Positions 1 through 50,000 of a DNA stretch of 50,000 nt are shown piece after piece. The stretch is from positions 1 through 50,000 of the forward strand of contig CACIHJ010000007.1 in the NCBI GenBank assembly GCA_902586435.1. The letters are read 5' to 3'. Each line of letters starts with the position of its first letter. The first letter of the stretch is position 1. Both the position numbers and the translations under genes were made by a program. The notes beneath the pieces are model-generated. The model worked only from the letters and a program-made list of their open reading frames with translations, was not told the DNA's origin and searched no databases. This DNA is from an uncultured Bacteroidota bacterium. GTDB lineage: Bacteria; Bacteroidota; Bacteroidia; Flavobacteriales; Flavobacteriaceae.

Positions 1-2
1 AT

Positions 3-620
3 GGATATTACGGATATGGATACGGTTATCCTGAAAGTCACTCCTACTGGCCTTATAGAAGTAGATTGAGACTCTATCCATATTATTACTATGACAGATA
101 TAACAATAATGGGTATGCGTATAATAAAGACAAAGATTATGTGAATAGCACCAGAGTAGGATATAGTAATTCTTCTTCACGAAGAGGAGAAAAAACTAGT
201 TCTGCATCAAGTGAATCTTCAAAAGCTTCAAGGAGTGTAAGAAATTACTCTACTCCTTCTATTTCATCAAGATCAGGGGGTTATAATATCTCTTCTAATG
301 ATGTCCCAAATCTAAATGCAATTAAAGATACTTATAAAAGAGTTCAAGGAATTCAAAGAAATCTTAATTCAAATGCAAGATATATAAATAGCTCTAGGTT
401 TAATAATTCAAGTGAATATTCTAATTCTACAAGAAGGAACATGAGTAACTCAAACTCTAGACCTAATAACGGTATTTATGGAAAAACCAATTTTTCAAGT
501 GGAAGCAGATCTAATATTAGTTCAGGATCTACTAGAGGAGGATCATCTGGTGGAGGATCTAGAGGCGGATCATCTGGTGGATCATCTGGTGGAGGATCTA
601 GAGGTGGAGGAATAGATTAA
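3..620 (+). CDS. Gly/Ser/Tyr-rich hypothetical protein, 5'-truncated by the window edge
   Basis: The reading frame is open from the first bases and encodes GYYGYGYGYP-like sequence, so the true start lies upstream. The visible 205 residues are low complexity: a Tyr/Asn-rich beginning, a long Ser/Asn/Arg-rich middle, and a tail of alternating GGSSGG and SRGG units ending in GGGID. No catalytic motif or membrane segment is visible. It precedes an outer-membrane porin by 17 bases, so the two may be co-transcribed. Composition suggests a disordered surface or lipoprotein-like protein, but the N-terminus that would show a signal peptide is missing. Function unknown. Confidence 0.75.
   Translation, partial: GYYGYGYGYPESHSYWPYRSRLRLYPYYYYDRYNNNGYAYNKDKDYVNSTRVGYSNSSSRRGEKTSSASSESSKASRSVRNYSTPSISSRSGGYNISSNDVPNLNAIKDTYKRVQGIQRNLNSNARYINSSRFNNSSEYSNSTRRNMSNSNSRPNNGIYGKTNFSSGSRSNISSGSTRGGSSGGGSRGGSSGGSSGGGSRGGGID
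540..604 (+). repeat. Short in-frame tandem repeat coding Gly/Ser/Arg
   Basis: Two identical 26-base copies lie at 540-565 and 579-604, with a shorter 12-base piece of the same unit between them at 567-578. They encode the GGSSGGGSRGG tail of the preceding gene. Exact DNA identity suggests recent slippage-type expansion. The repeat number may differ between strains. Confidence 0.7.
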
Positions 621-637
621 AACTTAATATTTTTTTC

Positions 638-2131
638 ATGAAAGTAAAAAATTACTTTACATTATTATTATTTTTTATTTTCTTTCATAGCCATTCACAA
701 ACAATTGACGATATTATTAGGGTAAGCTCTTATTATAATGATGGGACTGCTAGATTTAATGCTATGGGTGGAGCATTTAGCGCCCTTGGCGGAGACTTGT
801 CGGCAATCTCTGTTAATCCAGCTTCTTCAAGCATATTCACTTATAATGAATTTGGTATAACTATGGGGTTAGATGCTATTAAAATAGAAAATGATTTTAA
901 TGGATATTTGTCAGAGACTAAGAGTTTAGAGGAGACGGTAAATCAACTTGGAGCTGTTTGGGTTTTCACTAATGGAAAAGCTAAATTTAGTTTTGCATAC
1001 AATCTTCAAAATCTATATAGCTATAATGATGACTTTAGCTTTTCGGCTAATAACTCTAACAGTATTGATAAGTATTTCCTTTATTATGCAGATGGAGTTC
1101 CAAGTGATGACTTGTTAATATATTCAGATGAGACAACGCAATCTGTATATCAACTTCTGGGGAAAAATTATGGATTTGGAGATCAACAAGCATTTTTAGG
1201 ATACCAAGGTTTCATTATAAATTCTCTTGATAATTCAAATAACACTTACGAAACAAATGCCAGCTATAATCAAGTATTACAGGATATAACGATTAAGCGT
1301 ATAGGGAATCACTATAAGCATAGCCTAAATATTGGTGGTTCTTATAATAATCATGTCTTCCTTGGAGCAAACTTAAATTTTCACGGAATAGAATTCCAAG
1401 AAAGAAAGATATTTAATGAATCTGGATATTCTAATAACTCAAACCTTCAAAATGTTAATTTCAATGAATACTATAATTCAAATGGATTTGGATTCTCTAT
1501 TCAATTAGGTTCTATTATAAAGGTTAAGAACTTTAGAATAGGGTTATCTTATCAAAGTCCAACCTGGATAGATTTTGAAGAAGAAAATGAACAAACTCTT
1601 GAGACAGAAGTAATTAATGATAATCAAATCAAAACTTATAATATTGACCCTAGAACGGTTAATATCTATGATAAATACAGACTTAGGCTTCCTTCTAAAT
1701 CTACAATTGGCTTTAGTCATATTTTTGCACAAAGAGGTTTAATTAGTCTTGACTACGAGATAACAAAGTACAATAATGCTATGTTCCCCGATGATGATGA
1801 TAATTACTTAAACGAACTAAATTATATAATTGACAATGAGTTATATGCTACAGCTCAATCAATACGATTAGGTGGAGAGTATAGAATAAAAAATAATAGC
1901 TTGAGAGCTGGTGTCTTTCACTATAAAGGTCCTGAAAATTTAAACGGAAATAAGATTAATGGCTTTTCAATTGGATATGGAATTAATTTTGGTGGTCAAA
2001 AATTTGATATAAGCTATGTATCACAGTCATCATATTTTACAAATAAGTTATACCCTAAAGGTCTAACATCTCCTTATACAACAGATAAATTTGTTAATAG
2101 AATCATTGCTTCATATCATTTTAATTTTTAA
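638..2131 (+). CDS. Outer membrane protein, OmpP1/FadL/TodX-like
   Basis: The 497-residue protein starts with a signal peptide (hydrophobic FTLLLFFIFF, cleavage probably after HSHSQ at about residue 21). Soon after comes a Gly/Ala-rich segment with NPASSS, the pattern seen at the start of OmpP1/FadL-family transporters. The rest is an alternating aromatic pattern typical of beta-barrels, ending in a terminal Phe (SYHFNF), as expected for BAM-inserted barrels. Members move hydrophobic compounds across the outer membrane; the substrate cannot be read here. Placement upstream of folE and cysS recalls flavobacterial chromosomes. Family call is from general sequence character, so moderate confidence. 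Confidence 0.75.
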   Translation: MKVKNYFTLLLFFIFFHSHSQTIDDIIRVSSYYNDGTARFNAMGGAFSALGGDLSAISVNPASSSIFTYNEFGITMGLDAIKIENDFNGYLSETKSLEETVNQLGAVWVFTNGKAKFSFAYNLQNLYSYNDDFSFSANNSNSIDKYFLYYADGVPSDDLLIYSDETTQSVYQLLGKNYGFGDQQAFLGYQGFIINSLDNSNNTYETNASYNQVLQDITIKRIGNHYKHSLNIGGSYNNHVFLGANLNFHGIEFQERKIFNESGYSNNSNLQNVNFNEYYNSNGFGFSIQLGSIIKVKNFRIGLSYQSPTWIDFEEENEQTLETEVINDNQIKTYNIDPRTVNIYDKYRLRLPSKSTIGFSHIFAQRGLISLDYEITKYNNAMFPDDDDNYLNELNYIIDNELYATAQSIRLGGEYRIKNNSLRAGVFHYKGPENLNGNKINGFSIGYGINFGGQKFDISYVSQSSYFTNKLYPKGLTSPYTTDKFVNRIIASYHFNF

Positions 2132-2142
2132 GATGATATAAC

Positions 2143-2150
2143 TATCTTTG
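2143..2150 (+). promoter_or_regulatory. Candidate -7 box for folE operon
   Basis: TATCTTTG matches the Bacteroidetes -7 consensus TAnnTTTG exactly and lies 17 bases before the folE ATG, in the short gap after the porin gene. No convincing -33 TTTG was identified. Confidence 0.5.
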
Positions 2151-2167
2151 ACTAACAAATCGTTACT

Positions 2168-2848
2168 ATGAAATTAGAAGATATTTTAAAAAGAGAATTA
2201 GATTCAATTGGAGATGATCATCATAGCTCAAACCAAGAGAATCCAATTAGAGAAGATGCGTTTGATGTATCAGATGCTGAAAAAATTAAACTAATTGAAG
2301 TAAAGGTTCGCGATATATTAGAAATATTGGGTATGGACCTTACTGATGATAGTTTAAAAGGAACTCCTTTAAGAGTTGCAAAAATGTATGTAAATGAAGT
2401 TTTTGGAGGGTTAAATCCTGAAAAGAAACCTATTCCTTCAACCTTCGATAATAAATATAAATATGGTGAAATGCTAGTAGAAAAAAACATTACACTATAT
2501 TCTACTTGTGAGCATCACCTACTACCTATTATTGGTTTAGCTCATGTTGCTTATGTTTCAAATGGGACAGTTGTAGGACTTTCCAAAATTAATAGAGTAG
2601 TTAATTATTACTCTAAAAGGCCTCAGGTTCAAGAGAGATTAACAATTCAAGTTGTTAAAGAGTTACAAAAAATACTAAATACTGATGATGTTGCATGTGT
2701 TATAGATGCAAAACATTTATGCGTTAATTCTAGAGGTATTAACGATATATCATGTAGTACTGTAACTGCTGAATTTGGAGGTAAATTTAAAGACCTTAAA
2801 TTTAGAAGAGATTTTTTAGATTATATAAAACTTGAAACAGATATTTAA
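2168..2848 (+). CDS. folE: GTP cyclohydrolase I
   Basis: Converts GTP to 7,8-dihydroneopterin triphosphate, the first step of tetrahydrofolate/pterin synthesis, in the cytoplasm. The 226-residue protein has the zinc and active-site segment [10 protein letters not shown] (C114, H116, H117) and the second zinc cysteine in [10 protein letters not shown] (C185), plus the family-typical SKINRVV stretch. The first 40 residues are a variable, charged extension. All catalytic residues expected of a type IA (FolE) enzyme are present. The stop codon overlaps the cysS start by one base (TAATG), implying translational coupling. Confidence 0.97.
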
Positions 2849-4284
2849 TGCTATCAAAGCCATTAGTTCTATACAACTCCTTATCTGGTAAAAAAGAGGA
2901 GTTTAAACCATTAAAAAAAAATCACTTAGGGATTTATGTTTGTGGACCTACAGTATACAGTAATGTTCATCTAGGTAATTGTAGAACTTTTATTTCATTT
3001 GACATAATATATCGTTACTTTATGCATAAAGGATATAAAGTTAGATATGTTAGGAATATTACAGATGTAGGGCATCTTGAAGATGATGGACAAGATAGAA
3101 TTAACAAAAAGGCAAAGCTAGAAAAGCTTGAACCTATGGAGGTCTCAAACAAATATACTAATGATTTTAAAGACACTTTAAAAGAGTTTAATGTTTTACC
3201 GCCAAGTATTGAACCTCTTGCCTCAGGTCATATAATTGAGCAAATAGAAATTATTAAGAAAATAATTGATAACGGTTTTGCATATGAATCTAATGGGTCA
3301 ATTTATTTTGATTTAGATGAGTTCAGAAAGGAATATAAATATGGAAAATTATCTGGAAGAGAAATAGATGAGCTAATCTCTAACACAAGAGAGTTAACTA
3401 GTCAGGATGACAAAAGGAAACCATATGATTTTGCTCTATGGAAAAAGGCTGACTCAAAACACTTAATGAAATGGACTTCACCTTGGGGTATTGGTTTTCC
3501 TGGATGGCACATCGAATGTACAACAATGAGTCATAAATATCTTGGAGAAAAGTTTGATATTCATGGGGGTGGAATTGATCTTAAGTTTCCTCACCATGAA
3601 TGTGAAATAGCACAATCTGACGCATTATCAAAAAACCATTCTGTTAATTATTGGATGCATACAAATATGCTAACACTGAATAATAAAAAAATGTCAAAAT
3701 CAACAGGAAATAATATTCTTCCAAAAGATTTAATATCTGGTAAAAACAAAGTTTTTAAAAACGCTTATTCATCAAATATTATAAGATTTTTCTTTCTTCA
3801 AGCACATTATAGAAATGTTCTAGATATTAGTGAGGAGGCCTTAAAGGCATCAGAAAAGGGGTTTAATAAAATTGTTGATGCATCTGAAAAATTAGAAAGC
3901 CTAAAAGAAAACAAATCACCAGAGAGTAATTATGACATAGAGGGTTGGATTAATAAATGCTACGACTGTATGAATGATGATTTTAATACACCTAAATTAA
4001 TAGCTGAGATTTTTACGGTGATTAAATTAATTAATAAAGTTCATGATGGTAAGGAAAGCATTAATTCAAAAAAAATAAAATTATTAAAGAATATTTTCCC
4101 TGTATTTATATCTGAAATTCTAGGTTTAAAAATTGATAAAGATGATTCTAGTGATAGTGATGCATTACTTGATGTAATTATTAGAATAAGAGATGAAGCT
4201 AGAAAAAATAAGGACTATAAAACCTCAGATATAATTAGAAATAGATTATCTAAAATTGGGTATAATATTAATGATAATGATTAA
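2848..4284 (+). CDS. cysS: Cysteine--tRNA ligase
   Basis: Class I aminoacyl-tRNA synthetase that charges tRNA-Cys. The HIGH-type signature appears as HLGN (residues 41-44) and KMSKS at 281-285. The four expected zinc ligands are visible: C32, C224, H249 and E253 (in FPHHECE). At 478 residues it has normal length, with the helical anticodon-binding C-terminal domain present. It starts on the last base of folE and its 3' end overlaps yidD by eight bases. No defect is seen. Confidence 0.98.
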
Positions 4285-4501
4285 TAAAATACTGATCTAT
4301 CCATTTATTATAATAATTAAATTTTATCAATCCTTCATATCTCCTTTAATTGGATCTAACTGTAGATATACTCCAACATGTTCAACATATTCAATTGATT
4401 CTTTAAAAAAGCATGGCTTGATAAAAGGTATGTTTTTATCAATAAAGAGAATAAGCAAATGTAATTCTCTTTTTAAGGGTGGTTATGATCCAGTTCCATA
4501 A
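4277..4501 (+). CDS. yidD: Membrane protein insertion efficiency factor YidD
   Basis: Small 74-residue protein that in other bacteria assists YidC-dependent membrane insertion. An N-terminal amphipathic/hydrophobic helix ([17 protein letters not shown]) is followed by the family signature [10 protein letters not shown] and the ending GGYDPVP. I chose the ATG at 4277 because it gives the usual YidD N-terminus; an ATG at 4271 and a TTG at 4256 are also in frame. The gene overlaps the cysS end. It sits next to lgt, in keeping with a membrane-protein/lipoprotein biogenesis group. Confidence 0.92.
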
Positions 4502-4521
4502 AATATTTACTATTTTTAATT

Positions 4522-5370
4522 ATGTTAATATCTCAAATTAAATGGTCCCCTAGCGATACTCTTTTTGAAATTGGCGGTTTCTCTATATATGTGTATAGCT
4601 TAATGTTTGTTGTTGCATTTGTTCTTGGATACCAATTGGTTAAGTCATTTTTTACAAAAGAAAGAATAGATCATAAATATCTTGATCCAATGTTGTTATA
4701 TATGGTTATATCTACATTTCTAGGAGCAAGACTAGGTGAAGTATTTTTTTACAACTGGGGCTACTTCCAAAATCATCTTATTGAAATTTTACTACCAATT
4801 CAAGAATCTAGCAATGGCTCAATTCTTGGTTTAATAGATGGATATGAGTTTGTTGGCTTTAGAGGATTAGCAAGTCATGGAGCGGCTATTGGGATTGCTA
4901 TAGGATTAATTCTATTTCAGAGAAAATATAAATTTAAAAGTGTATTATGGATTTTTGATAGACTTACAATGCCTGTAGCTATTGGTGGAGCTTTTGTTAG
5001 AATTGGCAACTTTTTTAATTCAGAAATAGTTGGGAAATACACAAACTCTTCATATGGTGTTATATTTGAAAACAGAGGTGAGACTCTTCCAAGACATCCA
5101 GTCCAACTTTATGAAACTTTTGGTTATGTTCTTTTATTTTTTATACTATTAAAATTATATAACTCTTCTATAAGAAATAAACAAGGAGCGTTATGGGGTT
5201 ACTTTTTAATTGGATTGTTCTCTATTAGATTTTTGACTGAGTTTTTTAAAGAAGATATAGGGGGGATTGAAACATTTTTACCTGCTTTATCATCAGGTCA
5301 GTGGTTAAGCTTACCTTTTATCTTGATTGGAATAATAATGTTATATATAAGTAATCGAAAGACTATTTAA
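4522..5370 (+). CDS. lgt: Prolipoprotein diacylglyceryl transferase
   Basis: Inner-membrane enzyme that transfers diacylglyceryl from phosphatidylglycerol to the lipobox cysteine of prolipoproteins. The 282-residue protein has about seven hydrophobic segments. Family landmarks are the H119-G pair (SHGAAIG), the Lgt signature RIGNFFNSEIVG starting at R160, and HPVQLYE near residue 194. Several lipoproteins elsewhere in this window would be its substrates. The start ATG follows a TATTTTTA element by three bases. The 3' end overlaps the opposing secDF gene by eight bases. Confidence 0.97.
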   Translation: MLISQIKWSPSDTLFEIGGFSIYVYSLMFVVAFVLGYQLVKSFFTKERIDHKYLDPMLLYMVISTFLGARLGEVFFYNWGYFQNHLIEILLPIQESSNGSILGLIDGYEFVGFRGLASHGAAIGIAIGLILFQRKYKFKSVLWIFDRLTMPVAIGGAFVRIGNFFNSEIVGKYTNSSYGVIFENRGETLPRHPVQLYETFGYVLLFFILLKLYNSSIRNKQGALWGYFLIGLFSIRFLTEFFKEDIGGIETFLPALSSGQWLSLPFILIGIIMLYISNRKTI

Positions 5371-8287
5371 CCCTCTTACTATAGGAATCAAACATTATAG
5401 GTGTAGCAATAAATACTGATGAGTAGGTACCAACAATAACTCCAATTATTAAAGCAAACATAAACCCTCGAATAGATTCTCCTCCAAAAATAAATATTGC
5501 AGATAAAACAATTAAGGTTGTTAATGATGTATTTAGAGTTCTACTAAGCGTACTGTTTAAAGCCGCATTAACTGTTTTTTGATCTTCCCAAGATGAGTGA
5601 ATCCTAAAATATTCCCTAATTCTATCAAAAACGACAACTGTATCATTTAATGAATAACCTATAACGGTTAGAAGGGCAGCAATAAATGCTTGATTAATTT
5701 CCATATTAAATGGCATTATCTTATATGTTAGCGAGAATATTCCAAGGACAACCAGAACATCATGAAATACTGCTGATACTGCTCCAATGGAAAATTGCCA
5801 TTTTTGAAACCTAAGGAGAATATAGAAAAAGACTATAAACAAAGATCCAAAAATAGCTATAACGGAGTTTTGTTTTATATCATCAGCTATTGTCGGACCA
5901 ACCTTTATACTGGACATTATTCCAACATCCTCTCCTAAAGTAAATTTTTCATAAGCTATTTCTTCTAAATATTCACTAGACAATGACTCATATAGTATTT
6001 CCTTAATTTCCTGGTCTACTTCTAGACCTTCTTCGTCAACTTTATATTTAGTTGTAATCTTTAACTGGTTAGCAGCACCAAAAGTTTTAACTTCAGCACT
6101 ACCTAATGATGAATTCAAACTAGATTCTATATCAGATGAAGAGACTTGTTTGTCAAATCTAACTATATACGATCTTCCACCAAGAAAATCAACACCTTGA
6201 TTAAGGCCTTGGGTCAAAAGAGATGTAAGAGAAACAAATAATATAATACCTGAGAGAATATATGAGATTCTTCTCTTTATTAGGAAATTAATACTGAGGT
6301 TTGAAAATAAGTCTTTTGTTTTTTTAGTTGAGAATGATATCTTACCTGTTTTAAAAACTCGATTATCAACGAGTAGTCTTGTTATGAATATTGCAGTAAA
6401 AAGAGATGTAGCAATACCAATTAATAAAGTAGTTGCAAAGCCTTTTATTGGACCTGTTCCAAATATATATAAAACTAGAGCTGTTAAACCAGTTGTTATA
6501 TTTGCATCTAGTATTGATGAAAGGGCATTATTAAAACCATCTGATATTGATTGCTTTAAACCTTTCTCTTTTCTGATTTCTTCTCTAATTCTTTCAAAAA
6601 TCAGAACATTTGCGTCAACCGATATACCAATAGTAAGAACAATCCCTGCAATTCCTGGAAGAGTTAAAACTGCACCTAGTCCGGCTAAAATACCAAATAT
6701 TAAAACTATATTAAATATTAGGGCTATATCAGCAAAAATCCCTGAAATTCCATAATAGAAAATCATCCATACTAATACTAGAGATAATGCTATTAAAAAT
6801 GAGTAAACACCACTATCAATTGCTTCTTGACCCAGAGATGGACCTACGACTTCCGATTGGATTATATCTGCTGACGCAGGAAGTTTTCCAGCTCGGAGAA
6901 CATTTGCTAAGTCTATAGCTTCGTTTAAATCAAAGTCCCCTGTTATTTCAGATCTACCTCCAGATATAGCTCCCCTGCTAACTCCAGGAGCGGAATAAAC
7001 TACATCATCTAAAACTATAGCAATATTACTTTGCTGTCTATAAGCTCTTTCAGTTAGAACCTCCCATACTTTTGCACCTTGAGAATTCATCTGCATTGAA
7101 ACAGCAGGATTATTTGTAGCGTCAAAAGTTTGAGAAGCGTCAACAACAACTCCACCACTTAACGGCGGGGCATCCTGTCTGTTTGTTTTAATTGCATATA
7201 GACCTGTAAGACCATTTTCATCTTCTTTACCCCATAAAAACTTAATATATCTATTAGCAGATGGTAATAATTGTCTTACCTCAGGTAAATTTAGGTAGAG
7301 TGATACTAGCTCTTGGTCATTTTGCGAGAAATTACCCAATACAGGACCACCTTGAAAAGCAGGTGTTTTTATTAAGCTTAGTAAAGGATTAGATAGATTA
7401 GCATTTGAATCATCAGAAGTCTCCTCTACTTCAGATAATAAATCTTCAATACTAGACTCACTTTCATTGTTAGGGATTCCTAAATCTTCTCTTGATCTTA
7501 AATATTCATTTGCTGAAATAAGGAAATCTCCTAGTTCATCATTTTTATATGTTTCCCAAAACTCAAGTTGCGCTGTACTTTGTAGTAAGTTTTGAATTCT
7601 ATCAATATCTTTAGCTCCAGGGAGTTCAACAAGAATTCTTCCAGACGTACCTAGTCTTTGAATATTAGGTTGTGTTACACCAAACTTATCAATTCTTTTT
7701 CTAAGAACCTCAAAAGCAGAAACTATTGACTCATCAATTTTTGTAGATATTATATTTTTTATCTCTTCATCCGAACTATCAAATGAAATGTCACTTAAAG
7801 TACGATTTCCAAATATATCTGGGGATGAGAGTGTTGTATTGTCTGAATCTGCATCAAATGCCTCAAAAAAAGATTCCAAGTAAGTTTGATCAGATTGCTT
7901 TTGCAACTCATCTGCAATCTCAAGAGCATTATTAAACTTTGGATTGGCTGAATTTTCTGATAATCCTTTAAGCAAGTCTTTTATAGAGATCTGAAGAATA
8001 ACATTTATACCTCCTTTTAAATCAAGACCTTGATTTAACTCTTTTGTCTTAGCATCGTTATATGAAGAGTATAATAGAACAGGAAAGTCCCCTATTGAGT
8101 CTAGAAAGTCAGTTTCTTCTCTAGACCTCTTAACTATATAATCTACTTCAGTCTCAGAAATTTTTGAAATTGCAGCATTTTCAGCTTTTGTTTCTAAACT
8201 TGAGGATATGAATGTAAAAGAAAGCTGATATATACTAACTATTCCAAATAATAAAGCAAATGTTTTTATTAGTGAGTTTCCTTGCAT
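5363..8287 (-). CDS. secDF: Protein translocase SecDF, fused SecD and SecF
   Basis: Proton-driven accessory of the SecYEG translocon, made as one 974-residue chain as usual in Bacteroidota. The SecD half has the first membrane helix at residues 5-28, a large periplasmic P1 region, the block DANVLIFERIREE in the TM4 region, and a multi-helix membrane domain. The SecF half starts at about residue 665 with its own first helix and repeats the pattern with NDTVVVFDRIRE. An acidic Ser/Glu/Asp-rich stretch lies within P1 near residues 275-295. Last gene of the left minus-strand block, convergent with lgt. Confidence 0.97.
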   Translation of the reverse strand: MQGNSLIKTFALLFGIVSIYQLSFTFISSSLETKAENAAISKISETEVDYIVKRSREETDFLDSIGDFPVLLYSSYNDAKTKELNQGLDLKGGINVILQISIKDLLKGLSENSANPKFNNALEIADELQKQSDQTYLESFFEAFDADSDNTTLSSPDIFGNRTLSDISFDSSDEEIKNIISTKIDESIVSAFEVLRKRIDKFGVTQPNIQRLGTSGRILVELPGAKDIDRIQNLLQSTAQLEFWETYKNDELGDFLISANEYLRSREDLGIPNNESESSIEDLLSEVEETSDDSNANLSNPLLSLIKTPAFQGGPVLGNFSQNDQELVSLYLNLPEVRQLLPSANRYIKFLWGKEDENGLTGLYAIKTNRQDAPPLSGGVVVDASQTFDATNNPAVSMQMNSQGAKVWEVLTERAYRQQSNIAIVLDDVVYSAPGVSRGAISGGRSEITGDFDLNEAIDLANVLRAGKLPASADIIQSEVVGPSLGQEAIDSGVYSFLIALSLVLVWMIFYYGISGIFADIALIFNIVLIFGILAGLGAVLTLPGIAGIVLTIGISVDANVLIFERIREEIRKEKGLKQSISDGFNNALSSILDANITTGLTALVLYIFGTGPIKGFATTLLIGIATSLFTAIFITRLLVDNRVFKTGKISFSTKKTKDLFSNLSINFLIKRRISYILSGIILFVSLTSLLTQGLNQGVDFLGGRSYIVRFDKQVSSSDIESSLNSSLGSAEVKTFGAANQLKITTKYKVDEEGLEVDQEIKEILYESLSSEYLEEIAYEKFTLGEDVGIMSSIKVGPTIADDIKQNSVIAIFGSLFIVFFYILLRFQKWQFSIGAVSAVFHDVLVVLGIFSLTYKIMPFNMEINQAFIAALLTVIGYSLNDTVVVFDRIREYFRIHSSWEDQKTVNAALNSTLSRTLNTSLTTLIVLSAIFIFGGESIRGFMFALIIGVIVGTYSSVFIATPIMFDSYSKRVK

Positions 8288-8309
8288 TTTTTCAAATTAA
8301 TAAAGCGAG

Positions 8310-8317
8310 CAAATATA
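8310..8317 (-). promoter_or_regulatory. Candidate -7 box for secDF
   Basis: On the minus strand this reads TATATTTG, a perfect TAnnTTTG match, 22 bases upstream of the secDF ATG in the short gap after mdh. Confidence 0.5.
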
Positions 8318-8346
8318 ATATTTGATAATCTAATTAACAACTTTAT

Positions 8347-9282
8347 CTATATTAAACCTTTAAGTAAAAGATTGGTGCTCTTAACAGCTTCTACACTTTT
8401 TTGAAATCTTCCTTTAAAAATATCATTCAGATTAATTTCAATAATTTCTTCTAATCCATTAGATCCAATTATACAAGGAACCCCTATACATAAGTCCTTA
8501 GAATCATATTCCCCATTTAACATAACAGAACATGGTAATGTTTTTTTTGAATCATTAAGTATAGATTGAACAAGATATGCAACTGAAGCACCTGGAGCAT
8601 ACCAAGCTGAAGTGCCTAATAATCTTGTTAAAGTTGCCCCCCCTACCATTGTATCTGATGCAATCTTCTCAATTTCATCAACTGATAATAAACCAGCTAA
8701 AGGTTTATCGTTAACTTTTGCATGATCCGTCAAAGGAATCATAGTTGTATCTCCATGGCCTCCTATTACCATAGCATCAATATTTTTTTGAGGTTCATTA
8801 TTTAGAGCTAAAGAAATATATGTTTTAAATCTAGAACTGTCTAAAATACCTCCCATCCCTATTACCCTATTTCTAGGTAACCCCGTTTTCTTTAAAACCA
8901 GATATGTCATAGTATCCATAGGGTTAGAGACAACAACAATTATTGCATTAGGAGAATACTTCAGTATATTCTCAGTTACAGAATCAACTATTCCTGCATT
9001 AATGCCTATAAGCTCCTCTCTTGTCATACCTGGTTTTCTAGGTATACCAGATGTGATTACAGCAACATCACTAGATTTAGTTTTTTCATAATCAGAAGTA
9101 ACACCAGAGATTTTAGCATTAAATCCTAAAGAACTTGAAGTTTGTATAAGATCTAGGCTTTTCCCTTCAGCAAAGCCTTCTTTAATATCCAGTAGAACAA
9201 TATCATCAGCTATATCTTTTATAGCTATATACTCTGCACAAGAAGAACCTACACTACCTGCTCCAACAACTGTAACTTTCAT
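8347..9282 (-). CDS. mdh: Malate dehydrogenase (LDH-like type)
   Basis: NAD-dependent interconversion of malate and oxaloacetate in the TCA cycle. The 311-residue protein has the Rossmann motif VGAGSVGSS at residues 6-14, the NAD-selecting D32, the substrate arginines R82 and R88 (PRKPGMTRE), N120 (SNPMD), R151 and the catalytic H176 (GGHGDTT). R82 rather than Gln marks malate over lactate specificity. Its ATG lies two bases after the gyrB stop, so the pair is probably co-transcribed. Confidence 0.96.
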   Translation of the reverse strand: MKVTVVGAGSVGSSCAEYIAIKDIADDIVLLDIKEGFAEGKSLDLIQTSSSLGFNAKISGVTSDYEKTKSSDVAVITSGIPRKPGMTREELIGINAGIVDSVTENILKYSPNAIIVVVSNPMDTMTYLVLKKTGLPRNRVIGMGGILDSSRFKTYISLALNNEPQKNIDAMVIGGHGDTTMIPLTDHAKVNDKPLAGLLSVDEIEKIASDTMVGGATLTRLLGTSAWYAPGASVAYLVQSILNDSKKTLPCSVMLNGEYDSKDLCIGVPCIIGSNGLEEIIEINLNDIFKGRFQKSVEAVKSTNLLLKGLI

Positions 9283-9284
9283 AT

Positions 9285-11270
<1,986 letters not shown>

Positions 11271-11324
11271 TTAAGGCTGAAAAAACGCGAAAAGACTAGT
11301 ATTTAAAGGTAACTTATCAACATT

Positions 11325-12992
11325 TTATTCATAAGATTTCTTATGAACATTTGATATAGCTCTACCGCTTGGATCATTTTGATTTTGGAAAGATTCATCC
11401 CACTTTAATGCCTCAGGAGAACTACATGCTACTGATGGAACTGATGGAACTGATTTTGCTGCTGCATCACTAGGAAAATGTTCTTCAAAAATTCTTCTGT
11501 AGTAATATTCTTCTTTATTCTGAGGGGGATTAATTGGATATTTTTTTGAAGCTGATTCCATTTGTTCATCAGTTATCTCTTTTGAAACTAAGTCTTTTAG
11601 ACTATCAATCCAAGAATATCCAACTCCATCAGAAAACTGTTCTTTTTGTCTCCATAATACTTCATCAGGCAGGTACTCTTCAAAAGCTTTTCTGATAACC
11701 CATTTCTCAATTCTATCTTTATTAATCATTTTATCTTTTGGGTTTATATTCATAGCTACTTCAATAAATTCTTTATCCAGAAAAGGAACTCTCCCTTCAA
11801 TTCCCCATGCCGCTAGAGCTTTATTAGCCCTTAAACAATCATATTGATGTAATTTATTAAGTTTTCTAACAGTCTCATTATGAAATTCTTCAGCTGATGG
11901 TGCTTTATGAAAATATAAATATCCCCCGAATAGTTCATCTGCACCTTCACCTGATAGGACCATTTTAATTCCTAGCGATTTTATTGCTCTTGCCATCAAA
12001 TACATAGGAGTAGAGGCTCTTACAGTTGTAATATCATATGTTTCAAGATGATATATAACATCTCTCAAAGCATCTATCCCTTCTTGAATAGTAAATATTA
12101 TTTCATGATGAATTGTTCCAATATGATCAGATACAACTTTAGCAGCTTTTAAATCTGGAGAACCTTCTAAGCCAACTGAAAATGAGTGAAGTTGAGGCCA
12201 CCAAGCATCTTGAGTATCTCCGCTCTCAATTCTTTTTGATGAAAATCTTTTAGCTAATGCTGATGTTATAGATGAATCTAGGCCTCCTGATAATAAAACA
12301 CCATATGGAACATCGCTCATTAACTGTCTTTTAACTGCAGATGAGAGTGAATCATGCAATTCACTTATTGATGTTGTAGCATCAGAAACATTATTAAATT
12401 TAACCCATTCAGGGTCATACCATTTGACATAATCTTCTTTATTACTCTCTAAATAATGTCCAGGAGGAAATAACTCAATCTTTGAGCATACCCCTTCTAA
12501 TGACTTCAATTCAGAGGCTACATATAGTGTACCTTTTTCATCCCATCCAATATATAATGGTATGATACCCATATGATCTCTTGCAATAAAGTAGGTATCA
12601 TTATCAGAGTCATATAAAGCAAAAGCAAAAATCCCATTTAATTGATTTAGAAAATCATATTTATTTTTTTTATAAAGTGCTAATATAATTTCACAATCTG
12701 AATCTGTTCTAAATTTATAATCCTTAGCAAAATTATCTCTAAGTTCAAGATGATTATATATCTCTCCATTAACTGCTATTGCTTTGGTATTATCATCTGA
12801 TAATATCGGTTGTTTTCCAGAGGTTGGGTCAACAATAGCTAGCCTTTCATGAGCCATAATAGCATTTTTTGAGGAATAGACACCGCTCCAGTCTGGCCCT
12901 CTATGCCTTACCTTTTTGACCATCTTCAAAACATTTGGCCTAATACTATCTGATGTGTCCTTTAGATCAAAGGCACAGACAATTCCACACAT
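11325..12992 (-). CDS. asnB: Asparagine synthase B, glutamine-hydrolysing
   Basis: Makes asparagine from aspartate, ATP and glutamine. C2 directly after the initiator Met is the class II amidotransferase nucleophile (MCGIV), followed by RGPD and NGEIYN. The synthetase domain has the PP-loop LSGGLDSS at residues 234-241 and a later SGEGADELFGGY block. At 555 residues it matches bacterial AsnB. It begins six bases after the amidohydrolase stop, so the two form a likely operon. Confidence 0.96.
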   Translation of the reverse strand: MCGIVCAFDLKDTSDSIRPNVLKMVKKVRHRGPDWSGVYSSKNAIMAHERLAIVDPTSGKQPILSDDNTKAIAVNGEIYNHLELRDNFAKDYKFRTDSDCEIILALYKKNKYDFLNQLNGIFAFALYDSDNDTYFIARDHMGIIPLYIGWDEKGTLYVASELKSLEGVCSKIELFPPGHYLESNKEDYVKWYDPEWVKFNNVSDATTSISELHDSLSSAVKRQLMSDVPYGVLLSGGLDSSITSALAKRFSSKRIESGDTQDAWWPQLHSFSVGLEGSPDLKAAKVVSDHIGTIHHEIIFTIQEGIDALRDVIYHLETYDITTVRASTPMYLMARAIKSLGIKMVLSGEGADELFGGYLYFHKAPSAEEFHNETVRKLNKLHQYDCLRANKALAAWGIEGRVPFLDKEFIEVAMNINPKDKMINKDRIEKWVIRKAFEEYLPDEVLWRQKEQFSDGVGYSWIDSLKDLVSKEITDEQMESASKKYPINPPQNKEEYYYRRIFEEHFPSDAAAKSVPSVPSVACSSPEALKWDESFQNQNDPSGRAISNVHKKSYE

Positions 12993-12998
12993 AATCTT

Positions 12999-14621
12999 TT
13001 AATTAAATCTTCTACTGAATACTAGCACTCCATCTAAAAAAGTAGCTACAACTTTGGCGTTTTTAACTCTAAAATCTATATCTGTAATTAAATCGGTATC
13101 TAGTATTATAAAATCTGCAAACTTTCCTGGTTCAATACTTCCCTTCTCTTTCTCTTCAAAATTAGCATATGCCCCGAAATAAGTCATTCCAAGTAAGGCG
13201 TCTCCCCTACCTAAGGCGTTCTCCATTTGAAAACCATCTTCTGGATATCCATCAGAATCTTTTCTAACAGTTGCAGCATAGAAAGTCATTATTGGACTAA
13301 TATCCTCAACGGGGAAATCTGTACCTAAGGCAATAATACCAGACTTCTCATATAAGTCAGCCCAAGCGTAAGAATATTCACCTCTATTTTTTCCTACCCT
13401 GTCATATAACCAGTACATATCACTAGTTGCATGAGTTGGTTGAACAGATGGGATGATTTTAGGATTAAAAAGGTCATAATCATCTGGATGAATTACCTGT
13501 GCATGTTCAATTCTCCATCGAGGATCTCTATAATTGTATAAAGCATCTTTGTATGCATTTAATACTATTCTATTAGCATTATCTCCAATCGCATGAGTAT
13601 TCATTTGAAGTTTTGTTCCTGCTAACTTTAAGGCTAGTCTTTGTATTGAGTCTATCGAGGTCCTCATAAGTCCAAAATGATTTCTTCTATCTGAATAGGA
13701 ATTAATCAAAGAAGCACCTCTTGATCCAAGGGCTCCATCGGCATAAACTTTTACAGATCTAACATTTAACTTCGGGGTTTTCATTGGTCCATTTTCAATG
13801 AAATAATCAACATCTTCTTCATTATTACTAATCATTGCATAAATTCTAATATCTAAAATTCCTTGTTTTTGAAGGCTGTCAATTAGCATTATTTGTTTTT
13901 TAGAAATCCCAGCATCAGAAACAGTTGTCAAACCATTTTCAAAAGAAGCTTCTTGAGCAGCTAATAGTGCACTAACTGTCTCCTCCATTGAAGGTTCAGG
14001 AATAATATCATCAATTAACCTCATAGCATTATCAATAAGCACACCTGTTAACCTTCCTCTTCTTTTTAGGAACTCACCACCTTCAATTTTTGATGATGAA
14101 GTAATATTAGCAAGTTTTAATGCAGCATCATTAACTAAATATGCATGACCATCAATTCTTCTAAGTATTACAGGTTTATCCGGGAAGTTTTTATTTAATT
14201 CAGCATTAGTAGGGAACGATTTATTTGCCCAATCATTTTGATCCCAACCACGGCCAATTATAAAGTCAGGTTTTCTTTCAGAGTCATATTTTTTAGCTGC
14301 ATCAATAACATCACTTAAACTCTTAGTTGAGGTTAAATCAAGCTGATTTTTTAGATAACCTAAATTATGAAAATGAGAATGAGAATCAATGAATCCCGGG
14401 TATATAGATAAACCTTGAGCGTCTATTACATTTTGAGATGAATATTTTTTAATAATGTCATCTCCTCCAACATCAATAAAAACACCATCTTTTACTATTA
14501 GAGATGACTTAATAGAAAAGTCACTATCAGCAGTATATATTTTTGCATTATGAACTATAAGATCGACTCTCTGGCTACATGAACATAAAATGATAGCAAT
14601 AAAAAGAAAAAAGTTTTTCAT
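12999..14621 (-). CDS. YtcJ-like amidohydrolase lipoprotein
   Basis: The 540-residue protein belongs to the amidohydrolase 3 (YtcJ/LAF3-like) metal-dependent hydrolases. The N-terminus is a lipoprotein signal: a hydrophobic stretch ending in ILCSC with C15 as the likely lipidated residue, so it should act in the periplasm. Metal-site motifs are DSHSHFH (H81, H83), THAIGDNANR, RIEHAQVI and LGTDFPVED. The substrate is not predictable; relatives cleave amide, imide or N-acyl bonds. It is followed directly by asnB, a pairing that may be coincidental. Confidence 0.9.
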   Translation of the reverse strand: MKNFFLFIAIILCSCSQRVDLIVHNAKIYTADSDFSIKSSLIVKDGVFIDVGGDDIIKKYSSQNVIDAQGLSIYPGFIDSHSHFHNLGYLKNQLDLTSTKSLSDVIDAAKKYDSERKPDFIIGRGWDQNDWANKSFPTNAELNKNFPDKPVILRRIDGHAYLVNDAALKLANITSSSKIEGGEFLKRRGRLTGVLIDNAMRLIDDIIPEPSMEETVSALLAAQEASFENGLTTVSDAGISKKQIMLIDSLQKQGILDIRIYAMISNNEEDVDYFIENGPMKTPKLNVRSVKVYADGALGSRGASLINSYSDRRNHFGLMRTSIDSIQRLALKLAGTKLQMNTHAIGDNANRIVLNAYKDALYNYRDPRWRIEHAQVIHPDDYDLFNPKIIPSVQPTHATSDMYWLYDRVGKNRGEYSYAWADLYEKSGIIALGTDFPVEDISPIMTFYAATVRKDSDGYPEDGFQMENALGRGDALLGMTYFGAYANFEEKEKGSIEPGKFADFIILDTDLITDIDFRVKNAKVVATFLDGVLVFSRRFN

Positions 14622-14640
14622 CTTTTTTAAAATTAATGAA

Positions 14641-14648
14641 CAAATTTA
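14641..14648 (-). promoter_or_regulatory. Candidate -7 box for amidohydrolase-asnB
   Basis: Minus-strand TAAATTTG is a perfect TAnnTTTG match 19 bases before the amidohydrolase ATG, within the divergent spacer shared with the ftsE-like gene. Confidence 0.5.
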
Positions 14649-14721
14649 AATTAATTGATCTTTTTGTAATAATAAAAACCTAATAATAATTAACATTTTT
14701 TTAAAAAAAGAGTGTTTAGTT

Positions 14722-14744
14722 TATATTTATCAAAATTATTATTG
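14722..14744 (+). promoter_or_regulatory. Two candidate -7 boxes for the ftsE-like gene
   Basis: TATATTTA (14722-14729) and TATTATTG (14737-14744) each match TAnnTTTG at seven of eight positions. The second ends exactly four bases before the ATG, the same spacing as at kdsA, mscS, yqgE and the GMC gene, which would give a leaderless transcript. Confidence 0.35.
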
Positions 14745-14748
14745 CAAA

Positions 14749-15423
14749 ATGTCATTAGTCACTATTGAAAACTTAAATATTGAATTATCAGGAAAAAACA
14801 TTTTAACTGATATAAATTTAATAATCGAGAAGGGAGAGATGACCTTTTTAATTGGAAAAACTGGAAGTGGGAAAACAACATTAATAAAATCATTATATGG
14901 TGACATTTCAATCAAGAATTCTAAAAAATTTGAAATAGTAGACTTCAACCTTAGAGAAATCAAAGACTATCAAATTCCATTTTTAAGAAGAAGAATTGGA
15001 ATTGTCTTTCAAGATTTTAAGTTACTAGATGACAGAAGTATCTTCAAAAATTTAGAGTTTGTTTTAAAAGCTACGGGCTGGACAGATAATAATAAAATCG
15101 AAGATAGAATACTAGAGGTTTTACATATGGTTGGAATTGAGATTAATCTAGATACATATCCATCCAAACTATCTGGAGGTGAACAGCAAAGAATTGCTAT
15201 TGCAAGAGCACTACTGAATAATCCCGAGTTAATAATTGCCGACGAACCAACTGGAAACCTTGACCCTCAAACAAGTATAGAAATAATTTCATTATTTGAA
15301 AAGCTTAATAATCTTGGAATAACAATGGTAATAGCAACTCACGATTACAACCTAATTCTAAAATTACCTGGAAAAATATATAGGTGTGAGAATAAAAAAT
15401 TATTTGAAGTAGTTCGTAAATAA
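14749..15423 (+). CDS. ftsE: FtsE-type ABC transporter ATPase
   Basis: The 224-residue ABC ATPase resembles FtsE, the cytoplasmic ATPase that with FtsX couples divisome signals to peptidoglycan hydrolases. Visible motifs: Walker A GKTGSGKTT from residue 36, Q-loop VFQDF (Q88), signature LSGGEQQ at 141-147, Walker B LIIADE at 161-166, and the switch His in ATHDYN. No ftsX follows; the next gene is kdsA. An orphan ftsE position is plausible if ftsX lies elsewhere, but a LolD-type ATPase is the main alternative. Confidence 0.82.
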   Translation: MSLVTIENLNIELSGKNILTDINLIIEKGEMTFLIGKTGSGKTTLIKSLYGDISIKNSKKFEIVDFNLREIKDYQIPFLRRRIGIVFQDFKLLDDRSIFKNLEFVLKATGWTDNNKIEDRILEVLHMVGIEINLDTYPSKLSGGEQQRIAIARALLNNPELIIADEPTGNLDPQTSIEIISLFEKLNNLGITMVIATHDYNLILKLPGKIYRCENKKLFEVVRK

Positions 15424-15440
15424 TTCAAAAATATTAATTG

Positions 15441-15448
15441 TAATTTTG
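15441..15448 (+). promoter_or_regulatory. Candidate -7 box for kdsA, four bases from ATG
   Basis: TAATTTTG matches TAnnTTTG perfectly and ends four bases before the kdsA ATG. If used, transcription would begin at or next to the start codon, so kdsA could have its own leaderless mRNA besides readthrough from ftsE. Confidence 0.5.
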
Positions 15449-15452
15449 AAAA

Positions 15453-16253
15453 ATGAATTTAAACAATATCCCAAAAGATAAGTTCCTCCTAATTGCAGGA
15501 CCCTGCGTTATAGAATCTGAAGAAGTTAGCTTAAAGATCGCAGAAGAGCTAATTGCAATTACCTCAAAGTTAGGTCTACCTTTGATTTTCAAGGGGAGTT
15601 ACAAAAAAGCTAATAGAACTAAACTAGATAGCTTTAGTGGCATAGGTGATATAAAAGCTCTGGAAATTTTAAAAAAGATAAATCAAGAATTTAAAGTACC
15701 TGTTATAACTGACATTCATGAAAAAGGAGAAGCTCAAATAGCATCTGAGTATGTAGATGTTCTTCAAATTCCAGCTTTTTTAGCTAGACAAACTGAACTT
15801 TTAGTTGCAGCTGCAAAAACTGGTAAGACTGTTAACATCAAGAAGGGACAATTTATGAGTCCTGATAGTATGGAATTTGCTGTAAATAAGGTGAAAGAAT
15901 CCGGTAATGATAATGTTATGATTACTGAAAGAGGAACACAATTTGGATATAATGATTTAATTGTTGATTTCAGAAGTATACCTAAAATGAAAAAAATTGC
16001 CCCAACAATTCTTGATGTTACTCACTCAGTCCAGAAACCTAACCAAGATTCTGGAGTAACTGGGGGTAACCCTGAATACATTGAATCCCTTGCTAGAGCT
16101 GGGATTGTTAATGATGTAGATGGTATTTTCCTAGAGACACACACTGATCCATCAAAATCCAAAAGTGATGGAGCTAATATGTTAAGTATCGAAAAATTAG
16201 AAAGTCTATTAAAGAATCTTCTTGAATTAAGATCTACATCTTCTAAGCTTTAA
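15453..16253 (+). CDS. kdsA: 3-deoxy-8-phosphooctulonate synthase (KDO8P synthase)
   Basis: Condenses phosphoenolpyruvate with arabinose 5-phosphate to KDO 8-phosphate for lipopolysaccharide core. The 266-residue protein has LIAGPCVIES near the N-terminus, with Cys18 at the position that separates metal-dependent (Cys) from metal-independent (Asn) KdsA; also KANRTKLDSF and TERGTQFGYND. So it is predicted to be the metal-dependent type. kdsC, two steps later in the pathway, lies in this window at 27936. tmRNA follows. Confidence 0.96.
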   Translation: MNLNNIPKDKFLLIAGPCVIESEEVSLKIAEELIAITSKLGLPLIFKGSYKKANRTKLDSFSGIGDIKALEILKKINQEFKVPVITDIHEKGEAQIASEYVDVLQIPAFLARQTELLVAAAKTGKTVNIKKGQFMSPDSMEFAVNKVKESGNDNVMITERGTQFGYNDLIVDFRSIPKMKKIAPTILDVTHSVQKPNQDSGVTGGNPEYIESLARAGIVNDVDGIFLETHTDPSKSKSDGANMLSIEKLESLLKNLLELRSTSSKL

Positions 16254-16267
16254 TTATCTAATTGTCA

Positions 16268-16275
16268 TATATTTG
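16268..16275 (+). promoter_or_regulatory. Candidate -7 box for tmRNA
   Basis: TATATTTG, a perfect match to TAnnTTTG, lies 26 bases upstream of the mature tmRNA 5' end, implying a short leader that is processed off. Confidence 0.55.
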
Positions 16276-16301
16276 CAAAACTTTAGTTACTTTGAAATAT
16301 T

Positions 16302-16701
16302 GGGGTCGACCGGTTTTGACAGCAAGTTTAATAACTATGTTAGCAAGTCGAGCATTGAAAATGGACTCGTTAATATCATTTTCAAAATTTAAATGGCGAA
16401 AATAACTACGCTTTAGCTGCATAATTGACTGAATTATAGTAAGTCTTTGCAATATCCTAGCTAGGCTAGGAAGCTAGATGTCTCATGATAGCTCTTGTCA
16501 ACTGATATCATATATGAGGCACCATAATCGTTGACATAGGTTTTTGTTTTCACTAATCAAAAACTAAAACTAAAAGTGATAAGGAAAATATTTAGGTTGT
16601 CTAATACCTATATTTTTTCGAAAAATTAAAGTAGACTAAACTTGTAGAATACATTTTTGTTCCTTGTTTGGACGCGGGTTCGATTCCCGCCGACTCCACC
16701 A
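16302..16701 (+). ncRNA. ssrA: tmRNA (transfer-messenger RNA)
   Basis: Rescues stalled ribosomes by adding a degradation tag. The 5' end GGGGTCG pairs with CGACTCC near the 3' end, leaving a G-U at the third pair, the alanine identity element. The T-arm GGGTTCGATTCCCGCC-like segment and an encoded CCA (16699-16701) complete the tRNA-like part. The tag frame at 16395-16421 encodes GENNYALAA followed by TAA at 16422, a tag typical of Flavobacteriia. One-piece gene of 400 bases, not permuted. It accounts for most of the 524-base gap between kdsA and the next gene. Confidence 0.97.
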
Positions 16702-16704
16702 AAA

Positions 16705-16739
16705 AAACCCATCAACCTCTTGATGGGTTTCTTTTTTTT
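16705..16739 (+). terminator. Rho-independent terminator after tmRNA
   Basis: An 11-bp perfect stem (16705-16715 with 16720-16730) around the loop CCTC is followed by a T-rich run to 16739. It begins three bases after the tmRNA CCA. Its 3' arm overlaps the candidate -33 TTG of the next gene. Confidence 0.9.
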
Positions 16740-16748
16740 ATATATTTG
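16720..16748 (+). promoter_or_regulatory. Candidate promoter of the ABM-like gene pair
   Basis: TTG at 16720-16722, an 18-base spacer, then TATATTTG at 16741-16748. Both elements fit the Bacteroidetes -33/-7 pattern and the spacing equals that at the HU promoter. The -33 lies inside the tmRNA terminator stem. The ATG is 29 bases downstream. Confidence 0.55.
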
Positions 16749-16777
16749 AAGCTTATTAATTTATAAATCAATTTACA

Positions 16778-17539
16778 ATGAGAAAATTATTATTATTATT
16801 TACAGTTTTATTTTCATTTTCTGTAAACGCTCAATATGCCGTTATGTGGGCAGTTGATCTAAAAGATGGTGCAGAAGATGACTACTTAAAACTTGAAAAA
16901 TTCTATTCTGAAATCCATAAAGAAGCTCTTAAACAAGGTCTTCGATCTGGATGGTCAGTATGGAAAAGAACACCTCAAGAAGGTGATGAAGCTAATCAAG
17001 CCGAGTATGTTATTTTTGATAACTTTAGTTCAAAAGAACAAATGAATGCAAATGATGCACCAAGTAACGCTGAATTAGCTCAAAAAGTATATAAAGGGAA
17101 GATGTCTAAGAGGGCAATCCAAAAAATGATGGACTCAACAGGAGACTACAGTAATGAAAGAAGAACATATACTTTAGAAGTTAAAGATGCAACTATATTA
17201 GGTGGAGGGAATGTGAAACCAGGCGATGTTGCTACAATTAACTTAATGACTAAAAAAACAGATGATTTTGAAAAATATGAATCAGAAATCTGGAAGCCAG
17301 TTGCTGAGAAAAATATTTTAACTGGAAGACTAAGACAATGGATACTTGTAGAGGTTACCGATAGATCTGAAAATGCTTGGTCAGAATTTACTCACTTTGC
17401 ATGGAACCTAAGAGGGAACCTTGATGTGAAAGGAGTAGAAACTTCTGGTTTTAAATGGGATAAATTATGGGAAGGAATTGAATCATCTAGAGATATGCAA
17501 GATGCAAATGAATTTACATGTGTACTTGCTGTTTATTAA
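16778..17539 (+). CDS. Secreted protein with two ABM-like (dimeric alpha-beta barrel) halves, copy 1
   Basis: A 253-residue protein with a clear signal peptide (LLLLFTVLFSFSVNAQ, cleavage after about residue 18). Two halves look alike: residues 20-85 contain DGAEDDYLKLEKFYSEIHKE then GWSVWKR, and residues 155-210 contain DDFEKYESEIWKPVAEK then QWILVEV. This helix-then-strand pattern recalls ferredoxin-like ABM/EthD folds, but no catalytic residue is evident. Eighteen bases downstream lies a paralogue of the same architecture. Function unknown; a periplasmic small-molecule-binding role is possible. Confidence 0.7.
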   Translation: MRKLLLLFTVLFSFSVNAQYAVMWAVDLKDGAEDDYLKLEKFYSEIHKEALKQGLRSGWSVWKRTPQEGDEANQAEYVIFDNFSSKEQMNANDAPSNAELAQKVYKGKMSKRAIQKMMDSTGDYSNERRTYTLEVKDATILGGGNVKPGDVATINLMTKKTDDFEKYESEIWKPVAEKNILTGRLRQWILVEVTDRSENAWSEFTHFAWNLRGNLDVKGVETSGFKWDKLWEGIESSRDMQDANEFTCVLAVY

Positions 17540-17557
17540 TCATAAAAATCAATTAAA

Positions 17558-18328
17558 ATGAAAAAAATTATATTATTACTATCGTTAATGTTCACATTTA
17601 GCGCTTCAGCACAATACGGAATTTTAAGTGCTGTACAGTTAAATGAAGGTGCAGAAGATCAATACTTAGCTTTAGAAGCTTTTTTTGGACCTGTACATGA
17701 TCTTGCAATTGAAAAAGGTTTAGAAAATTTTCAAGCTGTTTGGAAGGTAACTTCTGATTCAGCAGATGAAAATGCTCCACATTATATTATATATACTGGT
17801 TTTGAATCAAAAGAACAACTTGATGCTTACACTAGTGGAACTCAAGATTGGGTTGCTCTAGCTAAAGAGGCTCATAAAGGGTCAATTTCTGCAAGTAGAG
17901 TTGAGAGAATAATGAATAATGTTTCTAATGAAAGTAAAGAAAGAAGAAACTATCACCTAATGTCAGTTGATAATACAGTGTTTGCTGGAAGTATAGAACC
18001 AGGAGATATTATGACAATAACTCCAACTAAAGCCCTAAATGATGATTTCGAAAATTATGAAACAAAATTTTGGAAACCATATATTGAAAAGGCAATACTT
18101 ATGGGACAACACAGATACTGGGGTCTTTCAAAAGTTTATGAAAGAACTGAGAATGCTTATGAAGGTATGACTCACTTTTTCTTTAATTTTCCTGTAGAAG
18201 GTTCTAATTGGTGGGATGGTGTTATAGATCAAGATAGTTTCAAATTCCAAAAACTTCAAGAAGGTCTTAATGCTGCTAGTGAGCATTCTGATCCAATTAC
18301 TTTGGAATTAGTTTCAGTTCATAACTAA
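17558..18328 (+). CDS. Secreted protein with two ABM-like halves, copy 2
   Basis: A 256-residue paralogue of the preceding gene, with its own signal peptide (IILLLSLMFTFSASAQ). Matching blocks include NEGAED near residue 28, SKERRNYHL near residue 127, EPGDIMTITP, and DDFENYETKFWKPYIEKAI with HRYWGLSKV. Divergence is substantial, so the duplication is not recent, although adjacency shows it was in tandem. An intrinsic terminator follows, defining a two-gene operon. Unknown function; the C-half Trp residues and FFFNFP stretch are shared in type with copy 1. Confidence 0.7.
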   Translation: MKKIILLLSLMFTFSASAQYGILSAVQLNEGAEDQYLALEAFFGPVHDLAIEKGLENFQAVWKVTSDSADENAPHYIIYTGFESKEQLDAYTSGTQDWVALAKEAHKGSISASRVERIMNNVSNESKERRNYHLMSVDNTVFAGSIEPGDIMTITPTKALNDDFENYETKFWKPYIEKAILMGQHRYWGLSKVYERTENAYEGMTHFFFNFPVEGSNWWDGVIDQDSFKFQKLQEGLNAASEHSDPITLELVSVHN

Positions 18329-18348
18329 GTCAAATAAAATTTATTAAA

Positions 18349-18383
18349 AAAAAACCCACCATTTAGGTGGGTTTTTTACTTTT
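18349..18383 (+). terminator. Rho-independent terminator after ABM-like pair
   Basis: A 12-bp stem (18349-18360 with 18366-18377) with loop ATTTA, rich in CCCACC/GGTGGG, followed by T residues. The A-rich 5' side makes it potentially bidirectional. The mscS -7 box begins at its last stem base. Confidence 0.85.
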
Positions 18384-18384
18384 G
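18377..18384 (+). promoter_or_regulatory. Candidate -7 box for mscS-type gene, four bases from ATG
   Basis: TACTTTTG matches TAnnTTTG perfectly, sits directly after the terminator stem, and ends four bases before the ATG, predicting a leaderless mRNA. Confidence 0.5.
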
Positions 18385-18388
18385 TACT

Positions 18389-19600
18389 ATGTTTTACGAA
18401 GAAATAATTACATTTTTAACATCTAAAGGATTAAGTGAACTAGTTTCTCAAGGTTTAGCAACTCTTATAATCGTTGCTTCTATCTCTCTAGTTGTTATTG
18501 TAATTAACTTTATAACTAAAAAAATTATTTTATCCTTTTTTAAAAGGATTGCTAAATCAACATCATCATCATTTGACGATCTATTGATAAAGAACAAAGT
18601 CCCAGGATTATTATCATATATCCCCTCTTTGTTTTTCCTATTCTGGATAATACCGACATATTCTAATACACTCTATCTCTTAATAGAAGCATTTACAGTT
18701 ATTTTATTTATTCTAACCGTAAGAGCAATTCTTAACACAGTAAAAGACTATTTTAAATCAAGTGATTCTTTAAAACATATACCTGTTGATAGCTATATAC
18801 AGGTTATAATGATTTTTATATGGTTTGTTGGTATAATATTAATCTTGTCAGTATTAACTGGAAGAGAAGTAGGTACTTTCTTAGCATCATTAGGTGCTCT
18901 TTCTGCAATAATAATATTAGTATTTAGAGATACAATTTTAGGCTTTGTATCTAGTATTCAGATTACAGTTAATGACACTGTTAGAATTGGAGATTGGATT
19001 ACAATGAAAGGTTCTAATGCAGATGGTAACGTAATTGAAGTAAATCTATCAACTGTTAAAGTTCAAAATTTTGACAATACAATAACTACTATACCTACAT
19101 ATAAATTAGTATCTGATTCTTTTATCAACTGGAGAGGTATGAGTGAATCTGATGGTAGAAGAATAAAGAGATCTCTTCTTATCAAACCATCATCAATTAA
19201 ATTTTTAGATGATGAAGAAATTGAGTCCTTAAAAAAAATTCATCTATTATCTGATTATATTAAAAAGATTCACAAGGAAATAAAAAGTTATAATTCATCA
19301 AATCAAGTTGATAAATCAATGCTAATAAATGGAAGAAATTTGACTAACCTTGGAATCTTTAGAGAATATATTCAAAGATATTTGAAAGAACACCCTGATA
19401 CTAATGATAATCTAACAATGATGTGTAGACAATTACAGCCAACTGCACAAGGTATTCCAATCCAGATCTATGCATTTTCAAAAGATAAAGAGTGGACAAA
19501 ATATGAAGCTCTCACTTCAGATATTTTTGACCACCTTCTATCTTCTGTTAAATATTTTAATCTAGAATGTTTTGAACTTAATCAATTCCCTGCCCAATAA
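18389..19600 (+). CDS. Mechanosensitive ion channel, MscS family (YbdG-like)
   Basis: A 403-residue inner-membrane channel that would open under hypo-osmotic stress. Four hydrophobic segments lie at about residues 20-43, 75-112, 134-156 and 165-195; the last contains the Gly/Ala pore helix FLASLGALSAIIILVFRD. The cytoplasmic beta domain follows with VRIGDWITM and NFDNTITTIPTY. The insert WRGMSESDGRRIKRSL resembles the YbdG/MscM branch. Its 3' end overlaps the convergent BNR gene by 23 bases. Confidence 0.92.
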   Translation: MFYEEIITFLTSKGLSELVSQGLATLIIVASISLVVIVINFITKKIILSFFKRIAKSTSSSFDDLLIKNKVPGLLSYIPSLFFLFWIIPTYSNTLYLLIEAFTVILFILTVRAILNTVKDYFKSSDSLKHIPVDSYIQVIMIFIWFVGIILILSVLTGREVGTFLASLGALSAIIILVFRDTILGFVSSIQITVNDTVRIGDWITMKGSNADGNVIEVNLSTVKVQNFDNTITTIPTYKLVSDSFINWRGMSESDGRRIKRSLLIKPSSIKFLDDEEIESLKKIHLLSDYIKKIHKEIKSYNSSNQVDKSMLINGRNLTNLGIFREYIQRYLKEHPDTNDNLTMMCRQLQPTAQGIPIQIYAFSKDKEWTKYEALTSDIFDHLLSSVKYFNLECFELNQFPAQ

Positions 19601-22600
19601 TATATGGCGGATTTAATTGTTTAACTTCATTTTCAAGATCTTTAACCTCTTTATTTAATTGCTCAATTTCATTCTTCATCTTCTCGAAATGTTTCTCTGC
19701 AATTTCAAGATTTGAAGAGTTTAATTCAGTTGGACCATAAGAAGTTGATAACCCTTGCATTGCAATCCTTATCCTCACTCCCAAGTTAGGCTTATACCAT
19801 TCTCCTATCTCATCTCTAGCAGGACTACTGTCATTTTCATATTCATAGTCATTATATGTATCCTTAAAATCAGAAATTTTAGCAATTATATCTGGTGAAA
19901 ATGATTCAAGTTGCATTGAAGCTTTTTCTAGTAATTGAATTTTATTTCCAATCATTGAAAATACGTCTTCATATTTAGAGATATTAATATAAAGTTTTGA
20001 AACCCTTTCTCTAAATCTATTATATTCATCATAAGAAGCTCCCTTTAGAGTTCCCTCTCTGAGGGGTTTTACACTAAAATTAATTGGACCATCAAGTTTT
20101 TCAATAGAACCATTATTTTCTAGGAAAAGCTCTGCTTGATAATCTCCAGGAGTAGCATAAGGACCTGATGGGCTCCATCCCCAACCTCCTCTAAAAGATC
20201 CTGATCTAATAGGATAATAGCTCTTGTGTCTTAAATTCCATGCTATTCTTCCTGAACCATTAGAAGCATTCTTCTTTACATTATTTATAAGATTACCATT
20301 GGAATCTTTTATAGTAAGGATAATACTAGCCGGCTTTTCATTCATCTCATCAGAAAGGGCCTTATATCCAGGGAATGGGATATCTTTCTTATCAGAATTA
20401 AGCTTTCTTTCAGATTGAATCCTTTTTGACTTAGATGTTTTTGGCACATCTTTTAAATGGTAAGTAAATACCGCACCATATGTTGGGTTTTTTGCAACAT
20501 AGAATTGACCACCCGTATTACCTAAAGAATTTCTTGGCTTAAATAACTTAGCATCTCTAGGTTTAAACAACTTACCTTTTTTTGATAAATTTTCAGGAGT
20601 CATTTCTCTTAGCGCACTATAATCATCTAAGACAAAGAATCCTCTACCAAAAGAAGCTCCAACTAGATCATTCTCTCTTTCTTGAATAACAATATCTCTA
20701 AATGAGATTGTTGGTGAGCCTGGAAGTTTTTGCCAGTTCTTACCAGCATCTAAAGAAGTATATATTCCAAATTCTGTAGCTAGAAAAAATAAATCTTTAT
20801 TAACGTGATCTTGTACAAATCTCCATACAAGAGTTCTGTCTGGAATATTATTTGAGATTGATTCCCATGATTCCCCAAGGTCATCACTCTTAAATAAGTA
20901 TGGTGATAAATCCCCTTCTTTATGATTATCTAAAGAGACATAAACAGTATTAGGATCATAAAGGTCTGCCTTTATATCATTAACAAATGATCTTTCAGCT
21001 AGACCAAGTTTAGTAACAGGGATTGATTTCCAAGAATCACCTCCATTAGTTGTAACTTGAATAAATCCATCATCAGTTCCAGCCCATATAGTCCCCTTTG
21101 ATACCGGTGATTCAGATAAAGAAGTTATGGTATTATACTGAGACATTGCTTTAACATCCCAAGCATTGTCCCAACTTTGCTTTCTTCCCATAATTGGAAG
21201 TTCAATTCTATTTTCATTTCTAGTTAAATCTCCAGAGATTGCGTTCCAACTATCTCCTCTATCCATAGATTCCCAAACTCTATATGAACCTATGTATATT
21301 TTTGCTGGATCATGTGGACTAACTAGAATAGGTGTATCCCAATTATATCTCTCATGAGGGTCACCCTCTAATGCTTGAGGTTGAACAAATACTTGCTCAC
21401 CAGTTTTTAGGTCAACTCTATGAAATCTACCTTCTTGAGTTGTTGCATAAATTATATCATTATATACTGGGTCTGTTGCTGATTGGTGACCATCTGCAAA
21501 TAATGTTTTATACCAATCTCTATTTGTAATACCAGTTCCTTCATCAGTAGCAGAAGGCCCTCCCGCAGAACCATTATCTTGAGTTCCACCAAAAATATGA
21601 TAAAATGGCTCCTTATTATTAACTGCAACCTTATAAAATTGTGTTAATGGAAGATTTAAAAAGTAATGCCAGTTTTTAGCAAGATCAAAACTTTCATATA
21701 TACCTGCATCAGTTCCAACCATAATATAGTCAGGATCACTTTCTTTAAATGCAATAGCATGGTGATCACTATGTTTTTGTCTTGCACCCTCTAGAGTACG
21801 GAAATTTTTTCCACCATCTTCTGAAGTCAAAATTTGAACATTCATTAAATAAAGTCTATCAAATTTATGAGGACTTGTATATAATTCTTGATAATAATGA
21901 GGACCTGTTCCACCTGAAACTGTATTTGACATCTTCTTCCATGATTCTCCTCTGTCAACAGATTTATAAACACCTCCTTTTGTTCTATCAAGTTCAATAG
22001 CTGCATAAACAACATCAGGGTCTTGATATGACATTGCAATACCTATTTTACCTAAGTTAGACCTAGGCACTCCATTAGTAAGTTTTTTCCATGTATTTCC
22101 ATTATCATCAGATCTATGGATACCTGATCCTGGACCACCTCCCATATATGAAGCAACAGTTCTATGTCTATCCCATGTGGCAGCATATAGTATGTTAGGA
22201 TGTCTTGAATCCATCATTATATCTGTAACCCCTGTCCATTCAGAACCTCCTAATATTTTACTCCATGTCTCTCCTCCATCACTTGTCTTGTATAAACCTC
22301 TATCTCCACCACTTGACCATAAAGGTCCCTGAGATGCAACATAAACAACATTTGAATTATCAGGATGAATAATTATTTCAGATATATGTTCTGAATTTTT
22401 TAATCCCATATTTTTCCATGTCTTTCCTCCATCTGAACTTTTATAAACACCATCACCATACCCAACATGTCTTCCACCAACGTTTTCTCCAGATCCAACC
22501 CAAATTATACTTGGATTAGAAGGATCTATATCTACTGATCCAATTGAGTATGTTGGTTGGCTATCAAAAATCGGGTTCCATGTGTTACCGGCATTATCAG

Positions 22601-22844
22601 TCATCCAAACACCCCCTGATCCAACAGCAATATACCATACGTTTTCATTATCTGGATGAATTGCTATATCAGCTATTCTTCCTGATAAAAAAGCTGGACC
22701 AACATTTCTAAGTTTAAATGCATTTAATGATACTTTTTCAGTCTTTGAAGCATCATTTTGTTTATTTCTTTTTCTTTGAGAATTACCTTGAAGTGGTAAA
22801 ATAAAAAGCAAGGCAATTAAAATTATTTGTATTTTTTTCATCAT
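19578..22844 (-). CDS. Exported BNR/Asp-box repeat protein, VPS10/sortilin-like
   Basis: A 1088-residue secreted protein. After a signal peptide (IQIILIALLFILPLQGNSQ) come about ten Asp-box motifs of the form SxDxGxTW, for example SSDGGKTWKNMG, TSDGGETWSKIL, SVDRGESWKKMS and TTNGGDSWKSIP. These indicate one or more large beta-propellers of the sialidase/sortilin type across residues 50-730. The last ~300 residues are non-repeat and include a helical, charged coiled-coil-like end (IEQLNKEVKDLENEVKQLN). Often named a glycosyl hydrolase, but no catalytic set is evident; a binding or protein-processing role is equally likely. Confidence 0.85.
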   Translation of the reverse strand: MMKKIQIILIALLFILPLQGNSQRKRNKQNDASKTEKVSLNAFKLRNVGPAFLSGRIADIAIHPDNENVWYIAVGSGGVWMTDNAGNTWNPIFDSQPTYSIGSVDIDPSNPSIIWVGSGENVGGRHVGYGDGVYKSSDGGKTWKNMGLKNSEHISEIIIHPDNSNVVYVASQGPLWSSGGDRGLYKTSDGGETWSKILGGSEWTGVTDIMMDSRHPNILYAATWDRHRTVASYMGGGPGSGIHRSDDNGNTWKKLTNGVPRSNLGKIGIAMSYQDPDVVYAAIELDRTKGGVYKSVDRGESWKKMSNTVSGGTGPHYYQELYTSPHKFDRLYLMNVQILTSEDGGKNFRTLEGARQKHSDHHAIAFKESDPDYIMVGTDAGIYESFDLAKNWHYFLNLPLTQFYKVAVNNKEPFYHIFGGTQDNGSAGGPSATDEGTGITNRDWYKTLFADGHQSATDPVYNDIIYATTQEGRFHRVDLKTGEQVFVQPQALEGDPHERYNWDTPILVSPHDPAKIYIGSYRVWESMDRGDSWNAISGDLTRNENRIELPIMGRKQSWDNAWDVKAMSQYNTITSLSESPVSKGTIWAGTDDGFIQVTTNGGDSWKSIPVTKLGLAERSFVNDIKADLYDPNTVYVSLDNHKEGDLSPYLFKSDDLGESWESISNNIPDRTLVWRFVQDHVNKDLFFLATEFGIYTSLDAGKNWQKLPGSPTISFRDIVIQERENDLVGASFGRGFFVLDDYSALREMTPENLSKKGKLFKPRDAKLFKPRNSLGNTGGQFYVAKNPTYGAVFTYHLKDVPKTSKSKRIQSERKLNSDKKDIPFPGYKALSDEMNEKPASIILTIKDSNGNLINNVKKNASNGSGRIAWNLRHKSYYPIRSGSFRGGWGWSPSGPYATPGDYQAELFLENNGSIEKLDGPINFSVKPLREGTLKGASYDEYNRFRERVSKLYINISKYEDVFSMIGNKIQLLEKASMQLESFSPDIIAKISDFKDTYNDYEYENDSSPARDEIGEWYKPNLGVRIRIAMQGLSTSYGPTELNSSNLEIAEKHFEKMKNEIEQLNKEVKDLENEVKQLNPPYIIGQGID

Positions 22845-22864
22845 ATAAATTAATTAGTTATAAT

Positions 22865-22872
22865 TAAATATA
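22865..22872 (-). promoter_or_regulatory. Candidate -7 box for BNR gene
   Basis: Minus-strand TATATTTA matches seven of eight positions of TAnnTTTG, 20 bases before the first ATG of the BNR gene. Confidence 0.35.
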
Positions 22873-22889
22873 TGAAAAATACCTTAGGA

Positions 22890-23798
22890 TTAAAACACTT
22901 CTGCAATCATACAACGAGCACTTCCTCCACTATTATTCTCAATATTTTTTAGAGATGAATAAACTATCTGAGTGTTCTTCTTTATTATGTCCAATTGATT
23001 ATCATTAAAAGAGCTGTATGCCTTGGAACTCATTACTAAAACAGGGCCACTTTCTCCAATAAGTTGAATACAATTTGCCCCAAATGAAGACATTTGACTA
23101 ACACTAATATCTATTATCTCTAATCCATTGGATATTAATGAATTAGTTACAGTTTCCTTTTCTTTTTTGTCAATTATTGATTCTAGGCAGATAACTGAAA
23201 ATTTATTACAAATACTCAACACTACATTAGTGTGATATATAGGTTTATCTTGATGAAATGATTTGAAAAGGACTGGATTATAACCCATATCCAAACAAAA
23301 TTTATTTACCAATTCTTTATTTGATCTTTGGGATAGTGAACAGTATGCTATTCTGTTAATCCTATCAAGGACTAGACTACCCGTGCCTTCTAAGAACATG
23401 TTATTATTTTCGAAATTTGAATAATCCTTATAAATAGATATGTTTTCACCATTATTATTCAAACATTCTATTGCCAAGTTTGTTCTCTCTAATCTTCTGT
23501 TTTTAGCAAACATAGGATATGTTATAGCTTTATTATCCTTATGGAAAGAAATCCAATTATTTGGAAATACTGCATCGGGAGTGTCAACATCTCTTTCATC
23601 TTTAAAAACAGTTACCTTGACACCTTCTGATTCTATTTCATTTTTAAGTAATTCAAATTCTTCTATTGCTTTAATATTTATCTCACTATTAGATAGATTA
23701 GAAGTATTTTTCTGAAAAGTATTATCATTTAATGTTAGCTCATTACTTCTAAAATTTTTTGGGTAGGTCATTAATATGTGTGATGAAAAATGATTCAT
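22890..23798 (-). CDS. ctlX: Citrulline utilization hydrolase CtlX-like (arginine deiminase fold)
   Basis: A 302-residue guanidino-modifying enzyme-fold protein. The substrate-site block TPDAVFPNNWISFH is diagnostic for CtlX-type proteins, and a cysteine close to the C-terminus (SARCMIAEV) is in the catalytic position. I start at the ATG at 23798, two bases after the upstream stop, because the longer version would read back through the neighbour. CtlX is linked to citrulline/arginine breakdown in related bacteria; the exact reaction cannot be proven here. It is the last gene of a ccsBA-deiminase-ctlX run. Confidence 0.85.
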   Translation of the reverse strand: MNHFSSHILMTYPKNFRSNELTLNDNTFQKNTSNLSNSEINIKAIEEFELLKNEIESEGVKVTVFKDERDVDTPDAVFPNNWISFHKDNKAITYPMFAKNRRLERTNLAIECLNNNGENISIYKDYSNFENNNMFLEGTGSLVLDRINRIAYCSLSQRSNKELVNKFCLDMGYNPVLFKSFHQDKPIYHTNVVLSICNKFSVICLESIIDKKEKETVTNSLISNGLEIIDISVSQMSSFGANCIQLIGESGPVLVMSSKAYSSFNDNQLDIIKKNTQIVYSSLKNIENNSGGSARCMIAEVF

Positions 23799-23800
23799 AT

Positions 23801-24712
23801 TTATTCTCTTAACAATGGTAATGTGGAGCATCTAAATAGGCCTGACATCTTTGATACATTTTTATATGAAATCTTTTCTACAAGAAAGTCATTTCTCTCT
23901 AGCCAAGTATTAATTTTACTAAATCTTTTATCTGAAACTATTACTTCAGGAGATATAACTAATAAATTGGATATCAACATATAAGCTTCTTGCCCATATG
24001 CCAGATATGTATTCTTTTTGCCAAAGTAACTAATCAAGTATTCAACATCACTTTTATTGACAAAAGAATCTGGACAGATTATAGCTTTACGCTTTCCTAT
24101 AGGTTGAAAACAACAATCCAAATGAAGAACATTTTCAAAAACATCAGTATTTGATTTTTTGATATTTATCGACATAATTTCCTTACTCGGAATCATCTTT
24201 TCTAAATAGCTTATTGACTCTTGATTAGTCCTTGCAGTTATTAATTCTGAGTAATCTTCCCCAGAATAAGTGCCAATAAATAACTTATCGTTATGAATAA
24301 CAACATCTCCCCCCTCTATATGCATATAGTCAGGCAATTTAACAACTCCTGCATCTAAATTATTTATAATACCTGATACACCTACAAGCTCTTCTTCTCT
24401 ATTAGGAACAATATTAGATTGAAAGAATATATTTGAAATCGTGAAACCTAAATCTCTTGCAAAAACCTGATTACAGTTCTTTATATTATCAGGCCTTAAT
24501 ACATCTACATTATGTTTTATAAGAATTTTATAAAAAGATTCTACATCTTTTTTGACATCAACCTCACTTGGATAAGATTTATTCTTTATATGATAAAGAG
24601 ATCTTGGATCATAAACATCAAAAACTTTTGGAGGATCACCCATATCCTCAGCCAAACCAAGTATGACTGACTTTAGGGCTGAATATTCATTATCTACCTT
24701 TACCTCAATCAT
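23801..24712 (-). CDS. Arginine deiminase/amidinotransferase family protein
   Basis: A 303-residue second enzyme of the same superfamily. Visible catalytic features are EGGDVVIH (Glu/Asp pair), the His in HLDCCFQPIG and a terminal Cys in GLFRCSTLP. It could be a dimethylargininase, arginine deiminase or amidinotransferase; the family alone does not decide. It starts directly after the ccsBA stop and ends two bases before ctlX, so both deiminase-fold genes are likely co-expressed. Together with the ornithine aminotransferase at the window end this suggests arginine-derived amine catabolism. Confidence 0.83.
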   Translation of the reverse strand: MIEVKVDNEYSALKSVILGLAEDMGDPPKVFDVYDPRSLYHIKNKSYPSEVDVKKDVESFYKILIKHNVDVLRPDNIKNCNQVFARDLGFTISNIFFQSNIVPNREEELVGVSGIINNLDAGVVKLPDYMHIEGGDVVIHNDKLFIGTYSGEDYSELITARTNQESISYLEKMIPSKEIMSINIKKSNTDVFENVLHLDCCFQPIGKRKAIICPDSFVNKSDVEYLISYFGKKNTYLAYGQEAYMLISNLLVISPEVIVSDKRFSKINTWLERNDFLVEKISYKNVSKMSGLFRCSTLPLLRE

Positions 24713-27700
24713 TTAAAGCACTTTATTCTTCTTATTTGCAAAGTAAGAAATTAAGGCTAAAATTGTTATAAAAATCAAAGAATAATAAACAAAAGTAGGA
24801 GTAATAACCTTCTCCCCAGAAGCATAAGAGTGAAGCCCTGTTAGATAAAAGTTTACACCAAAATAAGTCATCATAATTGAACTAAATGCAACTATACTAA
24901 GAAGATTGAACAGCCATTTACCATTAAGACTAGGGATAATTCTAAGATGAAGAACAGCTGCATACACAATAATACTTATTAATGCCCAAGTTTCTTTTGG
25001 ATCCCAACCCCAATATCTTCCCCAACTTTCATTAGCCCACATTCCACCTAAGAAATTACCTATTGTCAACATTATAAGACCTATTGTAAGAGATAATTCA
25101 TTAACAATAGTTAGTTCTTCAAGCTTTTTAGACATTCTTTCTCTGTTCTTTTTATTAGACAAAATTGTTAGAAGAAGTGCAACTATTCCCAAAATCATTC
25201 CTATTGTAAATGGACCATAGCTTCCTACAATGACAGCAACGTGAATCATAAGCCAATAGCTATCTAAAACTGGCTGAAGATTTGCAATAGATGGGTCTAA
25301 CCAATTCATATGTGCTATTGATAATATAATTGAAGAGACAAATGTTGCTGAGGCTAAGGTGAAGTTAGATTTCCTTCCAAAGATAATACCAAAGATAACA
25401 GCTGACCAGGCAACATATATCATAGACTCATATGCATCACTCCAAGGAGCATGGCCAGATATATAAGCTCTCGATATTAAGCCCAAAGTATTTAAAAAGA
25501 AAAGAAGGTATATAATATATTTTAGACCCTTTATTAAAAAGGAATTTAACCTATTATCATAGAATATTTGAAATATTAGTATGATAAGTAGGCCAAGCCC
25601 AGATAATAAATAGTAATTATAAAGTCTATTAAATATATCAACTTTATTATAAACCATCTCTGCTTTAATTTTATTTGAAGATGGTATTACATCTGCTCCA
25701 AACTTTCTTTGGAACCCATTAATGCTTTCAAGTAACTCTTCGGATTGAGTATAATCTTTTGATTCTTTTGAGATCTTGAGAGTTTGAAAATATAGAGGTA
25801 ATACATTCTTAACATAAAGTGAATCTGCACCTGTAAAATTAAATTCATCTATTTCAGGATAAGAAACCCATTTATTGTTTTCATCACCTGGAATTGGAAA
25901 GACTCTCATTATTTTACCCTCAAGAGCAGAATAGAGAAGGTTTACCCTTCTATCAACTTCAATAAAGTCTTTTTCTATTTGGGACGGAATAGCTGATAGG
26001 TATGCTTTCTCAAGATTGGAAGCAAGTTTATAATTCCCTAGATCATCAAAAAAGGATACTAGAGGAGCTTTCTTCATATCATTTGGAACCCCAATAACCT
26101 TTCTTATGGTATCACCCTTTTGACCAGATTTTAAATAAACTAATGGAACATTAAACCATAGAGAAGGATTGTCCATTATAGAGAGTAAAACTTGATCTGA
26201 ATTAAGCCCTTTATAGTTGTCTGACCTACTGACTTTCCTAAGCAATTCAGAAGAGAATGTGTTAGCAGGTTTCATTCTTCCACCACTATCCTGAATAATA
26301 ATTTCCCCGAACTTTTTAGCATGCTCTTCAGAATAAGAGTCAGACAATATAATAGAGTCTACAAATTCCGTCTTAGCAGAAGAACTATTAATTTGAGCAT
26401 TAACAGTTAGAAGAGTTGCAAAGAAAATAACAGATAAACTTTTCTTGTTGAGCTGTCTTGAAAGAAATTTAAATCTTGTTTTGCCAACAAAAAATATTGC
26501 AGTCATACTAAAGAAAAGCAATAGATATCCAGAATAAGTAATAAACGTTCCCCAAAAATCTTTATTTACAGAAAGTATAGTTCCTTTTTCATCTGGATCA
26601 AAAGAAGCTTGAAAGAATCTATAGCCTTTGTGATTTAAAATGTTATTCATATATATATCATAATCAAAAGTATCTTCACTCTCAACTGTTACCCTACTCA
26701 TAAATGAAGAATAGCTATTTTCTGTTCCTGGGTATTTATCTGCAATAAAATCATTTAACCTAATTGAAAATGGAATTTCAACCTCATCTGAACCATAGGA
26801 TAGATAAAAATCAAGATCATTAATGGTAATTCTTTTAGGATTATTAACAAACCCTTTTCCACCCATTAGACTAACCTCTTTGGATTCACCCTTGTAATTA
26901 ACACTAACAACTAATACGTCCTGCTGAATACCATCGTTCTCCAACACATCTACAATATCAAAAACACCTCTAAGCGGAGGTTCAGGAAAAACAAATTGAA
27001 ATCCAGGTATTTGATAGAGAGACCTTAACTCTAGTAACTGGGTTGAATTTGCGATTAGATCACCCTGAGTCTGATTTGACATAACCATATACTCTCCCTG
27101 AAATGGAGAATTAATAAAATACTCTCCCTTATTTGAAGATATATTTATCGCCCCCTTAACCTCGTAATTTAAAGTAAATAGAATATTATTAATACTTGAA
27201 ACTTCTCCTTCCTTAATATAATGCTCGCGTCTATTTCCATCAGAAGCCTCAATTAATTTTATATATATTTCACCTTCAGGATCTAAGACTAGGCCTTCTG
27301 TGACATTTTCTCTAAAGTCTATATATTCGATTGAAAATATTTCTTTATTAAAATCATCAGAAATTTTGAAATTATTATTTGTGTGCTCAGACATTAAGAG
27401 CTTGCTTTTCAATGTTTTTCTCTGTTCATCTCCATCTTTTTCACCATCAATTAAAACTTTTAAATATGTTTTTTCTGACAGATAGCTGCTAGACACAGTA
27501 TTCTCTCTTATAGGCATAACTCCTTCATCACCAAGATATCTTGTTACAAATGCACCGAGAAGAATAAGTATCCATGATAAATGCATTAATAACACTGCCC
27601 TTTTTCCTTTAACTAATAGGTTATATTTTTTTATATTTCCTATAAAACAGACAATAAGAAGAACCATTAGCAATTCAAACCACCATGCGTTATAGACCCA

Positions 27701-27829
27701 TATTCTTGCTGCTTCTGTTGAGTACCAACTTTCTAAAAAAGTACCTAGTCCCATAGAGAAAGGAAATAGTATCATTAGAATTAACATGAATTTTGTAGAA
27801 AATAAATATTTAAAAAATTTTGACATCAT
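24713..27829 (-). CDS. ccsBA: Cytochrome c biogenesis protein CcsBA (ResB-CcsA fusion)
   Basis: System II heme export and cytochrome c heme ligation, fused in one 1038-residue membrane protein. The N-terminal ResB/CcsB part has membrane helices followed by a large periplasmic domain; the C-terminal third is CcsA with many helices and the heme-binding WWD region containing ANESWGRYWGWDPKETW. Conserved His residues flank it (MIHVAVIVGSYG and TGLHSYASG). I use the ATG at 27829; the in-frame TTG at 27847 falls inside a promoter box. First gene of the operon, divergent from kdsC. Confidence 0.95.
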   Translation of the reverse strand: MMSKFFKYLFSTKFMLILMILFPFSMGLGTFLESWYSTEAARIWVYNAWWFELLMVLLIVCFIGNIKKYNLLVKGKRAVLLMHLSWILILLGAFVTRYLGDEGVMPIRENTVSSSYLSEKTYLKVLIDGEKDGDEQRKTLKSKLLMSEHTNNNFKISDDFNKEIFSIEYIDFRENVTEGLVLDPEGEIYIKLIEASDGNRREHYIKEGEVSSINNILFTLNYEVKGAINISSNKGEYFINSPFQGEYMVMSNQTQGDLIANSTQLLELRSLYQIPGFQFVFPEPPLRGVFDIVDVLENDGIQQDVLVVSVNYKGESKEVSLMGGKGFVNNPKRITINDLDFYLSYGSDEVEIPFSIRLNDFIADKYPGTENSYSSFMSRVTVESEDTFDYDIYMNNILNHKGYRFFQASFDPDEKGTILSVNKDFWGTFITYSGYLLLFFSMTAIFFVGKTRFKFLSRQLNKKSLSVIFFATLLTVNAQINSSSAKTEFVDSIILSDSYSEEHAKKFGEIIIQDSGGRMKPANTFSSELLRKVSRSDNYKGLNSDQVLLSIMDNPSLWFNVPLVYLKSGQKGDTIRKVIGVPNDMKKAPLVSFFDDLGNYKLASNLEKAYLSAIPSQIEKDFIEVDRRVNLLYSALEGKIMRVFPIPGDENNKWVSYPEIDEFNFTGADSLYVKNVLPLYFQTLKISKESKDYTQSEELLESINGFQRKFGADVIPSSNKIKAEMVYNKVDIFNRLYNYYLLSGLGLLIILIFQIFYDNRLNSFLIKGLKYIIYLLFFLNTLGLISRAYISGHAPWSDAYESMIYVAWSAVIFGIIFGRKSNFTLASATFVSSIILSIAHMNWLDPSIANLQPVLDSYWLMIHVAVIVGSYGPFTIGMILGIVALLLTILSNKKNRERMSKKLEELTIVNELSLTIGLIMLTIGNFLGGMWANESWGRYWGWDPKETWALISIIVYAAVLHLRIIPSLNGKWLFNLLSIVAFSSIMMTYFGVNFYLTGLHSYASGEKVITPTFVYYSLIFITILALISYFANKKNKVL

Positions 27830-27844
27830 TTTTTTTAGAGAGAG

Positions 27845-27852
27845 CAAATATA
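27845..27852 (-). promoter_or_regulatory. Candidate -7 box for ccsBA operon
   Basis: Minus-strand TATATTTG is a perfect match, 15 bases before the ATG at 27829. It overlaps the alternative TTG start at 27847 and so argues against that start. Confidence 0.55.
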
Positions 27853-27908
27853 ATTATGAAAATTTATATTTAAGAATAAAACTAATCAATAAGATGTTAA
27901 AGTTTGTT

Positions 27909-27916
27909 TAAATTTG
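27909..27916 (+). promoter_or_regulatory. Candidate -7 box for the kdsC-photolyase run
   Basis: TAAATTTG is a perfect match, 19 bases before the kdsC ATG. It is the only good candidate seen upstream of the whole eight-gene run. Confidence 0.5.
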
Positions 27917-27935
27917 CATCCTATTTATCAATCAT

Positions 27936-28439
27936 ATGAAAAATAACTATAAAAAATACCTAAAAGATATAACTACATTTATCCTAGATGTTGATGGGGT
28001 TATGACAAATGGAAAAATCATCTATACTCATGATGGAAAAATAGATAGACAATTTCAGGCTAAGGATGGGTATGCTATAAAGCATGCAATATCAAAAGGC
28101 TATAATTTTGTAATTATATCGGGAGGTACTCAAGACAATATAAGAAAACGACTAAATTCACTGGGCGTAGAAGATGTTTTTATAAGTGCATTTGATAAAA
28201 TTAAAATTTTTAATGACTATATAACCAAAAAAAATATAAGTCCTGATAATATTCTTTATATGGGTGATGACAATCCTGATATTGATGTTTTAAAAGTTGT
28301 AAAAATATCTGCCTGCCCAATAGACGCATCCGTTGATGTTAAAAAAGTTTGTAATTATATTTCAGATAAAAAAGGTGGAGAAGGTTGTGTTAGAGACGTT
28401 ATAGAACAAGTCATGAGGGTTCATAATAAATGGATTTAA
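27936..28439 (+). CDS. kdsC: KDO-8-phosphate phosphatase (HAD family)
   Basis: Removes phosphate from KDO 8-phosphate, the product of KdsA. The 167-residue protein is a capless HAD enzyme with LDVDGVMTNG (nucleophile D18, acid D20), a Ser/Thr motif IISGG, and the metal-binding MGDDNPDIDVL. The tail GGEGCVRDVIE matches the KdsC C-terminal loop that closes on the neighbouring subunit. Overlaps maf by ten bases. Confidence 0.93.
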   Translation: MKNNYKKYLKDITTFILDVDGVMTNGKIIYTHDGKIDRQFQAKDGYAIKHAISKGYNFVIISGGTQDNIRKRLNSLGVEDVFISAFDKIKIFNDYITKKNISPDNILYMGDDNPDIDVLKVVKISACPIDASVDVKKVCNYISDKKGGEGCVRDVIEQVMRVHNKWI

Positions 28440-29026
28440 TTAATAATTCGAAATATAAAATAATACTTGGGTCATCTTCATCGAGAAGAAAGGAACTATT
28501 AGAGTTAACAGGAATCAATTTCACAGTTCAAACTTATACCATAAATGAAGACTTTCCAGATAATTTAAAAGCCTCTGAAATTGCAGAATATATTGTCTCA
28601 AATAAAAATGAACCCTTTAAAAGTTTAATAAAAAAGAATGAGATTATTCTGACTGCAGACACATTAGTATGGTATAAAAATAAATGCTGGGGTAAACCAA
28701 AAGATAAGAATGAAGCTAAACAAATGCTGAAGTTATTTTCAGGTAATTCTCATGACGTAATAACATCTGTAGGTTTTCTCACAACCAAAGGTTTTAAAAT
28801 TCTCACAGAGTCTACAGAAGTTACATACAAAGAATTAAACAAAGATGAAATTGACTATTATGTTGATACAATGAATCCAACTGATAAAGCTGGTAGTTAT
28901 GGTATTCAGGATTGGATTGGAATGATTGGAATTGAAAAAATTATTGGGAGTTATACTAGTGTACTTGGACTCCCAGTTCCACAAGTAATAAATGAAATTA
29001 TTTCAATTATTAAAAATGAAGGTTAA
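28430..29026 (+). CDS. maf: Maf-type nucleoside triphosphate pyrophosphatase
   Basis: House-cleaning enzyme hydrolysing non-canonical or UTP/dTTP nucleotides. The 198-residue protein has the Maf N-terminal loop LGSSSSRRKELLEL, the catalytic block TADTLV, and the C-terminal region NPTDKAGSYGIQDWIG. Whether it is YhdE-like (dTTP/UTP) or YceF-like is not settled from sequence. It overlaps kdsC and the following SRPBCC gene by 10 and 11 bases. Confidence 0.93.
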   Translation: MDLINNSKYKIILGSSSSRRKELLELTGINFTVQTYTINEDFPDNLKASEIAEYIVSNKNEPFKSLIKKNEIILTADTLVWYKNKCWGKPKDKNEAKQMLKLFSGNSHDVITSVGFLTTKGFKILTESTEVTYKELNKDEIDYYVDTMNPTDKAGSYGIQDWIGMIGIEKIIGSYTSVLGLPVPQVINEIISIIKNEG

Positions 29027-29477
29027 TACGTTAAAATATTCACAAATTTTACCAATTAGTTTGGATCGTGCTTGGAATTTTTTATCATCGCCTAAAAATT
29101 TAAAGTTAATAACCCCAAAATCTATGAACTTTAATATTACAGACTGGGATAATAGAGATTCTTATCCAGGACAAATAATTCAATATACAGTTGAGCCAAT
29201 ATTTGGAATTAAACTTAAGTGGGTGACGGAAATTACACACTTAGAAAAAAACAAATATTTTGTTGATGAACAAAGATTTGGCCCTTATTCTTTTTGGCAT
29301 CACAAGCACTTCCTAAAAGAAGTAGAAGGTGGTGTGCTCATGGAAGACATAATACACTACAAATTACCTTATGGATTTTTTGGGGAATTAATTAATATTT
29401 TTTTTGTTAGAAAAAAGCTTAAAGAGATTTTTTCTTATCGTAAAAATGAGTTAATTAAAATTTTCCAAAATACATAA
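29016..29477 (+). CDS. SRPBCC family protein (photolyase-neighbourhood type)
   Basis: A 153-residue protein with the SRPBCC/START-like hydrophobic-pocket fold, of the COG4276 kind that is often encoded beside photolyases. It has the opening SLDRAWNFLSSPKNLKLITP and a central WHHKHFLKEVEGG strand pair. The ATG at 29016 overlaps the maf stop by 11 bases; a start at 28992 would overlap more and adds residues foreign to the family. Ligand unknown. Confidence 0.83.
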   Translation: MKVNTLKYSQILPISLDRAWNFLSSPKNLKLITPKSMNFNITDWDNRDSYPGQIIQYTVEPIFGIKLKWVTEITHLEKNKYFVDEQRFGPYSFWHHKHFLKEVEGGVLMEDIIHYKLPYGFFGELINIFFVRKKLKEIFSYRKNELIKIFQNT

Positions 29478-29481
29478 GATT

Positions 29482-30174
29482 ATGAAAAACATATTATTAA
29501 TAGGTGGTTCAACAGGAATTGGTCTTGAACTATCAAAAAAGTTAGAAGACAATTACAACGTTTTTATCTCCACAAGAAATCCAGAGAAATTCAGCTCATC
29601 AAATATAAAGACTACAAAACTAGATCTTGATAAAGATTTTGAAGCGGATTGGTTACCAGAAGTAATTGATGGATTTGTATATCTTCCAGGAACTATTAAC
29701 CTAAGACCCTTTAAAGGGCTTAAAAGTGAAGTTTTTATTGATGATTTCAATATAAATGTTTTAGGATGTATAAAAATTCTACAAAAAGTATTAAATAGAC
29801 TTGAGGCAAGTGAGAATTCTAGTATAGTCATGTTTAGTACTGTTGCTGTTAAGCTGGGCATGCCTTTTCACAGTTCTGTCTCATCATCCAAAGGAGCAAT
29901 CGAAGGACTAACAAGATCTCTAGCAGCAGAATTCGCTCCTAAAATTAGAGTCAATGCAATTGCTCCATCACTATTAAACACTCCAATGTCAGATAAATTT
30001 CTAAATTCTGACACTAAACTTGATAATGCTAAAAATAGACATCCATTAAAAGAAATAGGAAGTCCTGAAGATATTTCTGATTTAGTTATGTTTCTCTTAG
30101 AAGATAAGAGCAAGTGGATGACTGGTCAAATTATTCCATTTGATGGAGGAATTGGATCACTCAAAACAAATTAA
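29482..30174 (+). CDS. SDR-family protein lacking the catalytic tyrosine
   Basis: A 230-residue short-chain dehydrogenase/reductase-fold protein with the nucleotide loop GGSTGIG (8-14) and the terminal GQIIPFDGG. The expected YxxxK is replaced: in the segment MPFHSSVSSSKGAIEG, K137 is present but position 133 is Val. S119 is kept. It may bind NAD(P) without normal reductase chemistry, or use different chemistry. Related Tyr-less SDRs are, to my knowledge, found beside photolyase genes. Its stop overlaps the DUF2256 start by one base. Confidence 0.85.
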   Translation: MKNILLIGGSTGIGLELSKKLEDNYNVFISTRNPEKFSSSNIKTTKLDLDKDFEADWLPEVIDGFVYLPGTINLRPFKGLKSEVFIDDFNINVLGCIKILQKVLNRLEASENSSIVMFSTVAVKLGMPFHSSVSSSKGAIEGLTRSLAAEFAPKIRVNAIAPSLLNTPMSDKFLNSDTKLDNAKNRHPLKEIGSPEDISDLVMFLLEDKSKWMTGQIIPFDGGIGSLKTN

Positions 30175-30320
30175 TGAGAGGGGTAAAAAAAGTGAATCTC
30201 CCAAAAAAAGTTTGTCTTGTTTGTAGTCGTGAGTTTGCCTGGAGAAAAAAATGGAGAAAAGATTGGCAAGAGGTATTATACTGTAGTGAATTATGCAAAA
30301 AGAGGAAACAGCTAATTTAG
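30174..30320 (+). CDS. DUF2256 small zinc-ribbon-like protein
   Basis: A 48-residue protein that begins on the last base of the SDR gene (TAATG) and overlaps the cryptochrome start by 28 bases. The sequence has VCLVCSREFAWRKKW then YCSELCKKR, giving two CxxC/CxxxC pairs (C14, C17, C37, C41) as in DUF2256. This family is known mainly as a neighbour of photolyase/cryptochrome genes. Highly basic and Trp-rich, so nucleic-acid binding is conceivable. No function is established. Confidence 0.9.
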   Translation: MRGVKKVNLPKKVCLVCSREFAWRKKWRKDWQEVLYCSELCKKRKQLI

Positions 30321-31585
30321 TCTGGTTTAGGTCAAACCTTAGAGTTGAAGATAATACTTCTTTATCAAAAGCTATCAGAGATTCATCAAGGGTTATAGGA
30401 TATATAAATATTGATCCTACAATTTTTAAATTATCAAATTATGGTTTTAAAAAAACAGAAAAATTTAGAACTAAATTTTTATTAGAATCAATACAAGATT
30501 TAAAAAAACAGTTAAGTGATATTAACATCTCTCTTATTATAACTAATCAAGACTTTGAGAGTTCTATCAATTCAATAATTAAAAAATATAATGTTAGAAG
30601 TATATATATGCAAAAAGAATGGACAAGAGATGAATTAGCCGAAGAAAAACAAATTCCCAAGCATATTAATCTAATAAAAGATTTTGATCAATTTCTATAT
30701 TCTCCTGAGTCAGTAAAAGAAATATATGAGAATATCCCTAGGGGGTTTTCAAACTTTAGAAGGAAGTGTGAGAAATACTTGAATATTTCATATCCTCTTC
30801 AAATCCCTAAACCACTTGATAAAAAAAATAATATTGATGAAGTATATAGTGTTCCAACTCTTAACGATCTTGGTTTTGAAGAATTTAGAGTACACAAAAA
30901 CTCTGTTTTTAAATTTTTAGGTGGCGAGACATCAGCCAAAGAAAGAGTGTATGAGTACTTTTTTGAAACAAAAAGAATATCAAAATATAAATTAACACGG
31001 AATAAATTATTAGGAAAAGACTATAGCTCAAAATTGTCTTCATGGCTGGCTAATGGATCTATTTCTGTTAGATACGTTTATATGCAAATAAAAAAATATG
31101 AAGAAGAGATAGAGAAGAATGAATCAACTTATTGGCTATTTTTTGAACTAATTTGGAGAGATTTCTTTAAGTATGTTTCTATGCAGCATAAAGATAAATT
31201 TTTCAGTAAAAGTGGAATCTATGGAAACTCTAAGGATTGGTCTAATAATAGAGAACTTATAAATAGTTGGATTAACGGTGAAACCAATGAACCATTTGTA
31301 AATGCTAATATGAAAGAACTTTCTCAGACAGGTTTTATGTCAAATAGAGGAAGACAAAATGTAGCGAATTATCTAACCAAAGAATTGAAGATTGATTGGA
31401 GAATTGGAGCTGAATATTTTGAGTCTTTACTTATTGACTATGATGTTCATAGTAATTATGGAAATTGGCTTTATAATGCTGGTATTGGCAATGACTCAAT
31501 GCCATTCAGAAAATTTAACCCTAAACTACAATCAGAAAGATATGATCCTAATAAAGAATATGAGAAACTTTGGTTAAATGAATAA
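30293..31585 (+). CDS. Cryptochrome DASH
   Basis: A 430-residue FAD-binding photolyase/cryptochrome. The N-terminal antenna domain begins LVWFRSNLRVEDN. The FAD domain has FFELIWRDFFKYV, SNRGRQNVANYL and DWRIGAEYFE, all typical of the DASH branch, then DVHSNYGNWLYNAGIGND. DASH proteins repair cyclobutane pyrimidine dimers in single-stranded DNA or signal light. Overlaps the next photolyase gene by eight bases. No residue loss is evident at the flavin site. Confidence 0.93.
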   Translation: MQKEETANLVWFRSNLRVEDNTSLSKAIRDSSRVIGYINIDPTIFKLSNYGFKKTEKFRTKFLLESIQDLKKQLSDINISLIITNQDFESSINSIIKKYNVRSIYMQKEWTRDELAEEKQIPKHINLIKDFDQFLYSPESVKEIYENIPRGFSNFRRKCEKYLNISYPLQIPKPLDKKNNIDEVYSVPTLNDLGFEEFRVHKNSVFKFLGGETSAKERVYEYFFETKRISKYKLTRNKLLGKDYSSKLSSWLANGSISVRYVYMQIKKYEEEIEKNESTYWLFFELIWRDFFKYVSMQHKDKFFSKSGIYGNSKDWSNNRELINSWINGETNEPFVNANMKELSQTGFMSNRGRQNVANYLTKELKIDWRIGAEYFESLLIDYDVHSNYGNWLYNAGIGNDSMPFRKFNPKLQSERYDPNKEYEKLWLNE

Positions 31586-33068
31586 AAATTGCTTTATAAT
31601 ACTTCCTAATCAGCTTTTCAAAGAAAGCCAATTCCTTAAAAGAGATAATACAGCTTTTATTATTGAAGAATACTTGTTTTTCAAACAATATAACTTTCAT
31701 AAACAGAAAATCTCTTTTCATAGAGCAACAATGAAATTTTATGAAAACTATCTTATTGAATATGGATTAAATGTAAAGTATATAAATTCTTTTGAGAGAG
31801 AATCCAAGATATCCTTATTGATAGAGAAAATTAAACTCTTAGGGTTTAAATCAATAGAAATATATGATCCAGTTGACTATCTTCTGACCAAGAGAATAAC
31901 TAAAAAATGTAGAGAGCTAGAAATCGATCTAATTATTCATGACTCTTTATTATTTATAAATTCAAGAGATGATTTAAGAGATTTCTTTAAAGATTCAAAA
32001 AAAAAGTTTTTCCAAACCTCATTCTACAAAAATGAAAGAAAAATAAAAAATATACTGATTGAGAAAAATGGAAAACCAACAGGCGGAGACTGGACATATG
32101 ATGTTTTAAATAGAAAAAGATTTCCAAAAGATACATCTCCTCCTAAAATTAAAAATCCAAAAAAGAATAAATATATAGAAGAATCCTACGAATATGTTCT
32201 TAAATATTATAATAGTAATTATGGAATTCTTGGTCATTTCAATTATCCTTCAACTATCAAGGAATCTGAAGAATGGCTAAAAGATTTCCTAGATAATAGA
32301 TTTCACAAATTTGGTGATTATGAAGATGCTATCGTTAGAGATGAACTTACCTTAAATCATAGTATCCTTAGCCCTTTAATAAATATTGGATTTATTAGCC
32401 CAAATAAAGTCATCTCTAGATCAATAGATTTCTCTAAGAAGAATAATATTCCAATAAATTCTACTGAAGGTTTTGTTAGACAAATTCTAGGCTGGAGGGA
32501 GTTCATAAGAGGTGTTTATATCTCAAAGGGTAGCTATGAAAGAAGTTTAAATTTCTGGAAGTTTAAAAGAAAAATACCAGTGTCATTCTATACTGGAAAT
32601 ACTGGTATAGAACCAGTTGACATTTCAATAAAAAAAGTTTTAAAAACCGGTTATCTTCATCATATAGAAAGACTAATGATACTTGGAAATTTTATGCTAC
32701 TATGTGAATTTGATCCTGATGAAGTTTACAGGTGGTTCATGGAACTGTTTATTGATTCTTATGATTGGGTAATGGTCCCAAATGTATATGGTATGAGTCA
32801 ATTTGCAGATGGAGGTTTAATGTCAACAAAACCTTACATAAGCGGAAGTAATTATATATATAAGATGAGTGATTATAAAAAAAATAATTGGGATAAAATA
32901 TGGGATGGACTTTTTTGGAGATTTATGAATAAACAAAGAGATTTCTTTAATAAAAATCCGAGATTAAGAATGTTAATATCAACATTTGATAAAATGGATC
33001 AAGAAAAAAAACAACAGCATATTTTTAATGCTGAAAATTTTCTAAAAAAGATAGATAATGAAGAATAA
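31578..33068 (+). CDS. PhrB-like (FeS-BCP type) photolyase without cluster cysteines
   Basis: A 496-residue member of the prokaryotic (6-4) photolyase-like group, with ILPNQLF at the start, GWREFIRGVY, HHIERLMILGNF and the late block PNVYGMSQFADGG. The classical members carry a [4Fe-4S] cluster held by four C-terminal cysteines. Here the C-terminal half has one Cys only (MLLCEFD) and the segment after MSDY contains none, so the cluster should be absent. Flavin-dependent 6-4 photoproduct repair is the probable role. Confidence 0.88.
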   Translation: MNKNCFIILPNQLFKESQFLKRDNTAFIIEEYLFFKQYNFHKQKISFHRATMKFYENYLIEYGLNVKYINSFERESKISLLIEKIKLLGFKSIEIYDPVDYLLTKRITKKCRELEIDLIIHDSLLFINSRDDLRDFFKDSKKKFFQTSFYKNERKIKNILIEKNGKPTGGDWTYDVLNRKRFPKDTSPPKIKNPKKNKYIEESYEYVLKYYNSNYGILGHFNYPSTIKESEEWLKDFLDNRFHKFGDYEDAIVRDELTLNHSILSPLINIGFISPNKVISRSIDFSKKNNIPINSTEGFVRQILGWREFIRGVYISKGSYERSLNFWKFKRKIPVSFYTGNTGIEPVDISIKKVLKTGYLHHIERLMILGNFMLLCEFDPDEVYRWFMELFIDSYDWVMVPNVYGMSQFADGGLMSTKPYISGSNYIYKMSDYKKNNWDKIWDGLFWRFMNKQRDFFNKNPRLRMLISTFDKMDQEKKQQHIFNAENFLKKIDNEE

Positions 33069-33333
33069 AAGCATAGCTGAAGTTGACAGAATAATAGAAA
33101 TGGCGTGGGAGGACAGGACACCTTTTGAAGCAATTTTTAATCAATTCGGCTTAACAGAAAAAGAAGTCATAATTGTAATGAGAAATAACTTGAAGACTTC
33201 AAGCTTTAAACTATGGAGAAAAAGAGTCACGGGAAGAAAAAGTAAACATTTAAAATTAAGAAATAAGGATATTGGAAGATTTAAATGCAGTCAACAAAGA
33301 AATATTTCAAACAATAAGATATCTAAAAGATAA
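33058..33333 (+). CDS. TIGR03643 family protein
   Basis: A 91-residue protein overlapping the photolyase end by 11 bases. The sequence VDRIIEMAWEDRTPFEAI with KLWRKRVTGRKSKH matches the TIGR03643 family found near photolyases and DUF2256. The first half looks helix-turn-helix-like (GLTEKEVIIVMR) and the tail is strongly basic, suggesting nucleic-acid binding. Last gene of the run, two bases from the convergent murA end. Confidence 0.85.
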   Translation: MKNKSIAEVDRIIEMAWEDRTPFEAIFNQFGLTEKEVIIVMRNNLKTSSFKLWRKRVTGRKSKHLKLRNKDIGRFKCSQQRNISNNKISKR

Positions 33334-33335
33334 TA

Positions 33336-34643
33336 CTAGATTCTTTCAATCTCAGCACCTAATTGATTAAGTCTCATAACTATATTCTCATAACCTCGAT
33401 CTATCTGCTCTACATTTTGAATAACACTAGTACCATTTGCTGATAAGGCTGCAATAAGAAGGGCTATTCCTGCTCTAATATCTGGAGAAGACATTACGGT
33501 AGCTTTTAGTTCAGACTTAAAATCTAGACCAATAACCGATGCTCTGTGAGGATCAGATAAAATAATTTTAGCTCCCATGTCAATTAGTTTATCTACAAAA
33601 AATAATCTACTCTCAAACATTTTTTGATGAACTAATATACTTCCTCTTGCTTGGGTAGCAACAACTAGAATAATACTTATAAGATCTGGGCTAAAACCAG
33701 GCCATGGAGCATCAGATATGGTAAGTATAGATCCATCAATATAATTTGAAATTTCATAACCATCATTATGAGAAGGAATAATCATATCATCCCCTTCTTT
33801 TAAAATCTTAATTCCAAGTTTTCTAAAAGTATTAGGTATTTGACCTAAGTTTTCCCAAGAAACATTTTTAATCCTTATTTCACTTTTAGTCATAGCAGCC
33901 AAACCTATCCAACTTCCAATCTCAATCATATCAGGAAGGATAGTATGTGTTGCTCCATTCAATTTTTCAACTCCAGAGATAGTTAGCAGATTAGATCCAA
34001 TACCTTGAATATTAGCTCCCATCTTAATTAGCATACTGCATAATTGTTGAATATATGGTTCACATGCAGCATTGTATATCCTTGTGTCTCCTTTTGCAAG
34101 AACTGATGCCATAATTAAATTAGCAGTTCCTGTTACAGAAGCTTCATCTAAAAGTAGATCAACTCCAATTAAACCATTTGTTTTTACATTATATATCCTA
34201 TTCTTTGAATCATAGTCTAATTTAGCCCCTAGTTTTTCAAGATTTACAAAATGAGTATCTAGTCTTCTTCTTCCAATTTTATCCCCTCCTGGCCTTGGTA
34301 TAGATGCAGCCTTATATCTTGCTAATAATGGACCAACAAGCATTATTGAACCCCTTAATGATTTAGCATATGTAGTAAATTCATCAGATTTTAGATAATC
34401 TAAATTAACTGTCTTAGCAGAAAATTCATAAGAACCATTTTTTAAATTAGAGCAAGTGACACCAAGGTTTTTTAGAATCTCTATAAGTTTATTAACATCA
34501 ATAATATCGGGGATATTATTGATAGTTACTTTATCATCTGTCAACAAAACAGCAGATAATACTTGTAGCGCTTCATTTTTTGCTCCTTGAGGAATAACCT
34601 CTCCCTTTAAACTCTTACCACCAGTTATCCTAACGCTTTTCAT
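33336..34643 (-). CDS. murA: UDP-N-acetylglucosamine 1-carboxyvinyltransferase
   Basis: First committed step of peptidoglycan synthesis: transfers enolpyruvate to UDP-GlcNAc. The 435-residue protein has K22 in GAKNEALQ and the loop RPGGDKIGRRRLDTH. The usual catalytic cysteine of that loop is Asp (D121), the natural variant known from mycobacteria and others, which prevents fosfomycin alkylation. So the enzyme should be active but fosfomycin-insensitive. Coupled to the preceding DUF4290 gene by a one-base overlap. Confidence 0.96.
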   Translation of the reverse strand: MKSVRITGGKSLKGEVIPQGAKNEALQVLSAVLLTDDKVTINNIPDIIDVNKLIEILKNLGVTCSNLKNGSYEFSAKTVNLDYLKSDEFTTYAKSLRGSIMLVGPLLARYKAASIPRPGGDKIGRRRLDTHFVNLEKLGAKLDYDSKNRIYNVKTNGLIGVDLLLDEASVTGTANLIMASVLAKGDTRIYNAACEPYIQQLCSMLIKMGANIQGIGSNLLTISGVEKLNGATHTILPDMIEIGSWIGLAAMTKSEIRIKNVSWENLGQIPNTFRKLGIKILKEGDDMIIPSHNDGYEISNYIDGSILTISDAPWPGFSPDLISIILVVATQARGSILVHQKMFESRLFFVDKLIDMGAKIILSDPHRASVIGLDFKSELKATVMSSPDIRAGIALLIAALSANGTSVIQNVEQIDRGYENIVMRLNQLGAEIERI

Positions 34644-35278
34644 TAATACCTTCTTTTTGGCTTTTTTCTAGACTTATTATTTGACTTGTAACCATTATTC
34701 TTAGGCCTAGATCTTAAAAACTCAGCAGAATCAGTCAGTGGTAGATCCTCATCTAAAACTTTTAGTTTACCATCTGATAAATCAAGAAGATGATCAAGAA
34801 TGACCTGGTCTTCAACTGAATCCTTGTTCCAATTTAGAAAACATTTTTTCATATGATTAGCTATAGTCAAAATCAATTTTCCTTTTAACTCAGAATTATC
34901 CCAGTTAACAGTAAAATCAATCATTCGCTTTATATTATTTCCATAAAATCTATACTTTGGGTAGTTTTGAGGATAATCTAAGTTATTAGGTTTTCTTTTT
35001 TCATAAACTTCTTTTGATGGTTTATCATAAGGACTTTCAACATCTAATTGAAAATCTGACATAATAAAAAGTTGAGCCCATAGTTTATGCTGAAAATCCG
35101 GGACATCTCTAAGATGAGGATTTAAATTACCCATAACACCAATTATAGCCTTAGCCATCTCATTTCTCTTCTCTTTATCTTTTAATGCAACTGCTTGATC
35201 AATCATATCATGAATATGTCTTCCATATTCTGGAATAATAAGCTTTTTCTTTTGTGTATTATATACTAATGTGTCCAT
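34643..35278 (-). CDS. DUF4290 family protein
   Basis: A 211-residue cytoplasmic protein without signal or membrane segments. It starts with LVYNTQKKKLIIPEYGRHIHDM and includes NLNPHLRDVPDFQHKLWAQL, the recognisable DUF4290 core restricted largely to Bacteroidota. The C-terminal 25 residues are very basic (KNNGYKSNNKSRKKPKRRY), which may bind nucleic acid or ribosomes. Always-near-murA placement is common in the phylum, but function is unknown. Confidence 0.88.
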   Translation of the reverse strand: MDTLVYNTQKKKLIIPEYGRHIHDMIDQAVALKDKEKRNEMAKAIIGVMGNLNPHLRDVPDFQHKLWAQLFIMSDFQLDVESPYDKPSKEVYEKRKPNNLDYPQNYPKYRFYGNNIKRMIDFTVNWDNSELKGKLILTIANHMKKCFLNWNKDSVEDQVILDHLLDLSDGKLKVLDEDLPLTDSAEFLRSRPKNNGYKSNNKSRKKPKRRY

Positions 35279-35322
35279 AAGATTAAGGAATTAATGCAAT
35301 TTAAGAAATTTTAATATTCTAA

Positions 35323-35616
35323 CTATAGAGAAATAATATTATCTAAAGAACTAACTTTTTTATAAAGATCTATAATTTCAGTGGGAGATTCAAAAACACC
35401 TTCAAATGAAATGCTTTTATAGTTCCCTTTATCTGATGATTTAATCTTACAATTACACTCATAATCAGAGAAAATTATTTTTAATTTATCTAGGTCCTCA
35501 GAATTATTTTTTATAATGAATTTAAACATATATGGACCTGGCCAATTTTGAGAGTCATCTAATTGAATCTTAAATCTTTTATAAAATTCATTTGATTTTT
35601 TACTAATGTTAGCCAA
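35323..35616 (-). CDS. DUF493 family protein (YbeD-like)
   Basis: A 97-residue protein of the DUF493/YbeD ferredoxin-like fold, with FYKRFKIQLDDSQNWPGPYMFKFIIKN. In E. coli YbeD sits near lipoate genes; the role is unclear. No ATG lies near the N-terminus: the start is TTG at 35616 giving MANISKK. It faces the NTPase gene, which also starts with TTG. Confidence 0.87.
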   Translation of the reverse strand: MANISKKSNEFYKRFKIQLDDSQNWPGPYMFKFIIKNNSEDLDKLKIIFSDYECNCKIKSSDKGNYKSISFEGVFESPTEIIDLYKKVSSLDNIISL

Positions 35617-35622
35617 GCTATC

Positions 35623-35630
35623 TATCTTTG
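35623..35630 (+). promoter_or_regulatory. Candidate -7 box for NTPase-fmt
   Basis: TATCTTTG is a perfect TAnnTTTG match in the divergent spacer, 40 bases before the TTG start of the NTPase gene. Confidence 0.4.
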
Positions 35631-35643
35631 TAAATTAATAGTG

Positions 35644-35651
35644 TAAAGATA
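35644..35651 (-). promoter_or_regulatory. Candidate -7 box for DUF493 gene
   Basis: Minus-strand TATCTTTA matches seven of eight positions, 27 bases before the TTG start of the DUF493 gene; the two divergent boxes lie 13 bases apart. Confidence 0.3.
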
Positions 35652-35670
35652 TAAATGATTTAAAGATACT

Positions 35671-36228
35671 TTGGAGAATAAGGCAATAAATAAAAAAGTA
35701 GTTATTACTGGAGGACCAGGAACAGGCAAAACATCTGTTATCAAAGAATTGATGGATAGAGGTTATAAATGTTATGACGAAGGGTCAAGGGATGTAATAT
35801 CCCAAATAAATTTGAAAGGGCAGACATTTAAATCTGATCCCTTAAGCTTTAGTGACTCTTTATATAAAGCTAGAACTGAACATTATTTCGATTCACAAAA
35901 AAAAGAGTATAAAGGAAAGACTGTGTTTTTTGATAGAGGTATTCATGATATCTTAGCATACTTGAGGTATATCAATAAAAACAATAAGTACTGGGAAAAT
36001 ATAATTTTAAACTATAAATATGATACAGTTTTTGTATTTCCACCATGGAAAGAGATTTATACAACAGATAAAGAGAGACATGAAGACTTTAAGGAATCTG
36101 AAGAAGTAAATTTTGCGATCATCAAACTCTATAAAGAGGGTAATTCTGATATTGTAGAGATCCCTAAAACAGGTATAGAAGAAAGAGTTAATTTTATAAT
36201 AAATCATCTATTTGGAAATGGACAATAG
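35671..36228 (+). CDS. AAA_28-type small NTPase
   Basis: A 185-residue P-loop protein with Walker A TGGPGTGKTSV (P-loop at 14-21) and later VFFDRGIHDILAYLRY, the pattern of the AAA_28/NadR-kinase-like ATPases. Ligand not predictable; a nucleoside or small-molecule kinase role is possible. The start is TTG at 35671, since a TAA lies four codons upstream in frame and no ATG is available. It overlaps fmt by 11 bases. Confidence 0.82.
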   Translation: MENKAINKKVVITGGPGTGKTSVIKELMDRGYKCYDEGSRDVISQINLKGQTFKSDPLSFSDSLYKARTEHYFDSQKKEYKGKTVFFDRGIHDILAYLRYINKNNKYWENIILNYKYDTVFVFPPWKEIYTTDKERHEDFKESEEVNFAIIKLYKEGNSDIVEIPKTGIEERVNFIINHLFGNGQ

Positions 36229-37162
36229 TATAATATTTATGGGTACTCCAGATTTTGCAGTTAAATCTCTAGATTATTTAATAAAAAAAAATCTAAGTAT
36301 AGATTGTGTTGTAACCTCACCAGATAAAAAATCAGGGAGAGGCCTTAAAATAAATGAGTCAGAAGTAAAAAAGTATTCTAAACTAAATAAAATAAAATTA
36401 CTTCAACCTAATAATTTAACTGATCCTGATTTTATAAAACAAATAAAAGAACTTAATCCAGCTTTGCTAGTTGTTGTTGCCTTTAGAAAATTACCAAGAG
36501 TTTTGTATGAGATACCAAAGCATGGTGCAATAAATCTTCATGCATCATTACTCCCAGACTATAGAGGAGCTGCGCCAATTAATTGGTGTCTTATTAATAA
36601 CGAAAAGTTTACAGGAGTTTCTATTATCAAGATTAATGAAAAGATTGATTACGGAAAGATACTTATGCAAGAAAAAATTATAATTGATAGAGACGAGGAT
36701 TATGGAACATTAAAAAATAGACTATCCTTAATTGGGTCTAAAATTTTATACAAGACTATTGATTTAATTTTTAAGAATCAAATAAAAGAGAAGGCTCAAA
36801 TTATTTCAGAAAATGATAAAAAAGCTCCAAAACTTACTTCTGAAAATACTAGAATTGATTGGGATAGCTCTATAGATTCAATAATAGGAAAAATTAGAGG
36901 ATTAGCCCCAAAACCTGGTGCTTGGACAATTTTAATTAACGATGAGGATGAGATAAGAATGAAAATCCTTAAAGCTAGACCAGCAAGCTATTCTAAGAGT
37001 AATTCAAACAATATTTTACTAACTCAAGATAAAAGAATATTCATTTCTACCCGAAATGGTGAGATTGAGTGTGATATAATACAATTAGAAAACAAGAAAG
37101 CAATGACAGCAAAGGATACCCTTAATGGTTATAATTTTTCTTCAAAATGCCTTGTAAAGTAG
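36218..37162 (+). CDS. fmt: Methionyl-tRNA formyltransferase
   Basis: Formylates initiator Met-tRNA using 10-formyl-tetrahydrofolate. A 314-residue protein with IIFMGTPDFAV at the start, the catalytic stretch HASLLPDYRGAAPINW near residue 108, and the C-terminal OB-like tRNA-binding domain with GLAPKPGAW. I use the ATG at 36218 rather than the TTG at 36212. The ATG overlaps the NTPase stop by 11 bases. All expected motifs are present. Confidence 0.96.
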   Translation: MDNSIIFMGTPDFAVKSLDYLIKKNLSIDCVVTSPDKKSGRGLKINESEVKKYSKLNKIKLLQPNNLTDPDFIKQIKELNPALLVVVAFRKLPRVLYEIPKHGAINLHASLLPDYRGAAPINWCLINNEKFTGVSIIKINEKIDYGKILMQEKIIIDRDEDYGTLKNRLSLIGSKILYKTIDLIFKNQIKEKAQIISENDKKAPKLTSENTRIDWDSSIDSIIGKIRGLAPKPGAWTILINDEDEIRMKILKARPASYSKSNSNNILLTQDKRIFISTRNGEIECDIIQLENKKAMTAKDTLNGYNFSSKCLVK

Positions 37163-37233
37163 AAAAATAGGCTATGATATCAACAAAATAGCTGAATTTA
37201 TTAACAATAACGCATATTTTGAGCTTCTAATCG

Positions 37234-37262
37234 TTGGACTTACGATAATCCATATAAATTTG
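37234..37262 (+). promoter_or_regulatory. Candidate promoter of HU gene
   Basis: TTG at 37234-37236, an 18-base spacer and TAAATTTG at 37255-37262 fit the Bacteroidetes pattern. The ATG is 24 bases downstream. The rest of the 124-base gap shows nothing else. Confidence 0.6.
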
Positions 37263-37286
37263 TCTAAACTTTAAAATTAAAGAGAT

Positions 37287-37559
37287 ATGAATAAATCAGA
37301 ATTAATTGACACTATGGCTTCAGGTGCTGGAATATCTAAAGCCGCAGCAAAAAAAGCTCTAGAATCAATGCTAGGGGGTGTTTCTTCAACACTAAGAGGT
37401 GGTGGACGTGTTTCACTGGTTGGGTTTGGATCATGGTCTGTTTCTCACAGACGTGCTAGAGCAGGGAGAAATCCTCAAACTGGTGCTACTATCCAAATCG
37501 CTGCTAAAAATGTAGTAAAATTTAAAGCTGGGGCTGAACTATCTGGATCAGTAAACTAA
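37287..37559 (+). CDS. hup: HU family DNA-binding protein
   Basis: Nucleoid-associated protein that bends and compacts DNA as a dimer. The 90-residue protein begins MNKSELIDTMASGAGISKA and carries the beta-arm signature RAGRNPQTG (R61-N62-P63). Length is normal. Has its own promoter-like element and a strong UUCG-loop terminator, so it is probably transcribed alone and at a high level. Codon use appears slightly richer in GC than its neighbours, fitting high expression. Confidence 0.97.
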   Translation: MNKSELIDTMASGAGISKAAAKKALESMLGGVSSTLRGGGRVSLVGFGSWSVSHRRARAGRNPQTGATIQIAAKNVVKFKAGAELSGSVN

Positions 37560-37580
37560 GCTTTTAAATTCATATAGCAT

Positions 37581-37611
37581 AAAAAAGCTTCCTTCGGGAA
37601 GCTTTTTTTAT
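37581..37611 (+). terminator. Rho-independent terminator after HU, UUCG loop
   Basis: A 12-bp perfect stem (37581-37592 with 37597-37608) closed by a C(TTCG)G tetraloop, followed by T residues. It runs directly into the yqgE -7-like element. Confidence 0.93.
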
Positions 37612-37618
37612 ATATTTA
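37611..37618 (+). promoter_or_regulatory. Candidate -7 box for yqgE, four bases from ATG
   Basis: TATATTTA matches TAnnTTTG at seven of eight positions, directly follows the terminator T-run, and ends four bases before the ATG, again predicting a leaderless mRNA. Confidence 0.4.
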
Positions 37619-37622
37619 TTTC

Positions 37623-38147
37623 ATGAAGGGTAATATTTTAATAGCCTCTCCTAATCTTTTATTTGATAGTTTTTTTTCAAAAACTATTATTCTAATCGTT
37701 GACCAGACTAAAGATGGCTATACTGGTTTTATTCTTAATAAAGCTTTAAAACTAAAAATAAAAGAGGTAAAAGAATTTACAATATATAGTGGTGGTCCCG
37801 TATCTGGCGAGAATCTTTATTTTATCTATAAAACCAAAGAGCCAATTAAAGGGAGTCTGAAAGTGACAGAAAATATTTATTGGGGTGGAAATATTGATGA
37901 AATTTTTAAATTAATAAAAGAAAAAGTAATAGCTAAAAGTGAAATTAGATTTTTCATAGGCTATTCTGGATGGGATAAGAATCAATTAAAAAATGAGATA
38001 AAAAATAAAAATTGGATAGTAGGAAAAAATAGAACAGGCAATATATTAAATATTAATAGTCAAAAGCATTGGAAAAATGAAATGAAAAAATTAGGTGGAG
38101 AATATCTTCTTTGGTCTGAGTCACCTAAGAATCCAATATCAAATTAA
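37623..38147 (+). CDS. yqgE: YqgE/AlgH family protein (DUF179)
   Basis: A 174-residue protein opening with KGNILIASPNLLFDSFFSKTI and GYTGFILNKAL, the DUF179 signature; a later FIGYSGWDKNQL is also typical. Function is not established in the family, though it is widely conserved. It abuts the opposing START-like gene without a gap (stop to stop). Confidence 0.93.
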   Translation: MKGNILIASPNLLFDSFFSKTIILIVDQTKDGYTGFILNKALKLKIKEVKEFTIYSGGPVSGENLYFIYKTKEPIKGSLKVTENIYWGGNIDEIFKLIKEKVIAKSEIRFFIGYSGWDKNQLKNEIKNKNWIVGKNRTGNILNINSQKHWKNEMKKLGGEYLLWSESPKNPISN

Positions 38148-38540
38148 TTAAGTAGAACCCAGGACTTGTTTTAAATCTGAAATCAAACTATCCCATAGTA
38201 ACTTTGATTCTTCCAGTTCATCTTCTGGAGAAAAATCTGTAACAATAAGTGAAACATCTTTTGTTATCTCATCCATTTGAATTGTAAATTCAAAGTAACA
38301 GTCTTCTTCGTCTTCTTCTCCATTCATCCATTGAAATTTAACTTTTTCATATGGTCTTTTAGAGATAAGCTTAGCATCTTCTTGAGATTCACCCCAAAAA
38401 AAAGTGTATTTCTCACCTCTAGAATTCACATCATCAGAAAACCATTCAGAAAGACCTGAAGGAGTTGACAGGTATTGAAATAATAACTGAGGTGAAGATT
38501 GAAAATCATATTCAATTGAAAACTGTTTTTTCGGAATCAT
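38148..38540 (-). CDS. START-like domain protein (SRPBCC fold)
   Basis: A 130-residue protein of the Bacteroidota START-like family, related to AHA1/SRPBCC folds: SIEYDFQSSPQLLFQYLSTP then LSEWFSDDV and the acidic MNGEEDEEDCYFEF. Ligand unknown. Adjacent to yqgE and HU, as is common in the phylum. No signal peptide, so cytoplasmic. Confidence 0.85.
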   Translation of the reverse strand: MIPKKQFSIEYDFQSSPQLLFQYLSTPSGLSEWFSDDVNSRGEKYTFFWGESQEDAKLISKRPYEKVKFQWMNGEEDEEDCYFEFTIQMDEITKDVSLIVTDFSPEDELEESKLLWDSLISDLKQVLGST

Positions 38541-38635
38541 TTATGAATATTATAATAATTGCCAATATATTAAAAAAACTTTATCATTTAGGAAAATTGA
38601 TAAATTATTAAGCTAATAGAGTATTTTTTGTTTTA

Positions 38636-38643
38636 TATATTTG
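38636..38643 (+). promoter_or_regulatory. Candidate -7 box for tRNA-CAU
   Basis: TATATTTG is a perfect match ending 12 bases before the mature tRNA 5' end. Confidence 0.55.
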
Positions 38644-38655
38644 CATATCTTAGTT

Positions 38656-38729
38656 GGCGAGGTAGCTCAGTTGGTGAGAGCGTCGGATTCATAACCCGGA
38701 GGTCGGGAGTTCAAATCTCCCTCTCGCTA
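38656..38729 (+). tRNA. tRNA with CAU anticodon (probably elongator Met)
   Basis: A complete cloverleaf: acceptor GGCGAGG pairs with TCTCGCT with G-U at both ends, D-arm GCTC/GAGC, anticodon loop TTCATAA, and T-arm GGGAG/CTCCC around TTCAAAT. CCA is not encoded; the discriminator is A at 38729. No GGG/CCC pairs in the anticodon stem, so not the initiator. The innermost anticodon-stem pair is A-C rather than Watson-Crick. A lysidine-modified tRNA-Ile (CAU) is a possible alternative. Confidence 0.93.
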
Positions 38730-38744
38730 CATTAAAAATAAACT

Positions 38745-39413
38745 ATGAAAAGATTTTTTTATATTTTTTATTCATTATTATTCATTATAGTTTTTTCTTG
38801 TTCAAAAAAAAATATACTAGAAGAAGAAATAGTAGTTGAGCCAACTCTATTTAGTTGTGTCAGTTATGATACATTACTAGATCCATTAACAACAAAAGAT
38901 GATGACCTAATGCAATATTGGGACATATTTGTAGCTGATGTCTTATGTACAAAAGGTGCACCTGATTATGGGCAGCAGAATACAGTTGTGAACATATTCT
39001 TTGAATATGAAAGTGATGCTGCTATTGCAGCCGGTGTAACTCAAAGTCATATAGCTTATTCTAGCTTTGATGGTTATTGTAATAGTGCTAAAGTAAATGT
39101 TGGTGTTGACTGGAGGTCATGGACTGAGATGTCATTGCTTAAAAGATTATGGGTAATGTATCATGAATTTGGTCATGACGTATACAGATATGAACATAGT
39201 CCTGATCCAGCTGATATAATGTATTATTCAAGTACTCCAGGTTTTATTAAAATAAATGATTTTATTGAAGCTAAAGATAGGTTTATAAAAAGAGATTTTC
39301 CTGGGATTTCTTATATCAGTTGCCCTTCTGATTTTAGTGATGATATTAGTAATGAATATGAGGACTATCATATATGCTCCCTACATCCACCTGACTTTTT
39401 AGATGAGTACTAG
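38745..39413 (+). CDS. Metzincin-like metalloprotease lipoprotein
   Basis: A 222-residue lipoprotein (FIIVFSC with C19 the likely lipidation site). The zinc motif HEFGHDVYRYEH gives H140, E141, H144 and H151, followed by the Met-turn-like ADIMYYSS (M159). This is close to matrix-metalloprotease HEFGHxxGxxH but with one extra residue before the third His. Several Cys elsewhere could form disulfides. A cell-surface zinc peptidase is likely; substrate unknown. Begins 15 bases after the tRNA, so possibly co-transcribed with it. Confidence 0.78.
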   Translation: MKRFFYIFYSLLFIIVFSCSKKNILEEEIVVEPTLFSCVSYDTLLDPLTTKDDDLMQYWDIFVADVLCTKGAPDYGQQNTVVNIFFEYESDAAIAAGVTQSHIAYSSFDGYCNSAKVNVGVDWRSWTEMSLLKRLWVMYHEFGHDVYRYEHSPDPADIMYYSSTPGFIKINDFIEAKDRFIKRDFPGISYISCPSDFSDDISNEYEDYHICSLHPPDFLDEY

Positions 39414-39438
39414 ATTGACTTAATTATATAAACTGTAA

Positions 39439-40473
39439 TTAATTCTGATAACTTTCAACTCTTGGATTCATAATTTTAAACCATAAAGGCGGAACCATAG
39501 ATAATAATATTGAAGTTGGGTATCCATATGGAAGCTGAGGACTTTCGTCTATACTTTCAAGAACTTGATATTTTTTTGAAGAAATAAAATGATGGTCACT
39601 ATGTCTTGTTAATTCATATAAAACAAGCCTACCAACAACATGATTAGAATTCCATGAATGAATAGTCTTAACTCTCTCATACCTTCCATTTTCATCCTTT
39701 TTTCTTGATAAACCATAATGTTCTATATAATTTATAGTCTCAAGAAAAAGAAATGAAATAACAGATATTATTAAAGAGTAAAACATAACGGTTAAACCAT
39801 AATTAAAGTAGATAAGATAGATAAACAAAAATTGAAAAATAAGATAAAACATCATATCATTTTTAATTGAAAAGAAATTATGTTTAGATATCTTTAAAAG
39901 CTTTAATTGAAGTTTCCAAGCACCTATATATTGACCAATAACAGATGTTATCCAAAAACTATAAAGTGATTGTTTATATTTAGCTGTAGCTGGATCTTCT
40001 TCTGTTCCAACATTCACATGATGTCCAAAGTTATGCTCTATATAAAAATGCATGTATTGGGATGGCATAAGTAGCAATTTTGAACAAGTCCTACTAAAAA
40101 AGGATTTTCTATGACCTAACTCATGAGCAACATTAATCCCATTAGTTGCCATCATAATTGAAGTTGAAGCAATTAAACCAATTATCTCTATTGAAGAATT
40201 ACTATAGAATAACATATTTAACGAAAGAAAAAATATTGAGAAGACTAGTGGAACATTTAAATATAAGAGTATGTCAAAGAATATATCCATTGACCTGTTC
40301 TTCTTGACTTCATCAGACATCTCTTCATTACTCTCTTTTAATAACATTTCAAGAGCTGGGATAAAAACAAAAGCATAAATAACTGTCATATAGGTATATC
40401 CTCCTCCAAGAAGAATTCCAACAATTGTAACAATTGCAATTGTATATGACATTAAATATTTTAAATCACTCAT
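39439..40473 (-). CDS. alkB: Alkane 1-monooxygenase, AlkB-type
   Basis: A 344-residue integral-membrane di-iron hydroxylase. All four characteristic boxes are visible: [34 protein letters not shown] and LTRHSDHH. About six hydrophobic segments surround them. AlkB enzymes hydroxylate medium-chain alkanes or related chains and need rubredoxin and its reductase, neither of which lies in this window. It overlaps the aconitase stop by eight bases, so it is likely made from the aconitase transcript. Confidence 0.92.
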
Positions 40474-42727
40474 TTGATTTAATTAAGTTTAAAGCAGAAC
40501 CATTTTTAAACCATTCAATTTGCTGAGTATTAAATGTATGATTAAGCTTAATCATTTCTTTACTTCCATTAATATGAACAATCTCAAGTGAAAGCTGTTC
40601 CCCTTTAGTAAATTTAGTTAAATCTACAAAATTAAATATATCATCTTCTTCTATTTTATCATAATCATTTTCATTATCAAAAGTAAGAGCTAACATACCT
40701 TGTTTCTTTAAATTAGTTTCATGAATCCTTGCAAATGATTTTACAATTACAGCTTTCACACCAAGGTGTCTTGGCTCCATGGCTGCATGCTCTCTAGATG
40801 ATCCTTCTCCATAATTATGATCACCAACAACTATTGTGCTAATATTATTTTTTTTATAAAATCTTTGAGTTTCAGGAACTGGACCATATTCTCCAGTAAC
40901 TAAGTTCTTAACATTATTAGTTTTCATGTTAAATGCGTTAACAGCTCCTATCAAGCAGTTGTCTGATATATTATCAAGGTGACCTCTATATCTAAGCCAT
41001 GGACCAGCCATTGAAATATGGTCCGTTGTACATTTCCCATGTGCTTTAATTAATAATCTTGCATTAGATATATTTTTACCATCCCATGGTTCAAAAGGCT
41101 CAAGGAGTTGAAGTCTTTGTGAATCCTTGTTAACTTTTATCTCTATACTTGAACCATCTTCTGGAGGCTCTACATAACCATTTTCCTCAACTGAAAACCC
41201 ATTTTTCGGAAGTTCATCTCCAATAGGAGGTTCAAGTTTGATTTCTTTATTTTCTGAGTTAGTTAAGGTATCTGTAATTGGATTAAAATCTAATCTTCCA
41301 GATAGGGCTATTGCCATAACCATCTCAGGAGAAGAAACAAATGCATGAGTGTTTGGGTTTCCATCATTCCTTTTCGCAAAATTTCTATTAAATGAATGAA
41401 CTATTGAGTTTTTTTTATTATTATCTTCTCCCTCCCTATTCCATTGACCAATACAAGGTCCACATGCATTGGTAAAAATTTTTGACTCTAAATCCTCAAA
41501 TATTTTTATTAAACCGTCTCTTTCAGCTGTATATCTAACTTGTTCAGAGCCAGGGTTTATCCCGAGCTTAGATTTTATTTTTAATTTACTTTTTTTTGCT
41601 TGAGAAGCAATAGATGCAGCACGAGATAGGTCCTCGTAAGAAGAATTAGTACAAGATCCTATTAAACCCCAGTCAACATCTAATGGCCATTTCTCTTTTG
41701 CAGCTTTCTCCTTCATCTCAGATACAGGAGTTGCTAGATCCGGTGTAAATGGTCCATTAAGATGAGGGGATAATTCATCAAGATTTATCTCAATTACTTG
41801 ATCAAAGTATTCATTTGGATTAGCATATACTTCTGGATCAGCGGTAAGGTGATGTTTTATTTCATCTGCAGCTTTAACAATATCTGTTCTTCCAGTTGAA
41901 TTAAGATATCGTTCCATAGACTCATCATATCCAAAAATTGAAGTTGTAGCACCAACTTCAGCACCCATATTACATATCGTTCCTTTACCAGTACATGATA
42001 GTGATTTTGCACCTTCTCCAAAATATTCAATTATTGCCCCTGTTCCACCTTTTACAGTAAGTATTCCTGCAACTTTTAATATAACATCTTTTGCAGAAGA
42101 CCAACCATTTAGATTTCCTTTTAAATGAACTCCTATTAATTTTGGAAATTTTAATTCCCACGGCATTCCAGCCATAACATCAACAGCATCCGCTCCACCA
42201 ACACCAATAGCAACCATACCAAGACCTCCTGCATTCACTGTGTGTGAATCAGTCCCAATCATCATTCCTCCTGGAAAAGCATAATTCTCAAGAACAACTT
42301 GGTGAATTATCCCTGCCCCAGGCTTCCAAAAACCTATACCGTATTTTTTTGATGTAGACTCGAGAAAGTCAAATACTTCAGAACTAACTTTATTGGCTTG
42401 CTGCAGATCTTTTTTTGCTCCAGATTGAGCTAAAATCAAATGATCACAATGAACAGTTGTAGGAACAGCAACCTTTTGTTTCCCTGCCTGCATAAATTGT
42501 AATAGTGCCATTTGGGCAGTAGCATCTTGACATGTAACACGATCGGGTCCAAAATCTACATAATCAACACCTCTTATATATGGATTAGATATTTCTTCAT
42601 TCCATAGATGAGAATACAGAACCTTTTCAGACAAAGTTAAAGGCTTTCCTGTAACCTGTTTTGCACGTTCAATTTTTGAGGACATCTCAGAATAAACTCT
42701 TTTTATTACATCTATATCAAAAGCCAT
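40466..42727 (-). CDS. acnA: Aconitate hydratase (mitochondrial-type)
   Basis: Citrate to isocitrate in the TCA cycle. The 753-residue protein has the [4Fe-4S] cysteines in [11 protein letters not shown] and [10 protein letters not shown], and the swivel-domain [17 protein letters not shown]. Length and layout match the mitochondrial-type aconitases common in Bacteroidota rather than the longer AcnA/IRP type. The symbol is therefore approximate. A -7 box lies 16 bases upstream and alkB overlaps its end. Confidence 0.95.
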
Positions 42728-42743
42728 AAAATAAATTTCAGTA

Positions 42744-42751
42744 CAAAAATA
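42744..42751 (-). promoter_or_regulatory. Candidate -7 box for aconitase-alkB
   Basis: Minus-strand TATTTTTG is a perfect TAnnTTTG match, 16 bases before the aconitase ATG. Confidence 0.5.
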
Positions 42752-42759
42752 ATATAATA

Positions 42760-43434
42760 TTATTTAGTTTTAGAGACTATTTCTTCTATTGTTTTTAAAT
42801 CAGAGTCTAAGCTATTTGAGGAATTAGATTTTAGAATCCCTGATAAATGAATTTCTTTAAAGCCTAGATTCTTAAATTCTAAACAGTTCTCTTTGTTTAT
42901 TCCTCCGCCTGGCATAATCGCAATTCTATTGTTTGAGTATTTGTTTAAAGAAATGAGATTTTCGATACCATTTATTGCATCAGATTGATTGCCAGAACAA
43001 AGAATCCTTGAGAATCCACTCTCTACTAGCATGTCAATAGACTTTTTTTGATTATTTAAATAATCAAAGGATCGGTGAAAAGTTAAATCCATGTTGTTTG
43101 TAAGTTCTCTTACATCATTTATAAATTCATCATCAATTTCTCCATTTAATTTTATTGAACCAACCACAAATCCATTTACCCCTAATTCCATTATTGACAT
43201 GATATCATTTTTCATTTTATCAATTTCATTACTATTATATATGAAGTTACCAGGCCTTGACCTAACCAAAACATGAATTGGTATTTTGGAAATACTTAAA
43301 GCTTCTTTGATAAATTCAATTGAAGGTGTTAGCCCACCAACATTATAATTTGAACATAACTCAATCCTGTCAGCTCCAGCCCTGTTAGCATTTAAAACAG
43401 ACTTTATAGTTGTTGCACATATCTCTATAATCAT
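42760..43434 (-). CDS. cutC: CutC family protein
   Basis: A 224-residue TIM-barrel protein with [19 protein letters not shown] near the start, [10 protein letters not shown] and [11 protein letters not shown], all CutC hallmarks. The family was named for copper homeostasis, a role that is disputed. The stop lies 32 bases from the aconitase start on the same strand, leaving room for the aconitase promoter. Confidence 0.93.
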
Positions 43435-43478
43435 GATTTATAGTTAAAACTTTTACTTTATAATAAATTTAGTTAAAT

Positions 43479-43486
43479 TCATTTTG
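43479..43486 (+). promoter_or_regulatory. Candidate -7 box for GMC gene, four bases from ATG
   Basis: TCATTTTG matches TAnnTTTG at seven of eight positions and ends four bases before the ATG, the same spacing as at kdsA, mscS, ftsE and yqgE. Confidence 0.35.
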
Positions 43487-43490
43487 GTTT

Positions 43491-45206
43491 ATGGAAATAA
43501 TAAACAATTCTAAAGAATATGACGTAATTGTTGTTGGTTCTGGAGCAGGTGGAGGTATGGCAACAAAAATTCTATCTGATGCAGGCCTTAAAATTGCTGT
43601 TGTAGAAGCAGGCCCTTATTTTGATCCTGCAAATCCAGATCAAATGACTCAATTAAAATGGCCTTGGGAATCTCCTAGGAGAGGATCTGGAACCACTAGA
43701 GCCTTCGGTGACTTTCATATGTCTTATGGGGATTGGGAAGTAGATGGAGAACCATACACAGTTGAGAAAGATACTAGTTTTAGATGGTGGAGATCAAGGA
43801 TGTTAGGTGGTAGGACAAATCATTGGGGTAGGATATCTTTAAGATTTGGGCCAAAAGACTTTAAGAGTAAAGACTATGATGGTTTGGGAGAGAACTGGCC
43901 TATTAGCTATGATGATATAAAACCCTACTATGATAAGTTAGATAAACTTATTGGTGTATTTGGGACTAAAGAAAATATTTTTAATGAGCCTGATGGGTTC
44001 TTTCTACCTCCTCCTAAGCCAAGGCTACATGAATTGTTTTACATAAAAGGAGCAAGAAAATCTGGTGTTACAGTTATTCCTTCTAGGTTATCAATTTTAA
44101 CTAAGAGAATCAATAACACTAGAGGGGTATGTTTTTATTGTGGTCAATGTGATAGATCATGCTCAGCATATGCTGATTTTTCATCTAGCTCTTGTTATGT
44201 AATACCATCATTAAAGGGAGGAATGGTTGATTTATATACAAACTCTATGGTTATCGAAGTAAAAACAGATAAAAATGGAAGGGCAACAGGAGTTTCTTAT
44301 ATAAATAAAGATAATGGAAGAGAATATTCAATTAAAGGTAAAGTTGTTGTTTTAGCTGCCTCCGCATGTAGCTCTGCTAGGATTTTATTAAACTCTAAAA
44401 GTAAAGCCCATCCAAATGGACTAGGGAATAGCAGTAATCTTATTGGGAAGTATCTACATGACACAACTGGAGCTGGAAGAACAGTTTTTATTCCAGATCT
44501 TATAAATAGAAAAACATATAATGAAGATGGTGTTGGAGGTATGCATGTCTACTCTCCTTGGTGGCTAGACAATAAGAAACTTGACTTCCCAAGAGGGTAT
44601 CATATAGAAATTGGTAGAAGTTTTACAATGCCTGAATACGGATTTGGATATAATCCAAATGAATTTAATAAATTCTTTGGGTTAAAAGTTGGAGGTTATG
44701 GAGACAAACTAAGGCAAGATGTAAAAAAATATTATGGTTCGACAATTGGACTATCTGGAAGAGGTGAAGCAATTCCAAGAGAAGATAATTATTGTGAAAT
44801 AGACCCTAATACAAAAGATAAATGGGGTGTTCCAGTTCTTAAGTTTAGATATAAATGGTCTGATTATGAGTTAAAACAAGCTAAGCATATGCATGATACT
44901 TTTGAAGAGCTAGCATATAATATGGGTGGGATTGCTTTAGGTAATAAACCTACTAAAGAACAGAAATATGGTATATCTGCTCCTGGTGAAATTATACATG
45001 AAGTTGGAACAACTAGAATGGGAGATGATCCTTATAAATCTGTTGTTAATAAATATGAAAGGCTTCATGATGTAGATAATGTATTTGTAGTTGACGCGGG
45101 ACCATTTGTTTCTCAAGCAGATAAAAATCCTACTTGGACAATTATGGCATTGTCATGGAGAACATCTGAATATATAATTGATCAACTAAAAAAACAAAAT
45201 ATATAA
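43491..45206 (+). CDS. GMC-family FAD oxidoreductase with CX2CX2CX3C motif
   Basis: A 571-residue FAD-dependent oxidoreductase with the dinucleotide loop VVGSGAGGGMA (15-25), the GMC block GGRTNHWGRIS near 107 and the terminal KNPTWTIMALSWR. A His in IHEVGTTRMG is the likely catalytic base region. Between them lies CFYCGQCDRSC (C214, C217, C220, C224), spaced like a ferredoxin [4Fe-4S] motif but without the following Pro. It is coupled by a one-base overlap to a gluconate 2-dehydrogenase subunit 3-like gene, so the pair probably forms a periplasmic sugar or alcohol dehydrogenase. No Sec signal is obvious, so export would be by piggy-back. Confidence 0.88.
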   Translation: MEIINNSKEYDVIVVGSGAGGGMATKILSDAGLKIAVVEAGPYFDPANPDQMTQLKWPWESPRRGSGTTRAFGDFHMSYGDWEVDGEPYTVEKDTSFRWWRSRMLGGRTNHWGRISLRFGPKDFKSKDYDGLGENWPISYDDIKPYYDKLDKLIGVFGTKENIFNEPDGFFLPPPKPRLHELFYIKGARKSGVTVIPSRLSILTKRINNTRGVCFYCGQCDRSCSAYADFSSSSCYVIPSLKGGMVDLYTNSMVIEVKTDKNGRATGVSYINKDNGREYSIKGKVVVLAASACSSARILLNSKSKAHPNGLGNSSNLIGKYLHDTTGAGRTVFIPDLINRKTYNEDGVGGMHVYSPWWLDNKKLDFPRGYHIEIGRSFTMPEYGFGYNPNEFNKFFGLKVGGYGDKLRQDVKKYYGSTIGLSGRGEAIPREDNYCEIDPNTKDKWGVPVLKFRYKWSDYELKQAKHMHDTFEELAYNMGGIALGNKPTKEQKYGISAPGEIIHEVGTTRMGDDPYKSVVNKYERLHDVDNVFVVDAGPFVSQADKNPTWTIMALSWRTSEYIIDQLKKQNI

Positions 45207-45925
45207 TGGACAGAAGAGAATCTATCAAAAATATACTTTTAGGATCAATTGGCTCATCAGTTCTACTAGAAAGCTGTGTTTCTCTTGACAAGGAAGTTTT
45301 AGATAAAATATGGGAATATCAATATGGAAGGACTCCTGAAGAAAAAGAGAGAGATGAGAAATTTTTAAACTCAAAGTTTTTTAATGAAAATGAGTTAAAA
45401 ACAATTGAAAAAATTGCAAATATTATTTTACCTCCTAACGAAATTGGTAATATAAATGATGCTGGTGTGGTTGAAATGTTTGAATTTATTGCGAAAGACT
45501 GGAGTACCCCTGCGCACAATAACTATGGTGAAAAAGTTTTAAGACGAGGTGTAATTGTTTTTGATCAATTATGTACTGAAAAGTTTGGACTAAAACTATT
45601 AGACTGCTCTGAGTCTCAAATTAAATTACTTTTTGATGAGATTTCATATGAAGATAAGTCTTTAAAAGATCAAAAAGAAAGCGTAAAACTTTTTGCAACA
45701 TTTAGAGGTATGGTTGTTACAGGATATTTTACTTCTGAAATTGGCATTAAAGATTTAGGCTATAAAGGAAATACACCTAATGTATGGGATGGTGTACCTA
45801 ATGATGTTTTAGAACAATATAAAGGTATTGTATCCTATGATAAAGAGTGGATTGATAAATGTATTGATCAAAGTAAGAGAGGAGAAATTGCTGAGTGGGA
45901 TGAAGAAGGGAATCTCTTAACATAA
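45206..45925 (+). CDS. Gluconate 2-dehydrogenase subunit 3 family protein
   Basis: A 239-residue small subunit that partners GMC dehydrogenases. The N-terminus MDRRESIKNILLGS carries RR-E-S followed by a short hydrophobic stretch ending in LLESC, reminiscent of a Tat lipoprotein signal. The body includes ANIILPPNEIGN and the late TGYFTSEIG-LGY block typical of the family. If Tat-exported, it could carry the signal-less GMC subunit across folded. No cytochrome c subunit is seen next to it. Confidence 0.85.
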   Translation: MDRRESIKNILLGSIGSSVLLESCVSLDKEVLDKIWEYQYGRTPEEKERDEKFLNSKFFNENELKTIEKIANIILPPNEIGNINDAGVVEMFEFIAKDWSTPAHNNYGEKVLRRGVIVFDQLCTEKFGLKLLDCSESQIKLLFDEISYEDKSLKDQKESVKLFATFRGMVVTGYFTSEIGIKDLGYKGNTPNVWDGVPNDVLEQYKGIVSYDKEWIDKCIDQSKRGEIAEWDEEGNLLT

Positions 45926-45927
45926 AA

Positions 45928-46088
45928 TAAGCCCGTATTTAGTGAATTTGCGTAAACTCCTTTTAAACAGGATTAAGGCTAATCAAATGATCAAGGATCT
46001 ATTCTAGATAGCTTGCTTTAACACTTGTACTCACCTTTTTTAATTGTATACTCGTTGAGTTTACCAAAGTATCACTAATACAGGCTTA
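45928..46088 (-). ncRNA. ssrS: 6S-like regulatory RNA (6S-Flavo type, putative)
   Basis: The two ends of this 161-base stretch pair over about 30 bases with small bulges: TAAGCCYGTATT, AGTGA and GTAAACTC blocks are mirrored. The middle is mostly open with internal stems. A long closing rod with a central bubble is the 6S RNA layout that mimics an open promoter and binds RNA polymerase. Position directly downstream of zapA matches 6S genes in other bacteria. Strand is inferred from a TAAATTTA box on the minus strand just upstream; the rod alone is nearly symmetric. Confidence 0.72.
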
Positions 46089-46091
46089 CAA

Positions 46092-46099
46092 TAAATTTA
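46092..46099 (-). promoter_or_regulatory. Candidate -7 box for the 6S-like RNA
   Basis: Minus-strand TAAATTTA matches seven of eight positions and ends three bases before the RNA rod begins, fitting a transcription start at about 46088. Confidence 0.4.
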
Positions 46100-46104
46100 A
46101 GAAC

Positions 46105-46392
46105 TTATATTATATTATCAATAGAATCAATCATTTTTGTGATCTTTTCATCAATTTCATTATCAGTTACACTATTATTACTAAGATTTTGCTGTAGCTT
46201 AGCTGCAAACTGAATGCAAGCCATTGCTAGAAGGTCTTGTTTGTCTTTAACAGAATAGTTTTCTTCAAGTTTTTTAAGACTGGATTCAATTTTTTTAACC
46301 GCGTCCCTAAAGAAAACCTCTTGAGATCTTTCAATTGTTAAGGGGTATAACCTATCCCCAATATTTAATTTAATTTTTATATAATCACTCAT
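46105..46392 (-). CDS. zapA: Cell division protein ZapA
   Basis: A 95-residue FtsZ-ring stabiliser. The N-terminus SDYIKIKLNIGDRLYPLTIERSQE-like strand pattern, a central KIESSLKKLEENYSVKDKQD helix and LLAMACIQFAAKLQQN are typical of ZapA, which forms a coiled-coil tetramer. Small coiled-coil gene lies two bases upstream. The stop is 17 bases from the 6S-like RNA. Confidence 0.88.
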   Translation of the reverse strand: MSDYIKIKLNIGDRLYPLTIERSQEVFFRDAVKKIESSLKKLEENYSVKDKQDLLAMACIQFAAKLQQNLSNNSVTDNEIDEKITKMIDSIDNII

Positions 46393-46394
46393 CC

Positions 46395-46679
46395 TCAGCT
46401 TGTTGATATATCATTTATACAATCATCTATTTCTTTAATCATATAATCAATCTTATTTTTTAAAAATTGCTTATCCTTCTCATCTCCTTCAAAAGCACTC
46501 TTTAGTTTAAGATTTTTTTTATGATCTTCTACTTCTTTGGTTTTAATGTCAAGATCAATATTTAATTGACTAAGTGTACTAGTTTTTTTTAATAATCTTT
46601 TATTCTCATTCTCAAGACTACTTATCTTTTTAAAAAGTTGATCTAATTTTAGTTTTAATTTATCTATTTTACCTGTCAT
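46395..46679 (-). CDS. Short coiled-coil protein upstream of zapA
   Basis: A 94-residue, highly charged, mostly helical protein: KIDKLKLKLDQLFKKISSL shows heptad-like spacing, and the sequence continues with a second helix. It contains no Cys, Trp or membrane segment. In flavobacteria a coiled-coil gene in this position, next to zapA, is common; a ZapB-like division role is possible, but sequence does not prove it. Confidence 0.75.
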   Translation of the reverse strand: MTGKIDKLKLKLDQLFKKISSLENENKRLLKKTSTLSQLNIDLDIKTKEVEDHKKNLKLKSAFEGDEKDKQFLKNKIDYMIKEIDDCINDISTS

Positions 46680-46726
46680 TTTATATAAATAAGTTAAATC
46701 CTTATTAATTTATAAAAATCTTGAAT

Positions 46727-46734
46727 TAAATTTG
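46727..46734 (+). promoter_or_regulatory. Candidate -7 box for M23 gene
   Basis: TAAATTTG is a perfect match, nine bases before the chosen ATG at 46744. It covers the in-frame TTG at 46732, which argues for the later start. Confidence 0.5.
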
Positions 46735-46743
46735 AATTATAAT

Positions 46744-48423
46744 ATGAGATTTTTAAAGAAATCATTTTTATTATTATTCCTACTTAGTATTCTTTTCAGA
46801 TTAAACTCTCAAGAATACAATCTTAATTCACCTATTGATTTACCCTTAAATCTTTCGGGAACATTTGGCGAATTTAGAAGCTCACATTTTCATTATGGGC
46901 TAGATATTACAACAAATAAAAAATCTGGATATGAAGTCTATAGTATAGAGTCAGGTAGTATTATTAGGATAAGAGTAAGCACAAGTGGCTATGGAAAAGC
47001 AATATATGTAGATCACTTAAATGGACTGACATCTGTTTATGCTCATTTAAAAGAATTTTCACCTAAAATCCAAGAATATATAAAAGGGCAACAATACTTG
47101 AGAAAATCATATAATATTCAAAAGTTTTTTAATGTAGGAGATTTAGTTATCGATAAAGGAGAACTAATAGGGTATTCAGGTAATACAGGTGGAAGCAGTG
47201 GACCGCACCTTCACTTTGAGATAAGAGATACAAAATCTCAGAACCCTTTAAATCCTCTATCCTTTGAGTATGAATATGAAGATACTAGAAGACCAATAAT
47301 ACGAAGCTTATATGTATTTGATGAAACTGATAGCTTTAAAAAGGATAATCCTAAACAATATCCTATAGAAAAAATAAATGACAGTATATATAAGTCTAAA
47401 AAGGTCATCTATAATAATGATATTGGGATAGGTGTTGAAGTTTACGATAGACAATCTGGGAACAATTATAATAGAAATGGTATATATGAAATAAGAATGT
47501 ATTTAGACTCAATTCTAAATTTTTCATATAAAATGGACAATATAAATATTTCCGAATCAATTTTTAGGAAAGTATTTTATGATTATTCACTATTAAAAAC
47601 AAGAGGGGTTAGAGTGCAGAAAATATACTACCCTCCTAATTCAAAATTAAGTTTCTTGAACCATAATACAGAAACTGGAATATTTGATTCAAATGATAGT
47701 ATTAAAAAAGAGGTTCAAATAGAAGTTATAGATTGGAATAATAATAAAAGTTATTTAAAATTTCAAATAGAGGGATCCCTCTCAAATATTAAAGAGAATC
47801 CTATAAGCGGAATAGAAATAGTTCCAGATCAAGAATATAAAATCAAAAGAAATAATGTAGAGGTAGACTTTAGAAGAAATTCCTTTTTTAATAAAGTTGC
47901 ATTAAATATAGAATCTAATAATGATACATTAAAAGTGGGTAAAGATATTCATCCGTTACGAAAATCATATAATATTAAGATTAATAAAAAAATAGAAGAT
48001 TCGATAGTCAGGAGACAATCTTATATTGGCCTTATTAATAAAAATGGTAAAATATCATATTTAAATACAAGTAAAAATAAAAACTCTTTCTCAGTAAATT
48101 CATCTATTTTAGGATCATATATACTTTCCAGAGATTCTATAAGACCAGAAGTCAAACCATTAAATTTTAGCTTAAATGAAGATGTAAGTAAGCAAAAGAC
48201 AATTAGACTAAGGATTTATGATAATATTTCAGGAATTAAATCATATGAAGTGTTAATTAACAATAAATGGGCATTATTTGAATATGAACCAAAAAGTAAT
48301 TTAATCTTTCATACAATTAAAGATGGAATAATAAAAAATGGAGAAAACATTATTGATATAAAAGTTAAAGATGGCGTGGGGAATGAAACAAAAATGAATT
48401 CAAAAGTATACTGGTCTAATTAG
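46744..48423 (+). CDS. M23 family peptidase (LytM-like), secreted
   Basis: A 559-residue envelope protein with an N-terminal signal (FLLLFLLSILFRLNSQ). The M23 domain occupies residues 35-165 with HYGLD (H50, D54) and GPHLHFE (H155, H157), all zinc ligands and catalytic His present, so an active D,D-endopeptidase is predicted, cutting peptidoglycan cross-links. The long C-terminal part (about 170-559) is beta-rich, ends in repeated Ig-like strands and has no recognised domain. Convergent with the Kazal gene by eight bases. Confidence 0.92.
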   Translation: MRFLKKSFLLLFLLSILFRLNSQEYNLNSPIDLPLNLSGTFGEFRSSHFHYGLDITTNKKSGYEVYSIESGSIIRIRVSTSGYGKAIYVDHLNGLTSVYAHLKEFSPKIQEYIKGQQYLRKSYNIQKFFNVGDLVIDKGELIGYSGNTGGSSGPHLHFEIRDTKSQNPLNPLSFEYEYEDTRRPIIRSLYVFDETDSFKKDNPKQYPIEKINDSIYKSKKVIYNNDIGIGVEVYDRQSGNNYNRNGIYEIRMYLDSILNFSYKMDNINISESIFRKVFYDYSLLKTRGVRVQKIYYPPNSKLSFLNHNTETGIFDSNDSIKKEVQIEVIDWNNNKSYLKFQIEGSLSNIKENPISGIEIVPDQEYKIKRNNVEVDFRRNSFFNKVALNIESNNDTLKVGKDIHPLRKSYNIKINKKIEDSIVRRQSYIGLINKNGKISYLNTSKNKNSFSVNSSILGSYILSRDSIRPEVKPLNFSLNEDVSKQKTIRLRIYDNISGIKSYEVLINNKWALFEYEPKSNLIFHTIKDGIIKNGENIIDIKVKDGVGNETKMNSKVYWSN

Positions 48424-48655
48424 GTTTATTACATGCTCCATCAATGAAAGAAGTAACTCCACCAAAAGTACTAGCATAACATATATTTGGATATGTAACA
48501 CCGTCACATCCACAAACAGGCTCATATACTTCAATACATAAACCTAGCTCATCAATTTTAGATTCATCAATACATGTGTCTTGAGCATCATCACTATCTG
48601 AGCATGAAAGAGAGAAAAACAAAATTAATGATGATAATATTATTTTTAATTTCAT
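48416..48655 (-). CDS. Kazal-type protease inhibitor lipoprotein
   Basis: A 79-residue lipoprotein (LILFFSLSC, C18 likely lipidated), then a short acidic linker SDSDDAQD and a compact Cys-rich domain: CIDESKIDELGLCIEVYEPV is followed by CGCDGVTYPNICYAS, matching the Kazal core VCGxDGxTYxNxC. It may protect the cell surface from foreign serine proteases or predators. It shares a convergent 8-base overlap with the M23 peptidase gene. Confidence 0.88.
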   Translation of the reverse strand: MKLKIILSSLILFFSLSCSDSDDAQDTCIDESKIDELGLCIEVYEPVCGCDGVTYPNICYASTFGGVTSFIDGACNKPN

Positions 48656-48674
48656 AATTACAAATTACAAACTA

Positions 48675-49811
48675 TTAGCTTAAGCTCTTTATTGTTTCTA
48701 TCAAATAATCAACTTCCTTTTTTGTGTTATAATGAGAAAATGAGAACCTTACAGAGGGGTACTTTTTTAATTCATCAGTTTGTATTTCATTTAATACATG
48801 AGAGCCACTAGAACTTCCTGATTGACATGCGCTTCCCTTTGAACAAGCAATTCCATTAAGATCAAGATGAAAATCTAACATAGATCCTTTTTCACTGTCT
48901 AAAGGAAAACAAACATTAAGAATTGTGTATGTGCTTTTATCAAGGTTACCAGAAAGGCCATTAAAATGAATTTTTGGAAAAATTGATTTAATCTCATTAA
49001 TAGCGTATTCTTTAATTGAACGAATATATTTTGATTCTTGATTAATTTTATCACATGAAACTTCTAGAGCTTTGGTCATACCAACAATATTATGAACAGA
49101 TTCAGTCCCAGCTCTAAGACCTCTTTCCTGAGGACCTCCACATATAAAAGGACTTAATCTTGATGTCTTTCGTATGAAAGAAAAACCAACACCTTTAGGG
49201 CCATGAAATTTATGCGCAGCAGCAGATAAAAAGTCAATTTTGGTTTCTTCTAGATTAATTTCGTAATGCCCAACTGCTTGCACTGCATCAGTATGAAATA
49301 ATGAGTTATTATTTTTACATAAACCTGACACCTTATCAACATCTAGTATATTTCCAATTTCATTATTAATATACATTAGAGTGACAAGTTTTTGATTACT
49401 ATCTTCACTTAATAATTCCTCAAGATGATTATAATTAATTTCTCCTTTATCATCTAGATCTACATATTTAACCTCAACTCCTTCTTTTTTAAGTTCATCT
49501 AAAGTATGAGTGATTGCATGATGCTCAATTTTAGAAGATATAATTGTCTTTATACCAAGGTCCTTAACGGAACACCTGAGTAACGAGTTATCAGACTCTG
49601 TACCTCCAGAATTAAATATTATTTCACTCGGTTCACAATTTAAAATTTCAGAGATTTTTTTTCTCGAGCTTTCTATGTAAGATTTTGCTGTTCTTCCAAA
49701 GGAATGTGTAGAAGATGGATTTCCAAAACAATCTTTAAGTATATCTGAAATTTGGTTTATAACTTCATCTCTTACTTGAGTGGTAGCGGCATTATCAAAA
49801 TATACATTCAT
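48675..49811 (-). CDS. Cysteine desulfurase, NifS/IscS family
   Basis: PLP enzyme that removes sulfur from cysteine for Fe-S clusters and other thio-cofactors. The 378-residue protein has FDNAATT at residues 5-11, the PLP lysine K201 in AAAHKFHGPKG, and the catalytic loop CSKGSACQSGS with C329. It resembles the NifS/IscS group I enzymes by its loop. No iscU or suf genes are next to it. The ATG lies three bases after the ornithine aminotransferase stop. Confidence 0.93.
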   Translation of the reverse strand: MNVYFDNAATTQVRDEVINQISDILKDCFGNPSSTHSFGRTAKSYIESSRKKISEILNCEPSEIIFNSGGTESDNSLLRCSVKDLGIKTIISSKIEHHAITHTLDELKKEGVEVKYVDLDDKGEINYNHLEELLSEDSNQKLVTLMYINNEIGNILDVDKVSGLCKNNNSLFHTDAVQAVGHYEINLEETKIDFLSAAAHKFHGPKGVGFSFIRKTSRLSPFICGGPQERGLRAGTESVHNIVGMTKALEVSCDKINQESKYIRSIKEYAINEIKSIFPKIHFNGLSGNLDKSTYTILNVCFPLDSEKGSMLDFHLDLNGIACSKGSACQSGSSSGSHVLNEIQTDELKKYPSVRFSFSHYNTKKEVDYLIETIKSLS

Positions 49812-49814
49812 TTG

Positions 49815-50000
49815 TTATTTCTCAAAATCAACTAAAGTTGAAGTAATAATTTCTATACACTCATTAAGCTGATCTTCTGTCATTACTAATGGCGGTGCGA
49901 ATCTAATTATATTTCCTTGAGTAGGTTTAGCTAGTAGTCCATTATCTCTAAGCTTTAAACAAATATTCCAAGCAGTTTGACTTTCAGAATGATCATCTAT
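49815..50000 (-). CDS. rocD: Ornithine--oxo-acid aminotransferase, C-terminus (5'-truncated at window edge)
   Basis: The minus-strand frame is open from the window edge and ends at 49815. Sixty-one residues include [18 protein letters not shown] and [19 protein letters not shown], which fit the end of ornithine delta-aminotransferase. The active-site lysine lies outside the window. In keeping with the arginine-deiminase-fold genes at 22890-24712, it suggests arginine/ornithine catabolism. Alternative: another class III aminotransferase. Confidence 0.85.

Follow-up and report, generated by a model that had tools for sequence, protein, structure and literature searches.

The genes reported here belong to a locus whose copy number changes and whose genes form a mosaic from one species to another. 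This, beyond the coordinates given in the first-pass annotation (16778-18328 of the window, the whole stretch of 50,000 nucleotides from an uncultured Bacteroidota bacterium that was analysed), is the main finding of the current analysis. Comparison of the sequences indicates that an array of one to six related genes appears to have been swapped between species while the flanking genes stay. The explanation that we consider best, giving it just under an even chance, is an operon of exported barrel proteins that is reshuffled between species by recombination, the products of which would be periplasmic and ligand-binding or enzymatic. If the reshuffling holds in populations, the locus would be one on which selection for diversity acts in an uncultured marine group; it would also provide a small set (five types) of proteins with directly testable ligands.

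The locus in the window

Gene A (16778..17539, + strand) encodes a 253-residue protein of exported type with two ferredoxin-like repeats, as judged from the open reading frame, the AlphaFold2 model and the structural neighbours. An apparent Sec signal peptide, recognised by eye, covers residues 1-19 (16778..16834) and has the ...AQ end that is common in the alignment. It is followed by an N-terminal repeat of residues 20-138 (16835..17191) and a C-terminal repeat of residues 151-253 (17228..17536), delimited by the AlphaFold2 secondary structure and by the hhalign alignment of one repeat to the other. Gene B (17558..18328, + strand), which falls in the clade called B1 below, encodes an exported-type paralogue of 256 residues with the same two-repeat fold. 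Its apparent Sec signal peptide, also recognised by eye, comprises residues 1-19 (17558..17614), and its AlphaFold2 model has an N-terminal repeat of residues 20-139 (17615..17974) and a C-terminal repeat of residues 151-256 (18008..18325). The first-pass annotation of this DNA had described tandem paralogues 18 bases apart with separate signal peptides, and the current analysis agrees on both points. The stop of A and the start of B, both on the + strand, are separated by 18 bases, 96 of 251 aligned columns are identical (38%, E 8e-62), and the hydrophobic N-terminal stretches, by eye Sec signal peptides, end in ...NAQ in A and ...SAQ in B.

The order of features, all on the + strand, is a KdsA-like gene (266 residues, 15453..16253, assigned by eye), a tmRNA gene found in the window (16302..16701, tag GENNYALAA) that serves as the upstream anchor of the array, a terminator-like hairpin (16705..16730), A, B, an intrinsic-terminator-like hairpin (18349..18377) and the gene of an MscS-like channel (403 residues, 18389..19600; PF00924, E 1.8e-16), both hairpins having been identified in a hairpin scan. 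The hairpin between the tmRNA gene and A favours A and B as a separate unit. The operon had also been credited with its own promoter and terminator. The hairpin after B is in keeping with the terminator; the promoter has been dropped since the scans gave counts at or under chance, with 10 sigma-70-type sites against a mean of 15.3 in shuffled sequences, and 79 occurrences of TAnnTTTG in the window against 78.3 by chance. One such element is situated upstream of A (16741-16748), and 3 of 19 loci have an exact copy no more than 130 bases 5' of the first array gene, at a distance of 126 bases in one case.

Family and distribution

On the evidence of profile searches, A and B appear to belong to an undescribed family, to which no Pfam or NCBIfam model can be fitted convincingly. 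Pfam gives no convincing match to either protein; the ABM family (PF03992) is absent at E up to 10 for A and B, and it is not one of the families that 53 (E up to 1) and 47 (E up to 0.1) aligned proteins match either. Weak matches to DUF4286 are seen in 5 of the 53 aligned proteins (best E 0.0031). NCBIfam gives no useful match to A, B or the 47-row set, and searches of PDB sequences with A, B and the aligned sets gave sub-threshold or meaningless matches only. The description of the proteins as ABM-like in the first-pass annotation has therefore been retained for the fold and the structural neighbours and rejected for membership of the ABM Pfam family. A literature search, mostly outside subscription papers, found no description of this protein family or locus.

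A scan of genome contigs has identified 28 loci with family members. The titles include Cryomorphaceae bacterium MED-G11, Flavobacteriales, Flavobacteriaceae, uncultured Bacteroidetes and one Saprospiraceae MAG, and from the look of the isolate names we take these genomes to be marine. In the genus that includes MED-G11 all 25 genomes match at E 0.001, 24 of them strongly and one (G007) only weakly, with a maximum of 15 matches in a single genome (G021); the profile used includes the signal peptide, and the weakest matches may be driven by it. Paralogues are expected to be lost from ocean bacteria with streamlined genomes; even so, these 24 genomes of 25 (0.8-1.3 Mb assembled) match strongly. 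Among the sampled genomes of Flavobacteriaceae 60 of 299 match at 1e-5; with up to 8 candidates scored per genome, the ten genomes with at least four matches are all 2.1 Mb or smaller and larger genomes have at most three each. A mature-protein profile matches 43 of 395 genomes across the phylum. At E 0.01 the genome of the window itself has 4 members with the mature profile (A4) and 7 with a profile that includes signal peptides (A1). A start resembling a signal peptide was seen by eye in 44 of 45 long members. Periplasmic proteins of this kind had been called unusual, a word that fits the expansion and not the existence of such proteins, given the relatives in 60 of the 299 genomes.

Position, copy number and gene types of the array

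The array, which lies between the tmRNA gene and the mscS-like gene where this place is assembled, was seen in 20 of the 25 genomes of the genus. Loss of the array in the other five has been rejected as an interpretation, for mscS was not found (E 1e-20) in G002, G006 and G007 and is a mere piece in G008 and G011. In a scan for tmRNA that omitted L091, the gene was found upstream of the array in 16 of 20 loci, the remaining four (L076, L077, L093 and L094) reaching contig ends first; tmRNA is absent from six further loci scanned outside the array setting. Since tmRNA genes are known insertion sites, an island inserted there by an integrase could be considered, and of the 16 loci whose tmRNA is in view 14 do have the array as the next listed gene 3' of it. 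The occurrence at the same place in all 16 loci with enough upstream sequence points instead to an old and common position, and we regard such an island as very improbable indeed.

Some of the loci have additional features around the array. An ORF of 622 residues lies 5' of the array in L075 (2799-4667) and L076 (361-2229), and one of 635 residues (2968-4875) precedes it on the opposite strand in L074, in each case with tmRNA or the end of the contig on its other side. The place of mscS in L074 (6612-7825) is occupied by two shorter ORFs, and the gene may be broken in the assembly.

A single gene makes up the array of L085; L088 has three, L083, L086 and L092 have four each, L089 has six, and the other uncut loci have two. 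The gaps between its genes are 10-56 bases long (17 loci, with starts set at the signal peptide). Contigs end in or near the array in G004 (C5/C14), G005 (C9/C27), G011 (C27) and G024 (C76), for which the gene counts are to be read as at least those seen. Assemblies often break at variable or repeated loci, as they do at the array in these four genomes.

A tree of 53 proteins assigns most of the array genes to one of five old types, A, B1, B2, C and D. The clades comprise 15 rows for A (support 99/98), 8 for B1 including B of the window (100/99), 9 for B2 (100/96), 4 for C, with weaker support (95/74), and 4 for D (100/100), the placement of D among long branches being unsure. The six genes of L089 are in the order D, C, A, a second A, B1 and B2; other loci are subsets of these types, with a different order in L086. 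L092 (4232-4981) has inside its array a gene of a type that lies outside the array in the genome of the window (C5:13210-13950).

Mosaicism between the array and its flanks

Identities between species in the two flanking genes, KdsA and MscS, are correlated (Mantel 0.65, attained by 1 of 2000 permutations; 91 pairs from 14 loci). Gene A, the only array gene entered in the Mantel and AU tests and represented in L089 by its first copy, tracks neither flank, with values of 0.12 (438 of 2000 permutations) and 0.03 (813 of 2000). In 86 of the 91 species pairs it falls below both flanks in similarity and in 3 it exceeds both, and its median identity between species is 64%. Single pairs show how the genes of one array part company; in these, comparisons of the last gene mix B1 and B2. 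The closest pair, L079 and L090, has 98% identity in MscS and 93% in KdsA, with 64% in A and 62% in the last gene. A is 95% identical between L083 and L087, the last gene 58%, and in L081 and L084 the reverse is seen, with 59% in A and 95% in the last gene between flanks of 83-84%.

The boundaries of the divergent region have been followed at the nucleotide level. For L079/L090 the identity is 87-98% before the array, 58-80% inside it and 92-99% after it. It stays at 80-97% across the leader and signal-peptide region, drops about 90 bases into A and rises again within the final 30 or so bases of the last gene, ahead of mscS. The switch in identity is at the gap between A and B in L083/L087 and at about the start of B in L081/L084. 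A gradual fall at the start of the array in L087/L088, and a change in L083/L089 that starts about 140 bases before the end of C, suggest that what was exchanged did not in every case coincide with complete genes.

With gene A, the AU tests reject three pairs taken from the flanks, L079/L090, L080/L084 and L087/L088 (p 5e-115, 1e-6 and 1e-10), the last of which has just 84/80 support in the flank tree; on the flanks the array groupings L088/L090 and L085/L088/L090 are rejected and L083/L087 is not (p 0.087), all these groups having been picked after the identities were seen, which makes the p-values optimistic. The genomes compared are one per species and many are titled MAG or incomplete, and mis-assembly could mimic some of the mosaics. 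Isolate names such as AG-447-K04 are presumably those of single cells, though some such titles also say MAG; a single-cell origin, if so, would lower the risk of chimaeras.

These observations have to be weighed against a history of plain tandem duplication in which copies were lost differentially and diverged fast, with no exchange between lineages. Tandem arrays easily grow and shrink, and most identities between the arrays of different species are simply low, as the median for A indicates. Fast divergence and differential loss of old duplicates could thus explain part of the pattern, but not genes that are more alike than both flanks, as A is in the 3 pairs mentioned and as is the last gene of L081/L084, at 95% against 84 and 83% in the flanks. 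Neighbouring genes of one array show conflicting relationships, and the flank pairs are rejected by the AU tests. We consider duplication and loss alone to be improbable.

The array also stands out in its wider neighbourhood. Among reciprocal best pairs from about 36-60 kb round the locus in three genome pairs, the array genes rank first and second from the bottom of 26, second and third of 30, and first and second of 36, one of the two array matches of the third pair being a B2 gene compared with a B1 gene. Other fast genes near the locus are two at 52 and 62% in the second genome pair and, in the third, a large VPS10-like gene (by eye) with two neighbours of 301-303 residues at 67-78%. The corresponding region of the window (19578-24712), with a VPS10-like ORF and two following ORFs of 303-313 residues, is unusually diverged in G022/G014. 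A paralogue situated outside the array in four genomes shows 83-94% identity over six pairs in which A has 59-69% and MscS 76-93%; a fifth genome has that paralogue inside its array, 87-92% identical.

For the seven orthologue pairs nearest to each other, with dS no higher than 0.65, dN/dS is 0.04-0.13; it reaches 0.34 among pairs further apart. Such low values indicate that the array genes are under constraint. Within type A (15 rows) the variation is highest in the loops at 120-124 and 213-224 and in the region of the second helix of the N repeat, and low at 105-110 and in the helices of the C repeat.

These observations also bear on the idea of an outward-facing diversity locus, involved with phages, grazers or competitors, in which swapping would be kept by negative frequency-dependent selection as in other variable surface loci. 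The variation in copy number, the mosaicism of genes between conserved flanks and the rank of the array proteins at or close to the bottom of their neighbourhood in conservation, unlike the paralogue outside the array, would agree with it. The low dN/dS between close orthologues speaks against it. So does the search for surface attachment signals: a type IX sorting domain (NCBIfam) was matched neither in A and B (E up to 10) nor in 47 aligned proteins (E up to 0.1), and lipoprotein models gave no match above cut-off for A and B. An outward-facing role of this kind seems to us unlikely.

The preferred reading, a reshuffled operon of periplasmic barrel proteins, would involve the exchange of whole genes between lineages by homologous recombination. 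One crossover arm would be provided by the conserved stretch of tmRNA, leader and signal peptide, and the other by the end of the last gene, the terminator and mscS. With more reserve it is suggested that the types differ in specificity and that a streamlined cell profits by swapping members of the set. A more specific form, in which the five ancient double-barrel types make up a variable recognition system, swapped via constant ends and with ligand or partner specificities particular to each lineage, is possible, though we think it rather unlikely.

Fold and internal duplication

The AlphaFold2 model of A, made with 53 aligned proteins as input, has a mean pLDDT of 91.3 and a pTM of 0.85, and that of B a mean pLDDT of 92.7 and a pTM of 0.86. 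Both models have the order beta-alpha-beta-beta-alpha-beta twice per chain, which is the arrangement of the dimeric alpha+beta barrel superfamily, a ferredoxin-like repeat with two repeats per barrel. On these models each protein is a single chain with two homologous ferredoxin-like domains, and the four copies of one fold announced in the first-pass annotation are thus recovered. Profiles of the N-terminal and C-terminal halves are aligned by hhalign with a probability of 96.1, an E of 3.1e-9 and a score of 52.7, against a maximum of 19.5 in 200 column shuffles; a family-wide alignment of 47 rows gives a probability of 97.3 and a score of 59.7, against a maximum of 14.7 in 200 shuffles. An earlier shuffle run with the A4 alignment had a single score of 132.8, above the real one and presumed to be a parsing artefact, and the repeat with 200 other shuffles is the one relied on. 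The internal duplication claimed from the letters alone is supported in this way. Models without ferredoxin-like repeats, or unrelated halves, had been named as the outcomes that would speak against it, and neither was found.

Residues kept in at least 90% of the 47-row alignment are E40, G54, W59 and W188. Between the halves G54 corresponds to G183 and W59 to W188. H47, K63, Y77, R129, Y131, H206 and N210 also count among the conserved positions. A strand with Trp had been proposed for both halves of each protein. This is correct for A, which has W59 and W188, and not for B, which has Gln at 59 and retains W188 only.

The nearest solved structures of A and B are two-domain alpha+beta barrels with Z of about 14-16 and sequence identities of 4-11%. 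They include 3gn6, with Z 15.2 to A and 14.6 to B. Well behind these, at Z of about 10, come HmoB, chalcone isomerase, chlorite dismutase, HemQ and DyP.

Histidines and the question of tetrapyrrole binding

A has only two histidines, H47 in alpha1 of the N repeat and H206 in beta3 of the C repeat, and they are the pair best kept across the array. Among 40 array proteins His is found at position 47 in 33, at 206 in 39, at 185 in 21, at 240 in 17 and at 105 in 8. Position 185, which opens the sixth strand (beta2 of the C repeat), is His in B and Leu in A. Positions 105 and 240 adjoin the alpha2 helices and are His in B and some others, and alpha2 of either repeat in A is free of His. The site of chlorite dismutase, DyP and HemQ is lacking: residues 164-181 of A include no His, and no column of this stretch has four or more among the 40 array proteins. 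Two members from large genomes, L121 (5641-6429) and L131 (5564-6346), carry a histidine in the first helix of the C repeat (P-[ILM]-H-Q). This is the place of the heme ligand of chlorite dismutase and DyP, and array members are without it.

One could propose that the family consists of heme or other tetrapyrrole proteins, the exported equivalents of IsdG/HmoB, chlorite dismutase, DyP, HemQ or siroheme decarboxylase, a role that in our judgement is quite unlikely. Some members of the group of HmoB, chlorite dismutase/HemQ and DyP are themselves exported. HmoB, chlorite dismutase, HemQ and DyP are among the structural neighbours, at Z about 9-10, and His is common at the five array positions listed above; these neighbours are, however, well under the group at Z 14-16. 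According to PMC4835899, tandem duplication is usual among tetrapyrrole barrel proteins, which would favour such a role, and the axial His is located on alpha2 in IsdG and OxdA, on alpha1 of the C-terminal domain in Cld, DyP and HemQ, and on beta2/beta6 in siroheme decarboxylase, the enzyme of H. thermophilus having its ligand on the sixth strand. H47 and H206 of A are off these places, and heme binding by A at the described positions has no support. Position 185, on the other hand, is on the sixth strand, like the siroheme decarboxylase ligand, and B has His there. Tetrapyrrole binding by the B types may be conceivable from their sequences, with His at or near three of the places described.

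Neighbourhood of members outside the array

Genes of SnoaL-like proteins have been identified near other members of the family. Of 133 SnoaL_2 matches, 18 have a family member within 2 kb, against 2.1 expected (126 family matches in the genus were used, weaker and unlisted ones being omitted), and in 36 further genomes 8 of 150 SnoaL matches are within 4 kb, among the matches listed, against 0.7 expected (78 listed family matches, weaker ones omitted); both expectations assume uniform placement, and orthologues are not independent. The SnoaL matches near family members include none near an array gene, and the clue is therefore an indirect one. Members outside the array with SnoaL-like neighbours include those of L058, L059, L060, L129, L135 and L112, from the genus and from other genera.

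In larger genomes a histidine kinase of HisKA_2 type and a LytTR response regulator are encoded near the family member of L118, L120, L121, L127, L129, L131 and L135. Six of these seven loci also have SnoaL-like genes, and four have another exported-looking family of about 255 residues, the L121 member of which is without a Pfam match. Two loci have a gene of O-methyltransferase type nearby, and one of them also an EthD protein and a dioxygenase. Neighbour families were tested on L121 and L129 and assigned in other loci by similarity clusters.

By analogy with the nearest structural relatives it is suggested, more cautiously than the exchange of genes, that the products of the array are periplasmic and would bind or act on small molecules. 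The suggestion is drawn from the nearest structures of known or proposed activity, which are oxygenases, and from the SnoaL-like genes near other members. A shared fold shows no function, and identities of 4-11% count against functional inference.

Comparison with known systems

The sulfur oxygenase reductases are iron enzymes with a His/His/Glu iron site and require a catalytic cysteine. Like A and B they are two-domain barrels (Z 14.2-15.8 over about 210 residues), with longer chains of about 307 residues in those listed. The cysteine is not kept across the array: B is without Cys, and the mature proteins have none in 24 of 40 cases and one in 16 of 40. The structure 2pgc, a marine metagenome protein with a PDB title that gives no function, is likewise a two-domain barrel and superposes with Z 16.1 on A (194 residues, rmsd 3.1) and Z 15.6 on B (201 residues, rmsd 3.5). 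It differs in sequence, with 4-6% identity, and is not retrieved by the sequence profile; a two-term literature search on it found no paper.

The putative monooxygenases 3mcs and 3f44, which we take to be tandem ABM proteins, also have both domains in a single chain, here 210-218 residues long; they align with Z 13.9-14.3 over 195-203 residues and differ from A and B in sequence (7-9% identity). The anthrone-oxidase-like protein 5f9p and the monooxygenase PenE (9kdp) are two-domain barrels with Z 13.8-14.8 and 8-11% identity, and by eye no polyketide genes were recognised at the array of the window. HmoB, chlorite dismutase/HemQ and DyP are duplicated alpha+beta barrels too, as PMC4835899 describes, with Z of only about 9-10 and with axial His positions that are unmatched in A.

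With respect to its genomic organisation the array resembles the flexible genomic islands, having variable gene content between conserved flanks. The genomic islands of marine bacteria described in PMC3478194 include homologous-recombination islands in marine Bacteroidetes, and there likewise the content varies between conserved flanks and homologous recombination has been proposed. Unlike those islands, the array consists of one small operon whose genes all encode members of one protein family, and the genomes that carry it have 0.8-1.3 Mb.
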